A stretch of 64,000 nt of DNA. It comes from Nitrosarchaeum sp. (GTDB lineage Archaea; Thermoproteota; Nitrososphaeria; Nitrososphaerales; Nitrosopumilaceae). Shown piece by piece: positions 1 to 64,000 of this stretch. Made by a program: the position numbers and the translations under genes. The DNA lies in assembly GCF_035968265.1 (NCBI RefSeq), contig NZ_JAVYIM010000004.1, positions 62,001-126,000 of the forward strand. The letters are read 5' to 3'. The notes beneath the pieces were generated by a model. The model ran no database searches, had not been told where the DNA came from, and was given only the letters and a program-made list of their open reading frames with translations. The first letter of the stretch is position 1, and the number at the start of each line of letters is the position of its first letter.

Positions 1-112
1 CTGCAATAAATGATAATGCTGATGGATCTTTCAAAAGTGGACTAAAATCTCTAAATAATATTCCTTTTTTAGGAAAATTTGGAAATTCAGATATTTTTTC
101 TTTAAGATTCAT
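1..112 (-). CDS. apt: adenine phosphoribosyltransferase, N-terminal part (cut by window edge)
   Basis: The reverse strand encodes 37 residues from an ATG at 112, beginning [20 protein letters not shown] and continuing with [10 protein letters not shown]. This is the standard N-terminus of adenine phosphoribosyltransferases (FPxFPKxGIxFRDxxPLLxDP). The enzyme makes AMP from adenine and PRPP in purine salvage. The catalytic PRPP-binding part lies outside the window. It is on the same strand as, and 39 bases downstream of, the secreted-protein gene ending at 152. The family call rests on this short but characteristic stretch. Confidence 0.85.
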
Positions 113-151
113 GTATTGAATTTAAAATAGGTGGAATAAAATTGTTTGAAG

Positions 152-2332
152 TTATTTTACAGTAAATGTTGTTTCAGCAGTATTGTGAGCATCCTTTACT
201 TTGATGGTATATGTTCCTGGTATTGTGCCTTTTGGAATAAACCATGGTTGTTTAATTTCGCCTTCTTTATTAGATGGGAATGATAATGTTTCCATTTTTT
301 CACCATCCGAATTTAGGATTGTCATTTCTACTGTTTGTTCTGCATTTATTACTTTGATGTTGATACTTTTTCCATATCCTGAAATTTCTATACCTTCTTC
401 TACTGTGACTACAAGTCCTTCTTCTTTAGAAGTTATCACCTCAATCTCAATATTGTCAAAATTTGAGCCGCTTTTTGCATTAACTTTCCATATGCCTGGT
501 TCTGCTAATGATGGTAATCTTAAACTGTCATCTGCAATCTTTCCATTCTTATCTGAAAATATTTCCTTTGTTTTCCATACTGTTCCGTCAGGATCACTTA
601 GTGTGAGTGTTAAAAGTGAATTTTCTTTTGTATCTCCCAAAATTAAAATTGGTTCTCCTGGTCGATAATCTAATTTTGTGCTACCAATTTTAATTGCACC
701 AGAACCTGTTTGTAATCCTACTGTGAATACCTCGGAACTTTTAGAAGCGCCTTTGTTGATAATAGCAGTGTATGCTCCAGAAGCATATCCGCTTAGTCCT
801 AATTCATATGTCTTTTTTCCATCTTGACCTAATGTGATGGACACAGTATTTTTATTGTCTGTAATTATTTTTGGCTTATCTGATGGATCAACAATTAACA
901 TAGTTAGTTTATCTGAAGGTTTTCCAGTTAGTGATATCTTTGCAGTTTCTGTTGATTTATAATTTAATTTATCAAATTCAATGTTAATTGGTATTGATGG
1001 GATCTCTCCCAATCCTGCGTAAATAAATTCCCTTTTTCCATCCTGTTCTGCAATTAATGTCCATGTGCCTTCTTTGTCTACATTTGCTATTGTTGGATAT
1101 TCAAATTCAACATTTCCTGTCTCATCTATCTCAATGATGTCTGAAGTTTTTTCATTTCCGAGTGGATCTTCTAAAATTAACTCTAATGATTTATTTGGTA
1201 ATGCGGTACCGTTAAACTTTATCGTCTCTCCAGGATTAAATTTCAAGGTTATTGGTTTTATGAGAATTACTTTTGATGTTTCTAACATCCACGTAGTTGT
1301 AATCTCTCCTCTGCCATCTGAAATAACAGCACTATATCTTCCAAATGGTGCATCTAAAGGAACAATGATTGGTTCTGCTACCTTCCAATTACCTTTAGCA
1401 TCTGCTTTTGCCGTTCTTGTGTTGATAATCTTTCCATTGGGATCTTTAATCGATGCCGTGATTCCACTGTTAGGTTGTGCAGTACCTGAAACTTCGATAA
1501 AATCTGTTCTGTGTATGATCTCTGGTATGCCGCTAATTGTAAGTTTAATATCGTTTGATTTTGGAATTCGATTGTTTGGTTCTTCTAATCTTAAACTGAT
1601 GCTTTTTTCTTGATTATTTTTATCTTTGATTATGAAATCTACTCTGTCTGCATCAATATTTTCTGGAATTTTTACCGTAGTGATAAAATAACCTGCATCA
1701 TTTGTGACAAAGCTAGAAATTTTATTAGAATTTATAAAAAAATCTAATTCTTGTGCTGCTCCAAAATTATCTCCAGTTACTCTTATAGTTGAACCTACAT
1801 TTGGTTTTTCTGGAATAATTCTAAAAGCTGAATTTGCTAAAATTCCTCCCTCTGAAACGGTTGTTTTTGATTCTGGTTTAGAATTTGTTACTGGGTTTGG
1901 TAATTTACTTGCAATTGTCTGTCCAATTTCTATTTGTTGTTCGCTTTTATCTAATGCTTTCCAATTAACTCCTGAAGATGTTTTATCTGTTTTAACTCCA
2001 ATTTTTATTGATTCACCTGGTTTGATCACTTCAGAAGATGAAGTAAATATTATGACTCCTTGAGGAGTTTTTTCACCGATCCATCCATTTTCTGTTTTAA
2101 ATGATTTAAAATTATTATCACTACCTAACCAAATTCTAAATGAGCTTACATCATCATTTCCAGTATTTGTAAATTCTATAATCGTAGTTTCTTCAAATGA
2201 AAAACTTTTTGCACTTACAGATCCTTCGGCATATGCGTAAATTGGAATGATCATTGCTACGGTTAAGCATAAGATTAGAGAAAGGAAAATTCCTCTCATA
2301 GAGGATTTACTCATATGTATAATCTGCTTCAT
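152..2332 (-). CDS. large secreted Ig-like repeat protein
   Basis: A 726-residue protein with an N-terminal signal peptide: a short basic stretch, then a hydrophobic run around residues 12-34 ending in AYAEG. The rest reads as a string of beta-sandwich modules. One, near residues 165-250, resembles an IPT/TIG or bacterial Ig fold (NVGSTIRVTGDNF). Several later repeats of about 90-100 residues share a pattern like KxxYxPGExxxIxGxT...GxWxVxA, typical of extracellular archaeal adhesion or cell-surface proteins. No C-terminal anchor or PEF-type sorting signal is seen; it ends in TFTVK. Methionines at residues 7 and 12 are alternative starts. It probably acts outside the membrane as a surface or matrix protein. 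The exact role is unknown. Confidence 0.75.
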   Translation of the reverse strand: MKQIIHMSKSSMRGIFLSLILCLTVAMIIPIYAYAEGSVSAKSFSFEETTIIEFTNTGNDDVSSFRIWLGSDNNFKSFKTENGWIGEKTPQGVIIFTSSSEVIKPGESIKIGVKTDKTSSGVNWKALDKSEQQIEIGQTIASKLPNPVTNSKPESKTTVSEGGILANSAFRIIPEKPNVGSTIRVTGDNFGAAQELDFFINSNKISSFVTNDAGYFITTVKIPENIDADRVDFIIKDKNNQEKSISLRLEEPNNRIPKSNDIKLTISGIPEIIHRTDFIEVSGTAQPNSGITASIKDPNGKIINTRTAKADAKGNWKVAEPIIVPLDAPFGRYSAVISDGRGEITTTWMLETSKVILIKPITLKFNPGETIKFNGTALPNKSLELILEDPLGNEKTSDIIEIDETGNVEFEYPTIANVDKEGTWTLIAEQDGKREFIYAGLGEIPSIPINIEFDKLNYKSTETAKISLTGKPSDKLTMLIVDPSDKPKIITDNKNTVSITLGQDGKKTYELGLSGYASGAYTAIINKGASKSSEVFTVGLQTGSGAIKIGSTKLDYRPGEPILILGDTKENSLLTLTLSDPDGTVWKTKEIFSDKNGKIADDSLRLPSLAEPGIWKVNAKSGSNFDNIEIEVITSKEEGLVVTVEEGIEISGYGKSINIKVINAEQTVEMTILNSDGEKMETLSFPSNKEGEIKQPWFIPKGTIPGTYTIKVKDAHNTAETTFTVK

Positions 2333-2413
2333 GTCTCAATTAAACCTTAAAGGATATTTTACTGCTTTTGTATTTGTCGATAGAGTATTCTTCATCAGTA
2401 AACTTCTTTAATC

Positions 2414-4507
2414 TTAATTTCTTGCTCTCTGAAATTTGGCTAAATCTGCCTTTGTAGTGACGTTTTGATATTGTCTGATTCTTTCAGCAATTAATCTATA
2501 CAAAGTTCTAAATTGGTCTTTGGTCTTATCTGATAAGAAATCAGTCTCTTCTAAGGTAATTTTTTCACAAATATATCTAGTAATTTCTTCATTATCGAAT
2601 TGGCCCCAATCATCATCATTATGCTCTTCCCAAATTTTTCTTAAATTCTCTAAAACGCCTTTCTTTCCCTTCGAAGAAACATCAAGTGGTTTAAGATTTG
2701 AATACCCTTCTTTTCTCAATCTAATCTCATAAGTTTGATTTACTGCATGAAGATAGTCTTCTAGAACAATATAATCTTCAATTGATTCCAAATTCTTACC
2801 ATCTCTCTCAAAAAATATTGTCTGTATTGGTGAAAAATCATTTGATGATAACTGAGCTGAAATCTGTTTAGATTCATCTGAATCATCCAATAAAATAAAT
2901 GTCCTATATCCATGATTTCTGTAAAATATTGCTAGAGGTAATACTGAATTTTTATTATAAGCAGCTACTACATTAAGTGGATTCATTGATATGTTTGGAT
3001 CCTGTAAAAATTTATCAAAAGCATTGAGGTACATTGCATCTGACATTGTCTCAACAATAATTACTGGTCTTGAGTTAGTTCCCATTTCTCTATCTACAAT
3101 AGATTCAACTAGCCCTCTTGATAATCCATATAAAATAGGGGTTAATGTTTTATCATCAGCATTCCAGTAATCATAAAAAATTTTGCTAAGGTGTTTTCTT
3201 TTATCTAATTCTACTACCAACAAGTTTCCTGGAGTATAATCAAAAATCATAAATGGTGAATGTGTTGCATACAAAACCTGATTTGAGCCTGCAAGGTTCT
3301 TTAACAAATCTGAAATTCCCCTTTGTTGAGTAGGATGAAGATTTCTTGCTGGCTCATCGAGAAGTAATATTGCTTCTTTAAGTTCTGCTCTCTGTGTTTC
3401 TGCTGCAAAGTTTACAATAAAAGAAAACGTCCATTTGAAACCTTCCGCTCGTCTATTTAGCAGTCCTGTATTGGTAACTGTTCCATCACGATGAATGTCT
3501 GAAATTACTACACTCATGATATTTCCTGGATTGTATCTTAATTCAACATGTATTGGATCGCCTTTCCATGCTGGATTTAATTTCTTAGTTAATCTATTAC
3601 TTGCTGTATTCAATAATTTGATACATTTTGATGGGGTTTCTTTTACTTCATCTAATGCTTTAATGTCTAATTCTGCCAAATAGAAAAGATTTCTTACCGT
3701 TTCAGCCTTGTCAAATTCTTCAATAAATTCTATTGAGCTTGCTCTGACTCCTTTTTCTTCTCTAAGATATTCATTGAGATTGATATTGCCATAGATCTTT
3801 TTGTAATCTGAAAAATAAACGAATCGAGGATGTAATTCAGAGGCAATGAAATTCTCTAAAGCTGATTTTTCGCTACTACCGCTAAGAAGTTTATGATACT
3901 GATTTTCTGGATTATTGTATATTTTTTGCCATTCTTCTATTACTTTAGACTCTTGAACAGCTATTACATGAAATTGATTGCTAAATTCAGCCATTCCACT
4001 ATTGAATATCTGCTGATTTTTTGGTGGAGGACCATCAAATAATTCAGTGTTGATTTGAATTTTAAGATGATTTGGTATTGTATCTAAGAAATTCTTAATC
4101 TGCCTTGAAAAATTCTCCCAAGAATTTATTTCATTATTTCGCTCATCACTAATTTGAATATCTTCAAACTCATATTGAACTCTAGGTATTTTATTTGTTC
4201 TAAATAATTTTATTTTTCTTATATCTGGTAAACCTGGAAACGCTTCTTTGATTAATTTAATCTCGTTTGAACTTAATTCAAATTCTCCTTCAGCTAGTGT
4301 AACTTCTCCTTTCAACTCTTCTGATAATTCATCACAAAGATCTAAATCTGAAATTTTTTCATCTTTATTTAATAATGTTAATGCTTGTAGAATTGTTGTC
4401 TTCCCACTTTCATTTCTTCCAACAAATGCTGCTAAATCCCCAACAGTAATTTCGCCAGAATCATGAATGCAACGATATGCTCTAACTCTAAATTTTCTAA
4501 GTCGCAT
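2414..4507 (-). CDS. OLD-type ATPase with C-terminal Toprim-like domain
   Basis: A 697-residue protein of the overcoming-lysogenization-defect (OLD) class. It has an SMC-like ABC ATPase head with Walker A GRNESGKTT at 30-38, Walker B ILLLDEP at 380-386 followed by NLHP, and an H-switch YATHSPF near 413-419. A Toprim-like region follows: VIIVETMSDAMYLNAF near 482-497 and FILLDDSDES near 537-546. Known class 1 OLD proteins are ATP-regulated metal-dependent nucleases, in some cases linked to phage defence. The usual Toprim VEGxxD is VETMSD here, so the first motif is slightly altered. It stands alone with no Gabija-like helicase partner. Defence versus DNA repair cannot be decided from sequence. 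Confidence 0.8.
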   Translation of the reverse strand: MRLRKFRVRAYRCIHDSGEITVGDLAAFVGRNESGKTTILQALTLLNKDEKISDLDLCDELSEELKGEVTLAEGEFELSSNEIKLIKEAFPGLPDIRKIKLFRTNKIPRVQYEFEDIQISDERNNEINSWENFSRQIKNFLDTIPNHLKIQINTELFDGPPPKNQQIFNSGMAEFSNQFHVIAVQESKVIEEWQKIYNNPENQYHKLLSGSSEKSALENFIASELHPRFVYFSDYKKIYGNINLNEYLREEKGVRASSIEFIEEFDKAETVRNLFYLAELDIKALDEVKETPSKCIKLLNTASNRLTKKLNPAWKGDPIHVELRYNPGNIMSVVISDIHRDGTVTNTGLLNRRAEGFKWTFSFIVNFAAETQRAELKEAILLLDEPARNLHPTQQRGISDLLKNLAGSNQVLYATHSPFMIFDYTPGNLLVVELDKRKHLSKIFYDYWNADDKTLTPILYGLSRGLVESIVDREMGTNSRPVIIVETMSDAMYLNAFDKFLQDPNISMNPLNVVAAYNKNSVLPLAIFYRNHGYRTFILLDDSDESKQISAQLSSNDFSPIQTIFFERDGKNLESIEDYIVLEDYLHAVNQTYEIRLRKEGYSNLKPLDVSSKGKKGVLENLRKIWEEHNDDDWGQFDNEEITRYICEKITLEETDFLSDKTKDQFRTLYRLIAERIRQYQNVTTKADLAKFQRARN

Positions 4508-4610
4508 CTAGCAATATTTAGTCGGGTCCGATTTAACTCATTCGTCAAATTCATCATGCGTATTGGAATTTTGCTAAATAGATATAAGGGATTTACAGGT
4601 GAAAAACAAA

Positions 4611-5072
4611 ATGGCAACAAGTTTAGTATATGTTGTATTTGTTTTGCCCATTGTACTGTCAATTGCTTTTGGTACTATTGTTTTGGCTGATGTTCTTCAA
4701 TCACCTGATCGTGAACTTAACATGTGGCCCATGGGCAATTCTGGAATCATGAAAAATGATGAAGATATATCAATTATCGGATTAGAAAATCAATATTCTA
4801 TTTCATCCCCTATTCAAATTCAAATAAAGGTTGATGATTCTCAATTTGACTGTGGAGATCTGTATGTTACTGTTTATTCTGGAAAACATACTGTAGTTAC
4901 ACAAAATGGATTTTTGCAACAATGTTTTGATGAAAACAACTCTCTTTTGCCTATCAATGATGATTTCTCTGTAATAATAGATAAACCTGGACAGTATGAT
5001 CTAGTCGTGAAAATGACCGATCAGAATCAAAAGAGTAGTATAACCGCAAGTGGAAAATTTACCATTAAATAG
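4611..5072 (+). CDS. small secreted/membrane-anchored protein of unknown function
   Basis: About 153 residues starting at the ATG at 4611. A TATA-like GATATAAG at 4581-4588 is correctly spaced for a leaderless message from this ATG, so I prefer it to the upstream GTG at 4599. The N-terminus is a signal peptide or anchor (MATSLVYVVFVLPIVLSIAF). The remainder looks like a single extracellular beta-sandwich with two cysteines (FDCGD and QQCFDEN), compatible with a disulfide, and ends TASGKFTIK. It resembles other thaumarchaeal secreted Ig-like proteins. No specific function can be assigned. Confidence 0.7.
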   Translation: MATSLVYVVFVLPIVLSIAFGTIVLADVLQSPDRELNMWPMGNSGIMKNDEDISIIGLENQYSISSPIQIQIKVDDSQFDCGDLYVTVYSGKHTVVTQNGFLQQCFDENNSLLPINDDFSVIIDKPGQYDLVVKMTDQNQKSSITASGKFTIK

Positions 5073-5122
5073 GAATGAATTATTGTATGATTAGGAGTTA
5101 TATTAAAAATTAAGGTGATTTG

Positions 5123-5812
5123 ATGGCAAAAAAACAAGATAAATCATCTGATGTTCCTTTAAAAAAAGAAGCAGCACCTAAAGAAAAGAAACCAGCAAAA
5201 AGAGAAGCAGCACCTAAAGAAAAGAAACCAGCAAAAAAAGAAGCAGCACCTAAAGAAAAGAAACCAGCAAAAAAAGAAGCAGCACCTAAAGAAAAGAAAC
5301 CAGCAAAAAGAGAAGCAGCACCTAAACCAAAAAAACTTACTAAGAAAGAATTAGAAGAAATTAAAAAAGAGGCTGAAAAAACATTAGAAGAAGAATTAGA
5401 AGAACAACTTACCGATGAAGAGATTGAAAATTTCCAAATTGAAAAAGTTGACATGGAGAGACTCACAAATAAGATATGTGATGTTTTAGCTGAGCGTGAA
5501 TCTAGTGGAATGTTTCAAAGTGAACTTTGGAAAAAATTAAAGCTAACTAGTAGAGATGGTTCTCGACTTGCATTAAAGTTAGAAAGAATGGGAACTATTT
5601 ACCGAGAAAAAATTCTCGATAAAGGTCGTTGGACGTATAAATTAATTCTAAAGAAAACTCCTATCAGTACCCTATCAATTGAGAATGCTCCATGTCTTGT
5701 TTGTCCAGTTGAACAAAAATGTTCACTTGAAGGAGAAATAAGCCCGCGTAATTGTCAGTTCATTGAAGACTGGGTACTATCAGAGATGAAAAAACCTACG
5801 AAAGCCAAATGA
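5123..5812 (+). CDS. tfeB: transcription initiation factor TFE, beta subunit
   Basis: The protein (229 residues from the ATG at 5123, preceded by GGTGAT, a plausible Shine-Dalgarno match) has three parts. Residues about 12-70 are a Lys/Ala/Pro-rich tail made of 12-residue repeats. A winged-helix domain follows at about 105-170 (FQSELWKKLKLTSRDGSRLA). The C-terminus has four cysteines in the pattern CxxC, then C, then C (PCLVCPVEQKC ... SPRNCQFIEDW), the 4Fe-4S signature of the hRPC39/TFE-beta family. Archaeal TFE-alpha/beta helps promoter opening by RNA polymerase. The stop codon overlaps the rlmE start by four bases, so the two are co-transcribed. The repetitive tail is the unusual part. Confidence 0.82.
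   Translation: MAKKQDKSSDVPLKKEAAPKEKKPAKREAAPKEKKPAKKEAAPKEKKPAKKEAAPKEKKPAKREAAPKPKKLTKKELEEIKKEAEKTLEEELEEQLTDEEIENFQIEKVDMERLTNKICDVLAERESSGMFQSELWKKLKLTSRDGSRLALKLERMGTIYREKILDKGRWTYKLILKKTPISTLSIENAPCLVCPVEQKCSLEGEISPRNCQFIEDWVLSEMKKPTKAK
5168..5326 (+). repeat. 36-bp tandem repeat inside tfeB
   Basis: Four nearly identical 36-base units begin at 5168, 5204, 5240 and 5276, with a partial fifth from 5312. Each encodes EAAPKEKKPAK plus K or R. The units match at the nucleotide level apart from an A/G change in the last codon, which points to recent duplication rather than selection on the peptide alone. Confidence 0.9.
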
Positions 5813-6402
5813 AGTTAATAGACGCACGTCGAGATCAATACAGAAAATTAGCGCATGAACAAGGTTATCGAAGTAGAGCTGCATACAAACTCAAACAACT
5901 AAATCAATCTTATCGAATCATTGGACCTGGATTTTATGTTCTTGATTTGGGATGTGCTCCTGGAGGATGGACTCAAATGGCAGTAAAACTTGCTGGAAAC
6001 AAAGGTAAGGTAATGGGTATTGATACTTCATATGTTGAGGAAATACCTGGGGCTCATATAATTAGAGAAAATATTGAAAATGAATTTGTAGTTGACGAAA
6101 TTATGTCTTATTTTGAAAGAAAGGTTAATGCAGTGATATGTGATCTTTCTCCACAAGTAACTGGGAATTGGTCTGTTGATCATGCAATACAAATTTCGCT
6201 AAACTATGAATGTACAAAAATTATGGATAAGGTTCTAATGCATAAAGGTAATGCTATTTTCAAAGTTTTTGATGGAGAATATTCTATGGAATTTAAAGAC
6301 TATATTAAAAAGAAATTTGCTAGAATAAATCTTACAAAACCTGAAGCCAGTAGAAAACAAAGCAGTGAGTTGTATTATGTCTGCTTGGGATTTACTGGCT
6401 GA
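5809..6402 (+). CDS. rlmE: RlmE/FtsJ-type 2'-O-ribose rRNA methyltransferase
   Basis: A 197-residue Rossmann methyltransferase. The SAM-binding motif VLDLGCAPGGWTQ is at about 44-56. The full K-D-K-E catalytic tetrad of FtsJ enzymes can be placed at K27, D112 (CDLSP), K152 (FKVF) and E187 (SSELYYVC). Bacterial RlmE methylates U2552 of 23S rRNA; archaeal members likely act on large-subunit rRNA, but tRNA is possible. The length equals the bare catalytic domain, without the TRAM extension seen in some archaea. Its start overlaps the tfeB stop, and its last 28 bases overlap the convergent trm1 gene. Confidence 0.9.
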   Translation: MKLIDARRDQYRKLAHEQGYRSRAAYKLKQLNQSYRIIGPGFYVLDLGCAPGGWTQMAVKLAGNKGKVMGIDTSYVEEIPGAHIIRENIENEFVVDEIMSYFERKVNAVICDLSPQVTGNWSVDHAIQISLNYECTKIMDKVLMHKGNAIFKVFDGEYSMEFKDYIKKKFARINLTKPEASRKQSSELYYVCLGFTG

Positions 6403-7541
6403 TTTGAAAAAACACTGATTATTTCATTTATGTTTGCATTTGTTCTAAATCCGGTAGGACTAAACGATGTACGTGTAGCTTGATATCCATTCTTCTGTAA
6501 ATTTATAATCGCATCTTCTAATTTTGGAGGAGAAGCTTTCATTTTAGATGCAATTTCATCTAGTGTGAAATAGGTTCCAGACATTTCAGATTCTACTAAA
6601 CATTTTTGTAATGTTTTTTCACAAATTTTTCCCACTGATAATTCTGGTAGTTTTAAAATCATATCATTTACAAATTCCTTATCAAAAATTCTATCTATCC
6701 ATAAAGGTCCACCAATATTTAATTTTGACTTACACAATTCACATTCATTAATTTGTTCTAATGCTATTTTTCTATGTCCACAACTTTTACAATGTATGAT
6801 ATACCCAATATTTTCTTTTTGATCCTGTCGAATAAGTACTCGCACATAAGTTCTGTAATAGTGCATATTGCTTTCTGCAAATATTGGAACAATCTCAACA
6901 CCTATTCTTCCTGCAACCATTCTGAGACATCCTAGAATCAGCCTAATTGCCATCTCATTACCATATTCTACTCTTATTGGCACTCCACCGTATTTTCTCT
7001 TACATGCGCTTTGGTAGAGTCCATTTAAAACCTGAAGATCTGTTGCTGTTATGGAAAGAATTCCTCCATGCATAGTAGCTCTAAGACAGCAATCAAAAAA
7101 TTGTGATGGTGAGCCGAATGGATCTACATCTACAATTGAACCTCTCTGACCTTTTGTGGAATATTTACTAAGAAATCTACATACTTCCATTTCTGAGTAT
7201 TCGATATTCTTTAAATTGTTTAATCGTGCAGAGTATTCTGCTAATTTTAATGCAGTTGGATTTAGATCATTAATTATTACTTTATCTATTTGTAATTCAT
7301 TTGCAACCCGTAATCCTCTAACTCCCAGACCTGATAATCCCTCTAAAAATATTTTTGGACCTTTAAATTTTTTTAGAAATGCTCCATATGCAATTATTGA
7401 GAAATCTCTACTTACTCTTGCTTTTGGATTAAAAAATGCTGGTTCTTTAGGTGGAACTTTATCGGTCATTGATTTTTTTGGAACAATAATTTTTGTTTGT
7501 CCTTCTATTATCTCTTGTAAAGTTTCCTCCGGAATTTGCAA
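6375..7541 (-). CDS. trm1: tRNA (guanine26-N2)-dimethyltransferase Trm1
   Basis: A 388-residue member of the Trm1 family, which makes m2G/m2,2G at position 26 of tRNA. Visible features are FFNPKARVSRDFS near the N-terminus, the SAM-binding FLEGLSGLGVRGLR, the catalytic DPFGSPSQFFD, and a C-terminal part with paired cysteines (CKSCGH ... CELCKS) likely to bind zinc. The start is TTG at 7541. A reverse-strand TATA-like TTATAG near 7565-7571 gives leaderless spacing. The gene converges on rlmE and overlaps it by 28 bases. Confidence 0.93.
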   Translation of the reverse strand: MQIPEETLQEIIEGQTKIIVPKKSMTDKVPPKEPAFFNPKARVSRDFSIIAYGAFLKKFKGPKIFLEGLSGLGVRGLRVANELQIDKVIINDLNPTALKLAEYSARLNNLKNIEYSEMEVCRFLSKYSTKGQRGSIVDVDPFGSPSQFFDCCLRATMHGGILSITATDLQVLNGLYQSACKRKYGGVPIRVEYGNEMAIRLILGCLRMVAGRIGVEIVPIFAESNMHYYRTYVRVLIRQDQKENIGYIIHCKSCGHRKIALEQINECELCKSKLNIGGPLWIDRIFDKEFVNDMILKLPELSVGKICEKTLQKCLVESEMSGTYFTLDEIASKMKASPPKLEDAIINLQKNGYQATRTSFSPTGFRTNANINEIISVFSNQPVNPKQT

Positions 7542-7602
7542 TTCTTAATCTGTATTTCATTTACCTATAACGGTTTAATACATGTGTTTTAAGACAGAAT
7601 CA

Positions 7603-8229
7603 ATGCTGATTTGTGGAGTTGATGATGCTGGACGCGGTTCTATGCTTGGTCCTCTTGTAATCGCTGGCATCATTATATCAAAAAAAGATATTCCTAAACT
7701 ATCCAAGTTAGGTGTCAAAGATTCAAAGCAATTAACTCCAAAATCTCGAGAAGAACTTTATAAAAAAATAATTGCATTAGTTGATAATTACTACGTAGCG
7801 AAAATTTCTCCAAAGATAATCGATGCTAGTGTGACCAAACACAATCTAAATCATTTAGAGGCTAAATATATGGCAAAAGTCATTTCAAAATTAAATCCTG
7901 ATGCCTCATATGTTGATTCGTGTGATGTAAATCCAAAAAGATTTGGAAAAGAAATAGCAAAATTATCTAAAAATAAAAAAATTCGTTCATATCATCATGC
8001 TGATAGTAGGTTTATTGTTGTATCAGCTGCATCAATAATCGCTAAAGTTACTAGAGATAAGGCTATACTAAAACTCAGAAAAGATTATGATTTAGGAAGT
8101 GGATATCCATCTGATTCTAAAACAATTGATTTTGTTGCATCTTATTATAAGATCAATCAAGTACTGCCTATTTTTGTGCGTAAAAGTTGGAAACCTACTC
8201 AACAAATATTGAATAAAAAATCACTTTAG
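7603..8229 (+). CDS. rnhB: ribonuclease HII
   Basis: I place the start at the ATG at 7603 (208 residues; an upstream in-frame ATG at 7582 would add seven). A TATA-like GTTTAATA at 7573-7580 is spaced for leaderless initiation there, and this numbering puts the first acidic pair at residues 7-8 as in other archaeal RNases HII. The enzyme cuts the RNA strand of RNA/DNA hybrids, including single ribonucleotides. Visible are GVDDAGRGSMLGPLV, YVDSCDVN and HHADSRFIVVSAASIIAKV, covering the DEDD sites and the substrate-contacting SIIAK segment. The usual DEAGRG is DDAGRG here. The end overlaps the convergent fibrillarin gene by nine bases. Confidence 0.92.
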   Translation: MLICGVDDAGRGSMLGPLVIAGIIISKKDIPKLSKLGVKDSKQLTPKSREELYKKIIALVDNYYVAKISPKIIDASVTKHNLNHLEAKYMAKVISKLNPDASYVDSCDVNPKRFGKEIAKLSKNKKIRSYHHADSRFIVVSAASIIAKVTRDKAILKLRKDYDLGSGYPSDSKTIDFVASYYKINQVLPIFVRKSWKPTQQILNKKSL

Positions 8230-8895
8230 AAATTTTGCAATTACCATTGCATGATCTTTATCATAAGGATGAAGATCTATTACTTGTAGAATCTCAAAAT
8301 GAACTTCCATTCTTTGTATCTCTTCTTCAACAATTCTTTTTGGAGATTTTGTTACATCTATACTTCTGGTTTTTATTACTAAAAAGAAATATCCATCTTT
8401 CTTAAGATACATTTTACAGTTTTCTATAGCTATGTTTGTTTGATCAGGTTGTGCAATGTCTACATAAACTACATCGACTTTTCCAAATACTGAAAAATAC
8501 TCTTTTGGTTTTCTTGCGTCTTGTAAAATTGGAATTATATTTGCTCTATGTGATGCAACTCTGTCTAAGAAATCTCGAGCTACTCTACTAGCATGTTCAA
8601 CTCCAAAAATTATTCCTGATGGTCCAACAATATCTGAAATATGACTAACTGTTGTACCCGTTGATACTCCAAGATACAATATAGATGATTTATTTTTAAA
8701 TGGAAATATTTCTAATCCATTCATTATTGCAGCAGCTAATTTGCTTCTAAAAGGATCCCATAATCTATACTCTGTACCTTTTTTTGTAATTAATTTTTCA
8801 TTATATACTTGATTACCTATGACTAAATTTTCAGTAGCTAGTTTTTTTTCACCATCTGAATTTATCCAAAAAAATTCAAAATTATCTTCTTTCAA
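8221..8895 (-). CDS. flpA: fibrillarin-like 2'-O-methyltransferase FlpA
   Basis: This is the catalytic subunit of archaeal C/D box ribonucleoproteins, which 2'-O-methylate rRNA and tRNA under guide-RNA direction. Landmarks are WDPFRSKLAAAI, the SAM motif LYLGVSTGTTVSHI, the D/E-rich VYVDIAQPDQ and VIKTRSIDVTKSP. The open frame extends to a GTG at 9000, which would overlap nop5 by 119 bases. The TTG at 8895 gives a protein starting MKEDNFEFFWINSDG, the usual family length, and reduces the overlap to 14 bases, so I prefer it. A GTG at codon 10 of the long form is a third option. It lies directly downstream of nop5. Confidence 0.9.
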   Translation of the reverse strand: MKEDNFEFFWINSDGEKKLATENLVIGNQVYNEKLITKKGTEYRLWDPFRSKLAAAIMNGLEIFPFKNKSSILYLGVSTGTTVSHISDIVGPSGIIFGVEHASRVARDFLDRVASHRANIIPILQDARKPKEYFSVFGKVDVVYVDIAQPDQTNIAIENCKMYLKKDGYFFLVIKTRSIDVTKSPKRIVEEEIQRMEVHFEILQVIDLHPYDKDHAMVIAKFLK

Positions 8896-10153
8896 ACTTG
8901 GATCTCTTTTTATTTTTATTTGATTTTGAATCTGTTCTTTCTCTATAATTTTTATTTTCTCTTCTAGAATCACTTCCCTCTCTTCTTCTGAAATCTCCAC
9001 CTTCTCTGAATAATTCAGGTTGTCTGGTTTCTCTTTCAGTAGGAGTTTCGTATTTTTTACTAATCTCGTTTACTCTGATGTTTAGTTTTTCTAATAATGT
9101 TTTATTGATGCCTTCTCCATAAACATCAACTCTAGCAGCTATCACAGCCTTTGCAGCGATTGCTCTGGCAATTTTTCCTCTTTGCCATCTGGGTGCTGCG
9201 TGAACCATAGCATGTTGGAACAATAATCCGTGTTTTGGTGGCTGAGCGCCTGTCTTTAATGATCTAAACAATGCTTTTTCCGCACCAATTATTTGAATAG
9301 TACTTGCTGGCATGGATGCTAATTTCTTTAGGCTTCCTGCTTTTCCTAATATTCTAGCACCTACGGCAGCTCCAAGGATTGCTGAAAGATTTGGTGCAAC
9401 AGTTTGCATTTCTAGCTCTACATGCGCTTCTAATTTTTTTCGTAAGTCATGGAAATCCAGAATTTGTTTCGCAATTGATTGCACAATTGCTAAATTGATA
9501 TCTGAAATATCTCCTCCTCTACTTTTTGATGCAAGCAAAGCAATCATGTCTGCTTTTGAATCTGGAAATCCTGCTTCTTCATACACTTTTTTTGTTAATG
9601 ATTCTCGCTTTCCAGCCAAAACAATTTGAGAATATCCATTAATGCTATCAATAATGTTGTCCAGTTCTGGAAAATGCAAACCATACCACTCTCGTAATCT
9701 TGAGCTAAGTCCATTTGCAATTTTATCAATCTCATCTAAAGAATTTATTGCTTGAATTATGTGAAGATCTGGACTCTCAGAAACTTCTGTAACCTTTGAT
9801 GATGACAATCCCATTGCAAATTCTCTTAGCTTTGACAATGCTTCTGAAATGTTTTTTGCAAATCCTGAATCAATAATAATTTGTGGTTTTGTGGACTGAA
9901 TTTCTTCTAATTCTGATTCTTCCATCATTTGTGCATCTATGGAACTTTTTTTCAGTAATGTCATCAATGATTCATCGCTAACTGAAATGCCTCTTTGAAG
10001 AGGACCAAGATAATTCACAAGTTCATTTAATTTTGATTCCTTTTTTTTCACAGAAATATAATCTCGAACTGCATCTTTGAAAGAAAATGCTTTTTCGAGT
10101 TTCTTATCTTTAAAAACTACGATTCCAAATTCTGTTAAGATTACAGAATACAT
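8882..10153 (-). CDS. nop5: Nop5 (Nop56/Nop58 family) C/D box RNP core protein
   Basis: A 423-residue scaffold protein that joins fibrillarin and L7Ae on C/D guide RNAs. The N-terminal domain (about 1-110) binds fibrillarin, a coiled-coil middle follows, and the Nop domain carries NLSAILGAAVGARILGKAGS and IQIIGAEKALFRSLKTG, the RNP-binding signature. After about residue 375 there is an Arg/Lys/Glu-rich tail (FRREGSDSRRENKN), comparable to the KKE/D tails of Nop56/58. A TATA-like TTTTTAAAAGG near 10176-10186 precedes the ATG by the usual spacing. The tail region is read in another frame by the long form of flpA. Confidence 0.95.
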   Translation of the reverse strand: MYSVILTEFGIVVFKDKKLEKAFSFKDAVRDYISVKKKESKLNELVNYLGPLQRGISVSDESLMTLLKKSSIDAQMMEESELEEIQSTKPQIIIDSGFAKNISEALSKLREFAMGLSSSKVTEVSESPDLHIIQAINSLDEIDKIANGLSSRLREWYGLHFPELDNIIDSINGYSQIVLAGKRESLTKKVYEEAGFPDSKADMIALLASKSRGGDISDINLAIVQSIAKQILDFHDLRKKLEAHVELEMQTVAPNLSAILGAAVGARILGKAGSLKKLASMPASTIQIIGAEKALFRSLKTGAQPPKHGLLFQHAMVHAAPRWQRGKIARAIAAKAVIAARVDVYGEGINKTLLEKLNIRVNEISKKYETPTERETRQPELFREGGDFRRREGSDSRRENKNYRERTDSKSNKNKKRSKFERR

Positions 10154-10241
10154 GAATAGTTAATTTCAGGTCTCCTTTTAAAAAGGTACTAAAAACACAG
10201 TGAATCAACTATTATATTCGAAACTACGTACATGATTCAAA

Positions 10242-11153
10242 GTGGAACCCAGCCTGGTTACTTCTATAGGAAAAATTCAGCTAGAAAGACCTGTAATGCT
10301 GGCCTCTGGAATATTGGGTATTTCATTAGATGTCTTTAATCGACTTTATCGTTCAGGTGCCGGGGCAGTCGTAAGTAAATCACTTAGTACAGAGCCATGG
10401 GATGGATATCCAAATCCTACAATATTTGGAGTAAATGGTGGTGGATGGATAAATGCAGTAGGATTGTCAAATCCAGGTGCTCCAAATTTTGCTAAAATGA
10501 TAGAATCTAACAAAGATGTTCCAATAATTATCAGTCTTGTAGGCTCTATTCCTGAAGATTTTTCAACAATGGTTGAACAGTTTAAAAATTCTAAAGTTAT
10601 TGCATATGAATTGAATTTATCATGTCCTCATGTTGCCAAAGTTGGATTAGAAGTAGGTGATGATCCTGAGTTAGTCAAAAAAATTGTTAGTACTATAAAA
10701 AATTCTACCAATGTACCAGTAATTGCTAAGGTAGGACTGGGAACAACTCACTATCTTAATACTGTAAATGCTGCAATTGATTCTGGCATTGATGCAATAA
10801 CTGCAATTAATACCATACGATCTATTGCAATTGATGTTGAAACACAAAGACCAATTCTCAGTAATAAATTTGGTGGACTTTCTGGTACTCCGATTAAACC
10901 CATTGCCTTACGATGTGTTTATGAAATCTCTTCAAAATATGATATTCCTATAATTGGATGTGGTGGAATATCTACATGGGAAGATGCGATTGAATTTATT
11001 TTGGCAGGTGCATCTGCAATTCAAATAGGAAGTGCAATTGGTGATAATTGGATACATGTTTTTGATGATATTAACAAAGGAATGCTTCAATATATGAAAA
11101 GAAAAGGATATTCAAAAATAGATGAGATGATAGGACTTGCAAAGAAATCTTAA
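10242..11153 (+). CDS. pyrD: dihydroorotate dehydrogenase, class 1B catalytic subunit
   Basis: A 303-residue FMN TIM barrel that oxidises dihydroorotate to orotate in pyrimidine synthesis. The catalytic cysteine of class 1 enzymes is C128 in YELNLSCPHV. Lysine in SKSLS and the phosphate-binding GCGGIST plus GASAIQIGSAI are present. Cysteine instead of serine as base and the adjacent pyrK mark it as the NAD-linked 1B type. The start is GTG at 10242; the upstream ATG at 10232 is out of frame. ATTATATTC at 10211-10219 gives leaderless spacing. It overlaps pyrK by 17 bases. Confidence 0.93.
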   Translation: MEPSLVTSIGKIQLERPVMLASGILGISLDVFNRLYRSGAGAVVSKSLSTEPWDGYPNPTIFGVNGGGWINAVGLSNPGAPNFAKMIESNKDVPIIISLVGSIPEDFSTMVEQFKNSKVIAYELNLSCPHVAKVGLEVGDDPELVKKIVSTIKNSTNVPVIAKVGLGTTHYLNTVNAAIDSGIDAITAINTIRSIAIDVETQRPILSNKFGGLSGTPIKPIALRCVYEISSKYDIPIIGCGGISTWEDAIEFILAGASAIQIGSAIGDNWIHVFDDINKGMLQYMKRKGYSKIDEMIGLAKKS

Positions 11154-11949
11154 TCATACAAAAATTTGTGTAATTGAAAAAGTAATTGATGAAACACCTA
11201 CTGTTAGAACTCTGATTTTTTCTGATGATGTAATGTCAAGTGTTCTACCTGGTCAATTTGCAATGGTATGGATACCTGGAATCAATGAATTGCCAATGAG
11301 TGTGATGATTGCTCCAGAGTCTGGTAAAGCTGCTTTCACTGTTAGAAAACACGGTCCCGCATCTACGGGTTTGTTTAATGTTAAGGTAGGCCAGCAAATT
11401 GGTGTCAGAGGACCATATGGAAATTCATTTGATCTAAAACAAGGTAAACTTTTGCTGGTTGGTGGTGGAACTGGATTGGTTCCTATGATGCGATTATTGA
11501 CACACATCAAGCCTAATGACGATGTTACAGTTCTAATTGGTGCAAAATCAAAGAATGAAGTTTTCTTTGAAGACTTGGCAAATAATTTATTGAAAAATAA
11601 TTCTCACCGCGTAATTGTTACTACAGATGATGGGACCTATGGAGAGAAAGGATTTGTTACTAGTATGGTTGAAAAACTTGTCAATGAAATTAGTTTTGAT
11701 GGCATCTATACATGTGGCCCTGAAATAATGATGTACAAAACTGTCCAACTAGCTCATTCTAGAGGATTATTTGTTCAAGCAAGTCTTGAACGTATGATGA
11801 AATGTGGCGTTGGAATTTGTGGAAGTTGTTGTGTTGGAGAAGATTTGGTTTGTAAAGATGGTACAGTGTTTGACGGTGATCATTTAATTTCAAACAAGGA
11901 ATTTGGTCATTTTCATAGGAATAAGGCAGGAATACTAGAAAATTATTAA
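11137..11949 (+). CDS. pyrK: dihydroorotate dehydrogenase electron-transfer subunit
   Basis: A 270-residue ferredoxin-reductase-like protein that passes electrons from PyrD to NAD+. It has an FAD-binding barrel (SSVLPGQFAMVWIPG), an NAD-binding region LLLVGGGTGLVPMMRL and a C-terminal [2Fe-2S] site with C223, C228, C231 and C239 (KCGVGICGSCCVGEDLVCKDG shows the spacing). An extra neighbouring cysteine, C232, makes the exact ligand set uncertain by one residue. The open frame starts at TTG 11137, inside the pyrD end; the true start could be slightly further in. Translation is probably coupled to pyrD. Confidence 0.92.
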   Translation: MQRNLNHTKICVIEKVIDETPTVRTLIFSDDVMSSVLPGQFAMVWIPGINELPMSVMIAPESGKAAFTVRKHGPASTGLFNVKVGQQIGVRGPYGNSFDLKQGKLLLVGGGTGLVPMMRLLTHIKPNDDVTVLIGAKSKNEVFFEDLANNLLKNNSHRVIVTTDDGTYGEKGFVTSMVEKLVNEISFDGIYTCGPEIMMYKTVQLAHSRGLFVQASLERMMKCGVGICGSCCVGEDLVCKDGTVFDGDHLISNKEFGHFHRNKAGILENY

Positions 11950-12001
11950 GTTTGGTCAGCAAGGTTTAAAATAAATCATGAAATTATTGCGTTGAAGAGC
12001 A

Positions 12002-13726
12002 TTGGGTACCCCAAAGATAGTATTAACTGCAGATCGTACATTAATGTCTCCGTATCGTGGTTTATCACTAGCTACGTTTTTCGGATGCGCTCCTGCGGTA
12101 GACCCAAATCGTGACAAGAAAAGTCTTTTGTATAAAATTCTAGGAAATCAAGTTACTCCAAAGATTTTATTTGATTTTATTTGCAATTACATTCCTCATA
12201 CAAATGGTGTAGCTAACTATGCTCCATATGGATTACGAAAAGTAGAGGCAGGTTTACTCCGCGATGGATTTAGACGTGAAGATGTTGTTGTTGCACATCC
12301 TGATCACATTGAAAAATTCATTGGACCTGATACACAAGTTGTTGGTACATATGAAATGGATCCGTTAGGAATGGGTCCTGTTACAATGACTTTCACATAT
12401 GGACGAAAACAAACTTCCTATGATGAATTTTACAATACGGAATTACATCAACGAATCAAAGCTGCAAAACTAAAGACAGGAAGTAAAGCTAAAGTTATTT
12501 CTGGTGCTTCCGGTACTTGGCAATACAACTATGATCCAGAAAAAATCGAAGAATTTGGTATCTATGCTATATTGGAAGGAGAACTTGGTGGTATTGCACC
12601 GGAAATTGACGGACATGCTGGTAGATTTTTCAATTATCTAATTAATGGCGACTTTGAAAATATGGATCCATTTAGAAAACGTAGTGACTTTAAAGTAAAC
12701 ATAAAAGAATTTGAGAGAAATGGGAAAAAAATTCATGGAAGATTTGTAAATTTTTGGGATAGACCAGATTTAGATGAAATCCCTGAAATTGTAGAACCAA
12801 GTATGCATGGAATGGTTGAAGTGATGCGAGGATGTGGTAGAGGCTGTAAATTCTGTGATGTTACATTAAGATCATTAAGATACTATTCACCAGAAAAAGT
12901 TAAACGTGAAATTGAAGTCAACATCAAAAAAGGCGGTGCAAAATCTGCCTGGATTCACAGTGATGATATTTTTGTATATGGAATGGATCCTCGAACTGCT
13001 AAAGGAATGGAGCCAAACAGAGAAGCTCTGGAAGAACTATTTACTGCTATCATGTCAACCGGTGTAGGCCATACAAACCCAACTCATGGTACTTTAGCAG
13101 GTGCAATAGCTGATGAAAAATTAATTCCAAACCTTTCACGAATAATCAAATCCAGTCCTGATAACATGATTGGAATTCAAGCTGGTTTTGAAACAGGAAG
13201 TTTACGATTAATTGGAAAATATGCTGACAGAAAACTTGCTCCATACGATCCAAGTGAATGGCATTGGGTAGTAAAAGAAGGTGTAAAAACTCTGAATAAG
13301 GATTATTGGATTCCTGCATTTACTTTGATTATGGGACTAGATAATGATGAACAACCAGAAGATTCTTGGGATACTATTCGTTTAATCACCGAATTAGAAC
13401 ATGAACAACCAGACTCGATGTTTACTGCCACAGCGCTTACCTTTGTTCCAATAGGATTATTAGAAAAATCTGATTTCTTCAACATTGGAAATGAAATGAC
13501 ACCTGCACAACTAGGTGTACTCTATAAAACTTGGCAACATAATTTCAAGTATGGAATTCAGAAATTCATGACAAAAACTGGTGCTAAAGGACCACAGCGA
13601 TATTTCTTTAACGCAATTGCAAGATCCTTGGGAGGTATTCCTTTAGGTGCAATGGAAAGATATGCACGTCATAAAAGTAAAGAGCATGAACACGTCATTG
13701 AAACTATAAAGACAAAATACTGGTAA
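12002..13726 (+). CDS. radical SAM protein of unknown substrate
   Basis: A 574-residue protein with a radical SAM 4Fe-4S motif CGRGCKFC (C278, C282, C285). The N-terminal 260 residues look like a Rossmann region of the B12-binding type found upstream of many radical SAM domains (RKVEAGLLRDGF, VVVAHPDHIEKFIG), but the usual cobalamin DxHxxG motif is not evident. The C-terminal region (GIQAGFETGS, FTLIMGLDNDE) matches the Elp3/MiaB-like radical SAM barrel. Related genes occur across archaea without known reaction. The start is taken as TTG at 12002. The substrate cannot be inferred. Confidence 0.78.
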   Translation: MGTPKIVLTADRTLMSPYRGLSLATFFGCAPAVDPNRDKKSLLYKILGNQVTPKILFDFICNYIPHTNGVANYAPYGLRKVEAGLLRDGFRREDVVVAHPDHIEKFIGPDTQVVGTYEMDPLGMGPVTMTFTYGRKQTSYDEFYNTELHQRIKAAKLKTGSKAKVISGASGTWQYNYDPEKIEEFGIYAILEGELGGIAPEIDGHAGRFFNYLINGDFENMDPFRKRSDFKVNIKEFERNGKKIHGRFVNFWDRPDLDEIPEIVEPSMHGMVEVMRGCGRGCKFCDVTLRSLRYYSPEKVKREIEVNIKKGGAKSAWIHSDDIFVYGMDPRTAKGMEPNREALEELFTAIMSTGVGHTNPTHGTLAGAIADEKLIPNLSRIIKSSPDNMIGIQAGFETGSLRLIGKYADRKLAPYDPSEWHWVVKEGVKTLNKDYWIPAFTLIMGLDNDEQPEDSWDTIRLITELEHEQPDSMFTATALTFVPIGLLEKSDFFNIGNEMTPAQLGVLYKTWQHNFKYGIQKFMTKTGAKGPQRYFFNAIARSLGGIPLGAMERYARHKSKEHEHVIETIKTKYW

Positions 13727-13767
13727 TCATACAAATACATAAATTTGCTATTTTAGATGATTAAATT

Positions 13768-13950
13768 ATGGCAACTCACGGTTCACTTACCAAAGCAGGT
13801 AAAGTAAGAGGACAGACTCCTAAAGTTGAAGGAAGAAAGATTGTCGGTACAAACTCTAGTCTTAGAAATAAGAGTAACTTCAAAAAACGATTTGAATTAG
13901 GTAGATTTCCAGGACAAAATAAGCCTGGACAAAGAAGAAAGAGACGTTAG
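13768..13950 (+). CDS. rps30e: small ribosomal subunit protein eS30 (S30e)
   Basis: A 60-residue, very basic protein with the eS30 hallmarks HGSLTKAGKVRGQTPKVE near the N-terminus and a Lys/Arg-rich end (GQNKPGQRRKRR). eS30 sits near the decoding site of the 30S subunit. The start is ATG at 13768. It is a single gene between the radical SAM gene and radA, with a short AT-rich promoter region upstream. Confidence 0.95.
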   Translation: MATHGSLTKAGKVRGQTPKVEGRKIVGTNSSLRNKSNFKKRFELGRFPGQNKPGQRRKRR

Positions 13951-14012
13951 CGCAAAATTGTTACAAGTTATCTTTTTGTGATCATTTTCAAAACAGATTC
14001 TGTAGATCCCAC

Positions 14013-14109
14013 CCGACGACTTTTGACAGAGAGAATTTCCGACGAAGACTTGACAGAACCTCAAAACAATAACGTTATAAAGTACTAGTACCGTACCATA
14101 CAGTATGGT
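14013..14109 (+). promoter_or_regulatory. radA promoter with palindromes and a direct repeat
   Basis: A TATA-like CGTTATAAAG at 14073-14081 lies about 26 bases before the radA ATG at 14105. Between them is a 10-base palindrome GTACTAGTAC (14082-14091), and the start codon itself lies in a perfect inverted repeat ACCATAC-A-GTATGGT (14095-14109). Upstream, CCGACGA..TTGACAGA occurs twice as an imperfect direct repeat (14013-14030 and 14039-14057). These are candidate operator sites; no regulator is identified. Confidence 0.5.
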
Positions 14110-15280
14110 AGAAGATTTAAGATTAGATAGTTTGGAGGGCGTAGGTCCTGTAACTACTAGAAAATTATCCGACGCAGGAGTACACAATGTTATGGATCTT
14201 ATCGTAAGAGGTCCTGTGGAAATTGCAGAAATAACTGGAATGGAAAAAGACACTGCAGAAAAAATTGTAAACAAAGCAAGACAACATCTCGTTGAAACTG
14301 GGTTGATCTCCAGAGACTTTGTTACTGCAACTGAAGTATACAAACGCAGACAAGATATTGGTAAAATTACAACTGGTACTAACTGTCTTGACACATTATT
14401 TGATGGAGGTGTTGAAACACAAGCTCTTACAGAAGTTTATGGTGAATTTGGTTCAGGTAAAACTCAATTTGCACATACCCTAGCTGTAATGGTTCAAAAA
14501 CCAAAAACAGAAGGTGGATTGGATGGTGGTGTTTTGTATATTGATACAGAAAATACTTTCAGACCCGAAAGAATAGTATCTATTGCACAAGCACATGAAA
14601 TGGATCCAGAAAAAGTTCTTGACAGAATAATTGTAGCACGTGCATATAACAGCGCACATCAAACATTGATTCTAGAAGAAGCTGGTCCTATAATAGAAGA
14701 AAACAATATTCGACTAATCGTTGCAGATTCTGCAGTTGGATTGTTCCGTGCTGAGTATCTTGGTAGAGGAACATTGTCAAATAGACAACAAAAACTAAAT
14801 CATTTTGTTCACATGTTGTCTAGAATTGCAGAAACTTACAATTGTGCTGCAATTGCCACAAATCAAGTAATGGCATCTCCTGATGTTTTCTTTGGTGATC
14901 CAACTCGACCAATAGGTGGAAACGTAGTTGCACACACAAGTACATACAGAATATACTTTAAGAAATCAGGCAAGAAACGAATCGCACGAATGGTAGACAG
15001 TCCACATCATCCAGAAGAAGAAGTAATCTTTGCATTGGGTGAAGCGGGAGTGATGGATCTGGAAGATACAGAGAAAAAGCCAGGTAAAAAGACAGCCAAA
15101 AAAGCAACTAAAAAAGAGAAAGAATCAGAACCCGAAACAACTGAATCTATTACTGATTCTACTGTAGATTCTGCACCTGAAACCTTGGTTGAATCTACAT
15201 CTGGAACTGCAGAACTAGAAATGGTTCAAGCAACCGAAGATCTTGATTCTGATGATGATTTAGAGTCATTAGAAGAGTAA
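14105..15280 (+). CDS. radA: DNA repair and recombination protein RadA
   Basis: This is the archaeal RecA/Rad51 recombinase, which forms filaments on single-stranded DNA and drives strand exchange. An N-terminal helix-hairpin-helix domain (1-65, SLEGVGPVTTRKLSDAG) is followed by a linker with FVTATEVY, the Walker A GEFGSGKT at 113-120, Walker B LIVADSAVGLF, and loop regions near VMASPDVFFGDP. The core ends near residue 318. The usual RadA is about 320-325 residues, but this one continues for about 74 residues as a Lys-rich patch (KKPGKKTAKKATKKEK) and then a Glu/Asp/Ser/Thr-rich tail. The tail is unusual and of unknown purpose. Confidence 0.97.
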   Translation: MVEDLRLDSLEGVGPVTTRKLSDAGVHNVMDLIVRGPVEIAEITGMEKDTAEKIVNKARQHLVETGLISRDFVTATEVYKRRQDIGKITTGTNCLDTLFDGGVETQALTEVYGEFGSGKTQFAHTLAVMVQKPKTEGGLDGGVLYIDTENTFRPERIVSIAQAHEMDPEKVLDRIIVARAYNSAHQTLILEEAGPIIEENNIRLIVADSAVGLFRAEYLGRGTLSNRQQKLNHFVHMLSRIAETYNCAAIATNQVMASPDVFFGDPTRPIGGNVVAHTSTYRIYFKKSGKKRIARMVDSPHHPEEEVIFALGEAGVMDLEDTEKKPGKKTAKKATKKEKESEPETTESITDSTVDSAPETLVESTSGTAELEMVQATEDLDSDDDLESLEE

Positions 15281-15305
15281 TCTTCTCTTTTTTATTTTAT
15301 TTTCA
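15281..15305 (+). terminator. T-rich terminator after radA
   Basis: Directly after the radA stop is a run TCTTCTCTTTTTTATTTTATTTTC, typical of oligo-T archaeal termination without a hairpin. A second T-rich run follows to about 15330. Confidence 0.5.
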
Positions 15306-15407
15306 AAAATTTTATTTTATTTTTGTTTTAAAAATTAAGCCTCGATTAAATTATAATATTATAACAGAGCCTTAATTGTTGAATATGAGAGGTATCGTGA
15401 AAGTATA

Positions 15408-16469
15408 ATGACTGATCTTTATCGTTTGTTACCTGAAGAAATGGAAAAATTGGTAATGGATATAGGACAGCCACGATATAGAGCAGATCAAATACTTTAC
15501 CCCTTATATTATAAATTTCCAAAAAATATCTCAGATTTAAAACAGCTACCTACTGCAATGCGAGATAAATTAATTGCAGATGGATACACAATTGGCTCTG
15601 CAACTGAAACTCATAGAATAGTAAGTGATGACGGTGATACCACAAAACTACTACTTAATCTAACAGATGGAACTCCCGTTGAAACAGTTCTCATACAATA
15701 TGAACCAACAAAGATTGGTGGTCATCCTAGATCTACCATTTGTGTTTCAACTCAGGTTGGATGTGCAATGGGCTGCATTTTTTGTGCAACTGGGCAAATG
15801 GGTTTTGAGCGAAATCTAAAAGCAGAAGAGATTGTAGCACAAGTAATTCACTTTGCAAATTTACTTCAGCAACGAGGTCAACATATAACAAATTTAGTCT
15901 TTATGGGAATGGGTGAACCTCTAGCAAATTACGATGAAACAATTCGTGCAGTTCGTTTACTTACACATCCACGGGGTTTTGGAATTGGACAGAGAAACAT
16001 CACAATCTCTACTATTGGAATAATATCTGGTATTGACAAACTTGCAGAAGAAGATCTTCAAATCGGACTTGCAATATCATTACATGCACCAAATGATGAA
16101 TTACGCAAACAATTAGTTCCTACAGCTGGACCTCATTCAGTAAATGAATTAGTTGCAGCAGGAAAACGCTACTTTAAGCGAACTGGACGACGTGTTACCT
16201 TTGAATATGCTTTAATTGAAAACATTAACGATTCACAAGAAATAGCAAAGGAACTTGCACTTCTTTTAGAGGGAAATGGCTCTCATGTTAATCTAATTCC
16301 AATAAATTCAACAGCTGGAAATTTTCAGCGTCCATCAAAAAAGAGTATACTTGAATTTGAAAGAATATTGCTAAAATCTAATGTAAATTGTACAGTGAGA
16401 GTTGAGAAGGGATCTGAAATTTCAGCTGCATGTGGACAGCTGAGAACCGACATTATCTCTAATGCATGA
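15408..16469 (+). CDS. rlmN: RlmN-type 23S rRNA (adenine2503-C2)-methyltransferase
   Basis: A 353-residue radical SAM methylase. The cluster motif is CAMGCIFC (C119, C123, C126). Both methyl-transfer cysteines of RlmN are present: C112 in ICVSTQVGC, seven residues before the cluster, and C342 in SAACGQL near the C-terminus. FMGMGEPLANYD and the asparagine/serine-rich VNLIPINSTAG are family features. RlmN makes m2A2503 in bacterial 23S rRNA and m2A37 in some tRNAs. It is mainly a bacterial family, so transfer into this lineage is likely (inference). A TATA-like AATTATAATATTATAA at about 15348-15363 precedes a short leader. Confidence 0.93.
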   Translation: MTDLYRLLPEEMEKLVMDIGQPRYRADQILYPLYYKFPKNISDLKQLPTAMRDKLIADGYTIGSATETHRIVSDDGDTTKLLLNLTDGTPVETVLIQYEPTKIGGHPRSTICVSTQVGCAMGCIFCATGQMGFERNLKAEEIVAQVIHFANLLQQRGQHITNLVFMGMGEPLANYDETIRAVRLLTHPRGFGIGQRNITISTIGIISGIDKLAEEDLQIGLAISLHAPNDELRKQLVPTAGPHSVNELVAAGKRYFKRTGRRVTFEYALIENINDSQEIAKELALLLEGNGSHVNLIPINSTAGNFQRPSKKSILEFERILLKSNVNCTVRVEKGSEISAACGQLRTDIISNA

Positions 16470-16512
16470 CTAGAAACTGTTAAAATAGGGTCGCTGGGGA
16501 ATCTACTCAGAT

Positions 16513-16812
16513 ATGGCAACTAAGAAATCTCATGGTCGTTCACACGGATTTAAGCACAAAGCAAGATCTGTGATGACTAAAACTGCTCCTAGAGGCGTAT
16601 CATTCTTACTTAGAGAATATCATGAAGGAGAACAAGCACTTGTAATTATAGATCCTAGACAACACAAAGGTTTGCCTCATAGACGCTATCATGGAAAAGT
16701 AGGTAACATTACCCATGTAGGCAGACGTGCTATTACTCTAGATGTAAAATTAGGGAATAAAACAAAAACCTTAATCACAAGATTAGACCATATCAAACCA
16801 TTCGGTGTATAA
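16513..16812 (+). CDS. rpl21e: large ribosomal subunit protein eL21 (L21e)
   Basis: A 99-residue basic protein with the L21e signature KSHGRSHGFKHKARSV, HKGLPHRRYHGKVGNI and ITRLDHIKPF. It begins a tight plus-strand operon: rpl21e, rpoF (two bases later), a DUF655 gene, rsmA and an HemK-like methylase, an arrangement commonly seen in archaea. TTAAAATAGGG around 16480-16489 is the likely TATA box. Confidence 0.96.
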   Translation: MATKKSHGRSHGFKHKARSVMTKTAPRGVSFLLREYHEGEQALVIIDPRQHKGLPHRRYHGKVGNITHVGRRAITLDVKLGNKTKTLITRLDHIKPFGV

Positions 16813-16814
16813 TC

Positions 16815-17138
16815 ATGGAAGAGATAAAAAAGAAACAAAGCATTTCTCTATCAGAAGTTAAAGAGATTTTAGGTAAAGTTGATGTTGAAGAAATGGATCA
16901 AATTCAACGTTGGACATATGACTATGTCTCAAAATTTGTTAGCATTGATCCAAAAGATGCTAAAGAAATGAAGAAACAACTAATGAAAGATTGTGATTTA
17001 ACTGAGGAAGAAGCAGTAGAAATTGTAAATATTAGACCAACTAGTTTGGCTGAACTACGTTCATTTACATTTGGTTGGAAGAAACTTATTCTTGCTGAAA
17101 CCCTAGAAAAAATGCTCAAGATAATCAAGGGGAACTAA
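16815..17138 (+). CDS. rpoF: RNA polymerase subunit Rpo4 (RpoF)
   Basis: A 107-residue helical protein of the Rpb4/RpoF family, which with Rpo7 forms the polymerase stalk. Recognisable are SLSEVKEILGKV, a central LTEEEAVEIVNIRPTSLAEL that matches the HRDC-like domain, and an Ile/Leu-rich end. It follows rpl21e by two bases, the usual archaeal gene order. Its partner rpo7 is not in the window. Confidence 0.93.
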   Translation: MEEIKKKQSISLSEVKEILGKVDVEEMDQIQRWTYDYVSKFVSIDPKDAKEMKKQLMKDCDLTEEEAVEIVNIRPTSLAELRSFTFGWKKLILAETLEKMLKIIKGN

Positions 17139-17156
17139 GTTTCAAGGAGATTTATT

Positions 17157-17723
17157 TTGCACAGGGCACAATCCCCTCCTAGAAAATATGAGGAATATGC
17201 ATATGTCTTAGATTTTAATCCACGCGGTAAATCATCTACAGTACGTGGACGTGACGGAATTATTATCACTGCAATTGGTGAGGATAGACTTACTTTACTT
17301 GAAGTTCTTGGTGTTCCAAATTCAGCATTTGATGTGGGAGAAAGAATCTACATTGGAAAAGAGGGAAGAACAAAAGTTCTTTCAGTTTTAGGAAAGCTAG
17401 AATATGAACACATTTCGTCATCTGCTCAAAGTGAATTACGGGGAGTAGTTGAAAACATTGTTACTCACAATGAAACTAGATTTGTAGATTATCTTAACAA
17501 TGCAAGACCATTGACTCCTAGAATTCATGCACTGGAATTAATTCCAGGAATTGGAAAAACATACATGAAAACAATGCTAGAAGAAAGAGAAAAGAGAGCA
17601 TTTGAAAGTTATGCTGATTTGCAGGAGCGTGTGGGATTCAAAGAACCAATCAAACATATCTCAGAGAGAATCATGGATGAAATCACTGGTGAAAGTAGAA
17701 TGAATCTCTTTGTCAAAAAATGA
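17157..17723 (+). CDS. DUF655 family RNA-binding protein
   Basis: A 188-residue member of the archaeal DUF655 family. It has an N-terminal OB/S1-like region (YEEYAYVLDFNPRG, GERIYIGKEGRTK) and a helix-hairpin-helix-like C-terminal part (ALELIPGIGKTYMKTML). The family is conserved next to rpoF and ksgA in many archaea and is thought to be linked to translation or ribosome assembly, but no activity is established. The start is TTG at 17157, 18 bases after rpoF. The stop overlaps the rsmA start by four bases. Confidence 0.87.
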   Translation: MHRAQSPPRKYEEYAYVLDFNPRGKSSTVRGRDGIIITAIGEDRLTLLEVLGVPNSAFDVGERIYIGKEGRTKVLSVLGKLEYEHISSSAQSELRGVVENIVTHNETRFVDYLNNARPLTPRIHALELIPGIGKTYMKTMLEEREKRAFESYADLQERVGFKEPIKHISERIMDEITGESRMNLFVKK

Positions 17724-18427
17724 TTAAACGAAAACGACTAGGCCAACACTTTCTAACCTCAAATACCATCGCAAAATCCATTTCTTTAGAGGCCAATATC
17801 ACTAAAAATGACATTGTATTTGAGATAGGGACAGGATTAGGCATTTTGACTCCGTTATTGTGTGAAAATGCAAAAAAAGTGATTTCAATTGATGCTGATA
17901 GAGAATTATACGAAAAAGCAAAATCGCGTTTTTCCAGAATTTCAAATCTCTCTTTAGAGTTTGGTGATGGATTCAAACAAAATAGTGTTTTTTCTGTTTT
18001 TGTATCTAATCTACCCTATTCAAAAAGTAAGGATGCTATTGAATGGCTTGCAAATACTCCTTTTTCTCATGGTGTGATTATGGTTCAGAAAGAATTTGCA
18101 GAAAAATTACTTACAAAATCTGCAAAGAACAGAAGATCTGTAAGTATTATTGCTAATTCTGCTTTTGAGATTGAAAAAATTTTAGATGTTGGAAAGCAAA
18201 ACTTTTCACCACCCCCAAAGATAGATTCTGTAGTTCTTAAAATCACTAAAAAAAAATCCCTTGAAAAAGATCTTATTCATGTTATAAACAAGATGTTCTC
18301 ATACAGAAGAAAAACACTTCAAAATATCTTTAAGCAGTTTGGAAAAGAAACTGTTATTGAGAAACGATTAGATGATCTTTCAAGTGATGAAATAGTTGAA
18401 CTTGCAAACGAAATTCTTAAGAGATGA
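17720..18427 (+). CDS. rsmA: 16S rRNA dimethyladenosine transferase RsmA/KsgA
   Basis: A 235-residue Dim1/KsgA enzyme that dimethylates two adjacent adenines near the 3' end of 16S rRNA in late small-subunit assembly. It shows RLGQHFL at 6-12, the SAM site FEIGTGLGILT, and the catalytic NLPY at 97-100. The C-terminal domain is shorter than in bacterial KsgA (usual length about 260-275). It overlaps both neighbours, so it is translationally coupled within the rpl21e operon. Confidence 0.94.
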   Translation: MIKRKRLGQHFLTSNTIAKSISLEANITKNDIVFEIGTGLGILTPLLCENAKKVISIDADRELYEKAKSRFSRISNLSLEFGDGFKQNSVFSVFVSNLPYSKSKDAIEWLANTPFSHGVIMVQKEFAEKLLTKSAKNRRSVSIIANSAFEIEKILDVGKQNFSPPPKIDSVVLKITKKKSLEKDLIHVINKMFSYRRKTLQNIFKQFGKETVIEKRLDDLSSDEIVELANEILKR

Positions 18428-18941
18428 GGAATATTCTCCATCCGAAGATACCTTCTTCATATCTGACTATATTGAAAAAGAGAAAGGGTTCTCTGCTCTA
18501 GATGTTGGAAGCGGTTCTGGATATTTGACGAAACTTTTGTGGGAGAATTTTACGTTTGTTGTTGGTACCGACATTAATTTTACGGTATTAAAAAATCAAA
18601 CATATCCTACACAAAATTTGGTTTGTTGTAATGGTTCTGATGCATTAAATTTAGAATTTGATCTAGTTGTGTGCAACCTTCCATATCTTGCAACTGATAA
18701 AGTATTAGATGCTGCGACTGATGGAGGAATTGAAGGCTTTGAAATTCCCAAAAAAATATTCGATTCAATTTATAAAAATATCAAAATTGGTGGAAAATTT
18801 CTTTTTGTAACTACATCTCTTTCTAATTACCAAAAATTAATGGAATACACACGAAAATTATGCCTGGAACCACGAATTCTTGCCAAAAAGAAATTATTTT
18901 TTGAAGAGTTAATCCTAGTTGAAGCTGTCAGACAAAAGTAA
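18396..18941 (+). CDS. HemK/Mtq2-type protein glutamine methyltransferase
   Basis: A 181-residue methyltransferase of the archaeal/eukaryotic HemK2 (Mtq2) type. It opens with YSPSEDTFFISDYI, contains the SAM motif ALDVGSGSGYLT, and has the catalytic NLPY (VVCNLPYLATD) in place of the bacterial NPPY. Family members methylate the GGQ glutamine of release factor 1, usually with a Trm112 partner. The frame starts at TTG 18396, inside rsmA; a TTG at 18402 is an alternative. It is the last gene of the operon. Confidence 0.86.
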   Translation: MNLQTKFLRDEEYSPSEDTFFISDYIEKEKGFSALDVGSGSGYLTKLLWENFTFVVGTDINFTVLKNQTYPTQNLVCCNGSDALNLEFDLVVCNLPYLATDKVLDAATDGGIEGFEIPKKIFDSIYKNIKIGGKFLFVTTSLSNYQKLMEYTRKLCLEPRILAKKKLFFEELILVEAVRQK

Positions 18942-18949
18942 TGTTTTCT

Positions 18950-19981
18950 TTATTTTCGAAGTTTCTGTTTTGCATATGATATTATTGCATCCGTCATTTG
19001 TGTTGTACTTGCATTACCACCAATATCCCACGTTACAACTTTACCTTCGTTAATCACTTGTTCGGTCGCAGCAAAAATTGCATTTCGTATTTCTGTCTCT
19101 CCAAGATACTCTGCCATCCAAGCTCCTGACAGAACTGTTGCAGTTGGATTTACTTTGTTTTGTCCTGCAAACTGTGGTGCACTTCCATGAGCTGCTTCAA
19201 ACATTGCGTAATTATCTCCCATGTTTGCAGAATAAATCAATCCTATTGATCCTACAAGTCCAGATGCTAATTCTGATATGATATCCATAAACAAATTGGT
19301 ACTTACCAAGACTGATCCATTGAATTGTTCTGGCGCAACTACCATTTGTTGTGCCATGTTGTCAATGTAAATCTCAGACAATTTTATGTCTGTACCTTTG
19401 ATTGAATTTTGCACTTCATCCCAAAATATTCCGTCTGTTTGTTTTAGGATGTTTCTTTTAGTGATTGCAACCATTTTTTTCATATTGTATTTGTTTGCCC
19501 AATTTACTGCCGAATTCATAAATCTGCTACACCCTTGTCTAGTAATCTTTCTAATTGCAATTGCCGCATCATCTGTGACTTTTACTTCCAAACCTGTGTA
19601 GAGTCCTTCTGTTGCTTCTCTAAAGCAAACACAATCTAGTTTTCGATTTGGTGTTAATCTATCATATGTTTTAGTTGGTCTGATGTTAGAGTATAATTCA
19701 AATTTTTGACGTAATGTGACAGCTACACTTCTTGGTGCATCTGGTACCGGTATTGTTGTTGTAGGCCCTTTAAAACAAGCATCTGACTCTTCTAGAGTCT
19801 TCATTGTGATATCTGGGATGTAAGATTTGTCTTTTCTTCCATTTTTATCCCACTGTTCAGAGCCTGCCTCGCAAAGAATAATTTCTGTTTGGGAATTGCA
19901 TTCTTTTAAAACTCTGAGCATAGAGTCTACGACCTCAGGACCTATGCCGTCTCCTCTCATCACTGCAGCTTTTTTGCTCAA
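18950..19981 (-). CDS. isocitrate/isopropylmalate dehydrogenase family enzyme
   Basis: A 343-residue beta-decarboxylating dehydrogenase. It has the GDGIGPEV start, the substrate segment SVAVTLRQKFELYSNIRP, the tyrosine/lysine/aspartate catalytic region, and NAD-site AAHGSAPQFAGQNKVNPTA. The SVAVTLRQ segment favours an isocitrate or homoisocitrate dehydrogenase over an isopropylmalate enzyme. The short length and NAD-type motif fit an archaeal NAD-isocitrate dehydrogenase. It may also serve as homoisocitrate dehydrogenase for the lysine pathway encoded at 52607-61737 (inference). The start is TTG at 19981, with ATTAAATAATAAA upstream at leaderless spacing. Confidence 0.87.
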   Translation of the reverse strand: MSKKAAVMRGDGIGPEVVDSMLRVLKECNSQTEIILCEAGSEQWDKNGRKDKSYIPDITMKTLEESDACFKGPTTTIPVPDAPRSVAVTLRQKFELYSNIRPTKTYDRLTPNRKLDCVCFREATEGLYTGLEVKVTDDAAIAIRKITRQGCSRFMNSAVNWANKYNMKKMVAITKRNILKQTDGIFWDEVQNSIKGTDIKLSEIYIDNMAQQMVVAPEQFNGSVLVSTNLFMDIISELASGLVGSIGLIYSANMGDNYAMFEAAHGSAPQFAGQNKVNPTATVLSGAWMAEYLGETEIRNAIFAATEQVINEGKVVTWDIGGNASTTQMTDAIISYAKQKLRK

Positions 19982-20089
19982 AACTGGAAAAAGTTGCGAT
20001 GTTTATTATTTAATCCTACCTTGAATCTGGATTGTTTACGTAGATACTATAGAGATAGTTTAATAGCGGAATTTACTACATTAAGAAAA

Positions 20090-20836
20090 ATGCTAATTGT
20101 ACAAATTTCTGATCTTCATGTAGGTTCACAATTTCTTCAAAATAAATTTGATCAACTTGTCGATGAGGTAAATCAACTTAATCCAGATGTTATCGTTGTT
20201 ACTGGTGATCTTACAAATGAGGGATTGATGCAAGAATATGAAGAATGTAAGACATTATTGACAAAATTTAACACTAAAAAAATTATTACTATTAGTGGAA
20301 ATCATGACTATAGAAATACCGGTTATCTATTATTCAAAAAATTTTTCCCTTTTGAAGCAATAAATGAATTAAGTGATGACGTTGTTTTGGTAACTCTTGG
20401 AACTGCTCGTCCTGATAGAAACGAAGGTGAGGTGGGATATCGTCAAAACTTATGGCTTGAGCGAACCATGAAAAAATACAAAGATAAAATAAAGATCTTG
20501 GCAATGCATCATCATCTAATAGCAATACCTGATACTGGCTCTGATCAATTAACTGTAGTAGATGCAGGAGATGTTTTAAGAACTATACTTGATACTAAAG
20601 TTGATCTTGTTTTGTGTGGTCACAAACATCGACCTTGGGAATGGAATTTTGGAAAACTAATGGTAGTAAATGCTGGAACTGCTACATCTGAAAGAGTCAG
20701 GGGATTGTTTGAAAACACATACAACATCATTACTATCTCCAACAAATCTGTCAATGTTGAACTAAAAATTGTGGGTGGAAAAAGAATGAAACTTGATGAT
20801 ATTGTGACTAATTACCACCAATTTGGGGACGAATGA
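20090..20836 (+). CDS. calcineurin-like metallophosphoesterase
   Basis: About 248 residues from the ATG at 20090. A TATA-like AGTTTAATA at 20058-20065 is spaced for leaderless initiation there, so the longer frame from 19994 is not used. The metal-binding signature of the family is complete: SDLHVG, VVTGDLTN, GNHDYRN, MHHHL and CGHKHRPW. Related proteins hydrolyse cyclic nucleotides or other phosphodiesters. The substrate is unknown. It is divergent from the dehydrogenase at 18950-19981. Confidence 0.88.
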   Translation: MLIVQISDLHVGSQFLQNKFDQLVDEVNQLNPDVIVVTGDLTNEGLMQEYEECKTLLTKFNTKKIITISGNHDYRNTGYLLFKKFFPFEAINELSDDVVLVTLGTARPDRNEGEVGYRQNLWLERTMKKYKDKIKILAMHHHLIAIPDTGSDQLTVVDAGDVLRTILDTKVDLVLCGHKHRPWEWNFGKLMVVNAGTATSERVRGLFENTYNIITISNKSVNVELKIVGGKRMKLDDIVTNYHQFGDE

Positions 20837-20868
20837 ATTTATTTACAGATTAATTCAAGGCAATCTGT

Positions 20869-20955
20869 GCGGGGATCGCCTAGCTTGGTAGGGCGTGGGA
20901 TTGCTAATCCCATGTCAGCAATGACCCGTGGGTTCAAATCCCTCTCCCCGCGCCA
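20869..20955 (+). tRNA. trnS: tRNA-Ser (GCT anticodon)
   Basis: The acceptor stem GCGGGGA pairs with TCCCCGC. The D-arm is GCCTAGCTTGGTAGGGC. The anticodon stem TGGGA/TCCCA encloses the loop TTGCTAA with anticodon GCT at 20903-20905, reading AGC/AGT serine codons. A long variable arm (GTCAGCAATGAC) confirms a class II tRNA. The T-arm has TTCAAAT, with one non-Watson-Crick T-T pair in the stem. The discriminator G is at 20952, and CCA is encoded at 20953-20955. No intron. Confidence 0.95.
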
Positions 20956-21053
20956 TAGACTTCATAAACTAAATGAGAATATTTGCTATCTGTTTGACAT
21001 TTGATTAGGCATTGAAAAATTAAACTTAATAGACCGATTTCAAAGGTAAATAC

Positions 21054-21215
21054 ATGGGACGTAGAAAAACTCAGAAAATCATACGCAGTGGTCCAAAAAA
21101 TGCAACTACTGGAATGTGCCCATTATGTAAGACAATTGGTAAGGTATTCCTTCTTGGTCCGCCTGGGCAAGAAAGAGGAAAATGTGAGAAATGTCGCCAG
21201 GAATTTGAATTATAG
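21054..21215 (+). CDS. small zinc-ribbon protein, Elf1-like
   Basis: A 53-residue protein starting MGRRKTQKIIRSGPKN, with two CxxC pairs (MCPLCK and KCEKCR) about 22 residues apart, forming one zinc ribbon. A basic MGRRK start followed by a four-cysteine ribbon is the layout of the archaeal/eukaryotic elongation factor Elf1, but the loop sequences differ enough that this is only a suggestion. AACTTAATAG at 21022-21031 gives leaderless spacing to the ATG. It lies between tRNA-Ser and a coiled-coil gene. Confidence 0.75.
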   Translation: MGRRKTQKIIRSGPKNATTGMCPLCKTIGKVFLLGPPGQERGKCEKCRQEFEL

Positions 21216-21289
21216 TTCCAAAAAACTAACCAGCCCATCAAAATATTTACCCATAACTTTTTAAGACAATTTTTTTATGATAGATAATC

Positions 21290-21460
21290 ATGAGTTCAGA
21301 AGCTGAAACAATCTATGAGAGAGTGGCAAAACTAGAAGATGAATTAGCATTACTTAGAAGCGAAGTTGATATTCTTAAAAGAGCATTAAGAAACAAGATT
21401 GCTAGACACGAGATATCAATGATCAAAAAAGGACAAGATATCAGTTCTATTATTGATTAA
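21290..21460 (+). CDS. short coiled-coil protein
   Basis: A 56-residue protein. Residues about 5-40 form a heptad-like helix (ERVAKLEDELALLRSEVDIL), then a charged end. No known family is recognised. CTTTTTAAGA around 21258-21268 precedes the ATG by leaderless spacing, which supports a real gene. The stop overlaps the convergent SirB1-like gene by four bases. Confidence 0.65.
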   Translation: MSSEAETIYERVAKLEDELALLRSEVDILKRALRNKIARHEISMIKKGQDISSIID

Positions 21461-22275
21461 TTTTTTATCTTTATACTTCTTATCAATTCTAAAATAAAAT
21501 CTACGTCTTCTGCATTTGGATTAATTTCTAAGTATCGATTCAAATATTCTAGCGCTATATCTGAATTCAATAGTCTTTCTTCTAGTATTCCTTTATCTCT
21601 AATGTCGTCTGGTGAATTTGGTTCAACAGCTAATACCATGTTTGTACATCTTAGTGCTTTGTCATAAACAAAAGATTGAACATATGAATTTTTTAAATTT
21701 CTGGCTAATCTGACAAGAATTTGCTCGTGACTTATTTCATCAAGAAACTCTGGTTTGAATTCTAATTCTCCACCAAAATTTTCATCTAAAATATCTTGAA
21801 GGTCATCTGCATCTAATAGTATTCCATCATTAAAAGGATCTAAAATCATTTCTTCATTATATTTTACCAATATGTGACTTGGAAATCCAACTATCTTAAG
21901 CTCTAATCCGATAAATTTTGCAATTTCAACATATAGTATTGAGATTGTTATTGGAAGTCCTGATTTTTTATCAATTACTTCATTTAAAAAATTATTTTTT
22001 GGATTATAGTAATCATCAATATCGCCACCATATCCTAAATTTTGAAAAAGATGTTCATTTAAAATTGAAATCTGGTATGTAGGATTTTTTACATCACTGA
22101 TTGATTCTTTTAATGATTTTCCAATTAGTGCAATCTTTTGAATATATTTTTCAATTTCTAGATCAGGATATTCTAGAATTTGGGCAAATTTGAGACACTT
22201 TTCGACTAAATTGAAGTTTGGGTTTTTTGCAAATGAAAGCCATTCAGCTACTAAGGGATCAAATTTTTCTGGCAA
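21457..22275 (-). CDS. SirB1-like transglutaminase-fold protein with TPR end
   Basis: A 272-residue protein of the SirB1/UPF0162 family. The core is DKKSGLPITISILYVEIAKF, then GFPSHILVKY and ILDPFNDGILL. The C-terminus looks like one or two TPR helices pairs (ALRCTNMVLAVEPNSPDD, ALEYLNRYLEINPN). SirB1 proteins adopt a transglutaminase-like fold but lack an evident catalytic cysteine, and none is obvious here. Their biochemical role is unknown. The start is TTG at 22275, only three bases after the stop of the upstream gene at 22279, so the two form an operon. Confidence 0.82.
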   Translation of the reverse strand: MPEKFDPLVAEWLSFAKNPNFNLVEKCLKFAQILEYPDLEIEKYIQKIALIGKSLKESISDVKNPTYQISILNEHLFQNLGYGGDIDDYYNPKNNFLNEVIDKKSGLPITISILYVEIAKFIGLELKIVGFPSHILVKYNEEMILDPFNDGILLDADDLQDILDENFGGELEFKPEFLDEISHEQILVRLARNLKNSYVQSFVYDKALRCTNMVLAVEPNSPDDIRDKGILEERLLNSDIALEYLNRYLEINPNAEDVDFILELIRSIKIKN

Positions 22276-22278
22276 TTG

Positions 22279-23493
22279 CTACTGTTTTATCCTGTTCAGG
22301 TATAATTGTGGCTCTTTTATCTCTCTTGTATTTGGTGGGTATTCAATTAATTTTTTGAATGCATTTTTTCCTAATCTCTCGTAAATAATTTTTGTAAAGT
22401 CTTTTCCCATGCTTTTTCGAACCTGATATGACGAGAAATCTGTGCCCATAAAGGTGGTTAGATAATTCTGAAAGTCTTGATCATCTTTTAAGATATTTTC
22501 TATTGCAAATCCTGCCATTCCTTCCATTAATGTAAAAGCTGCATGATGCTGTTGAATTGGATTTAACCATTTTTTATAAATGTCTAACAATTGAGGAATT
22601 GCATTTGAAATTTTAGGATCAATTTCCACATGTGTAAATGTCATTACATCAGGACCAATCTGTTCAATTAAGAAATGATCAGGATTTAAGAAGAAAAACA
22701 GATTTGCTTTTTTTGCAAATGGAAAATCATCTGGGACAGCTTGGAGTTGTAGATATTCTGATAGATTATTTACTATTTGATTATCTAATCCTAAGATTAT
22801 TTTTGCTAATTCTTCATTAATTAGATTAACTTGAGTTGCAGCATTTTTATTTAATTGATGTAATTTTTCTTGAGTTGAATGGATTAACTCTTCAAGTACA
22901 GTCATTTTAACAGCTCCGAGATAACCTGAATTTACATTTGCAAATCTTGATTCATATGGTCCTCCCTGTTTGTGTAAAATAATTTGTGGATATCTGGAAA
23001 GTACAAATTTGTTAAGATAAATTATAGAATCTAAATAATCTCCATAGGTTGTAGATATTTTTGAGATATATTGTATGGCATAAGTAGAATAAACAAGATA
23101 TTTTGCAGTATCTTTTTTCATCAACTCTGCAATTTTATTAAGATCCTCATTTGCAACTGCCTCAAATAATTCTCTTACAAATGCTTTTGATTTTTCATCT
23201 GAAAATACTTTTTCACCTTTTAATTTTTTCAGCTCAATCAATTCTGGAAATTCTATTTTTAAATTATCTGCAATTTTAATTCCTAAAAACTCCTCAACAT
23301 TTTTCTTTAATGTTGGGTATGCTTGATTAACTATGTCTTCTAATTTTTCAAATGTAACTTTTTGTGAGAGATCCTCATTTGCCATGTTTGCAAGTTTGGC
23401 AATCTCTTTTTCTTCATTAATTTCTACAGATAATTGACCAAATAATGCCTCTGCAAATTCTTCAAATTCTCCCAAATCGCATAAAATCTTCAA
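22279..23493 (-). CDS. uncharacterised protein with degenerate zincin-like motif
   Basis: A 404-residue protein I do not recognise. It is soluble, Leu/Glu/Lys-rich and mostly helical, without signal peptide or membrane segments. The middle carries VLEELIHSTQEKL, which resembles the HExxH helix of zinc peptidases with the first His replaced by Glu. About 100 residues further, QQHHAAFTLMEGMAGFAIE resembles the distal Glu-bearing helix of gluzincins. Whether it binds metal is unknown. The start is TTG at 23493. It is co-transcribed with the SirB1-like gene downstream. Confidence 0.7.
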   Translation of the reverse strand: MKILCDLGEFEEFAEALFGQLSVEINEEKEIAKLANMANEDLSQKVTFEKLEDIVNQAYPTLKKNVEEFLGIKIADNLKIEFPELIELKKLKGEKVFSDEKSKAFVRELFEAVANEDLNKIAELMKKDTAKYLVYSTYAIQYISKISTTYGDYLDSIIYLNKFVLSRYPQIILHKQGGPYESRFANVNSGYLGAVKMTVLEELIHSTQEKLHQLNKNAATQVNLINEELAKIILGLDNQIVNNLSEYLQLQAVPDDFPFAKKANLFFFLNPDHFLIEQIGPDVMTFTHVEIDPKISNAIPQLLDIYKKWLNPIQQHHAAFTLMEGMAGFAIENILKDDQDFQNYLTTFMGTDFSSYQVRKSMGKDFTKIIYERLGKNAFKKLIEYPPNTREIKEPQLYLNRIKQ

Positions 23494-23572
23494 AATACTC
23501 CATTTAACATTATTCCTCTTTTGTACCTAAAAGAAATTATTAGTTCCAAATTGTTTAGTTTGGTATACAAAA

Positions 23573-24445
23573 ATGCATGAATTCAGTCTGGATTTTCTAA
23601 GATGTGTTAGATGTAGCTCCAAGTTAGATCTTGATGTATTTAAAAAAGAAACAGAAATTGAAGAAGGTATTTTAGAATGCAAAAAATGTTCGTTAACATT
23701 TCCAATAATTGATAAAATTCCTATTCTTTGGGATGATTTTTCAAAATATCTCTCTGAGCGAATTATGTTGGGAGGAAAATTATTTAATTCTGTATCTCAT
23801 GAAAAAATGAAAAAATTTCTCAAAAATTCATTGTCAAATTGTGTACGAAAAACTGAAGATAGAACATTACTTGAAGAGAGATGGAGTAAAATATATCAAA
23901 ATAGTCAAAAATCAAAATTTTATTCTAATATTAAAAATGAATTAGATGTACTGCCAAAGTCAAAACTTGTGTTAGAATATGGATGCTCTATTGGAACTAT
24001 GTGTAATTATCTTGCAAATACTAATCAAACTGTATTTGGAATTGACAGATCTTTTAGTGCATTAAGTATTGCCAAAAAAACATCTAAAGAAAACCTGGAT
24101 TATTTTGTCGCTGATTTTCTATCAAATGTTTTTGATAAGACAAAATTTGATTTAATTTTGGCATTAAATGTTTTAGAATTAGTTGAACCGAGAGATTATC
24201 TAAAACAAATCTCTCAACAAATTCATGTTGGTACATTTGTAATATCTGATCCTTATGACTTTGACAGAGGTAAAAATTCTGTTAAAAAATTTGTTGATGA
24301 ATCAACTTTGAGGTCAATCTTGGAGGAATTGGGGTTTTCTATTACTAAAAAGACAAAAAAGCCTTCTTTTCTTACTTGGAATTTAAAACTAAACTCACGC
24401 TCAACTTTAACCTATAAAGTAGATTTGATAGTGGCAAAAAAATGA
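23573..24445 (+). CDS. SAM-dependent methyltransferase with Trm112-like zinc domain
   Basis: A 290-residue protein. The N-terminal 55 residues are a Trm112-like zinc ribbon (LRCVRCSSKL ... LECKKCSLTFPIIDKIPIL). The C-terminal half is a class I methyltransferase with VLEYGCSIGTMCNYLA as SAM loop and FDLILALNVLELV as motif IV. Fusion of the two domains is common in uncharacterised archaeal and bacterial methylases acting on small molecules or lipids. The substrate is unknown. It is divergent from the 22279-23493 gene. Confidence 0.8.
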   Translation: MHEFSLDFLRCVRCSSKLDLDVFKKETEIEEGILECKKCSLTFPIIDKIPILWDDFSKYLSERIMLGGKLFNSVSHEKMKKFLKNSLSNCVRKTEDRTLLEERWSKIYQNSQKSKFYSNIKNELDVLPKSKLVLEYGCSIGTMCNYLANTNQTVFGIDRSFSALSIAKKTSKENLDYFVADFLSNVFDKTKFDLILALNVLELVEPRDYLKQISQQIHVGTFVISDPYDFDRGKNSVKKFVDESTLRSILEELGFSITKKTKKPSFLTWNLKLNSRSTLTYKVDLIVAKK

Positions 24446-24619
24446 ACGTGGTAAATGATTTCAGAAAAAATAATGAATCTGAGTATCCTTGATGTATTAC
24501 AATAGCATAGTGGTATTAGTTTGCATATCTGTTAAGAAGGACTGATTAACTACTCATCTACGTCTGAAAATCTAGACTGAACATTCTTGCCTTATATCCT
24601 AGTGACTGCCTAATTGGGT

Positions 24620-24727
24620 ATGTTAAAAAAACTATTTGCAAAATTGCAACGAAATCAAAAAACTACATCTGATGTAGACGCATTCAAAGAATCTGAAAAA
24701 AAGACACTTGAGAAGGAAGAAAAATAA
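24620..24727 (+). CDS. tiny charged protein
   Basis: A 35-residue ORF: MLKKLFAKLQRNQKTTSDVD, then a Lys/Glu-rich end. CTTATATCCT at 24591-24600 is a well-placed TATA box for leaderless start at this ATG. It is followed after one base by the zinc-finger ORF at 24729. No family recognised. Confidence 0.5.
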   Translation: MLKKLFAKLQRNQKTTSDVDAFKESEKKTLEKEEK

Positions 24728-24728
24728 A

Positions 24729-24836
24729 ATGAAGTATAGTTGCAAGGATTGCACTTTTCATTGGGAAGGATGGATGGATACTTTTGAGAGAGTACTTGTC
24801 CATGAAAAGACACATTTGAAAAAACTGGTTGATTAG
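24729..24836 (+). CDS. tiny zinc-finger protein
   Basis: A 35-residue ORF with a CxxC pair near the start (YSCKDCTF) and a HxxxxH near the end (VHEKTH), the ligand set of a C2H2-like finger. It follows the upstream 35-residue ORF with one base between stop and start, so they are likely co-translated. Many thaumarchaea encode such short zinc proteins of unknown function. Confidence 0.6.
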   Translation: MKYSCKDCTFHWEGWMDTFERVLVHEKTHLKKLVD

Positions 24837-25017
24837 TTTGGTTGGGTTTCTAGGTGATAAAAAAACTAACCTTGTACATCATTTAGATAGCTTGAAAAAA
24901 GAATGTAAAATAAGCGAGATGAAAATCACTGATAGACAATATTTCACTCCTGATACACTGGAAAATGCAAAAAGCCAAAACTTCTCTTCTTGTGAGCAGT
25001 GTATTTTAAATCAATAA
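24829..25017 (+). CDS. small hypothetical protein with C-terminal CxxC
   Basis: A 62-residue frame from a TTG at 24829, overlapping the zinc-finger ORF by eight bases. It has a charged helix-forming middle and ends CEQCILNQ. An internal ATG could give a shorter product. Coding status is uncertain; the overlap with, and position after, two other small ORFs is the main support. Confidence 0.4.
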   Translation: MISLVGFLGDKKTNLVHHLDSLKKECKISEMKITDRQYFTPDTLENAKSQNFSSCEQCILNQ

Positions 25018-25114
25018 TGCTTTCAATTTTTTACTCTTCATTTAAAATTATATTCAAAAAGAATTGGATGTAATTTGGATAATTGGTTTTATATCTTTAA
25101 GAAAATTATGCATT

Positions 25115-25636
25115 ATGAACAAATTGATAATTGTTGCATTAGTTGCAATAATTGGAATAGGTGGGGCATATGCAATTTCTCCGTACTTTACAAGCAGTAC
25201 AGTAAATGAAGCATTGCCTAATTCTGCAATCCCATTAAAAATGGAAGATACACCAATAATGAAAGACGAACCAATGATGGAAAATGAACCAATGATGGAA
25301 GATATGATGATACAAACGTACGGAGGTACATTTGTTGGCGTAGGCGATGGAATACATGACGCTCAAGGAATAGTAAGAACAATTCCATTAAATGATGGAA
25401 ATAATGTCCTGCGATTAGAAAATTTCAAAGCAACTAACGGTCCTGATTTGTATGTCTATCTATCTACAGATAACAAAGCCTCTGAATTTGTTAGTCTTGG
25501 CAAGCTCAAGGCAAACAATGGAAACCAGAATTATGACATACCAGAAAATACGGATCTTGAAAAATATAGTAAAGTTTTGATTTGGTGTAAGGCTTTTGGA
25601 GTTCTCTTTGGCAATGCTGATTTATCCCCACAATAA
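25115..25636 (+). CDS. secreted DM13-domain protein
   Basis: About 173 residues from the ATG at 25115; TTTTATATCTTT at 25087-25098 gives leaderless spacing, so the longer frame from 25064 is not used. The N-terminus is a signal peptide (MNKLIIVALVAIIGIGGAYA). A Met/Glu/Pro-rich linker (PMMENEPMMEDMM) follows, then a DM13 domain (GTFVGVGDGIHDAQGIV ... GPDLYVYLSTDN ... VLIWCKAFGVLFGNADL) with the single conserved cysteine of that family. DM13 domains have been proposed to take part in extracellular redox or electron transfer. The methionine-rich stretch might bind copper (inference). Confidence 0.85.
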   Translation: MNKLIIVALVAIIGIGGAYAISPYFTSSTVNEALPNSAIPLKMEDTPIMKDEPMMENEPMMEDMMIQTYGGTFVGVGDGIHDAQGIVRTIPLNDGNNVLRLENFKATNGPDLYVYLSTDNKASEFVSLGKLKANNGNQNYDIPENTDLEKYSKVLIWCKAFGVLFGNADLSPQ

Positions 25637-25733
25637 TTTTTTTTATTTCAATATTTTTGTTCTCTTTGAATCCGCAATTTTAGTTTGAAATACATTTTGT
25701 TTAACCTATACAAGATCATGTTTTAATTTGATA

Positions 25734-27038
25734 ATGCCAAGTATTCCTGTGCTTAAAATTTTCTTTTTTATTTTCGGTATTTTTTCTTTAGGATTTATTT
25801 CATTTTCATCTGCTCAAGAATTTCCAGAACTTGGCATTAAAGTAGAAACAGTTGCAGAAAATCTGAAAATACCATGGGAAATTGATTTTGCCCCTGATGG
25901 TAGAATCTTCTTTACAGAGAGAATTGGTAATCTGAGAACAGTCGAAAATAATCTAGTTTCCGAACCTATCGTTTCATTAAAAGTATCTGGCTCTGAAGGA
26001 GGATTACTTGGATTAGCTTTAGACCCTAATTTTGAAGAAAATCATTTTTTGTATCTGTATTATAGCTATTCAGATTTTTTTGATATCTATAACAGAGTTG
26101 TTCGTTATGTTGAATCTGATAATAAATTATCCCATGAAACAATTTTACTTGATAAAATTCCTGGAAGTCACATACACGATGGAGGAAGAATAAAGTTTGG
26201 TCCTGATGGAAAACTCTACATTACAACAGGCGATGCTGCAAATTCTAAAACAGCCCAGAATCTAGATTCTTTAGCCGGTAAAATTTCAAGAATAAACTCT
26301 GATGGTACTATCCCTGAAGATAATCCCTTTCCAAATTCTCCTATCTATTCTTTAGGACATAGAAATCCACAAGGAATTGATTGGCATCCAGATAGCGGAA
26401 TTTTGGTTGAAACTGAACATGGTCCATCTGGTGAACGAGGAAATGCTCATGATGAAGTTAATGTAATACTTCCTGGTAAAAATTATGGTTGGCCAACCAT
26501 TGTCGGTGATGATACAAGCGAGGGTTTTGTAAATCCAATTTTACATACTGGTGATGATGCATGGGCTCCATCCGGTTCAGTATTTTATAATTCAGATAAA
26601 ATTTCTGAATGGTATGGAAAATACTTTATCGCAACATTACGTGGAAATCATTTGAGAATGTTGGATCTAGATTTAGAAAATAATTTAGTAATTAGCAGTA
26701 ATGCATTACTTGATGGAGAGTTTGGTCGTTTACGTAGTGTGAATGTGAGTCCAGACGGATATTTGTATATTCTTACTAGTAATCAAGATGGTCGAGGAAT
26801 ACCAACACATAATGATGATAGAATTTTACGAATTGTTCCATTAGAATCTAATGTGGAAAAAGGAGATAGTTCTCTTTCACCTTTAAAACAACTCAAATCA
26901 GGAGTTTTGCCCCAAAATGTTTCATGTAAAGAAGGATTAGAATTAATTTTTAAGATTAATTCATTCCATCCTGTATGTGTTAAATCTGAAAGTATTACAA
27001 AATTAGTTAATCGTGGATATTCTAGTAGCCTTGACTAA
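25734..27038 (+). CDS. secreted PQQ-type sugar dehydrogenase-like beta-propeller
   Basis: About 434 residues from ATG 25734. A signal peptide (FFFIFGIFSLGFISFSSAQE) precedes a glucose/sorbosone dehydrogenase beta-propeller: LKIPWEIDFAPDGRIFFTER, GLLGLALDPNF, SHIHDGGRIKFGPDGKLYI, GHRNPQGIDWHP, ETEHGPSGERGNAHDEVN. These include the histidine/aspartate/arginine positions used for PQQ and sugar in soluble glucose dehydrogenases. The last 50 residues are a separate module, GVLPQNVSCKEGLELIFK ... HPVCVKSESITKLVNRGY, with two cysteines. I recall similar ends on many thaumarchaeal secreted proteins. The substrate is unknown. Confidence 0.85.
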   Translation: MPSIPVLKIFFFIFGIFSLGFISFSSAQEFPELGIKVETVAENLKIPWEIDFAPDGRIFFTERIGNLRTVENNLVSEPIVSLKVSGSEGGLLGLALDPNFEENHFLYLYYSYSDFFDIYNRVVRYVESDNKLSHETILLDKIPGSHIHDGGRIKFGPDGKLYITTGDAANSKTAQNLDSLAGKISRINSDGTIPEDNPFPNSPIYSLGHRNPQGIDWHPDSGILVETEHGPSGERGNAHDEVNVILPGKNYGWPTIVGDDTSEGFVNPILHTGDDAWAPSGSVFYNSDKISEWYGKYFIATLRGNHLRMLDLDLENNLVISSNALLDGEFGRLRSVNVSPDGYLYILTSNQDGRGIPTHNDDRILRIVPLESNVEKGDSSLSPLKQLKSGVLPQNVSCKEGLELIFKINSFHPVCVKSESITKLVNRGYSSSLD

Positions 27039-27186
27039 ATTTTTTGACATGAGTAGTGTCGTTTTCAACTATTTCTCGTATTTTTCTCTCTAGAGCAACT
27101 ATGTGAGAATCTCTACATCCTTGAGAGCAAAACTTTGTATTTTCACCTTCAAATGGTTTACTACAGTGCATGCAAATTAATTTCAA
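27022..27186 (-). CDS. small zinc-finger protein overlapping dehydrogenase 3' end
   Basis: The reverse strand from TTG 27186 encodes 54 residues: MKLICMHCSKPFEGENTKFC, then SQGCRDSHIVALERKIREIV and a short tail. CxxC plus CxxxC gives a four-cysteine zinc site. Starting instead at the ATG at 27171 would lose the first cysteine, so TTG is preferred. It overlaps the convergent dehydrogenase gene by 17 bases. No function is known. Confidence 0.65.
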   Translation of the reverse strand: MKLICMHCSKPFEGENTKFCSQGCRDSHIVALERKIREIVENDTTHVKKFSQGY

Positions 27187-27322
27187 TATTATCTACTTTC
27201 GATAAATAATCTTTGATTCTATTATTATTCTATTTGTTTAAGAATAAGCCTAATTGATACTATGGATTGCTATTTAAAATTTTTATAGAAAATTTTATCA
27301 TCTAGAAAGTTTTCTTATAATC

Positions 27323-27670
27323 ATGGAAATTCATCAAGCGGTTGAAAAAATTTTGCAGATCAGTCCATCTGTCAGAGTTGTCAGTTTGTGTGATTTGAAA
27401 GGAAAATTGGTATTTTCTGCTCGTTCAAAGAAAGTACAGATTTTGGTCTCAAAGAAACAAAGTTTGGCATCATTAAAAGCTGCAGCATATGATTGGAAAC
27501 AAAGAAAAAAACTGTTGAAATCACTTGGACCATGTAAATATGTAGTTGCAGAATATGATAAAGTCAAGAGGCTAGTAATTCCTGCCGGCAAAAATCATAT
27601 TGTGTATGTAACTACTACGGCTTCATTTGATCATAACAAAGTTATACGTAAGGTACGTTCTTTCAAATAA
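27323..27670 (+). CDS. small uncharacterised conserved-looking protein
   Basis: A 115-residue protein, basic, with alternating strands and helices: SVRVVSLCDLKGKLVFSARS, a helix, then KYVVAEYDKVKRLVIPAGKN and HIVYVTTTAS. The pattern of a helix followed by two-strand units resembles a roadblock/LC7 or profilin-like fold, but this is only an impression. TTTTATAGAAAATTTTAT at 27281-27298 is a suitable promoter for the ATG. Function unknown. Confidence 0.65.
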   Translation: MEIHQAVEKILQISPSVRVVSLCDLKGKLVFSARSKKVQILVSKKQSLASLKAAAYDWKQRKKLLKSLGPCKYVVAEYDKVKRLVIPAGKNHIVYVTTTASFDHNKVIRKVRSFK

Positions 27671-27753
27671 TCCCAACACCTTACTTTTTTCTATTTTTAA
27701 TTTAGCTAATGCTATACACGTAAACATATTTTTCAGAGGCAAATTTGTTTTCT

Positions 27754-28008
27754 CTATTCGTCGAGTTTTCTTTTTTTAGTTCCTCTTCCTGAACTTACCC
27801 ACATACCTTTTGTTGACTTGGATTCAGTAGATGGAATGTCACTAAATTTTATCTTGCCAGTTCCACGTCCTACAGAAACATACTTGTCTTTTGATTCTAC
27901 TTTTTTTGCTTCTTGAATTTTTTTGAATTCCGAACCTGTCCAATTTGAAGAATCATCTACCTCAACAATTCTTGTACCTCTTCCTGATCGTACTTTTATT
28001 TTAGCCAT
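27754..28008 (-). CDS. small basic protein with three GRGT motifs
   Basis: An 84-residue protein from the ATG at 28008 (another ATG at 28017 would add three residues). The GRGT motif occurs three times: VRSGRGTRIVE near the start, VSVGRGTGKIK in the middle and VSSGRGTKKRK near the end, about 35 residues apart. Each is followed by basic residues and the linkers are acidic/Ser-rich. This could be a nucleic-acid binding repeat, loosely like AT-hooks or RGG motifs (inference). No family recognised. Confidence 0.65.
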   Translation of the reverse strand: MAKIKVRSGRGTRIVEVDDSSNWTGSEFKKIQEAKKVESKDKYVSVGRGTGKIKFSDIPSTESKSTKGMWVSSGRGTKKRKLDE

Positions 28009-28134
28009 TATTTTCATCTATACTACCGGTTTCTTATTAATAAGATTTTGAGAAGGAAATCATTTGATTGTATTTATTGTAATTTGATAACCTCTATCGA
28101 TTTTGATAACAAGTGGCAAATTAATTGTAATGTC

Positions 28135-29430
28135 TTACAAGAAAGGAAATGTTATAAAAAATATCAAAATTGCACTGTTTGCGGCAGTAACAATAATTCC
28201 GATTCTAAAAAACTCCATAAAAGTAAAAGTTACCTTGTGTCTTCTTTCTGCAGTTTCTAAGATTATCACATTACTTGCAGCCCCTAGAATAGTCAAGGTT
28301 CCAGCAATCGTACTTCCAGCAGCTAGTGCAATCCAGGGTATTGTGTCAATTGCAGAAAATCCATAGTTTTGTAAAATTGGGATAGATAATGCAACAAATG
28401 GCACGTTGCTAACTATTTGGCTTGTCAGAATACTTGTCCCAATAATATTGATTGATGCTGTAGCAGAGTTTGGATTTTGGTCAAATGGTACAAGTGTTTG
28501 AAACAGTTCAATAATTCCACCATTCCATACTCCTTGCATAAACACAAACATTGCTACAAAAAATACAATGATCTGCCAATTGATTCCTTTTACTATTTGT
28601 CTTCTTTTGTTACCGATTACCAACAATGCTAGTCCTCCAAATATTGCAACATGACTAAAATTCAATTCTGTTGAGATGCCAAATAATTTTATCAATCCTA
28701 CAACAAAAAATCCTATTATGGTAATCATGGTTAGAATCGAGGATTTTTTTGCAAGACTGGAATCTAAAACTATTTTTGAAGATGTTGATTGTAGCATCAC
28801 TGCACTTGAAAATTCCTTTTTGTAATACCATTTCAGAATAAAAAATGTAACTAGCAAACAGGTAATAGTTGGCAAAAAGAGATATCTAAGAAAAGTAAAC
28901 AAAGGAAATTCCATTCCGCTATGAAGTGAAATCAACAAGTTTTGTGGGTTGCCCATCGGGGTCATCATACTGCCTATTGTAATTCCAAATGCTAAACAGA
29001 TCAACATTGGAGCTGGACGAATGTTCATTGGTTTTGCCAATCCAATCACAATAGGCGTTGCTACAAGAGCAATAGTATCATTGATTAGAAATGCAGACAA
29101 TAATCCCATCACAAATAAAATGAAAAATAAAATTTGATTAGGCGTCTTTGCAAATGACAAAATTCTAGTTACCATTTGATTTAATATTCCAGAAGACTCT
29201 AAACCTGAAACTAGAATGAACATCCCAAGAAGAAAAAATATCACATCAAAATTTATGGCTAAAAATGCATCCTCAGGAGTTATGATCTGTAAAAGCAATA
29301 CTGTAATGGCACCAAAAGTCATACTTGTCCAGATTGGAATGTTTATCCCTCTAACATTTCTAAAAATAATTAATCCGTATACAATTACAAATACTATTAG
29401 AATTGAGAAAAAATTAGAATCAAAATCCAT
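28135..29430 (-). CDS. ArsB/NhaD-type (ion transporter superfamily) membrane transporter
   Basis: A 431-residue integral membrane protein with about 11-12 hydrophobic segments and almost no extra-membrane domain. Conserved patterns are FLINDTIALVATPIVIGLA and GSMMTPMGNPQNLLI in the first half, with the inverted-repeat counterpart SNVPFVALSIPIL ... ALAAGSTIAGTLTILGAASN in the second. These NDT/GNPQN and SNVP/GAASN pairs are typical of the ArsB/NhaD/CitM superfamily. The substrate could be arsenite, sodium/proton or an organic anion, and cannot be chosen from sequence. Confidence 0.83.
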   Translation of the reverse strand: MDFDSNFFSILIVFVIVYGLIIFRNVRGINIPIWTSMTFGAITVLLLQIITPEDAFLAINFDVIFFLLGMFILVSGLESSGILNQMVTRILSFAKTPNQILFFILFVMGLLSAFLINDTIALVATPIVIGLAKPMNIRPAPMLICLAFGITIGSMMTPMGNPQNLLISLHSGMEFPLFTFLRYLFLPTITCLLVTFFILKWYYKKEFSSAVMLQSTSSKIVLDSSLAKKSSILTMITIIGFFVVGLIKLFGISTELNFSHVAIFGGLALLVIGNKRRQIVKGINWQIIVFFVAMFVFMQGVWNGGIIELFQTLVPFDQNPNSATASINIIGTSILTSQIVSNVPFVALSIPILQNYGFSAIDTIPWIALAAGSTIAGTLTILGAASNVIILETAERRHKVTFTFMEFFRIGIIVTAANSAILIFFITFPFL

Positions 29431-29531
29431 TTTTATTTTCTATTTTAGTATGACGTTTTAAAGATATGATGTGATCGACGCTCCATTATGGTTTCCATAA
29501 ATCAATAATCAAATTTATTTTTCATGCCTGT

Positions 29532-31145
29532 TTGTGTCATTTTATTCTCAAATTGGTACATAAAACAACATTAACTAGATCAGAATTATTGTTTTTTGTG
29601 AGAGTATCTCTTTTGGTTTGTGCCGTAATTTTAATTGGAATTGTAATGATTCCATATGCATTTACAGAGGACACAAATAATTCTGGATCTGCGATACTGC
29701 CCAAAATTCTTGATGAAAACTATGTGGTTGAACAATTTATGGCAGAAGGTATTCCAAATAGTCCAACTACAATGACTTTTGTCGGAGATGATATTTTAGT
29801 ATTACAACGATATGATGGAATAGTTAGATTAGTGAGAGATGGAATCTTACAACCATGGCCTGTCTTGGATGTATCTGTTGCAAAAGATGGCGAACGAGGA
29901 ATGCTTGGAATTACATCTTATGGTTCCAAAGTGTATGTCTATTTTACTGCAGCAGACGTTGATGCAGGAAAGGCAATAGAAAATAGAATTTACAAATATG
30001 ATTGGAATGGTGAAAAACTAGTAAATCCAATGCTACTCAAGACTTTGCCAAGTGACAATTATTTTCATAACGGTGGAGCAATGACTAGTTTTGATGGACA
30101 GATATATGCAGTAATTGGAGACAATGGAAATTATGGCAGACTACAAAATAGAGATGCAGATTGGAAAAATGATACTAGTGTGATTCTCAGAATAGATCCA
30201 CCAGGACCATATTATGCTATGGGAATTAGAAATAGTTTTGGAATAACAGTAGACCCAATCACTGGAAATTTATGGGATACTGAAAATGGCGATGATTCGT
30301 TAGATGAGATTAATTTTGTTCCAGAAAATTTCAACAGTGGCTGGATTGAGATAATGGGAATAACAAAGAATCAAACTTTAATTGATTCATTACCAAAATA
30401 TGGCAATTTTGTTTACAGCAATCCAGAATTTGTATGGGAAAAACCAGTTTGCCCTACTGGAATTGCATTTAGTACATCAGAAAAGTTTGCACAAACAGAC
30501 AGTGTCTTTGTTGGGGATTGTAATAATGGAAATCTGTATAGATTTAATCTAAATGAAAACAGAACAGGTTTTGTTTTTAGTTCAACTGATCTTCAGGATA
30601 ATACATTAAACATTGATGAGTCAAATCAAGAAATTTTATTTGGGACTGGATTTGGTGCAATTACCGATGTTGACGAAGGCCCAGATGGTTTCTTGTATGT
30701 TGTATCACTATCAAATGGAAAAATATACCGAATAATTCCAAAAGATATTGCTCAAAGTGTATCTGAATCAAAAGGCGGTGGCTGTCTAATTGCTACTGCA
30801 ACATATGGTTCAGAACTTGCACCGCAAGTACAACAATTACGGGAACTAAGAGATAATTTCTTACTCCAAACAGAATCAGGTACATCATTTATGAACACAT
30901 TCAATCAATTCTACTACTCGTTTAGTCCAACTGTAGCGGATTGGGAAAGAGAAAATCCAATATTCAAAGAGGCAGTAAAATTCACATTGATTCCGATGAT
31001 TTCTAGTTTATCTATTCTAAATCATGTGGATATGGATTCTGAAGCTAAAGTAATAGGATATGGAATTTCTTTGATTCTACTTAATGTGGGAATGTATTTT
31101 GTAGTGCCTGTAATTGCTATGTGGCAAATTAAAAATCGAATTTAA
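29532..31145 (+). CDS. membrane-linked beta-propeller dehydrogenase with CFI-box C-terminus
   Basis: A 537-residue protein with an N-terminal membrane segment (FFVRVSLLVCAVILIGIVMI), a glucose/sorbosone-dehydrogenase-like propeller (NSPTTMTFVGDDILVLQR, GMLGITS, YFHNGGAMTSFDGQIYAVIGD, YAMGIRNSFGITVDPITGNLW), and a C-terminal GGGCLIATATYGSELAP module. That GGCxIATAxYGS motif is the CFI-box found at the end of various extracellular archaeal and bacterial proteins. A final hydrophobic segment (GYGISLILLNVGMYFVVPVI) could be a second anchor. The start is uncertain; the TTG at 29532 or one about seven codons later fits. Substrate unknown. Confidence 0.82.
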   Translation: MCHFILKLVHKTTLTRSELLFFVRVSLLVCAVILIGIVMIPYAFTEDTNNSGSAILPKILDENYVVEQFMAEGIPNSPTTMTFVGDDILVLQRYDGIVRLVRDGILQPWPVLDVSVAKDGERGMLGITSYGSKVYVYFTAADVDAGKAIENRIYKYDWNGEKLVNPMLLKTLPSDNYFHNGGAMTSFDGQIYAVIGDNGNYGRLQNRDADWKNDTSVILRIDPPGPYYAMGIRNSFGITVDPITGNLWDTENGDDSLDEINFVPENFNSGWIEIMGITKNQTLIDSLPKYGNFVYSNPEFVWEKPVCPTGIAFSTSEKFAQTDSVFVGDCNNGNLYRFNLNENRTGFVFSSTDLQDNTLNIDESNQEILFGTGFGAITDVDEGPDGFLYVVSLSNGKIYRIIPKDIAQSVSESKGGGCLIATATYGSELAPQVQQLRELRDNFLLQTESGTSFMNTFNQFYYSFSPTVADWERENPIFKEAVKFTLIPMISSLSILNHVDMDSEAKVIGYGISLILLNVGMYFVVPVIAMWQIKNRI

Positions 31146-31253
31146 TCTTCACGTCTATTTTTATCCCAAATTTGGTAGGTGAATCACTTGTGTGGAATAA
31201 AACATTTTTCTTTCACGATAATGGTTAAAGCCTTAACAAATTCTGATCTTGAA

Positions 31254-32993
31254 CTAATCTATTATCACTTTTCGTGGTAGTTCAATAATGAATGATGTGG
31301 GGTTATTTTTGACAGTTATATTCCCATTATGCTGTTTAATTATTTTTTGACAGGTTACTAGTCCTAATCCTGTTCCATTTGATTTTGTAGTAAATAGAGG
31401 TTCAAAGAGTTTTTCCATGCTGTCTTGTGGAATCTCTGGTCCTGAATTTTCAATATTAATTATTGTTTTACTATTATTTTGTTTTACATTGATTGTTATA
31501 GTTCCTTTATTTTCCATTGCATCAATTGCATTTGTCAAAATATTGATAAACACAAGTGTCATTCGTGTAGGATCACATTGAATTGATATGTTTTTGGCTA
31601 GAATTTTTACTGATACTGTTTCTGGAATTTCTATGTTGTTAATTGCTTTTTCAATAACATTCAAAAGATCTGTCTCGATAACTGTGATAGTTGGGTTTTT
31701 GATATAGTTTAGTACATCATTCATTTGATCTTTCATAAGATTTATTGATTCTCTCATTGATTTTATTCTAGATGACAAAACAGCATTTTCGATACCACTA
31801 TTTTCAAGTAGATCCAAATTGACTGAAAGTACCGTTAATGGGTTTTTTAAATCGTGTAATGTTTGCGATAAATTAATTCCTATGTTTGAAAACTCTGAGG
31901 ATTTCAATACTTCTTCTGATTTTTCCTCAAGCAATATTTCTAAATCATGTTTTTGAAGTTGGATTTCTTTTGTTTTTAAGCGTAAAAATCTGTTTATGTT
32001 CTTATTTAATATTAAAATGACTACTGAAAATACTGTGATCACAGTAAATATTCCAACAATCATAAAACCAAACAAAATTTCTTTTGATGTTTCTTGTTCG
32101 TAATTATATGAATATATCAAAGATATAGATGTGATTGAAAATATAGTTCCGATAACAAGCGGTACGGCTAATTTGCTAATTGTATCAAAAGTAATCATGC
32201 TTATTTCTGATCTTAAGGTGTACGATTTTACTTTAAGATAAAATACAAACCCTACAATGAAAAAGAGATATCCAATCAGATAAAGCAAATCTGTGATATG
32301 TCCATTATAGTACGAATCATCAATTGCCGTAAACAAAAAGAGTGTGTCTGCAATAGTATCTAACAAAAATCCGATAAATATCATTGTCCAAAAATATGAG
32401 TTATCTGTTTTAACAAATAACGGGATTCCTAGAAGAATTAAAAATAATAATATGCTACTAAGTATGGTATACAAAAGTCCTACTGTAACATCAAATGTTG
32501 GTTCACCTTCATAATATCCTACTAATACATAAAGAGATGGAATTAAAAATACCAATGATATTATAATTGAAAATAGAAAAGTGTATTTTGTAATTCTGAG
32601 ATTTTTTGATTTCAAATATGAAATAAAAAATACAATAAAAAATGGATATGCAAGTAGATAAAACATATCTGCAATTGATGGAAATGGTTCTTGTTCAAAA
32701 ACTAACTCTAAAACTGTCCATGTTTGTTCTGCAATAAACCAACATATTGCTCCTGCTGTAAAAACAACCATTGATATTTTTTGTTTAGTTTTATTTTTCC
32801 ATTCTTTTATTGTCACATATGTTGATACAATAATAAGAATACCTGGAAGTATGGCAAAGTTTGCAACTGATACTAAAGTAAATTGATCATCATCTAAGAT
32901 ATACTGAATTAGATGAAGAAAAGATACGGCAATAATACCAATTATCAATATCTTTAGTATTGATAATGACTTTTGCTCCATTATTGTATTCAA
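31254..32993 (-). CDS. membrane sensor histidine kinase
   Basis: A 579-residue kinase. The first 330 residues hold about ten hydrophobic helices without a recognisable extracellular domain. A short coiled coil leads into a HisKA domain with phospho-accepting H380 in SQTLHDLKNPLTVLS, then an HATPase domain with the N-box FINILTNAIDAMENKG and G-boxes NSGPEIP and SNGTGLGLVTCQKI. It autophosphorylates in response to an unknown membrane or intracellular signal. No response regulator gene is adjacent, so its partner lies elsewhere. Confidence 0.9.
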   Translation of the reverse strand: MNTIMEQKSLSILKILIIGIIAVSFLHLIQYILDDDQFTLVSVANFAILPGILIIVSTYVTIKEWKNKTKQKISMVVFTAGAICWFIAEQTWTVLELVFEQEPFPSIADMFYLLAYPFFIVFFISYLKSKNLRITKYTFLFSIIISLVFLIPSLYVLVGYYEGEPTFDVTVGLLYTILSSILLFLILLGIPLFVKTDNSYFWTMIFIGFLLDTIADTLFLFTAIDDSYYNGHITDLLYLIGYLFFIVGFVFYLKVKSYTLRSEISMITFDTISKLAVPLVIGTIFSITSISLIYSYNYEQETSKEILFGFMIVGIFTVITVFSVVILILNKNINRFLRLKTKEIQLQKHDLEILLEEKSEEVLKSSEFSNIGINLSQTLHDLKNPLTVLSVNLDLLENSGIENAVLSSRIKSMRESINLMKDQMNDVLNYIKNPTITVIETDLLNVIEKAINNIEIPETVSVKILAKNISIQCDPTRMTLVFINILTNAIDAMENKGTITINVKQNNSKTIINIENSGPEIPQDSMEKLFEPLFTTKSNGTGLGLVTCQKIIKQHNGNITVKNNPTSFIIELPRKVIID

Positions 32994-33231
32994 TCAAATT
33001 GGAAATTTTCTGGCATATATCTGATTAATAAATAATCTTTAGTTGTGATGTTATTTTATTAACCTAGTTTCATTATTTTTATTTTCACACCTATCTGCGT
33101 TCATTTTCATTCCCGAAATGATGAATCTCTGTGGAGTTAAATCCAATCACGATATCGTATTTTTAATTTGTAACTTTCATCAAATCTGAGAGGCATAGTA
33201 CGGTAGAATGTGCTTTAAACTGATTTGTGTG

Positions 33232-33346
33232 TGCCGGGGATGGGTTTCGAACCCACGACCTCCAGATTATGAGTATTGCCTTTTTTGGAAGAACCGGTAG
33301 AGTTTACCAATTAACTGGCACTCTAACCAGGCTGAGCTACCCCGGC
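33232..33346 (-). tRNA. trnM: tRNA-Met (CAT, elongator) with a non-canonical intron
   Basis: On the reverse strand, exon 1 (33346-33315) starts GCCGGGGTAGCTCAG and ends TGCCAG. Exon 2 (33274-33232) starts ACTCATAATCTGG and ends CCCCGGCA. The mature 75-nt tRNA folds with acceptor GCCGGGG/CCCCGGC, anticodon stem CCAGA/TCTGG, loop CTCATAA with anticodon CAT (33269-33271), and T-arm GTGGG-TTCGAAA-CCCAT. The 40-base intron lies between positions 30 and 31, not the usual 37/38. CCA is not encoded. The sequence matches the elongator rather than initiator type. An AT-rich TATA-like stretch lies upstream, near 33372-33382. Confidence 0.92.
33275..33314 (-). other. archaeal tRNA intron at position 30/31
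   Basis: Exon TGCC pairs with GGCA near the intron end to give the four-pair central helix. It is flanked by three-base bulges AGT (5' site) and ATA (3' site), which would be cut after the second base, AG^T and AT^A. GAG/CTC forms the outer exon helix. Inside the intron TTGG can pair with CCAA, or GGTA with TACC. This is a relaxed bulge-helix-bulge for the splicing endonuclease. Confidence 0.85.
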
Positions 33347-33427
33347 ATAAAGTATTTCAGATAATTTGAGAAATTAAATGCTACGTATATCACACCAAAT
33401 AACTATTGATGATTTTTAAACAAATTC

Positions 33428-35095
33428 TTAATTTTTAGCTAATTCAGACCAAGACACTTTTTCATTTTGTACCCAAAGGAATTTTTTTTGCAATGCTGCG
33501 GTGTATAATTTTTCCCATTCTACGCCTACCTCGTTGGTCCAAGCTTTGAAGATACGCGGATCTATGTAGTTTCTTAATGATGTTCCGAGATTGTAATCTT
33601 TAGTTTTCTCTGACAAGTCAATTTGTAATTGTAGTTTTTCCGCTCGCTCGTTGTGTTTTTCTTTCTGTTTTTTTATTTGTTCATTTAGTGTTTTAACTTT
33701 TTTTGCTTTGTTCTTTTTTTGAGCGTCGGTATTAGCTTCCATGGCTTCTGCTTTCTTTAATGCTTCCATAGTTTTCTTCCAAGGCTGATCTTTGGCTATA
33801 TTTTTTAGTGTCTCTCTTTTCTTTTGAAGTGCATCCTCGTATGTTTTAGGTATGGTTCTTTTATGATTGCACATTATAGCTGCTTCCAAATTTGCTAATT
33901 TCGCATGATACAGTTTTTCATTAGGCGTTTTTCCTTTGATGTTATCGTGCTCTTTGAGATAATCTTTTACCATTGTAGTAGCAAGATATGTTCTGAAAAC
34001 CTTGGCAGTTAGCCCGTTTACTATGCTAGAGTAATACGCATTTACATGTCTTGAAGTTATATCTTCAAAAATCTCATCTTTAGGTTTTTTATTTTGAATT
34101 AGTTTTTTTAGATTTTCTTGGAATTGTTTATCGTTGCCTTCTGCTTTGACTGTTTCTTGCCATCTTACACTATCTTTTCCCAAGAAATCAAACTCAATTG
34201 TATTTTCTGTAATGTTGATGTGTTCTTTTCTTAATGTAGTTGCACCAACTGTATCTGCCTCATCAGGATCTTTTTCGTCGCCTACTCTCATCGCAGTTCT
34301 ATAAATCAGGTAACACACAGTTGAAATCCTGCTGATTTTTGGATCTTTACTCTTCATGTCTTTGACAATTCTTTCTTTTATTTTCTCAATCTCTTTTGAT
34401 AGCTTTACAGCTTTTTCGTATTTTGCTTTGTCTCTATCTTGTTTTAATCCAGCTGTATCTGCAAGCCAGACGTATTTTCTTTTCTCAGTAAGATAATCTG
34501 TCCATCCAGCTAACCACATAGAATCATTATCGTGAACAATTTTACCCCAGTTTCCTTCTGGAACTTTGGCTTCCTTGCCAAGATTCAGCGTTACATCTTT
34601 TGCAGTGACTCTGGGTTTCCATCTCCCTCTAAGTGGATGATCTCCTCTTCCAATAAAAATTCCTGGAGGTTCTGCCATGTAATTTGCAACATCGACTTCT
34701 TTTCCGTCCATGATTGCTTTGCCGTACTTTTGAACAAGTTTTTCTCGTAATTCTTTTCGTTTAAGAGCTAGGGCTTTCTTTTCTTCTTTCGTCATCATCT
34801 CTCTGAGATCTTTTTCTTTATCGATTATTTTGTAAGCATGAGAAAAATCGATGTCTTGATATGAAATATTTTTGAATTTTACTGGTAATGTTTTAGCAAA
34901 ATCGTCTGTAAAATTTTTCTGAAAAACTTTGTCTTGAGCATAAGGAGTATCTTTCTTTTTTGCCCATTGGTATACCATTTCTTCTTGATTGAGATTAAGG
35001 TCTACATTCTCTCCTTTGATCTTTATTTTAATTCCATGCGCTTCATAGGCAGGAGGGAACAAGATTCCGTTATGTTGTAGTGTTTTCCATTTCAT
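33428..35095 (-). CDS. top1B: eukaryote-type DNA topoisomerase IB
   Basis: A 555-residue type IB topoisomerase, which relaxes supercoils through a 3'-phosphotyrosine link. The N-terminal core begins WKTLQHNGILFPPAYEAHGI as in eukaryotic Top1, with YVWLADTAGLKQDRDKAKYE and the catalytic-pocket region VCYLIYRTAMRVGDEKD and KDSVRWQ. A Lys/Glu-rich coiled-coil linker (about 430-500) precedes the active-site tyrosine Y510 in LGTSLRNYIDPRI. Among archaea this gene is a marker of Thaumarchaeota. It lacks the long charged N-terminal domain of human Top1. It stands alone beside tRNA-Met. Confidence 0.96.
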   Translation of the reverse strand: MKWKTLQHNGILFPPAYEAHGIKIKIKGENVDLNLNQEEMVYQWAKKKDTPYAQDKVFQKNFTDDFAKTLPVKFKNISYQDIDFSHAYKIIDKEKDLREMMTKEEKKALALKRKELREKLVQKYGKAIMDGKEVDVANYMAEPPGIFIGRGDHPLRGRWKPRVTAKDVTLNLGKEAKVPEGNWGKIVHDNDSMWLAGWTDYLTEKRKYVWLADTAGLKQDRDKAKYEKAVKLSKEIEKIKERIVKDMKSKDPKISRISTVCYLIYRTAMRVGDEKDPDEADTVGATTLRKEHINITENTIEFDFLGKDSVRWQETVKAEGNDKQFQENLKKLIQNKKPKDEIFEDITSRHVNAYYSSIVNGLTAKVFRTYLATTMVKDYLKEHDNIKGKTPNEKLYHAKLANLEAAIMCNHKRTIPKTYEDALQKKRETLKNIAKDQPWKKTMEALKKAEAMEANTDAQKKNKAKKVKTLNEQIKKQKEKHNERAEKLQLQIDLSEKTKDYNLGTSLRNYIDPRIFKAWTNEVGVEWEKLYTAALQKKFLWVQNEKVSWSELAKN

Positions 35096-35170
35096 TTTTC
35101 ATCAGTTAAAATTGCGGACTTTGACAAAAACTCTATTCTATGTGTATATCAATTTAACGTAGGTATGGTT

Positions 35171-36001
35171 TTAACTTGGAAATAGTTCTTTTTTGAGATA
35201 ATTTTCAAATTCTGTATCTGTTTTTGCCCTTTTTGCTTCCAAAAACATCTGCGCATCATTACCTACGATGTATCTTGGTTTTGGATCTTTTTCTTTAATT
35301 ACCTTCAATATTGTTGTGGCTACTTCTGACGGAGGAGTTCCAAGCTCTGCCATCATCTTTACTCCAATGATCACCCTTTCAGTAATCTCTTTGTATGGTG
35401 AATCTGGTTTAGGCTCTGCAATCTTCATAGATGAGAAAAAGTTTGACTTTATCACACCAGGTTCGATGATAATTACTTTGACTCCGAATTGTCCCAATTC
35501 ATATCGTAATGATTCAGATAATCCCTCTAGAGCAAATTTCGAGCTAATATATGCAGGTGATCCTGGAAAACCAATTCTTCCTGCAACTGAGCTAATATTT
35601 ACAATTATTCCTGACTTTTGTTTTCTCATCACTGGTGCAACTTTTTGAATTATACTTATTATTCCAAAGAAATTTGTTTCAAATTGTGCTCTAAAATCAT
35701 TTACTGGTACATCTTCAACGCTTCCAAACAATATCCAACCAGCATTATTTACTAACACATCAATCTGTTGTTTTTTTGAAAGAATTTTTTGAATAGCAGC
35801 ACTGATTGATTTTTCATCATCAACATCCATCTCAATAATCTCTATCTTTAGATTTTCTTTTTTTGCAATTTGTACTATTTTTTCTGCTTTTTTTACATCT
35901 CTAACTGTGGCAAATGTGTAAAACCCATCTCTTGCAAGTGACAGACAAGTTTCATATCCAATTCCTGATGTTGTTCCTGTTACAATTGCTACTTTTTCCA
36001 T
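35171..36001 (-). CDS. short-chain dehydrogenase/reductase
   Basis: A 276-residue classical SDR with the cofactor motif TGTTSGIG at 8-15, NNAGW, the catalytic serine in NISSVAGRIG, and YISSK as the YxxxK pair. The C-terminal extension with PRYIVGNDAQ resembles retinol-dehydrogenase-like or fatty-acyl reductase-like SDRs. The aspartate-free beta2 end (ATVRDVKKAEK) suggests NADPH. The substrate is unknown. Confidence 0.85.
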   Translation of the reverse strand: MEKVAIVTGTTSGIGYETCLSLARDGFYTFATVRDVKKAEKIVQIAKKENLKIEIIEMDVDDEKSISAAIQKILSKKQQIDVLVNNAGWILFGSVEDVPVNDFRAQFETNFFGIISIIQKVAPVMRKQKSGIIVNISSVAGRIGFPGSPAYISSKFALEGLSESLRYELGQFGVKVIIIEPGVIKSNFFSSMKIAEPKPDSPYKEITERVIIGVKMMAELGTPPSEVATTILKVIKEKDPKPRYIVGNDAQMFLEAKRAKTDTEFENYLKKELFPS

Positions 36002-36041
36002 GTGATTTATAGAAATTTGTTCTATTTATCCCATTTTGATT

Positions 36042-38552
36042 TTAGACTAGCGGTCTATCTCCTTCTGTTGGTTCTTCCAGTTTAGTTTCTTCACCATTGT
36101 TGATTCTTTGAAGAATTTCTAATGCAGAATCTTTGTGAAGATATTCATTGTTATTTCCACATCTATAAGAAAATGTGCAGCGTGGACAACCTGCCTCACT
36201 TTGACATGGACACTCTTTTACAATAAACATACTTCGCTCAAGTGCCTTCTCAAATCTGTCAAATAGTGCCTTACTTGCACCATTTCCCCCAATTGCCCCA
36301 TCATAGATGAAAATCAAGCCGGAAGTTCCCAAAGATATGCCTCCTAAATCTTGAGATACTCCTCCAGTTATCATGTTACTGCCTTCAATCACAACATGTT
36401 CTGTTGCATGATATCCACTGGCTTCGGTATATTCTTCATCTTCAGCTTTTTTGATTTGATTAATTGGTCGTGGAGCATGAAATACAATTCCTTTTGTAAT
36501 GAAATCGTATTCTAAAGGAGAATCTAGTAATACTTTTTGACCTTGAGTGATCTCTTGTCCTAATTCTATATTGACATAACCATAGACTTTCTTTTGAATG
36601 TGTAATTTGCAAAATGCAACTTCCATTCCATATGCTTTTCTTGTCTCAAAAATTGTTTCAATTGTTGGCCATTCTTCTGTTAATGCTTTGGTATAGTATG
36701 GATAGTCTCTGGAAATTCTTTCTATCCTTGCAAAATTTCTTTGAGGATATCCACATTCTTTTACTCTATATCTGACTCCTGCAAGAAAGTAGATTGCATC
36801 TTTATGAAGTTCTTCTAATGCAATTGGAAGTACTCTGTCTCCTACTTTCTTTTCATTTAAGAAGATATCTAACGATTTTCCAATTCCTCTTATGCTGTAA
36901 TCATTTAACAAAGAAGAGATCTTGTCAAAATTTGGTATGATTCTGTTATTGTAAATTATTAGATTTTTATTTTCTATATGTTGTTTGATAATTCTTTCGT
37001 GTTCTTTTAATTCGTGTTTTGAAATTGGTCTGTCACATGCCATTGCCAATACTTGAAACTCTTCTACAAATGGATTCTTTGGATCAATGTATGTTTTTTC
37101 AACATCTTCAAAATAATCATCTGGATGATTCTTGTAATACTGTGAAATTGGATCATTACCAAGTGCTAAAAATGCATATCCTCTCTGTCCTTTTCGTGCT
37201 GCTCTGCCAATTCTTTGGATCAATCTGTTTACCGGAATTGTAGATGAAATCACGCAATCTACGTTTCCAACATCAATTCCAAGTTCAAGCGTAGGTGTGC
37301 ATGAAATAGCCTGGAGTTTATCACTCTTGAACTCTTGCTCCACAGATTTTCTATAATTTGCCATTAGGCCAGCCCTGTGAACTTTGATGTTGATTTTTTG
37401 TTTTCTTGCTTGAATTGCTAAGAGTTCTGAATTAAGATGTGAGTTATTGAATATCATTGTTTTGTGATTTTTTTCAGTCATCTTTTTTGTCAAATCAATC
37501 ATTAATGATCGTTGAGTTCTCAATGATGGAAATAACATCACAAAATCGGTCTGTCCTTTTTTACCAGAACCGTGAATTATTTTCATCTTCACTCCAAACA
37601 ATTGCTCACAAAAATTTTTAGCATCTTCTAGAGTTGCAGATGCTGCAACAAATTGTATTTTATTACTACAAATTCTTTTCAGTCTTTTAATTATGTAATG
37701 TACATTCGAGCCAAAAATTCCTGAATATACATGCGTCTCATCTACCACCAATACTTTGATAGTAGAAATCAAAGATGAAAATTTTGTTTGATGCCAAAGA
37801 TGGTAATGTATTACATCAAAATTTGTAACAAGTATGTGTGGAGGACTCTCTATAATCTTTCTTCGCTCTGATTGTTCTGTATCTCCATCAAAAACTTTTA
37901 CTTCAATGCCAACTTTTTCTGTAAATCTTAAGATTTTTGGATATTGATCCCTTGAAAGTGCTTTTGTAGGGTAAACAAATACTGCAAAAACACCTTTAAC
38001 ATTATTTGCTTCTTTTTTTATTTTTTGAATTACTGGAATCAAAAATGCTTCTGTTTTGCCAGATGCAGTAGGTGCTTCAATAATTACATTTTCTCCAAAT
38101 GAAACCTCTTGAATTGACTCTTCTTGAAATTTGTAAAACTGATTAATTCCGATCTCTTTTAGATGGTTGCTTATTGATTCGTCTAATCCCACATCTTCTA
38201 CATCACTGCCCATTTTAGGCTCGGGATTAGTCAGAACCTTGTACTGTGAAATAAAATCTCTTTTTGAAAAAAGAATATCTTCGGTAGTCTTGTCTGGATT
38301 GTTTTTTCCAATCATCTCCTTGATCTCTTTTTCATCTCTGATGATTCCTTCATTTTTTAGACCTTCTGAAATTCCTTTTTTTGTCACTAATCCCTCATCA
38401 AATCTTGAAAGAAATTCTAAGAATACTTCATCAATGTTTTTTGAAAACTCAAGTAAATCCTCTATTCCACAACTACACGAAATGTGTGTTTTTTTGTTGA
38501 ATGTTTTTTGTATCTCTAATTTGGATTTACAATTTGGACAGGAAAATTTCAA
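36042..38552 (-). CDS. DUF1998 (MrfA/Hrq1-like) superfamily 2 DNA helicase
   Basis: An 836-residue helicase. The N-terminus has a zinc-ribbon-like pair (CPNCKS and CSCG). The helicase core shows the Q-motif FYKFQEESI, Walker A APTASGKT at 160-167, DETH (not DEAH/DEVH) near 271, SATLEDA, and IQRIGRAARKGQRGYA as motif VI. The C-terminus carries the DUF1998/MZB zinc site CPCQSEAGCPRCTFSYRCGN. Bacillus MrfA and yeast Hrq1 of this group act on crosslinked or damaged DNA. A repair role is likely. It is divergent from the DNA methylase at 38659. Confidence 0.88.
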   Translation of the reverse strand: MKFSCPNCKSKLEIQKTFNKKTHISCSCGIEDLLEFSKNIDEVFLEFLSRFDEGLVTKKGISEGLKNEGIIRDEKEIKEMIGKNNPDKTTEDILFSKRDFISQYKVLTNPEPKMGSDVEDVGLDESISNHLKEIGINQFYKFQEESIQEVSFGENVIIEAPTASGKTEAFLIPVIQKIKKEANNVKGVFAVFVYPTKALSRDQYPKILRFTEKVGIEVKVFDGDTEQSERRKIIESPPHILVTNFDVIHYHLWHQTKFSSLISTIKVLVVDETHVYSGIFGSNVHYIIKRLKRICSNKIQFVAASATLEDAKNFCEQLFGVKMKIIHGSGKKGQTDFVMLFPSLRTQRSLMIDLTKKMTEKNHKTMIFNNSHLNSELLAIQARKQKINIKVHRAGLMANYRKSVEQEFKSDKLQAISCTPTLELGIDVGNVDCVISSTIPVNRLIQRIGRAARKGQRGYAFLALGNDPISQYYKNHPDDYFEDVEKTYIDPKNPFVEEFQVLAMACDRPISKHELKEHERIIKQHIENKNLIIYNNRIIPNFDKISSLLNDYSIRGIGKSLDIFLNEKKVGDRVLPIALEELHKDAIYFLAGVRYRVKECGYPQRNFARIERISRDYPYYTKALTEEWPTIETIFETRKAYGMEVAFCKLHIQKKVYGYVNIELGQEITQGQKVLLDSPLEYDFITKGIVFHAPRPINQIKKAEDEEYTEASGYHATEHVVIEGSNMITGGVSQDLGGISLGTSGLIFIYDGAIGGNGASKALFDRFEKALERSMFIVKECPCQSEAGCPRCTFSYRCGNNNEYLHKDSALEILQRINNGEETKLEEPTEGDRPLV

Positions 38553-38658
38553 GATCTACCTAATTGAACATCATCCGGATTTATTGGTTGACTGTGAATA
38601 TTGATAAAAACAGTATTCCACGACATTATTAAACGAGGATACTGCCTTGATTTTAAAA

Positions 38659-39432
38659 ATGAAGAAAATCGAAATTAACAAAATTTACAATATGAATTGT
38701 ATTGAAGGTATGGGCTTAATTCCCAAAAATAAAATTGATTTGATTATTACTGATCCTCCTTTTGCTATTAATTTTAAGGCTACCAAGGCAAATTATAATC
38801 GAACTTCTTCTAGAGTAATGCAAGGTTACAACGAAATAAAGTCTGTTGATTACTATGATTTTACATATAATTGGATGAAAGAAGCATTTCGAATTCTTAA
38901 AGATACAGGAAGCATGTATGTTTTTTCTGGATGGAATAATCTCAAAGATATTCTAAAGGCATTGGATGATGTAAGTTTTATAACAATTAACCACATTATT
39001 TGGAAATACCAATTTGGCGTTGTAACCAAAAGAAAATTTGTTACTTCTCACTATCATTGTCTTTACGTTTGCAAAAATGATAAACAGAGAAAATTTTATC
39101 CATTTTCTAGATTTAAAAAAGATTCTAAAACCAATGAAGGACGCAGTCTACATTATAGGGATAAAGAAGATGTGTGGGAAATTAAACGTGAATATTGGAC
39201 AGGTGACGAAAAAACACCCACTAAATTACCTGCTGAGTTAATTGAAAAATTATTACATTATTCTAGTGAGAAAAAAGATATTGTATTTGATCCATTTTTA
39301 GGGTCTGGACAAGTCGCAGTAGTTAGCAAATCATTGAATAGACAATATCTTGGATTTGAAATTGTACCTGAATATTACAAATTTGCAAAAAAAAGACTAG
39401 ATAAAAATCTCTATCGAATTAAATCTGATTAA
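38659..39432 (+). CDS. beta-class DNA methyltransferase, probably m6A, orphan
   Basis: About 257 residues from the ATG at 38659. Motif IV DPPF lies at residues 32-35 (DLIITDPPFAINF) and motif I FDPFLGSGQVA is near the C-terminus, the order of beta-class amino-methyltransferases. DPPF favours adenine-N6 over cytosine-N4 but does not exclude it. A stretch of about 100 residues between SGWNNLKDIL and EYWTGDEKTP is likely target recognition. No restriction endonuclease is adjacent, so it is probably a solitary methylase or its partner is elsewhere. The recognition site is unknown. Confidence 0.85.
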   Translation: MKKIEINKIYNMNCIEGMGLIPKNKIDLIITDPPFAINFKATKANYNRTSSRVMQGYNEIKSVDYYDFTYNWMKEAFRILKDTGSMYVFSGWNNLKDILKALDDVSFITINHIIWKYQFGVVTKRKFVTSHYHCLYVCKNDKQRKFYPFSRFKKDSKTNEGRSLHYRDKEDVWEIKREYWTGDEKTPTKLPAELIEKLLHYSSEKKDIVFDPFLGSGQVAVVSKSLNRQYLGFEIVPEYYKFAKKRLDKNLYRIKSD

Positions 39433-39777
39433 CTATACTTTTTCTGAATTATCTGTTTTTTTTGGTCCCATTTTATCTGAAATTATTTTTCGAAGTTCAT
39501 CATCTGATCTTTCTTTAGAGTTTATTCCAAGTGATTTTGCAATCATCTCTAGTTTCTGTCTCTCTGTTTCCATAGGTTCTGTTGTATCTAGATTTGTATC
39601 TGAAACATTTTTCATGTGATTTTGAACCTCATTTTTTGCTCTGTTAAATTCATTTACAGCTTTTCCTAATTTTTTTGCAGCACTTGGAAGTTGATTAGTT
39701 CCTAAAATCAATACTAGGGCAACAAAAATTATGATTATCCATTCACTACCCATTATGTTTAGTGAATAATCAAACAT
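39433..39777 (-). CDS. tatA: twin-arginine translocase subunit TatA/B family
   Basis: A 114-residue protein with one membrane helix near the N-terminus (GSEWIIIIFVALVLILG), the conserved LPSAAKKLGKAVNEF amphipathic helix, and a charged cytoplasmic tail. This is the TatA/TatE layout for folded-protein export. The tail is longer than the minimal TatA and ends with a small helical segment (LRKIISDKM). A shorter start at the second ATG (residue 9) is possible. tatC is not in the window. Confidence 0.87.
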   Translation of the reverse strand: MFDYSLNIMGSEWIIIIFVALVLILGTNQLPSAAKKLGKAVNEFNRAKNEVQNHMKNVSDTNLDTTEPMETERQKLEMIAKSLGINSKERSDDELRKIISDKMGPKKTDNSEKV

Positions 39778-39908
39778 AGAATAAAATACACTTATTTGAA
39801 ATTAAATGTAATGTTTTTCATTTTAAATCTCTATTTTTACAAGCTCATTCCTGAAAACCCACTTTGAGAATCCTACTTCCATCTTGTTTTTAATCTATGA
39901 TTATTTAA

Positions 39909-41066
39909 TTAGATATTTTGTATTTTTTTTGGTTCCAGTTTATTTCTATGTGTGATAGCTAAAATTGTAATTGCGATTCCGATTATAAAAAATACAATGT
40001 ATGGGGATTGATTTCCAAATGATTGTGCTATGGGTCCTCCTAATGTAGGCCCAATTACCCATCCTATGCCAAAAACTGTTTCATATGCCCCTATTATTTT
40101 TCCTGATATTGTTTTGCTTGTTTTACTAAGAATTATTTCTAGAGTCAAGGGGAAAAATATGCTAAATCCAAATCCCATCAATACAAGTGCCACTGCAAAC
40201 ATGACGATTGAATCTGAAACTGCAGAAATTAACAATCCAATTGAAACTGCAATTGTAGCTGCAATCAATGTTTGACTAGTTCTTTTTGAAAACTTGCCTG
40301 CTAATGCAAGTGAAATTACTCTTGAAATTCCAAACGCAAAATACAATAACAAAATATCTGTATCTGACATTCCGCTGTCATTTAAGAATGCTGGATAAAT
40401 TGATAGAATTATTCCAAAAGAAGACGTACAAAAAATTAATAATATTATAACTTCTGGAAATCTTTTCATCTCTTTGATTGATAAAAATGAGAATTTCTCA
40501 TGGTGGTTTGTAACACTTTTTCTTGAAATCAAAAGAGAAACAATTATGGCGCTAGCCAAAATAAATGCAGTTATTTGAAATAGAATTCTATATGTGATGT
40601 CTAGTCCTTCAAGAAATACAGTACCTAATAATGGGCCTATCATAAATCCCATCACAAAAAACATTGTAAACCATGAGATGTTTCTAACTCTAGTTTTTTC
40701 ATTGCTTTCATTAGCAATAATAGATTGACATGGTGGCCAAAAAAACGCATGAGCTATTCCTGTCAATATTCTGAATCCCATTATCTCTGGAACTGACTGT
40801 GCTATTGATAGAAGATAGATTGATGCTGAATTGATTGATGCACCTATTGCTAAAATGTAACCGTTATTGAATTTGTCAAGAAGAATCCCTACAAATATTG
40901 GAATGAACATGTATGGGATGAAATTTGCTAATCCAATAAAACCAAGTTCAGAGTATGATGCTCCGATTATATTTTTTGCAAATACTGGTAATATTGGACC
41001 ATGTAATCCGTACGAGATTCCTATGATTAAACCTGTGAGATTTACAAATACTAGTGTTCTGTTCAT
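39909..41066 (-). CDS. major facilitator superfamily transporter
   Basis: A 385-residue membrane protein with 12 predicted helices. It has a motif-A-like loop (GILLDKFNNGYIL) after helix 2 and a second-half counterpart (GKFSKRTSQTLIA). This is the drug/sugar efflux type of MFS. Its start overlaps the stop of the upstream methyltransferase by four bases, so the two are co-transcribed. The substrate is unknown. Confidence 0.87.
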   Translation of the reverse strand: MNRTLVFVNLTGLIIGISYGLHGPILPVFAKNIIGASYSELGFIGLANFIPYMFIPIFVGILLDKFNNGYILAIGASINSASIYLLSIAQSVPEIMGFRILTGIAHAFFWPPCQSIIANESNEKTRVRNISWFTMFFVMGFMIGPLLGTVFLEGLDITYRILFQITAFILASAIIVSLLISRKSVTNHHEKFSFLSIKEMKRFPEVIILLIFCTSSFGIILSIYPAFLNDSGMSDTDILLLYFAFGISRVISLALAGKFSKRTSQTLIAATIAVSIGLLISAVSDSIVMFAVALVLMGFGFSIFFPLTLEIILSKTSKTISGKIIGAYETVFGIGWVIGPTLGGPIAQSFGNQSPYIVFFIIGIAITILAITHRNKLEPKKIQNI

Positions 41067-41752
41067 TTGTATGCGGCAACCATTATTGCTCCGCCCATAA
41101 GATCTTTATCAAATTCTACTTTGGAAAATTTTTCGAGCAATAATTTTTCCAACTTTTTGTTTTGTGGCCATCTTTTGTATGTTCCATAAAGAGTACCGAA
41201 TTTCAAACCTAATCTTCCTCCTGCAATCAATGCTAATACTGGAAGAATGAATTTGAGATAGAATGAAACTCCAGCTCTAATTATTACTTCATCTGGCTTT
41301 CCTAAATCTACAATTACAAATCTACCTTCATTTTTTAATACTCGATGAATCTCTGAAATTGCAATTCTCAAATTAATGGCATCTCTTAGAGAATATCCGC
41401 ACAAAACTGCATCAAATTCTTCATTTTTAAATGGAATGTGTTCAAAAACACCATTAACCAAATCAGGTACTTTCTCAAAATGTGTTCCAGTATTTTTTAA
41501 CATTGGTACAAGAGGATCGTAAAGTGTGATTGAAATTTTTCCATCACATATCTTTAAGGCAGTTTTGGACATGTTTCCAAAACCTGATCCTGCGTCGAGA
41601 ATTTTATTTCCTGGGAATACTCTTCCAGTAATTCCTCTGTTCCTATGTTCTACATCTTTTCCAAGAGATATGTATGAATTCACTTTATCATAAATTGGTA
41701 TAATTTCACGAAGTACTTCAATGACTTCTCCCCAATAACTTCCTAATCCCAT
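41063..41752 (-). CDS. UbiE/MenG-like methyltransferase
   Basis: A 229-residue class I methyltransferase with the UbiE/Coq5 layout. It starts with YDKVNSYISLGKDVEHR, then SAM motif ILDAGSGFGNMSK, VFEHIPFKNEEFDAVLCGYSLRD, and FVIVDLGKPD. UbiE/MenG enzymes methylate demethylmenaquinone or ubiquinone; menaquinone-type quinones are used by thaumarchaea, so a quinone methylase is the best guess. It is coupled by overlap to the MFS gene downstream. Confidence 0.8.
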   Translation of the reverse strand: MGLGSYWGEVIEVLREIIPIYDKVNSYISLGKDVEHRNRGITGRVFPGNKILDAGSGFGNMSKTALKICDGKISITLYDPLVPMLKNTGTHFEKVPDLVNGVFEHIPFKNEEFDAVLCGYSLRDAINLRIAISEIHRVLKNEGRFVIVDLGKPDEVIIRAGVSFYLKFILPVLALIAGGRLGLKFGTLYGTYKRWPQNKKLEKLLLEKFSKVEFDKDLMGGAIMVAAYK

Positions 41753-41804
41753 GTTTATCGTTCTTACAGACTAGTTTGAATAGTTTTCAAATCTAAATTC
41801 AAAC

Positions 41805-42530
41805 TTAAGATGTTGTAAATTTAGATGCATTTTTAGAATAATTAAGTAAATCTGTTTCTGATACTTTTTCAAATATTTTTTTCTCAGTAGTGACTTTGGC
41901 CATTTTAATGTGATTCAAACTTTCTTTTTGTTCGGCTTTTAGATTAATTGCTGCAATGGCAAGTGCTGCAGCATCGTTCAAAGACATGTTTTCGTTGTAA
42001 TGTTTTTCTAAAAATGCATTAACATCATCAGAACCAGATCCTATTGCAACGGCTGCATATTGGACATAAGTTCCACTAGGATCAGTTACGTAGATTGATT
42101 CTCCTTTTTGATCAACTCCAGCAATTATCAGAGCAACTCCGTTAGGTCTTACTCCTGAATACTGTGTAAATTGATGAGATTGATCAGCCAAGTGTTTGGC
42201 AACAGTTGCAACCTCTACAGATTCATCATAAGTCATTTTATTGCCTTGTGAAAAAAATCTAGCATTGTCAACTTGAACACGTGCATCTGGAATGTATCCT
42301 GCAGCTGCTACTCCTATATGATAATCCACTTGAAAAATTTTCTGTGTAACGTTTAATGTTTGTAAAGCCCTTGGTTTTTCCTCAACTGCCATGATTACTC
42401 CTTCTTTACTACGAACACCTATTGCCAGTGTGCCTCTTTTTACCGTCTCAATGGCATATTCTACTTGATAAATTCGCCCATCGGGGGAATACATTGTAGG
42501 GGTCATATCGTACCCACGTGATGCCATCAT
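41805..42530 (-). CDS. psmA: proteasome alpha subunit
   Basis: A 241-residue alpha-type 20S proteasome subunit. The N-terminal gate region YDMTPTMYSPDGRIYQVEYA is the diagnostic alpha signature. It lacks the catalytic N-terminal threonine, as expected, and has RPNGVALIIAGVDQKG and VTDPSGTYVQYAAVAIGSG. It forms the outer rings that control entry to the beta chamber and bind PAN or other ATPases. Tandem ATG codons (42530 and 42527) make the start ambiguous by one residue. beta subunits are elsewhere. Confidence 0.96.
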   Translation of the reverse strand: MMASRGYDMTPTMYSPDGRIYQVEYAIETVKRGTLAIGVRSKEGVIMAVEEKPRALQTLNVTQKIFQVDYHIGVAAAGYIPDARVQVDNARFFSQGNKMTYDESVEVATVAKHLADQSHQFTQYSGVRPNGVALIIAGVDQKGESIYVTDPSGTYVQYAAVAIGSGSDDVNAFLEKHYNENMSLNDAAALAIAAINLKAEQKESLNHIKMAKVTTEKKIFEKVSETDLLNYSKNASKFTTS

Positions 42531-42651
42531 ATTGTATCAATTCCCTTCTTAGTCAATTTAAGGGTAATTGTCATTCGTTAATGTGTGGTAGATTTGGACA
42601 AGATCTGGAAATAGTGTTTTAAGCAATTCTCTCACATAATGCGCAAGGAAC

Positions 42652-43038
42652 ATGACAAGTACACAATTATTAGAATTCAAAGAACTTTTGAGATCTAAAA
42701 CCAAAACTGAACAAAGAAAAGTCGATAAACAGACAAGTAAACTGCTATTTTATTTATTCACTAGTACTAGAGGCGGATTTACAAGATTGAGAATAATTAT
42801 GCTCTTACTTGAAAGATCATATAACACACATCAATTAGCACAGGAACTTGATTTGGATTACAAGGCAGTTCAACATCATATGAAAGTACTTGAAAAAAAT
42901 AACATGATCTTAAAACTTGGTGATAAATATGGTGCAATTTTTCACTTATCTACATTTTTAGAAGTTAACATCAGTGCGCTTGATATGGCAATAGATAAAC
43001 TAGATAGAAAAATAAATCAAAAAAAGGTTTACCTTTAA
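42652..43038 (+). CDS. ArsR-like winged-helix DNA-binding protein
   Basis: A 128-residue protein. Residues about 40-110 form a winged helix (GFTRLRIIMLLLERSYNTHQ, LDLDYKAVQHHMKVLEKNN) with the helix-turn-helix of ArsR/MarR-like archaeal regulators. It has no cysteine metal site. TTTTAAGCA at 42617-42625 is a good TATA box. It lies 78 bases upstream of the glutamate dehydrogenase gene on the same strand and could regulate it (inference only). Confidence 0.8.
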   Translation: MTSTQLLEFKELLRSKTKTEQRKVDKQTSKLLFYLFTSTRGGFTRLRIIMLLLERSYNTHQLAQELDLDYKAVQHHMKVLEKNNMILKLGDKYGAIFHLSTFLEVNISALDMAIDKLDRKINQKKVYL

Positions 43039-43116
43039 TTGAATCATTTTGTATAGTATGCGATCTGACACTTTGAACTAAACTTAATATAATATGCTGT
43101 TTCAAAACCGATCGTC

Positions 43117-44391
43117 TTGGTAAGTCTAGATCCATTTGCAAATGCAACTAAACAAGTCAATGACGCATGTGATGTTCTTGGAATTAAGGATAAAGGTTTG
43201 CGAGAATATCTAGCAACACCAAATAAAGTTCTTAGAGTAAAAATTCCAGTCCGAATGGATAATGGACAAATTAGAAATTTTATTGGTTTTAGAAGTCAGC
43301 ATAATAATGATAGAGGTCCATACAAAGGTGGAATTCGATACTTTAACCCTGAAGGTGGAGTTGAATACATGGAACGTGAAGTCATGGCACTCTCTTCTTG
43401 GATGACTTGGAAGTGTGCAATTGTGGATATTCCATTGGGAGGAGGTAAAGGTGGAATCTATGTAAATCCAAAAACTGAAAAACTAAGTGACGGTGAAATG
43501 GAAAGACTCACCAGAGGATTTGCATATAAAATATTTGAAATAATTGGACCAGGCAAAGATATTCCTGCACCAGATGTCTACACAACTGGTAGAGAGATGA
43601 CCCAGATTATGGATACATTTAGCAAATTAAATGGAAATGTATATGCTCCTGGTGTTATTACTGGAAAACCAATTTCTATGGGCGGTTCACTCGCAAGAAA
43701 CGTTGCAACTGGTTTAGGTGTTGCATATTGTGTAAGAGAAGCCGCAAAAGCAATCAAACTTAATTTGAAAGGAGCTAAAGTTGTTTTACAAGGTTTTGGA
43801 AACGCATCTACATTTGCTGGAGAATATTTAGAAAAAATGGGTGCTAAAGTAATTGGTGCAAGTGATTCTAAAGGTTCAATTTCAATTCCAAATGGAGCAA
43901 AGGTCAGCAAGTTACTTGAATTCAAAGAAAAGAATAAGACTGTGGTTGGATTTCCTGGCAGCAAGAAAATTTCAACAGAGGAATTGTTGACAACAAAATG
44001 TGACGTTCTAGTTCCAGGTGCATTAGAGAATCAAATTAATGCAAAAATTGCAAATAATCTCAAATGTAAAATTATTGCAGAAGCAGCAAATGGTCCGACA
44101 TTACCTGAAGCAGATCCTATAATTTTCAAAAAGAATATTCTAGTAATTCCAGATATTTTGGCAAACTCTGGTGGGGTATGTATTTCATATTTGGAATGGG
44201 TTCAAAATAACATGGGTTACTATTGGTCTTTTGATGAAGTTGCAAACAAGATGGAAGGTAACATCACAAAAGGTTTCAAGGATGCATACGCATTAGCAAA
44301 AAAGCATAAAATTGACATGAGACGAGCCACTATGGCTTTGGCAGTAGGTAGAGTTGTGGAAGCATTTAATCATAAAGGCATTTGGCCATAG
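43117..44391 (+). CDS. gdhA: glutamate dehydrogenase (Glu/Leu/Phe/Val family)
   Basis: A 424-residue hexameric-type dehydrogenase joining 2-oxoglutarate, ammonia and glutamate, central to ammonia assimilation. Visible are the substrate segment RGPYKGGIRYFNPEGGVEYM, catalytic lysine in CAIVDIPLGGGKGGI, and PAPDVYTT, followed by the Rossmann site VVLQGFGNASTFAGEY. The length is normal for archaeal enzymes. The start is TTG at 43117; CTTAATATAATATG at 43084-43096 sits 24-30 bases ahead, which supports a leaderless TTG start. Confidence 0.95.
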   Translation: MVSLDPFANATKQVNDACDVLGIKDKGLREYLATPNKVLRVKIPVRMDNGQIRNFIGFRSQHNNDRGPYKGGIRYFNPEGGVEYMEREVMALSSWMTWKCAIVDIPLGGGKGGIYVNPKTEKLSDGEMERLTRGFAYKIFEIIGPGKDIPAPDVYTTGREMTQIMDTFSKLNGNVYAPGVITGKPISMGGSLARNVATGLGVAYCVREAAKAIKLNLKGAKVVLQGFGNASTFAGEYLEKMGAKVIGASDSKGSISIPNGAKVSKLLEFKEKNKTVVGFPGSKKISTEELLTTKCDVLVPGALENQINAKIANNLKCKIIAEAANGPTLPEADPIIFKKNILVIPDILANSGGVCISYLEWVQNNMGYYWSFDEVANKMEGNITKGFKDAYALAKKHKIDMRRATMALAVGRVVEAFNHKGIWP

Positions 44392-44769
44392 TTAGACTAG
44401 ATACGATTCATAACAAACTAACTGTTCGACAAATCTTATTTTTCCCTTGGTAATTGTTGCAAGTTTTCTTTTAAAAGAAAGATCAATTTTGATTCTACGT
44501 TCTAAAATCTGAATTGTTTTTCCTGTAAGATGTCTGCCTTTTCGATCTCTATCAAATAAAATTATTAATTTTTCATAATGAGCAACAGAATCTGCAAAGT
44601 TTACAATTCCTCCAAATTTATGAAACTCGATTATTTTGCCAGAAAATCCTATATTTTTCAATGCAGTGGCATCATTTTTTCCTTCTACTACGACAACACT
44701 GTCTTTCATTAAATTTAGTTGAAATACAAATTTTTTAAGTTCATGAATTTCTTGCTCTGTAACAAGCAC
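44392..44769 (-). CDS. small Toprim-domain protein
   Basis: A 125-residue protein consisting mainly of a Toprim domain: the Glu motif SVVVVEGKNDATAL and the DxD motif LIILFDRDRKGRH. It resembles the archaeal DnaG-related or RNase M5-like stand-alone Toprim family (COG1658-like), whose role is unknown. The frame starts at GTG 44769, inside a perfect inverted repeat; an internal ATG at residue 21, just before the Toprim Glu motif, is also possible. Confidence 0.8.
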   Translation of the reverse strand: MLVTEQEIHELKKFVFQLNLMKDSVVVVEGKNDATALKNIGFSGKIIEFHKFGGIVNFADSVAHYEKLIILFDRDRKGRHLTGKTIQILERRIKIDLSFKRKLATITKGKIRFVEQLVCYESYLV

Positions 44770-44782
44770 AGTATTGTGCTTG
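44763..44782. promoter_or_regulatory. perfect inverted repeat between divergent genes
   Basis: CAAGCACA-GTAT-TGTGCTTG has 8-base arms around a 4-base spacer. It covers the GTG start of the Toprim gene and lies just upstream of the likely TATA box (CATATTAATC, about 44789-44797) of the divergent amidotransferase gene. It is a candidate operator or RNA hairpin. Confidence 0.5.
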
Positions 44783-44818
44783 CTTTAACATATTAATCGC
44801 TTTTGCTAAAAATTAATT

Positions 44819-45502
44819 ATGTCTGATGTTTTGATTGTTCACAATACCCGAATTGAAGGTTCAGGGTATTTGGGCGAACTTTTACAAAAAGATGGGTTTC
44901 TTATTGATTCTGTAAATGCAAAACACGAAAAACTTCCAGAAAAAAATTATTCGCTTATAGTGATTCTGGGTGCTCCTGAAAGTGCTAACGATAATTTTGC
45001 TTATTTGCACGCGGAACAAAGACTAATTAAAAAAACTGTAGAGAGTGACACTCCACTCCTTGGAATTTGTTTGGGCTCTCAATTGATTGCAAAAACTTTT
45101 GGTGGTAAAGTCTACCCTGGTCCACAAAAAGAAATTGGATTTTATCATGATTTGAAAATTGATAGTAATTCTAAATTATTTTCTGGATTTACAAATCCAT
45201 TTACTGCATTTCATTGGCATGGTGATACTTTTGATTTACCTGAAAAAGCAATTAGATTGGCTTATTCTAAAAATTATTCTAATCAAGCTTTTCAAATTGG
45301 TAGTGCTGTTGGATTGCAATTTCATATGGAAGTTAACGCAGAAATGATTAATCTTTGGCTTGATAAGACTCAAGAAAAACTAGAACTAATTCCATACATA
45401 GATCCTAAGCAAATTCGTTCTGATATTGATGAAAATATTTCAATTGTTAAAAATAATATGGATAATTTTTACACTAATTTCAAATCAGTGTTTCATCTTT
45501 GA
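44819..45502 (+). CDS. class I glutamine amidotransferase-like protein
   Basis: A 227-residue GATase1 protein of the GuaA-like stand-alone type. The nucleophile cysteine is in LLGICLGSQLIAKTFGG, and the His/Glu of the triad appear in VGLQFHMEVNAEMI. Stand-alone members act on peptides, glutathione-like or gamma-glutamyl compounds, or supply ammonia. The partner or substrate is unknown. It is divergent from the Toprim gene. Confidence 0.85.
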   Translation: MSDVLIVHNTRIEGSGYLGELLQKDGFLIDSVNAKHEKLPEKNYSLIVILGAPESANDNFAYLHAEQRLIKKTVESDTPLLGICLGSQLIAKTFGGKVYPGPQKEIGFYHDLKIDSNSKLFSGFTNPFTAFHWHGDTFDLPEKAIRLAYSKNYSNQAFQIGSAVGLQFHMEVNAEMINLWLDKTQEKLELIPYIDPKQIRSDIDENISIVKNNMDNFYTNFKSVFHL

Positions 45503-45544
45503 CCAAAGTTTAATATACAGAGTTTTTGTTTCATCGATCTAACC

Positions 45545-47662
45545 ATGAATTCTGTGACAAAAGTTTTCGAGGAAGTAATCCAAACAAGTCACAAAGTTAT
45601 CACAGAAGAATCATCAAAGTCTATACTCAAAACATATGGTGTTAAAGTTCCTCCTTTTGCACTTGTTACCACTGCTGAAGATGCAGCCAAACAAGCAAAA
45701 AAGATTGGATTTCCTCTTGTAATGAAAGTTGTATCTCCACAAATTTTACATAAAACTGACGTTGGTGGCGTCAAAGTTGGTCTAGATAATGTCAATGATG
45801 TCAAAAAAACATTCAAGGACATGTATGGTAGACTGTCTAAAAAGAAAGGAGTCGAAGTTAAAGGAATTCTTCTTGAAAAGATGGTTCCAAAAGGTGTTGA
45901 ACTAATTGTTGGTATTCAAAATGATCCTCAATTTGGTCCTGTAATTATGGTTGGACTAGGCGGTATTATGACTGAAGTCATGAAGGATGTTGCATTCCGC
46001 ATGTTGCCTATTACAACTTCAGATGCAAAATCTATGATTAATGAACTCAAAGGTTCAGCACTACTCAAAGGATTCAGAGGAAGTGAACCAATTGATACAA
46101 ACATGGTTGCAAATATGCTTGTACAGATTGGAAAATTAGGTGTAGATAATGCTGATTATATCAACAGCATTGACTTCAATCCTGTAATTGTTTATCCAAA
46201 ATCTCATTTTGTAGTTGATGCAAAAATTATCTTAAATAAAGAAATTAGAAAGAATTCAATCTCAAAAGCTAAACCAAACATTGAATCAATGGAGTCCTTC
46301 TTTACTCCAGAATCTGTTGCACTAGTTGGTGCATCTTCTACACCTGGAAAGATTGGCAATTCAGTATTGATTGCACTTGGTAAACAAGATTACAAAGGTA
46401 AAGTATATCCAATTAATCCTAAACAAGAATCAATTCTCGGAATCAAATGTTATCCAACACTAGATGCAATTACTGAAAAGGTTGACTTGGTTGTTGTTTG
46501 CATTGATCTTGCAGAATGTGGACCTATCATGGAGACATGTGCAAAGAAAGGAATTCATAATGTTGTAATTGTTTCTGGTGGAGGCAAAGAGCTTGGTGGC
46601 GACAGAGCAACAATGGAAGCTCGCGTAAAAGAATTATCTCTGCAACATAAAATTCGTGTAATTGGTCCAAACTGTATTGGAATGTTTAATGCTGCAAATC
46701 GTCTTGACTGTGCATTCCAAGGACAAGAGAGAATGGTCCGTTCAAAATTAGGAAATGTTGCATTTTTCTCACAAAGCGGAACTATGGGAATTAGTATGTT
46801 GGAAAGTGCGGATGTATTTGGACTATCTAAGATGATTAGTTTTGGTAATCGTTCTGATGTTGATGAAGCAGATATGATTTGGTATGCTGCAAATGATCCT
46901 CAAACCAAAGTAATTGGCTTATACGTTGAAGGATTTGGTGATGGTAGAAAATTCATCAATACTGCTAAACGTGTAATGAAAGAGACAAAGAAACCTATCG
47001 TAATTTGGAAGAGTGGAAGAACTACCGCAGGCGCAAAACAAGCTGCATCCCATACTGGTTCTCTTGGTGGTTCTAATGCAATCATAATGGGAGCATTCAA
47101 ACAAGCAGGAATAATTTCAGTTGATAGTTATCAAGAACTTGTTGGAGTTTTAAAGGCACTAGCATGGCAACCTCCTGCAAAGGGAAATCGTGTTGCTATG
47201 ACAAGTAATGGTGCAGGTCCAATGATTGGTGGAATTGATCAATTAGAAAGATTGGGTCTTACTATTGGAAAGTTATCTCCATCACTACTCAAAAAGATGA
47301 AAGAACGTTTCCCACCAACTGTCCCGATTCATAACGGTAATCCCGCAGATGTTGGTGGTGGTGCAAACGCAGATGATTACAAATTTGTCATTCAACAATT
47401 TCTTGACGAAAAGAATATTGATATTGCTATGCCTTGGTTTGTTTTCCAAGATGATCCACTAGAAGAAACAATAGTTGAACATCTAGCTGAATTATCAAAT
47501 AAAAAAATAAAACCAATTTTAGCTGGAGGTAATGGTGGCCCATATACCGAGAAAATGAGAAAATTAATTGAGGCAAATCATGTTCCTGTTTATAGTGATC
47601 TTCGCACTTGGGTTGCAGCTGCATCTGCATTAGCTCAATGGGGCAAAGTACTAGGAAAATAG
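45545..47662 (+). CDS. ADP-forming acyl-CoA synthetase, probably 3-hydroxypropionyl-CoA synthetase
   Basis: A 705-residue fusion of both subunits of NDP-forming acyl-CoA synthetases. An ATP-grasp domain comes first (about 1-235, [35 protein letters not shown]), followed by the CoA-binding and ligase domains from about 255 ([28 protein letters not shown]-like [12 protein letters not shown]). The phospho-histidine motif is [11 protein letters not shown]. In Nitrosopumilus maritimus one such enzyme activates 3-hydroxypropionate in the energy-efficient 3HP/4HB cycle, next to a crotonyl-CoA/3-hydroxypropionyl-CoA hydratase. The same pairing is seen here, 36 bases apart. The 4-hydroxybutyrate enzyme is a paralogue, so the substrate is inferred from context. 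Confidence 0.88.
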
Positions 47663-48460
<798 letters not shown>

Positions 48461-48551
48461 GCTATACCTAACTTCTTTTCTTATTTTATTGAATTACTAG
48501 TAGGCTCAGGGTGAAAAGCTTATTATAATTTGAATCGTCAATTGTATCATT

Positions 48552-48902
48552 ATGGCATCTGAACAAACACAGAAAATGATCACTGTTTCACCTAAAGCAG
48601 CTGAAAAGATCAAAGAATTCATGAAAGAAGAAGCCGATAACCCGCAATACCTTAGAGTATATGTTCAAGGTGGCGGTTGTTCTGGTCTGTCTTATGGCAT
48701 GGGCTTTGAAAAAGCACCAGAAGAAGATGACCTAGTCATGGAAGAAACTGGTATCAAGCTACTTGTAGATAGTTACAGTGTTGATCATCTAAAAGGTGCA
48801 AATGTAGACTATATTGAAAGCCTAATGGGATCTGGATTTAAAATCAATAATCCAAATGTTACAAAATCCTGTTCATGTGGTCATTCCTTTAGCACTGAAT
48901 AA
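48552..48902 (+). CDS. IscA/ErpA-type iron-sulfur assembly protein
   Basis: A 116-residue A-type carrier. It starts ITVSPKAAEKIKEFMKEE and has the three conserved cysteines in QGGGCSGLSYGMGF and SCSCGHSF. A-type proteins hold and deliver Fe-S clusters to apoproteins. It is a single gene following the hydratase, with its own AT-rich promoter region. Confidence 0.92.
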   Translation: MASEQTQKMITVSPKAAEKIKEFMKEEADNPQYLRVYVQGGGCSGLSYGMGFEKAPEEDDLVMEETGIKLLVDSYSVDHLKGANVDYIESLMGSGFKINNPNVTKSCSCGHSFSTE

Positions 48903-49055
48903 TCAAACAACATTTTTCATTTTTTGATTAACTAGTGTAAACTGTATTTGGAATATTTTTTATAAAATTACATTTCTTTATTGAAAATCCTTGCGATACC
49001 CTCATATATCGAGAATAGACACCAAAATTATGATAATTAAGGAGATGAAGAAAGT

Positions 49056-50201
49056 ATGTCCAATAAATCAGGAATTGTCAAATATCATGTTAAACTTTCC
49101 TTTGAAGTTGACGGACTTGTTGAACGAGCAGATATAATCGGGGCTATCTTCGGTCAAACCGAAGGACTATTAGGCCCAGAGATGAATCTGAACGAACTAC
49201 AACGAGTTTCTAAAGTAGGTCGTATAGAAGTAAACACAAAATCTACTTCTAATACTACAAATGGTGATGCTCTTATTCCAATGAGTACTGATATTGATAC
49301 TTGTGCATTAATTGCAGCAGGAATTGAAAGTATTGATAAAGTTGGTCCATTTGACTGTGTCTTCAAATTAGAAGCAATTGATGATGTGAGAGCAGCAAAG
49401 AAAGATGACATCGTAAGACGCGCTAAAGAAATCAAACAACGTTGGGCTACAAAAACAGTTAGTGAAGGAGAAAGTATGCTAAAAGATGTTCATGAAGGTG
49501 ATTCTAAAAGATTGTCTACATATGGTCCTTCTAAATTAACATGTAGTTCTGGAGTGTTTGATTCTAAATGGATAATTTTAGTTGAAGGTAGAGCTGATGT
49601 CATTAACCTTCTAAGAGCTGGATATGATAATGCAATTGCAATCGAAGGTGCAAAAATTGATGAATCAATTAAAGAATTATGTGCTTCAAAAGATACTATA
49701 GTTGCATTTATTGATGGAGATCGAGCTGGCGGTTTTATTCTAAAAGAACTTTCATCAGTTGTAAAGATTGACTATGAATTAAGAGCAGATACTGGAGTGG
49801 AAGTTGAAGAGCTAACTCCACAAAGAATAGATGAAATTCTAAGACCAATAGCTGATGAAATTAAACATGGAAAACCTGTAGCTGTTTTGAAAAGCTCAGA
49901 TGATAAACCTGTAGCTGAAATAGCATCTAGAATTTTTCCAAATCTAAATGAGACACTCGAAGCTGTAGCATTAGACGAGAATGAAAAAGAAATTTTCAAA
50001 GTTCCAATCAGTGAAGTAGTTAGCAAACTCTCAACACAATCTGGCATCAAATATCTTCTATTGGATGGTATTATCACCCAGAGACTTTTAGAAGGCGCCA
50101 AAAACGCTGGAATTCAATGTGTTATTGGACACAGAGTTGCAAAATTAACAAACTCTGATGGACTAAATCTAAAAACATTCGGTGACCTAGGCGTAGCATA
50201 G
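49056..50201 (+). CDS. dnaG: archaeal DnaG primase-like protein
   Basis: A 381-residue archaeal DnaG. The N-terminus is the archaeal-specific domain (VKYHVKLSFEVDGLVERADI, GAIFGQTEGLLG). A Toprim domain follows at about 165-250 with ILVEGRADVINLLRAG and TIVAFIDGDRAGG. In archaea DnaG is linked both to primase activity and to the RNA exosome. GGAG at about 49041-49044 ahead of the ATG is a plausible Shine-Dalgarno site. It precedes ribK by six bases. Confidence 0.95.
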   Translation: MSNKSGIVKYHVKLSFEVDGLVERADIIGAIFGQTEGLLGPEMNLNELQRVSKVGRIEVNTKSTSNTTNGDALIPMSTDIDTCALIAAGIESIDKVGPFDCVFKLEAIDDVRAAKKDDIVRRAKEIKQRWATKTVSEGESMLKDVHEGDSKRLSTYGPSKLTCSSGVFDSKWIILVEGRADVINLLRAGYDNAIAIEGAKIDESIKELCASKDTIVAFIDGDRAGGFILKELSSVVKIDYELRADTGVEVEELTPQRIDEILRPIADEIKHGKPVAVLKSSDDKPVAEIASRIFPNLNETLEAVALDENEKEIFKVPISEVVSKLSTQSGIKYLLLDGIITQRLLEGAKNAGIQCVIGHRVAKLTNSDGLNLKTFGDLGVA

Positions 50202-50207
50202 GGTTAC

Positions 50208-50894
50208 TTGATGACTGAACTAAAAATTCAGCACATACTCACCCTCACTTATCTTCTTTCCAAAGGTGCAAAGAATAATTTTGTTACAATTACTACTGAT
50301 TCATTAGGTAAAAATATAAAAAAATCACAACAGGCTGCATCAAAACATTTACTTGAACTAGAAGATAATCAATTCATTGAAAGAATAATTAATGGTAGAA
50401 ATATTTCTGTAAAAATTACTTCAAAGGGGTTTTCTGAAATGGTAAAACTATCTACTGCACTCCAAAAAAGTCTTAATTCATCGCCATCATCTGTTGAACT
50501 AAAAGGAACTCTAGTTTCTGGAATGGGTGAAGGAGCATATTACATGTCTCTAAAAGGATACACAAAACAATTCAAATCTAAAATTGGTTACATTCCATAT
50601 CCTGGAACTCTTAATGTGAAATTGAATAAAAAAGTTCATCAAGAAGCTATAAAACAATTTGAAAGTCTCGATGGAATTAAAATTGATAGTTTTTCAGATG
50701 GGAAAAGAACCTATGGATGGGTTAATTGCTTTCATGCAAAAATTAATCAATCTATTAACTGTGAATTGATAATTCTTGAAAGAACACATCATGATGATTC
50801 TATAATTGAATTAATTTCTGATGTATGTATTAGAAAAACTGGAAAACTTGAAGATGGTTCACCAGTTACAGTAAGCATTCCAATTAATTCATAA
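50208..50894 (+). CDS. ribK: CTP-dependent riboflavin kinase with N-terminal wHTH
   Basis: A 228-residue fusion. The N-terminal winged helix (about 1-85, KNIKKSQQAASKHLLELEDN) precedes the archaeal riboflavin kinase (DUF120) domain: GTLVSGMGEGAYYMSLKGY, GYIPYPGTLNVKL and a final DGSPVTVSI. Such enzymes make FMN from riboflavin using CTP. The wHTH-kinase fusion is the RbkR type known to act as both regulator and enzyme in some archaea. It faces the FAD synthase gene ribL, 12 bases away. Confidence 0.92.
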   Translation: MMTELKIQHILTLTYLLSKGAKNNFVTITTDSLGKNIKKSQQAASKHLLELEDNQFIERIINGRNISVKITSKGFSEMVKLSTALQKSLNSSPSSVELKGTLVSGMGEGAYYMSLKGYTKQFKSKIGYIPYPGTLNVKLNKKVHQEAIKQFESLDGIKIDSFSDGKRTYGWVNCFHAKINQSINCELIILERTHHDDSIIELISDVCIRKTGKLEDGSPVTVSIPINS

Positions 50895-50906
50895 TTTTAT
50901 TATCCT

Positions 50907-51527
50907 CTAAATTCCATGAATAGATTCGCCATATTCTTTTTGAATTTTTGAGCTTGAACTCTCTGGAATTGGTGATTGCAGTCTTGCAACTTTTGCATCG
51001 AGATTGATTTTTTTACATCCTTCTATGATGAATTTCTCTTGATGTACTTGATCATACCCTAATGCAATTATTTGCGGTTTTACAAGATTTACAGTCTTGA
51101 AAATATCATCTTCTTGTCCTATAAGACAAAGATCTACCATGGAGAGTGAATTGACCAACTCCTGTCTTTGTTCTTTACTGTGTAATGGCTGTCTTTTTTT
51201 CATTTTTATTGCAGTGTTATCCGTGGCTACAACTACTATCAAAACATCACCCAATACTTTTGCGGCATTAAGAGTATGAATGTGTCCTGGATGAATTATG
51301 TCAAAAACTCCTCCTGCTAAAACAACTCTAAGTGAAGATCTACCTAATTCCGTTAAAGCATTTCTATCTTCAGTAATTAATTTATTTTTTACAAGTTCAT
51401 CAATTTTTGAATTAATAATATTTTCAGTGAATCCTTTTTTTGTTTTAAGATTATCTTTGTATGATTTGCCAGTAATTCCAGATAGGTATATCTGAGTCAA
51501 AATTATTTTTTCTATTGATTCCAACAT
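50907..51527 (-). CDS. ribL: FAD synthase RibL with N-terminal HTH-like segment
   Basis: A 206-residue protein. The C-terminal part (about 68-206) is a cytidylyltransferase with VVLAGGVFDIIHPGHIHTLN (the HxGH motif HPGH) and LQSPIPESSSSKI as the second signature. Archaeal RibL adenylates FMN to FAD. The first 60 residues look like a small helix-turn-helix (ITEDRNALTELGRSSLR) that standard RibL (about 150 residues) lacks. It converges with ribK, so both steps of flavin cofactor synthesis are side by side. Confidence 0.9.
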   Translation of the reverse strand: MLESIEKIILTQIYLSGITGKSYKDNLKTKKGFTENIINSKIDELVKNKLITEDRNALTELGRSSLRVVLAGGVFDIIHPGHIHTLNAAKVLGDVLIVVVATDNTAIKMKKRQPLHSKEQRQELVNSLSMVDLCLIGQEDDIFKTVNLVKPQIIALGYDQVHQEKFIIEGCKKINLDAKVARLQSPIPESSSSKIQKEYGESIHGI

Positions 51528-51569
51528 TCTTTTTTAAAACTACTCTCACTTTAATTCATCGATAAAATA

Positions 51570-52607
51570 TCACATTTTTGGTTCTAGGCCTTTTGCCAAT
51601 CTCAGTGCATCCACTAAACCATCTGCATATCCTATGCTCAAAATTGCAACTTCGTCTTGACCTTCTTCGAGAAATTTCTCTGCATCTTGAATGTATAATT
51701 CAGCATTTTCAAGAATCACCTTGAATTCTTTCTGATCTTTATAGTACAGTGTAATTTCTTCTAATGCTTCTCTTACCATTGGAACATACTTTTTCATCAT
51801 TTGAATTGAAATTTTCTTTGTTTCTTCAGAGTTATCTTTTGGTTCGTCTAAACATCTTCCAAGTATTTTTAGCGCATCCGATTCTGTAAAATGAAGTCTT
51901 CCAGTTATGATAATTGTATGTGGTGGTTTACCAAAATCTATTTTTTTTAGACTAGAAATTTTTCCTGATATGATTGATTGATCTTTAAATCCAATTCGTG
52001 ATGCAACTATTGCATATGTTGATAAATTTATCACATTTCTTTTCTGTCCTTTTTCGGTTTCTATTAATCCTGCCAAGGCATCTTTTGGGTCCATAAAGAA
52101 ATCTTTGTCTTGATTGTACTCTAATAGTAATATTGTATGATTGCCTTCTATGATGTTTTTGTAAATTACATAGTATGGAGTTGTTAGCGATTTCATTTCG
52201 CTCATTATTGTTGCAATTCTTCCAACTTTGTAAAAATGAAGTCCACATTCTCCTATCATTGAGGTTAATGATGATGATGCATGAATTGAATAGGTCTTTA
52301 TTTTTTCTTGAATTGCTCTAGTTCTTAATTCTATATGTGTAGTGGCAATGTAAGGATCTCCATAAGATAACAATACTACTTTTTTTGATTTTGCATGTTT
52401 TAAAATCTCAGTCCCATCTTCAACTAGCCATCTCTTACCTTCTCTAATTTCACCTCTTGTCATTTTTTTAATTTTTAACAAGTCTGATTTTCCAATTGGA
52501 CTGGTAAATTGTTCAAGGTAAATGATGTCTGCTTTTGATAACACTTCTAGAGCTTCAACAGGAATTGATTTGGAACCTGAAATTCCTAAACCTACAAACC
52601 AAAGCAT
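51570..52607 (-). CDS. dphB: diphthine synthase fused to a DUF357 domain
   Basis: A 345-residue protein. Residues 1-255 are the SAM-dependent methyltransferase of diphthamide synthesis (MLWFVGLGISGSKSIPVEAL, LLSYGDPYIATTHIELR, IHASSSLTSMIGECGLHFYK), which modifies a histidine of elongation factor 2. The last 85 residues form a DUF357 helical domain (KKYVPMVREALEEITLYY, AEKFLEEGQDEVAILSIGYADGLVDALRL), usually a separate small archaeal protein. The start overlaps the lysK stop by one base (TAATG), so it closes the lysine operon. Confidence 0.92.
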   Translation of the reverse strand: MLWFVGLGISGSKSIPVEALEVLSKADIIYLEQFTSPIGKSDLLKIKKMTRGEIREGKRWLVEDGTEILKHAKSKKVVLLSYGDPYIATTHIELRTRAIQEKIKTYSIHASSSLTSMIGECGLHFYKVGRIATIMSEMKSLTTPYYVIYKNIIEGNHTILLLEYNQDKDFFMDPKDALAGLIETEKGQKRNVINLSTYAIVASRIGFKDQSIISGKISSLKKIDFGKPPHTIIITGRLHFTESDALKILGRCLDEPKDNSEETKKISIQMMKKYVPMVREALEEITLYYKDQKEFKVILENAELYIQDAEKFLEEGQDEVAILSIGYADGLVDALRLAKGLEPKM

Positions 52608-53734
52608 TACTGCATGTTTTTATCGTGTAGTCTTTTTAAATGGTGTATCATTCTCTTTAAAACTTCAATTCCTCTTAGATATTCGTCGATGGATACTTTT
52701 TCGTCTATCGTGTGAGCTTCATGTGGATCTCCTGGACCATATGTGACTACAGGAATGCTCCATTGGTTTCCTATTACATTCATGTCTCCAGTTCCGGTTT
52801 TTCTAATTAAAGTTGGTCGTGTATGTTCCACATCCATAACTCCTAAAGTAAATGCTCTGACTATGGCAGAGTTGTGAGGCGCCTCAAAAGGTTCTGTCTC
52901 ATCAATAATTGAATAATATGCTTCAACTTGTCTTTTTTTTGCTATTTCATTTACAAGTACAGAAATTTTTTGTTCAACTATCTTACAATTTGTATCTACT
53001 GGAATTCTGATATCAAAAGTGGACACACATTCTTTTGGTGTAACGTTGTGGCTAGTTCCACCGTTTATTTCAGTTAATGTTGCAGTTAGCAACATCCCTT
53101 TACTTTTTTTATCTTGTTCTGCCTCTAAACCCTTTTTGAGTTCTTTTGAAAAGATCATTGTTTCTTCAATTGCATTTTTTGAAAGCCAGGGTGCACTTGC
53201 ATGTGCACTATCATTAACACTTACTTTGAGATTAATTGCCAATCTTCCTTTGTATGCAATAGTGACTTGTTTAATTCCACTTGGTTCTCCAAATACTGCA
53301 TAATCTATATCCATGTGATTTTTTACTAGGTTCTTTACTCCGGTTGCATTTCCTTCTTCGTCTACGGTACCTACAAAAATCACAGTACCGTTATTGTTTT
53401 GCACTGATGCTGCGGCAAACAACATTGCCATTAATGGAGCCTTTGCATCTGAAGCACCACGACCATAAAGTGAATCTCCTTCTTTTCTAACTTTGACTTT
53501 TCCTGGAACCACATCCATGTGTCCACACAGTAATATTTTTGGTGAACCTGTACCTTTTTTTGCAATTATGTTTCCTACCTCATCTATGTGGATATCTTCA
53601 AATCCTAAATCATCGCATTTATCTGCAAGAAATTCGGCCATTGCTTTTTCGTTAAGTGATGGTGTGTACAGTCTAAGTGCCTTCTCTAGCATCTTTACTG
53701 CAAATCTTGGTGTTACTGTAAATGTTGTTTCCAA
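52607..53734 (-). CDS. lysK: LysW-lysine/LysW-ornithine hydrolase LysK (M20 family)
   Basis: A 375-residue M20 metallopeptidase. It shows LLCGHMDVVPG (first zinc His/Asp), GRGASDAKAPLMAML (bridging Asp), DEEGNATG (Glu pair), and later FGEPSG and GPGDPHEAHTIDE. LysK releases lysine or ornithine from the carrier LysW at the end of the pathway. Its position directly after lysX in the homocitrate synthase unit supports this over a plain acetylornithine deacetylase. Confidence 0.9.
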   Translation of the reverse strand: METTFTVTPRFAVKMLEKALRLYTPSLNEKAMAEFLADKCDDLGFEDIHIDEVGNIIAKKGTGSPKILLCGHMDVVPGKVKVRKEGDSLYGRGASDAKAPLMAMLFAAASVQNNNGTVIFVGTVDEEGNATGVKNLVKNHMDIDYAVFGEPSGIKQVTIAYKGRLAINLKVSVNDSAHASAPWLSKNAIEETMIFSKELKKGLEAEQDKKSKGMLLTATLTEINGGTSHNVTPKECVSTFDIRIPVDTNCKIVEQKISVLVNEIAKKRQVEAYYSIIDETEPFEAPHNSAIVRAFTLGVMDVEHTRPTLIRKTGTGDMNVIGNQWSIPVVTYGPGDPHEAHTIDEKVSIDEYLRGIEVLKRMIHHLKRLHDKNMQ

Positions 53735-53737
53735 TTC

Positions 53738-54586
53738 TCACTTTTTATTTTTTATTACGTAGTCAATCATCAAGGAAGGTATGTCTATTCCACATACTCT
53801 TACCGTATTTTTATATTCAGTTGTATTGTTAACTTCATGAACTACTAATCCTCGTTCTTCACTTTCCATCAAATCTACTCCAACTATGTCGCCTTGAACT
53901 GCGTTTTTAGCTTTTATGCACATCTCTTCCATCTCTGGCGTAACTTTGCATGGTTCTGCAGTTCCTCCAAGTGCCATGTTTGTTTTCCAATTTCCATTTC
54001 CTGAAGTTCTATAAATGGCTGCAACAATCTTATCTCCAACCATAATGGCTCGAATATCTCTTGGCGGTCTATTTACAAATTCTTCTAAATAATGAACTTG
54101 ATATATTGGATACATACTCTCTCTACTTTCAATAATTCCTTCTGCTGAATCTTTATCATTTAATTTCGAAATTAATCTTCCCCAGCTACCTACCGTTGGT
54201 TTGATGACCTTTGGATATCCATGTGATTCTAAATGTTCTACTGCGGCATCTTTTGAAAATGCTACAGCTGCATATGGTGTTGGAACTCCATATTTTTTTA
54301 ATAACATGTGTGTGAATAATTTATTTCCTGCAAAAATTCCTGTATTTAGACAATTGATAACATTTACACCCATTCCTTCAAGTGCGGCAGTTGAATGTAA
54401 ATTTCGATAGTAACTAACACACCTTTGAATTACTGGACCATAGTCTTCTGGTTTTTTATCTAAATCCAAAGCTAAATTCTTACAATCTACCATCTGTATG
54501 TTGATGTTCTTTTTTTTACCTGCTTCTAGCAGAGCTTTTTCTTCCCAACGGATGGTATCATAAAGAATTGTAATGTCAGGACTCAC
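53738..54586 (-). CDS. lysX: LysW-alpha-aminoadipate ligase LysX
   Basis: An ATP-grasp ligase of about 282 residues that joins the amino group of alpha-aminoadipate to the C-terminal Glu of LysW. Key segments are LLKKYGVPTPYAAVAF, GYPKVIKPTVGSWGR, FVNRPPRDIRAIMVGDK and VGVDLMESEERGLVVHEVNN. I choose the GTG at 54586, whose first bases form GTGA with the lysW1 stop; a TTG at 54595 would add three residues inside lysW1. It sits with homocitrate synthase, which points to the lysine rather than arginine branch. Confidence 0.88.
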   Translation of the reverse strand: MSPDITILYDTIRWEEKALLEAGKKKNINIQMVDCKNLALDLDKKPEDYGPVIQRCVSYYRNLHSTAALEGMGVNVINCLNTGIFAGNKLFTHMLLKKYGVPTPYAAVAFSKDAAVEHLESHGYPKVIKPTVGSWGRLISKLNDKDSAEGIIESRESMYPIYQVHYLEEFVNRPPRDIRAIMVGDKIVAAIYRTSGNGNWKTNMALGGTAEPCKVTPEMEEMCIKAKNAVQGDIVGVDLMESEERGLVVHEVNNTTEYKNTVRVCGIDIPSLMIDYVIKNKK

Positions 54587-54750
54587 TGCCCCCAATCCTC
54601 GCCAACCGATTGGGCAGGCTTTAATTGGAAACCTTCTGAGCCTTTTGCTAATTCAAAACTTGCACCGCATTCCGGACATGTTACAATTTCTCCTTCCATG
54701 GCATCTTTTGGAATGGAAATGTCTGCATCACATTCTTCACATTTTGACAT
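54583..54750 (-). CDS. lysW: amino-group carrier protein LysW, first copy (C-terminal Gln)
   Basis: A 55-residue zinc-ribbon carrier: CEEC and CPECG hold one zinc, then an acidic body and the LysW tail. LysW normally ends EDWGE, whose final Glu side chain is ligated to the substrate. This copy ends EDWGQ, read from GAG GAT TGG GGG CAG TGA. The start is ATG 54750; an upstream TTG/ATT-rich extension to 54783 is unlikely because it lies before the conserved SKCEEC. It is placed between homocitrate synthase and lysX. Confidence 0.9.
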   Translation of the reverse strand: MSKCEECDADISIPKDAMEGEIVTCPECGASFELAKGSEGFQLKPAQSVGEDWGQ

Positions 54751-54772
54751 GCTATCTCTCAACTTTCCCTCT

Positions 54773-55957
54773 TTATTTATCATTAATTATCTTTTTTTCG
54801 AGTCTATCTGCTAGTGGAATCTCGATTAAATCACCCATTCTGAGTTCTTTTAGACCTGTTGCCACTGCTTTGGCTCCTTCATCATCTTTTTCAAGGCCTA
54901 AAATAGACATCAAATAGGCAGCTCCAGTTTTTCCAGCTAATTCCCCAAATACAATTCTTCGAGTATTTCCAACGGCTCTAGGTGGGATTGGCTCGTATGC
55001 TGCAGGATTTCGTAGAATCGCAGCAAGATGTGTACCTGCTTTGTGTTTGTAAGCTGAAGAGCCTACTATTGGTTTTGAATCATATGGTTTAATCGAAGTG
55101 TAATCTTCAATCAATCTTGATAAATCTAACAGCATGTCTAATCTGAAATCATTTGGTGATTTGTAAAGATAAGTCAATGCAACTGCAACTTCGGCAAGAG
55201 GTGGAATTCCAGTTCTTTCTCCAATCCCATCAATTGTGGTGTGTATCTGATCTACTCCGGCATCACATGCAGAAAATGCATTGGCTACTGCAAATCCAAT
55301 ATCGTTATGCACATGCGCATCAAGCGGGACATCAATTACCTCTTTTACAGTTTTAACAAAATTATACATGCCAATAGGTCTCATAATTCCTACGGTGTCT
55401 GGTAGACTTATTCTATCTACTCCTGCTTCTTCGATTGCTTTGCATACTTTGAGTAAAAATTCTGGTTCTGCTCTACTTCCATCCTCTACAGTGAATCTGA
55501 TTTTTAATCCATGTGATTTTGCATACTCTACTGTTTCAACTGCTCTGTCTAGTGCCTCTTCTCTTGTTATTCTTAATTTATCTTTAAGATGAATATCTGA
55601 TATCCCAAGATAGGCAGCACACCACTTTGCATCACAACTTAATGAAATGTCTATGTCTTCTTTGAGAGCTCGTCCATGTGATACAATGTCTGCTTTTAAT
55701 CCTTGTTTGATAATTGTTTTAGTTGCTTCTTTGTGATCAGTTGAAACAACTGGAGAAATTTCTATTTGATCTACTCCAAAATAATCTAGCATCCATGCAA
55801 TTTGTATACGTTGTTTGTTTGTAAATGAGACTCCAGGGTGTTGTTCTCCTTCTCTTAGAGTACTATCTAACACTCTGATCTTCCTTGGATTTTTTTCATA
55901 TGCATTGTAAATGTCTGCATAGTGATTCGGATCTTTCATTACAGAAAACGTTGACAT
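54773..55957 (-). CDS. lysS: homocitrate synthase
   Basis: A 394-residue DRE-TIM enzyme that condenses acetyl-CoA with 2-oxoglutarate to begin lysine synthesis by the aminoadipate route. Shown are RVLDSTLREGEQHPGVSF, the catalytic HVHNDIGFAVANA (HxH metal site), and TIDGIGERTGIPPLAE. The C-terminal 100 residues are shorter than the regulatory domain of isopropylmalate synthase, which supports homocitrate synthase. A TATA box (TTTATA, 55973-55968 on the reverse strand) would place the transcript start after the first ATG, so the ATG at 55939 may be the true start. Confidence 0.9.
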   Translation of the reverse strand: MSTFSVMKDPNHYADIYNAYEKNPRKIRVLDSTLREGEQHPGVSFTNKQRIQIAWMLDYFGVDQIEISPVVSTDHKEATKTIIKQGLKADIVSHGRALKEDIDISLSCDAKWCAAYLGISDIHLKDKLRITREEALDRAVETVEYAKSHGLKIRFTVEDGSRAEPEFLLKVCKAIEEAGVDRISLPDTVGIMRPIGMYNFVKTVKEVIDVPLDAHVHNDIGFAVANAFSACDAGVDQIHTTIDGIGERTGIPPLAEVAVALTYLYKSPNDFRLDMLLDLSRLIEDYTSIKPYDSKPIVGSSAYKHKAGTHLAAILRNPAAYEPIPPRAVGNTRRIVFGELAGKTGAAYLMSILGLEKDDEGAKAVATGLKELRMGDLIEIPLADRLEKKIINDK

Positions 55958-56055
55958 TAATTGAGAATATAAACATAATCGTACTAACTTCGCTGAAAAT
56001 TACTTAAGCTGATCCTAATTTAGTTAAGTATAGAAATTATGTGCCGAAAGTCGTT

Positions 56056-56475
56056 TTATGTTACTTTTCGTAAAATAATCACGGTATTGGTGTCAATTAC
56101 TCCAGGAATCTTTCTTAATGCATCTATGCTACTGTTAATCTCCGAGATGTTTGTTGCACTAATTATTGTGATGATGTCGTACTGGCCTGTAATTTCATAA
56201 ACAATTTTTACACCTTCTAGTTTTGCAAGTTTTTCTGAAACTTTTGAAGTTTCAGTTGTAGAATCTACTGATATCAATACAATAGCACTTGTTGCATTTT
56301 CTTCTCCTACCTCAACTGTGAATTTTTTGATTGTTCCACTATCTACTAGGTTTTTTACTCGTCTTCTAACTGCAGATTCTGATAATTTTAGTTTCTTACC
56401 AATATCTACAAATGACTCTCTTGAATCTTCTTTGAGAAAGTTAATTATTTTTTCATCTACTTTGTCTTTATACAT
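56056..56475 (-). CDS. Lrp/AsnC-type regulator, LysM-like
   Basis: A 139-residue Lrp/AsnC protein with an N-terminal helix-turn-helix (VDIGKKLKLSESAVRRRVKN) and a ligand-binding RAM domain (VKIVYEITGQYDIITII). It overlaps the lysJ start by eight bases as the last gene of the argG unit. In Sulfolobus the Lrp protein LysM controls lysine genes, so a feedback role for lysine or arginine is likely (inference). The intergenic stretch 55958-56055 ahead of lysS is a possible target. Confidence 0.87.
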   Translation of the reverse strand: MYKDKVDEKIINFLKEDSRESFVDIGKKLKLSESAVRRRVKNLVDSGTIKKFTVEVGEENATSAIVLISVDSTTETSKVSEKLAKLEGVKIVYEITGQYDIITIISATNISEINSSIDALRKIPGVIDTNTVIILRKVT

Positions 56476-57643
56476 TGTTTTTTTGCTCCTCTATAGTTAG
56501 TACACCATCTAGGGTTTCTAAGACTTTCGCTATGTCTTCTTTCGAAATTACAAGTGGAGGAAGAATTCTGAGAATATTTCTGCCTGAATAGAGCATAAGA
56601 ACCCCTTCTTTCATAAGATTCATCAAAACATCTTTTACTTCAAATTTCAATTCAACTCCTATCATCAATCCTTTTCCTCTTATCTCTCTGATTATGGAGT
56701 GTTTTTCTTTTAATTTCTCTAATCCTTCTCTGAATAATTTTCCCATCTTTTCAGAATTTTCAATGAGATTATCTTGGGTAAGCGCTTGTAGAGTTGCAAT
56801 TCCTGCAGCACAAGAAAGTGGATTTCCACCAAACGTTGAAGAGTGCTCACCTTTACTCATTGAAGCAAGAATGTCTGGTCTTACTAGAGTTGCACCCATT
56901 GGTACTCCGCCCGCAATTCCTTTTGCCAGACATAGGATATCTGGTGCTGTATTCCAATGGTCACATGCCCAAAGTCGTCCTGTTCTACCTAATCCAGCTT
57001 GTATTTCGTCAAAAATTAGAAGAATTCCTTTTTCATTACAAAGTTTTCTCACTTCTTGTAAAAACCCATCTGGTGCAACGTTGATTCCACTTTCGCCTTG
57101 TATTGGTTCTAAAATAACAAATGCTGTGTCGTCATCAATTGTAGAGCGGAGTGATTCTATATCTCCAAATGATGCGAAAGAAACTTTTTCGACTAATGGT
57201 TCAAATGCTTTTTTGTATTTTGGATTAAATGTTAATGATAATGCGCCAAGTGATTTTCCGTGATACGATCCTTTCATTGCGACCATTCCTTTTTTACCTG
57301 TAAACTTTCTTGCAAATTTTATTGCAGCTTCAATTGCTTCTGCTCCACTATTGTTTAGATGAACTTGAGTCAAGCCTTTTGGTGCAAGACTGATTAATGT
57401 TTTGAGAAACTCTTCTCTTGTTTTATTGTACAATGAACTGTGCACAGTGATTATTTTATCTACTTGTTCTTTGATTGCATTTACAACTCTTTTATTTTGA
57501 TGTCCAACAATTGCTACACCATATCCTCCCATACAATCGATGTATTCTTTTCCATTAATGTCCCAAACATGAGCGTCTACTCCCTTTTCAATTGTAACTG
57601 GAAATCTCTGATACAAACCACCCATAAAGTCATCTTCAGTCAT
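56468..57643 (-). CDS. lysJ: LysW-lysine/ornithine aminotransferase LysJ
   Basis: A 391-residue class III PLP aminotransferase. It has YIDCMGGYGVAIVGHQN, FVILEPIQGESGINV, IFDEIQAGLGRTGRLW, and the PLP lysine in CLAKGIAGGVPMGATL. ArgD/LysJ enzymes transaminate the semialdehyde attached to LysW. Only one copy is present, so it should serve both branches. Its start overlaps lysZ by eight bases. Confidence 0.9.
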   Translation of the reverse strand: MTEDDFMGGLYQRFPVTIEKGVDAHVWDINGKEYIDCMGGYGVAIVGHQNKRVVNAIKEQVDKIITVHSSLYNKTREEFLKTLISLAPKGLTQVHLNNSGAEAIEAAIKFARKFTGKKGMVAMKGSYHGKSLGALSLTFNPKYKKAFEPLVEKVSFASFGDIESLRSTIDDDTAFVILEPIQGESGINVAPDGFLQEVRKLCNEKGILLIFDEIQAGLGRTGRLWACDHWNTAPDILCLAKGIAGGVPMGATLVRPDILASMSKGEHSSTFGGNPLSCAAGIATLQALTQDNLIENSEKMGKLFREGLEKLKEKHSIIREIRGKGLMIGVELKFEVKDVLMNLMKEGVLMLYSGRNILRILPPLVISKEDIAKVLETLDGVLTIEEQKNNV

Positions 57644-58439
57644 GTTTAATCACCGTACAATTATCGTGAGTTATGGCCGATGATATAGGATTTTCTCTTT
57701 GACCGTTTCCAATGAGTGCTTCTTTTACTCCCATGTCTAGAGCTTCAGTAGCTGCCAGTATCTTTTTTTCCATACCTGGACCTATCTTTGGTCTAATCTC
57801 TTTTGCTTCTGCTAATGTTAGATTTGTTACAAGTTTATCGTCCATTAAGAGTCCGTCTACATTTGTTATGAATAATATCTTATCGCAACCTACATTTCCT
57901 GCAACATACGCTGCAGCTCTGTCGCCGTCTACGTTGAGGAACTCTGACTCTTCGCTAATTGCAATGGGTGAAATTACCGGTGTTAGACCTTGGGCTAAAA
58001 GTGATTTAATGAGTTTCGCATTGATTTTTGTAATTTTACCTGTATATCCTCCATCAATTGCCTGTTTTCGACCTTTTTCATTGATAATTAATAATGTCTT
58101 TTTTCTTTCAGCTTCGATTATTCTTGCATCAACTCCTGATAAGCCAATTGCATTAATTCCATTTTTTTGAAGCATCTGAACAATTGTCTTGTTTATTCTT
58201 CCTGAAATCACCATTGTAAAAATCTCAGCTGTTTCTTTGTCTGTGTATCTGCTTTTTATTCCGCTAGGCGATGTTACAAATTTAGGTTCTTTTCCAAGTT
58301 GTTCGCAAACTTTTGTGACTTCTTTTCCTCCTCCATGAACTATGATTAATCCTTCTGTCTCTGCAACTTTTTTCATGTCTGCAATAGTTGATGGATGTAA
58401 ATTATCTACTACACTTCCGCCGATTTTAATTGTGATCAT
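57636..58439 (-). CDS. lysZ: LysW-aminoadipate/glutamate kinase LysZ
   Basis: A 267-residue amino-acid kinase of the ArgB/LysZ family that phosphorylates the carrier-bound side-chain carboxylate. Visible are TIKIGGSVVDN, IIVHGGGKEVTKV, FVTSPSGIKSRYTDKET, and LNVDGDRAAAYVAGNVGCDK. Lysine residues expected for ATP binding (K5 and the GPGMEKKI loop) are present. It is separated from lysY by two bases and feeds it directly. Confidence 0.9.
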   Translation of the reverse strand: MITIKIGGSVVDNLHPSTIADMKKVAETEGLIIVHGGGKEVTKVCEQLGKEPKFVTSPSGIKSRYTDKETAEIFTMVISGRINKTIVQMLQKNGINAIGLSGVDARIIEAERKKTLLIINEKGRKQAIDGGYTGKITKINAKLIKSLLAQGLTPVISPIAISEESEFLNVDGDRAAAYVAGNVGCDKILFITNVDGLLMDDKLVTNLTLAEAKEIRPKIGPGMEKKILAATEALDMGVKEALIGNGQRENPISSAITHDNCTVIKHD

Positions 58440-58441
58440 TT

Positions 58442-59491
58442 CTATACTGGAGTGAGTGGAGTATATCTCAAGCCATCCATTTCATCAAAGCCGCACATCA
58501 CATTCATGTTTTGTATTGCAGAGCCTGCTGCGCCTTTCATTAGGTTGTCGGATGCTGACATTACAATCAATCTATGATTTTCTTCATCTATGTCAAAACC
58601 TATATCACAAAAGTTTGAACCAACTACAAATTTTGGATCTGGAAATTTATACAATCCTTTTTTATCTCTAATTAATCGAACAAATCTCTCTTGACCATAA
58701 GCTTCACGATATATCTTCCATAATTCTTTTTCATCCATATCTTTTTTCATGAATGTGTGATTTGTACACAAAATTCCACGAACTACATCTACTGCATGTG
58801 GACTCATTGAAACATGAATTTTTTTACCTGCAATTTCACTTAGCTCTTGTTCTATTTCTCCAGTGTGTCTGTGTTTTGCTGGTTTGTATGGTCTGATAAC
58901 TCCGGCTCTCATTGCATGAGCAGTTCCTGAACCAGAACCTGCTCCAGATGAGCCAATCTTTGAATCTACGATAATATGTTCTGTATCAATTAAATCATGT
59001 CGAATAAGTGGTGCAAGGGCTAGTGTGGAAGTTACCGCCATACATCCTGGACAAGAAACTAGTTGTGCTTTTTTGATTGCATCTCTGTGTAATTCTGGAA
59101 CTCCGAATACTGATTTTGGCAAGTAATCTGGATGTGGATGTTCCCATCCATACCATTTATCGTAATCTGTAGCAGTATGCAATCTGTAATCTGCACTCAA
59201 ATCTATGACTTTGAGACCTCTATCATACAATGCTTTTACAATTTCAGTTGCTGTTCCATGTGGAACTGCAGTAAATACAATATCGCATTTATCTGTCATC
59301 TTATCATAATCTAATTCTGAGAAAGTTAGATCGGTAAATCCTTTCAAACTAGGTTGAATTCTGTGAAGATATTCTCCAACATGTTGTCTTGAGGTGACCA
59401 TTGCGATCTCTACATCTGGATGATTTACTAAAAGGCGAAGTGTTTCTCCTCCGACATAACCTGATGCTCCTACAACACCAACTTTCATCAT
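58442..59491 (-). CDS. lysY: LysW-aminoadipyl/glutamyl phosphate reductase LysY
   Basis: A 349-residue NADP-dependent semialdehyde dehydrogenase of the ArgC/LysY type. The Rossmann start is VGVVGASGYVGGETLRL, the catalytic cysteine is in LVSCPGCMAVTSTLAL, and GSSGAGSGSGTAHAMRAG is the family loop. It reduces the acyl phosphate made by LysZ. It lies between argX and lysZ in the operon. Confidence 0.91.
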   Translation of the reverse strand: MMKVGVVGASGYVGGETLRLLVNHPDVEIAMVTSRQHVGEYLHRIQPSLKGFTDLTFSELDYDKMTDKCDIVFTAVPHGTATEIVKALYDRGLKVIDLSADYRLHTATDYDKWYGWEHPHPDYLPKSVFGVPELHRDAIKKAQLVSCPGCMAVTSTLALAPLIRHDLIDTEHIIVDSKIGSSGAGSGSGTAHAMRAGVIRPYKPAKHRHTGEIEQELSEIAGKKIHVSMSPHAVDVVRGILCTNHTFMKKDMDEKELWKIYREAYGQERFVRLIRDKKGLYKFPDPKFVVGSNFCDIGFDIDEENHRLIVMSASDNLMKGAAGSAIQNMNVMCGFDEMDGLRYTPLTPV

Positions 59492-59516
59492 AACCCTCCC
59501 GGTAATGAACTATAAT

Positions 59517-60374
59517 TTATTTCCTAACATAGTTTAAAGCAAATTCTACCATTTCTTTTGGAATATTTCGCTTTGAAACTTTTGACAGTCCTTTAAACTC
59601 TACAGTATTGTTAACTTCATGTACAACAAATCCGCGTTTTTCGTCTTCCATGATATCAATACCTAAAATTCCTCCGCCCATAGCTTTTGAGGCTTTAATT
59701 GCTATTTCTTCGATCTCTTTTGTGATCTCACATAATTCTGGATCTGCTCCCAGCGCTATGTTTGTCTTAAAACCGCCAGATGATTTTCTATACATTGCTG
59801 CTATTGGTTCATCACCAATTGTTATTACTCGAATATCTCTTGGTGGTCTGTTTATCACCTCTTGAAGGTAGAAAATTCTATCATGTGGGCTATCAGTAAT
59901 ATCTCTAATCTCAAATAATGCATCGGCAGTATCTTTGTCTTTTACCTGCATTACACCTCTACCCCAACTTCCAATGACTGGTTTGATTACTAATGGATAT
60001 CCGATTTTTTCTATATTCTCTAATGCACTTTCACTTGAAAACGAAAAATATGTTTTTGGTGTTGGTACATTATATTTTTTTAGCATTAGAGTCATGAACA
60101 TTTTATTTCCACATTGATTTGCGACAAAAAACTTGTTGAGTACTGGTACATCCATAAATTCAAGACTGGCAGTAAAATGAAGTCCTCTAAAATAACTAAC
60201 ACATCTTTCTAAAACTACATCACCAAAATCAAAATCACTTTTTTGACTATCTGTATTGATTTGGGTAATTTTAGCATCTAGCATTACTGCCTTGTGACCT
60301 AGATTCAATGCCTCTTTCTCGAGCATCTTCTCTTCTGATCTTAGGCGGTCAAACACAATACAGATTTTTGACAT
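59517..60374 (-). CDS. argX: LysW-glutamate ligase ArgX (LysX paralogue)
   Basis: A 285-residue ATP-grasp ligase closely similar in layout to the lysX product at 53738-54586: LKKYNVPTPKTYFSF, GYPLVIKPVIGSWGRGVM, VINRPPRDIRVITIGDE, GGGILGIDIMEDEKRGFVV and HEVNNTVEFKG. Its place beside argG and a normal LysW2 suggests it attaches glutamate for ornithine/arginine synthesis. The assignment of ArgX versus LysX rests on gene context; residues that set specificity were not tested. The start codon overlaps the lysW2 stop by one base. Confidence 0.86.
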   Translation of the reverse strand: MSKICIVFDRLRSEEKMLEKEALNLGHKAVMLDAKITQINTDSQKSDFDFGDVVLERCVSYFRGLHFTASLEFMDVPVLNKFFVANQCGNKMFMTLMLKKYNVPTPKTYFSFSSESALENIEKIGYPLVIKPVIGSWGRGVMQVKDKDTADALFEIRDITDSPHDRIFYLQEVINRPPRDIRVITIGDEPIAAMYRKSSGGFKTNIALGADPELCEITKEIEEIAIKASKAMGGGILGIDIMEDEKRGFVVHEVNNTVEFKGLSKVSKRNIPKEMVEFALNYVRK

Positions 60375-60541
60375 TACTCTCCCCAGTCTTCGCCTACACT
60401 TTCTGCTTGTTTTAGCTCAACAGTAGATCCATTTTTTTTTGCGATCTCAAAGTCAGCGCCACAATCAGGACAGGAGATTATCTCTCCAACAGAGGCGTCG
60501 TCTGGGATGTTAAGAGTTGCATCACATTCTTGACAGTTCAT
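60374..60541 (-). CDS. lysW2: amino-group carrier protein LysW, second copy
   Basis: A 55-residue carrier: MNCQECDATLNIPDDASVGE, then CPDCG and the canonical end SVGEDWGE. The four cysteines form the zinc ribbon and the terminal Glu is the expected ligation site. It starts at ATG 60541, overlapping the argG stop by four bases (ATGA), and ends TAATG into argX. About 60 percent of positions match LysW1 by eye. Confidence 0.93.
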   Translation of the reverse strand: MNCQECDATLNIPDDASVGEIISCPDCGADFEIAKKNGSTVELKQAESVGEDWGE

Positions 60542-61737
60542 GTTTTTGTTGACCTTTTCTTTTGTAATTTATTAGCTTCTGTTGATTGAATTCCCCACAA
60601 TTCTACAAATCCTTTTGCTAATCTTTGATCAAAAGTTGATTCTGTACCGTAAGTGGCGATCTTGTGACTGTATAGTGAATAATCTGATTTTCGTCCAACA
60701 ACGCGAATGCTTCCTTTGAAGAGCTTTAGTTTTACAGTTCCAGATACTGGTTTTTGTGATGCCTGAATGAATGCATCAAGATCTTGTTTTAATGGGTCTT
60801 GCCATAATCCTGAATAGGCAAGGTATGCCCATTCATCATCGATAATTGATTTGAATTTATTTTCATGTTTTGTATGAACCATTTTTTCTAAATCTGAATG
60901 AGCTTCGATAAGGCATAATGCTCCTGGAGTTTCATAAACTTCACGAGACTTGATTCCTACTACTCTGTCTTCTATATGATCTACAATTCCAACTCCTGCA
61001 TCTCCTGCTTTTTTGTTTACATATTCGATTAATTTTATGGGTTCGAGAATTTTTCCATCTACTGAAACTGGTATTCCTTTCTCAAATTTTATTTCCAAAT
61101 ATGTTGGCTTGTCTGGCAAATTTTTTGTTTTTACCCAAATGAATGCATCTTCTGGAGGTTCGTTGTATGGATCTTCTAGTACTCCTCCTTCAATTGCACG
61201 TCCCCACAAATTTTGGTCAATGCTGAATCTTTTTGCAACAGAGTCAATTTCGATTCCATGTTTTTTTGCAAATTCTAATTCAGTTACTCTGTCTAAATTT
61301 TTATCTCTAATTGGTGCAATGATTGGTAAATCAGAACCAGAGCGTAATGTAATGTCGAATCTAACTTGATCATTTCCTTTACCTGAACAACCATGAGCTA
61401 ACGATGTTACTTTTTCTTTTTTTGCAATTTCTAAAACTTTTTCTGCAATTAATGGCCTAGCTAATGCAGTTGCTAAACAATATTTTTTTTGATAAAGTGC
61501 ATTTGCTTTAATTGATGGAAAAATGAAATTCTCAACAAACTCTTTTCTAGCATCAATGTTGTAGTGTTTTATCACTCCAAGCTTTTTGGCTTTGGCTTCA
61601 ATTTTTTTCTGATCATCGCCTTGACCAACATCAACAGTTACTGTGATAACATCCATGTTGTATTCTTCTTGAAGATATTTTATCACAACTGATGTGTCTA
61701 ATCCGCCAGAAAATGCAAGAATTCCTTTTTCAGCCAT
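60538..61737 (-). CDS. argG: argininosuccinate synthase
   Basis: A 399-residue enzyme joining citrulline and aspartate with ATP. Typical segments are LAFSGGLDTSVVIKYL (PP-loop), LAHGCSGKGNDQVRFD, KRFSIDQNLWGRAIEGG, and GALCLIEAHSDLEKMV. It is the first gene of the LysW2/ArgX unit, which links the carrier pathway to arginine. The AT-rich gap 61738-61868 holds its promoter and the divergent small ORF. Confidence 0.95.
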   Translation of the reverse strand: MAEKGILAFSGGLDTSVVIKYLQEEYNMDVITVTVDVGQGDDQKKIEAKAKKLGVIKHYNIDARKEFVENFIFPSIKANALYQKKYCLATALARPLIAEKVLEIAKKEKVTSLAHGCSGKGNDQVRFDITLRSGSDLPIIAPIRDKNLDRVTELEFAKKHGIEIDSVAKRFSIDQNLWGRAIEGGVLEDPYNEPPEDAFIWVKTKNLPDKPTYLEIKFEKGIPVSVDGKILEPIKLIEYVNKKAGDAGVGIVDHIEDRVVGIKSREVYETPGALCLIEAHSDLEKMVHTKHENKFKSIIDDEWAYLAYSGLWQDPLKQDLDAFIQASQKPVSGTVKLKLFKGSIRVVGRKSDYSLYSHKIATYGTESTFDQRLAKGFVELWGIQSTEANKLQKKRSTKT

Positions 61738-61868
61738 AAAACATATTCCCCGTCGTAATTTGGAATTTATCTTTTGTGATGTGCTGAAGATCTAAATCAT
61801 ATCTAAAATTTGAAATAGCTTGAGCTAAAATTCGATGGTTATTTATCTGTCAAATATAACGCTGTTTT

Positions 61869-62030
61869 ATGGAATTTCATTCAACTATGACTTTCTCTAA
61901 AACAAATTCATATGCATTTAGTATTCTCATTAATTCTGAAAACACGCATAAAAATAAGGATGATGGTGTTCTTTTACTAGGTACCGATAGTCTCTCAGAT
62001 TCTGAAAATAACTTATTTTTAGAGGATTGA
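61869..62030 (+). CDS. small ORF upstream of an ABC importer
   Basis: A 53-residue ORF starting MEFHSTMTFSKTNSYAFSIL and ending in an acidic Ser/Asp-rich stretch. TTATTTAT near 61840-61847 gives leaderless spacing to the ATG. It ends five bases before the ATPase gene start, so it would be the first gene of the importer operon. No family recognised; it could also be a leader peptide. Confidence 0.45.
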   Translation: MEFHSTMTFSKTNSYAFSILINSENTHKNKDDGVLLLGTDSLSDSENNLFLED

Positions 62031-62035
62031 AACTA

Positions 62036-62809
62036 ATGGCAAAACTTGAAGCAAAAAATATTGTCAAGTACTTCAAGCATGATAATCACAAACTTACTGC
62101 TCTTGGAGGCGTTAATCTTAAAGTAGAAGATGGAGAATTTGTCTGTTTAGTAGGTCCATCTGGATGTGGCAAGTCTACATTTCTTAGAATAGTTGCAGGA
62201 TTGGAATCTCCTGATGCAGGTGATTTGTTTTTTGATGGAAATCTTGTAACTTCAACTGGTCCTGAAAGAATAATGGTTTTTCAAGAAGGTGCATTATTTC
62301 CATGGTTAAAAGTTCAAGACAATGTAGAATTTGGATTGAAAATTGCAGGTATTCCAACAGAACAACGTTCTCAGATATCGAAAAGATATCTTGACATGAT
62401 GCAATTGACAAAGTTTGCTGATTCATACACCTATCAGCTTTCTACTGGAATGAAACAACGTGTAGCAATTGCACGTGCATTAGTAATGGATCCAGATGTT
62501 CTGTTGATGGATGAACCGTTTGCAGCACTTGATGCACAAACACGTGATCTTTTACTTGTTGAAATGCAACTCATTTGGGAAAAAACAAAAAAAACTATAC
62601 TCTTTGTAACTCATAATGTTGCGGAAGCATCTGTTCTTGGAACTAAAGTAGTAATATTCAGCAACAGACCATCTGTAATTAAAAAAGAAATCCAAATTGA
62701 CTATAAAAGACCTCGTTTAGCCGAAGATCCAAATCTGCTAAAAATACAACAAGATATTCTAGCAGAACTTAGACCAGAAGTTAAAGCAAGTAGGAAAGAC
62801 TCGATTTGA
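62036..62809 (+). CDS. ABC transporter ATPase, nitrate/sulfonate/taurine type
   Basis: A 257-residue ATPase from ATG 62036. Walker A is GPSGCGKST, the signature loop is YQLSTGMKQRVAIARAL (STGMKQR rather than LSGGQ, as in SsuB/TauB/NrtD relatives), and Walker B is LLMDEPFAALDAQTR, followed by the H-loop VTHNVAEA. It energises uptake through the next gene, whose start overlaps its stop by four bases (TTGA). Confidence 0.9.
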   Translation: MAKLEAKNIVKYFKHDNHKLTALGGVNLKVEDGEFVCLVGPSGCGKSTFLRIVAGLESPDAGDLFFDGNLVTSTGPERIMVFQEGALFPWLKVQDNVEFGLKIAGIPTEQRSQISKRYLDMMQLTKFADSYTYQLSTGMKQRVAIARALVMDPDVLLMDEPFAALDAQTRDLLLVEMQLIWEKTKKTILFVTHNVAEASVLGTKVVIFSNRPSVIKKEIQIDYKRPRLAEDPNLLKIQQDILAELRPEVKASRKDSI

Positions 62810-63579
62810 AAACAGATCTAGATTATCTTGCAAATGCCGTATTATTTTTGGCTGTATTTGTCGGCATTTGGGAACTTGTGTTTATTCTTGGTGTGTGGCC
62901 ATCGTATTCACTTCCATCCCCAATTATGGTCTTTGAATCATTTACTGAAATCATATTGAATTTTACCTTGTTACAAGGAGTAGGTATCACTTTAGGTAGG
63001 TTAGTTGTTGGATTTCTAATTTCCATTGGGTTAGGTGTTACCTTGGGACTTGTTATGATAAAATTCAAGGGGTTTGGAAAAATCATGAGTTCCTTTTCAG
63101 CTGGTCTTTTATCATTTCCTAGTATTGCTTGGGTACCATTTTCAATTCTATTAATCGGATTTAACGATGCAGGAATTCTATTTATTGTTATCATGAGTTC
63201 TGTTTTCTCAATAACGATTTCCACTTATAGTAGCATTAGAAACATACCGACAATATACACTGATGCAGCAAAAAACATGGGTGCGAAAGGCATTTCATTA
63301 TTTTTACATCTTACAATCCCTTCTGCAACACCATCTTTGATAATGGGTATAAGACAAAGTTGGTCATTTGCTTGGCATGCAATTGTGGGTGCTGAAATTC
63401 TGATGTCCGTAATTGGATTAGGACACATTTTGTCTGTTGGAAGAGAGTTTCAAGATATGGGTTTGGTTATTGCCACCATGATTACAATATTTACAATTGG
63501 ATTATTAGTTGATAGACTTTTGTTGTTTAAACTTGAAGAACGAATTAGATCTAGATGGGGATTAAGTAGTGATAGATAA
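62806..63579 (+). CDS. ABC transporter permease, nitrate/sulfonate/taurine type
   Basis: A 257-residue permease with six membrane helices and the BPD inner-membrane EAA loop (YTDAAKNMGAKGISLFLHLT). The start is TTG at 62806, coupled to the ATPase. This is the SsuC/TauC/NrtB layout. Confidence 0.9.
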   Translation: MKTDLDYLANAVLFLAVFVGIWELVFILGVWPSYSLPSPIMVFESFTEIILNFTLLQGVGITLGRLVVGFLISIGLGVTLGLVMIKFKGFGKIMSSFSAGLLSFPSIAWVPFSILLIGFNDAGILFIVIMSSVFSITISTYSSIRNIPTIYTDAAKNMGAKGISLFLHLTIPSATPSLIMGIRQSWSFAWHAIVGAEILMSVIGLGHILSVGREFQDMGLVIATMITIFTIGLLVDRLLLFKLEERIRSRWGLSSDR

Positions 63580-63582
63580 AAC

Positions 63583-64000
63583 ATGAATTCTACTATGAAA
63601 TTAATTTTAGCATTTGCAATTATTGTAAGTGTGGTATTAGCTTCTTACATTACCGATTCAAATCAACTTTTCTCACAAAATAATTCGGTAACAAAATCGG
63701 ATGTTATAAGAATTGGATATTTTCCAAACATAAATCATGCACAAGCTGTTATAGGACTTGGGAATGGTGATTTTCAACAAGCATTAGGTGATGTGAAAGT
63801 TGAAATTTTAATCTTTAATGCTGGACCTGCAGCAATTGAATCATTATTTGCTGATCGGATTGATGTTGCTTACATAGGACCAAATCCTGCAATAAATGGA
63901 TATTTGAAATCAAATGGTGAAGCATTACGGATAATATCTGGATCTGCTAGTGGAGGTGCAGTTTTTGTTGTAAGAAATGATTCTGGAATAAACTCTGTTG
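63583..64000 (+). CDS. ABC importer substrate-binding protein, N-terminal part (cut by window end)
   Basis: The first 139 residues of a NitT/TauT-family binding protein, four bases after the permease. It has an N-terminal membrane segment (MKLILAFAIIVSVVLASYIT), then VIRIGYFPNINHAQAVIGLG, IFNAGPAAIESLFADRIDVA and YIGPNPAINGYL. These are typical of aliphatic sulfonate/nitrate binding proteins. No clear lipobox cysteine is seen, so an uncleaved anchor is likely. The substrate is unknown. Confidence 0.88.
   Translation, partial: MNSTMKLILAFAIIVSVVLASYITDSNQLFSQNNSVTKSDVIRIGYFPNINHAQAVIGLGNGDFQQALGDVKVEILIFNAGPAAIESLFADRIDVAYIGPNPAINGYLKSNGEALRIISGSASGGAVFVVRNDSGINSV

Follow-up and report, generated by a model that had tools for sequence, protein, structure and literature searches.

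Amino-group carriers encoded with a C-terminal glutamine in the lysine and arginine operons of ammonia-oxidising archaea

The amino-group carrier proteins LysW and ArgW of Thermus, Sulfolobus, Thermococcus and haloarchaea are built to a common plan: a zinc ribbon with paired CxxC motifs, an acidic tail and a C-terminus of the form EDWG-x, encoded together with an adjacent LysX or ArgX and a LysZ-LysY-LysJ-LysK set. LysX and ArgX attach the substrate, through its amino group, to the Glu that ends LysW, using the gamma-carboxyl of this residue, and the ligases for alpha-aminoadipate carry an Asn-Thr signature, those for glutamate a Gly-type signature (PMC10433800). Both enzymes share fold and family with RimK, the ribosomal protein S6 glutamate ligase. 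RimK acts on the C-terminal alpha-carboxyl of S6, whereas LysX and ArgX use the gamma-carboxyl of LysW. A second likeness is to Pup, also a small protein joined via the gamma-carboxyl of a C-terminal Glu, for which both Gln- and Glu-encoded versions exist; the deamidation of Pup-Gln, described as “chemically equivalent to depupylation,” is carried out by Dop, the isopeptide-cutting enzyme that also frees Pup from gamma-glutamyl-lysine (PMC8223512, PMC8599861). Pup differs from LysW in being a disordered protein and a degradation tag. Its enzymes are glutamine-synthetase-like, whereas LysK belongs to the metallohydrolases and LysX to the ATP-grasp enzymes.

The window, by which we mean the whole 64,000-nucleotide stretch of Nitrosarchaeum sp. 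DNA that was analysed, encodes a system of the LysW kind on its reverse strand, in the order argG - lysW2 - argX - lysY - lysZ - lysJ - lysM - homocitrate-synthase-like gene - lysW1 - lysX - lysK (Table 1). The ArgX and LysX sequences fall into separate clades; LysX has the motifs GSWGR and EYKNT, the latter being the Asn-Thr (alpha-aminoadipate) signature, and the cluster holds one LysJ/ArgD copy for both pathways. Across the whole genome (99.8% complete), the only LysW hits were LysW1 and LysW2, with no third.

Table 1. Features of the lysine and arginine gene cluster in the window.
Feature	Position	Strand	Evidence
LysK, M20 metallohydrolase freeing Lys/Orn from LysW, candidate deamidase	52607..53734	-	TIGR01902 above cut-off
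LysX, RimK-like ATP-grasp ligase	53738..54586	-	TIGR02144 326.6 bits (cut-off 275.6)
LysW1, amino-group carrier protein, 55 aa, EDWGQ end	54583..54750	-	NF041070.1 carrier_LysW_Arch 89.6 bits (cut-off 75)
LysW1 C-terminal Gln codon CAG, then TGA	54586..54588	-	sequence reading
Homocitrate/isopropylmalate synthase family protein	54773..55957	-	LysS_fung_arch 377 bits, under its cut-off 413
LysM, Lrp-type regulator	56056..56475	-	NF040947 199 bits (cut-off 180)
LysJ/ArgD aminotransferase	56468..57643	-	TIGR00707 above cut-off
LysZ, [LysW]-aminoadipate/[LysW]-glutamate kinase	57636..58439	-	NF010662 297 bits (cut-off 194)
LysY/ArgC reductase	58442..59491	-	TIGR01850 above cut-off
ArgX, ligase paralogous to LysX	59517..60374	-	Gly-type (glutamate) signature EFKGL
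LysW2, second carrier, EDWGE end (codon GAG 60377-60379)	60374..60541	-	NF041070.1 92.8 bits
ArgG, argininosuccinate synthase, cluster's first gene	60538..61737	-	named from sequence

LysW1 (55 aa, MSKCEECDADISIPKDAMEGEIVTCPECGASFELAKGSEGFQLKPAQSVGEDWGQ) has two CxxC zinc-ribbon pairs (C4-x2-C7 and C25-x2-C28), passes the LysW/ArgW carrier profile NF041070 (89.6 versus 75 bits) and adjoins a LysX-type ligase bearing GSWGR, the motif that recognises EDWGE. What it lacks is an encoded C-terminal Glu for the substrate: here, and in its relatives, the last residue is Gln, which offers no gamma-carboxyl. On the reverse strand, 54750-54583 ends in GAG GAT TGG GGG CAG TGA (EDWGQ), and the gene overlaps lysX by four bases (GTGA), the last G of CAG and the TG of the stop forming the GTG start of lysX. 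The first-pass annotation had reported EDWGQ beside lysX and EDWGE beside argX, and both readings hold on the reverse strand, with CAG at 54588-54586 and, in lysW2 (60541-60374), GAG. On its sequence, LysW1 is best classed as a homologous variant of LysW and not as a canonical carrier.

The same annotation had left room for a misread base (GAG for CAG) and for relatives that uniformly end in Glu at this locus; neither is borne out. An identical LysW1 protein, with CAG, is found in two other assemblies, and independent assemblies thereby rule out sequencing error as the cause of the Gln. Within the genus all 15 complete LysW1 copies found end in EDWGQ and every LysW2 in Glu, and a Gln ends LysW1 in 166 of the 167 Nitrosopumilaceae-like genomes (22 genera searched) for which this protein is listed. 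These 166 end in CAG or CAA plus a stop, the sole exception (G142) in GAG; over the LysW codons compared, CAG and CAA are both in use, as is each of the three stops. In the family the Gly codon before it varies over all four synonyms while the Gln stays constant, a pattern of purifying selection on the Gln and not of noise. A frameshift at the slippery-looking GGGGG before the stop, fusing LysW to LysX, was also considered and rejected, the run not being conserved (GGA, GGC and GGT occur).

The distribution of the two ends across the ammonia-oxidising archaea is more varied. Gln on LysW1 with Glu on LysW2 is the arrangement in the Nitrosopumilaceae-like family of the window (f1), in Nitrosocaldus (f2 g23) and in f3 g26; both carriers end in Gln in Nitrososphaera (f3 g28), in g25 and in two sponge-symbiont genomes of g15; the reverse pattern, Glu on LysW1 and Gln on LysW2, is found in a Nitrososphaeraceae genus (f3 g30); and both end in Glu in f5, f2 g31, f4 and G142. 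A single LysW ends in Gln in Nitrosocosmicus (f3 g24) and in Glu in G039 and in outer-class genomes. On a tree of 61 genomes built from six pathway proteins, this amounts to at least four Gln/Glu changes in LysW1 and at least four in LysW2, at least eight together. LysW thus has Gln and Glu C-terminal variants of one small protein, as does Pup.

When the GTDB species genomes were scanned for xGEDWGQ followed by TAA or TAG, 54 stretches matched: 52 are LysW of ammonia-oxidising archaea and two are chance matches. The scan covered these two of the three stops, and for bacteria its outcome is provisional. Among the 52 is a Nitrososphaeraceae-type argG-lysW2-argX operon in a contig labelled “bacterium isolate ES-bin-123” (JACMIO010000079.1, L274), which is likely misbinned. 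In the sampled genomes of the phylum outside the class, only one LysW ends in Gln: a true, isolated LysW of another class (G377, L277:4310-4480), possibly of independent origin, which ends in EDWGQ and is encoded next to a LysX-like gene, with carA close by.

Several genomes depart from the usual organisation. The lysW2 gene has moved away from argX in the sponge symbionts of g15 (L157, L159, L161) and in G018 (L144); in g15 the relocated copy ends in Gln in two genomes and in Glu in the third, a switch within a genus. G039 (L183, C1:1772500-1782500) is the converse of Nitrosocosmicus: lysX follows the homocitrate-synthase gene with no lysW1 in between, and its sole LysW ends in Glu. A third LysW copy, ending in EDWGE, stands alone in G034 (L164:1719-1883), where the 5 kb inspected showed neither a ligase nor any other gene of the pathway that could be recognised. 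In the single-contig genome G002 (L179:3877-4930) the similarity to lysZ is in two pieces some 500 bases apart, which may reflect a disruption or an assembly problem. The genes beside unlinked LysW copies (L144, L159, L164) were searched for clues to a deamidase, and nothing recurred.

The genomes with only Gln-ending carriers bear most directly on function. Five Nitrosocosmicus-type genomes (L190-L194: G238, G243, G246, G249 and G252), three of them single-contig, lack lysW2 in an otherwise intact operon (argG-argX-lysY-lysZ-lysJ-lysM-HCS-lysW1-lysX-lysK). The gap between argG and argX measures about 25-30 bases (about 30 bp in L192), and therefore no divergent LysW is hidden there; the sole LysW ends in Gln, beside an intact LysX and ArgX. 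An ArgJ route was searched for in the Gln-only genomes and not found. A search of the same genomes for a DapB lysine route (DapB_N) gave weak Rossmann-fold matches of 20-28 bits, two of them, in G243, narrowly above the cut-off, and none in G246; the match in the window is LysY. All cultivated ammonia-oxidising archaea grow chemolithoautotrophically, and Ca. Nitrosocosmicus arcticus has been kept through years of transfers in a medium whose sole added organics are urea and vitamins, in an enrichment where exchange with other organisms is possible (PMC6657660). Given a sole LysW ending in Gln, the lack of ArgJ, the weakness of the DapB matches and growth without added amino acids, Nitrosocosmicus almost certainly makes lysine and arginine on a Gln-encoded carrier, and this single carrier must serve both LysX and ArgX. 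That Gln-ending LysW carriers are functional is therefore strongly supported.

We then asked what the partner enzymes make of the two ends. The ligases retain all their residues for LysW recognition and catalysis: in all 120 LysX/ArgX sequences aligned, GSWG, KP, RPxRDxR, TN, ExN and other residues are invariant whatever the end of the partner, and no alignment column separates ligases with Gln partners from those with Glu partners; sister contrasts gave a shared change in at most three of seven, and a conservative one. Co-adaptation of the ligases to Gln was accordingly set aside, no residue following the repeated Gln/Glu switches. Each operon moreover has one LysZ/LysY/LysJ/LysK set for both carrier types, and because one set handles both, the simplest reading is that both carriers bear the same gamma linkage; on that reading the missing step is the removal of an amide.

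Our preferred reading, which we hold to be somewhat more probable than not, is that LysW1 works as a carrier but is encoded as a pro-form, in which the C-terminal Gln would be deamidated once, after translation, to Glu. LysX would load alpha-aminoadipate onto the gamma-carboxyl so formed, the substrate would be processed on the carrier by LysZ, LysY and LysJ, and LysK would cleave the gamma-glutamyl isopeptide bond. As LysK would leave LysW-Glu, one deamidation per carrier molecule would be enough: from the second cycle onward Gln-encoded and Glu-encoded carriers would be identical, and Gln and Glu could therefore replace each other in evolution. Given the conserved and repeated occurrence of Gln across the group, LysW is probably synthesised in an inactive state and activated by amide removal, as is the bacterial tag protein Pup. 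Computed MH+ values for the C-terminal peptide GSEGFQLKPAQSVGEDWGQ are 2019.94 with Gln and 2020.92 with Glu (+0.984), 2163.98 with AAA on the gamma-Glu, 2163.00 with AAA on the alpha-carboxyl of Gln, and 2149.02 with Lys on the gamma-Glu.

We infer both the deamidation and its enzyme. LysK is a guess, a likely but unproven candidate to which we give well under even chances; it is suggested because a C-terminal Gln presents, in its side chain, gamma-glutamyl-NH2, and so the bond that LysK cuts in its simplest form. Its nearest solved chain is 5xoy, a [LysW]-lysine hydrolase (E 5.8e-50), and its putative zinc ligands in the M20 motifs (H72, D96, E126/E127, E150 and H341) are invariant. Recognition by M20 hydrolases usually involves a carboxylate on the amino acid that leaves, and since ammonia has none, LysK may deamidate poorly. 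No match to Pup ligase/Dop (PF03136) was found in the genome of the window, whereas the Corynebacterium glutamicum control matched. We propose tentatively, at a little less than even probability, that the encoded Gln keeps LysW inert until LysK, or a ligase, removes the amide, in a step that evolved independently of Pup/Dop.

The main alternative to LysK is amine exchange catalysed by LysX. The ligases could use Gln directly: with ADP and phosphate bound, LysX or ArgX would open the gamma-amide to the acyl phosphate, release ammonia and let the amino acid attack; the product would have the usual gamma-glutamyl linkage, with no need of a separate deamidase. This would suit the unchanged ligases and downstream enzymes as well as the absence of a co-located extra gene, and Dop acts on Pup-Gln or Pup-Glu by a chemistry that uses ADP and Pi (PMC8599861), but such exchange is not known for RimK-type ATP-grasp enzymes and amides are poor phosphoryl-transfer substrates; we consider it unlikely. 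Somewhat less probable still is that LysX, as a RimK relative like ArgX, places alpha-aminoadipate in peptide linkage on the free alpha-carboxyl that a terminal Gln retains, with LysK then acting as a carboxypeptidase: no residue of the ligases changes along with the Gln/Glu state across the repeated switches, and LysZ, LysY, LysJ and LysK would face differently placed substrates in one cell. The idea that the Gln is never there, either because CAG/CAA at the end is read as Glu through a mischarged Glu-tRNA(Gln) or because the base is wrong, is very improbable. Archaea make Gln-tRNA(Gln) via Glu-tRNA(Gln), which makes misreading conceivable to some degree, but Gln codons stand in 166 independent genomes, no mechanism is known for recoding at a specific position, and neither one Gln codon nor one stop is peculiar to the site.

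A different kind of explanation takes LysW1 out of the carrier role. In the Nitrosopumilaceae LysW1-Gln could be a scaffold or regulator of LysX, with the intermediates of lysine and of arginine synthesis all carried on LysW2-Glu, as they are on the one LysW of Sulfolobus. Outer-class relatives with one Glu-ending LysW and both LysX and ArgX, and G039, which has kept LysX and LysW2-Glu without LysW1, would agree with this, and it conflicts with nothing in the window's own clade. It is untenable, however, in Nitrosocosmicus (Gln only) and Nitrososphaera (Gln on both), it would require swapped roles in the Glu/Gln arrangement of g30, and LysW1 retains EDWG and both CxxC pairs; we regard it as improbable. 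Because of Nitrosocosmicus and Nitrososphaera, neither a mere scaffold nor a LysW2 that does all the work can serve as a general explanation. The first-pass annotation had listed four outcomes for a terminal Gln: deamidation, now the best supported; different chemistry, of which direct use of Gln is a possible form; and another role for LysW1 or lysine synthesis on LysW2, both of which fall as general explanations. The pro-form reading does leave one pattern unaccounted for. If Gln and Glu are equal after one cycle, they should have mixed more in the Nitrosopumilaceae, and the near-fixation of LysW1-Gln with LysW2-Glu there implies a selected difference that this reading does not supply; a role in gating or in partner discrimination is possible.

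As far as we found in the literature, the Gln-to-Glu step that LysW would need is undescribed. A genome-scale model of Nitrosopumilus maritimus took ordinary LysW chemistry for granted (PMC6038301), and the string EDWGQ was not found in the open-access papers searched, which is weak evidence of absence. The C-terminal Glu has been the supposed defining residue of amino-group carriers, and it is abandoned repeatedly, in both carriers, by globally abundant ammonia-oxidising archaea that keep the rest of the pathway; LysW annotation should not rely on it. Either lysine and arginine synthesis in these nitrifiers includes an unrecognised activation step resembling that of Pup, or their ligases use an undescribed chemistry. 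If the former is true, activation of LysW by amide removal could gate the synthesis of both amino acids.
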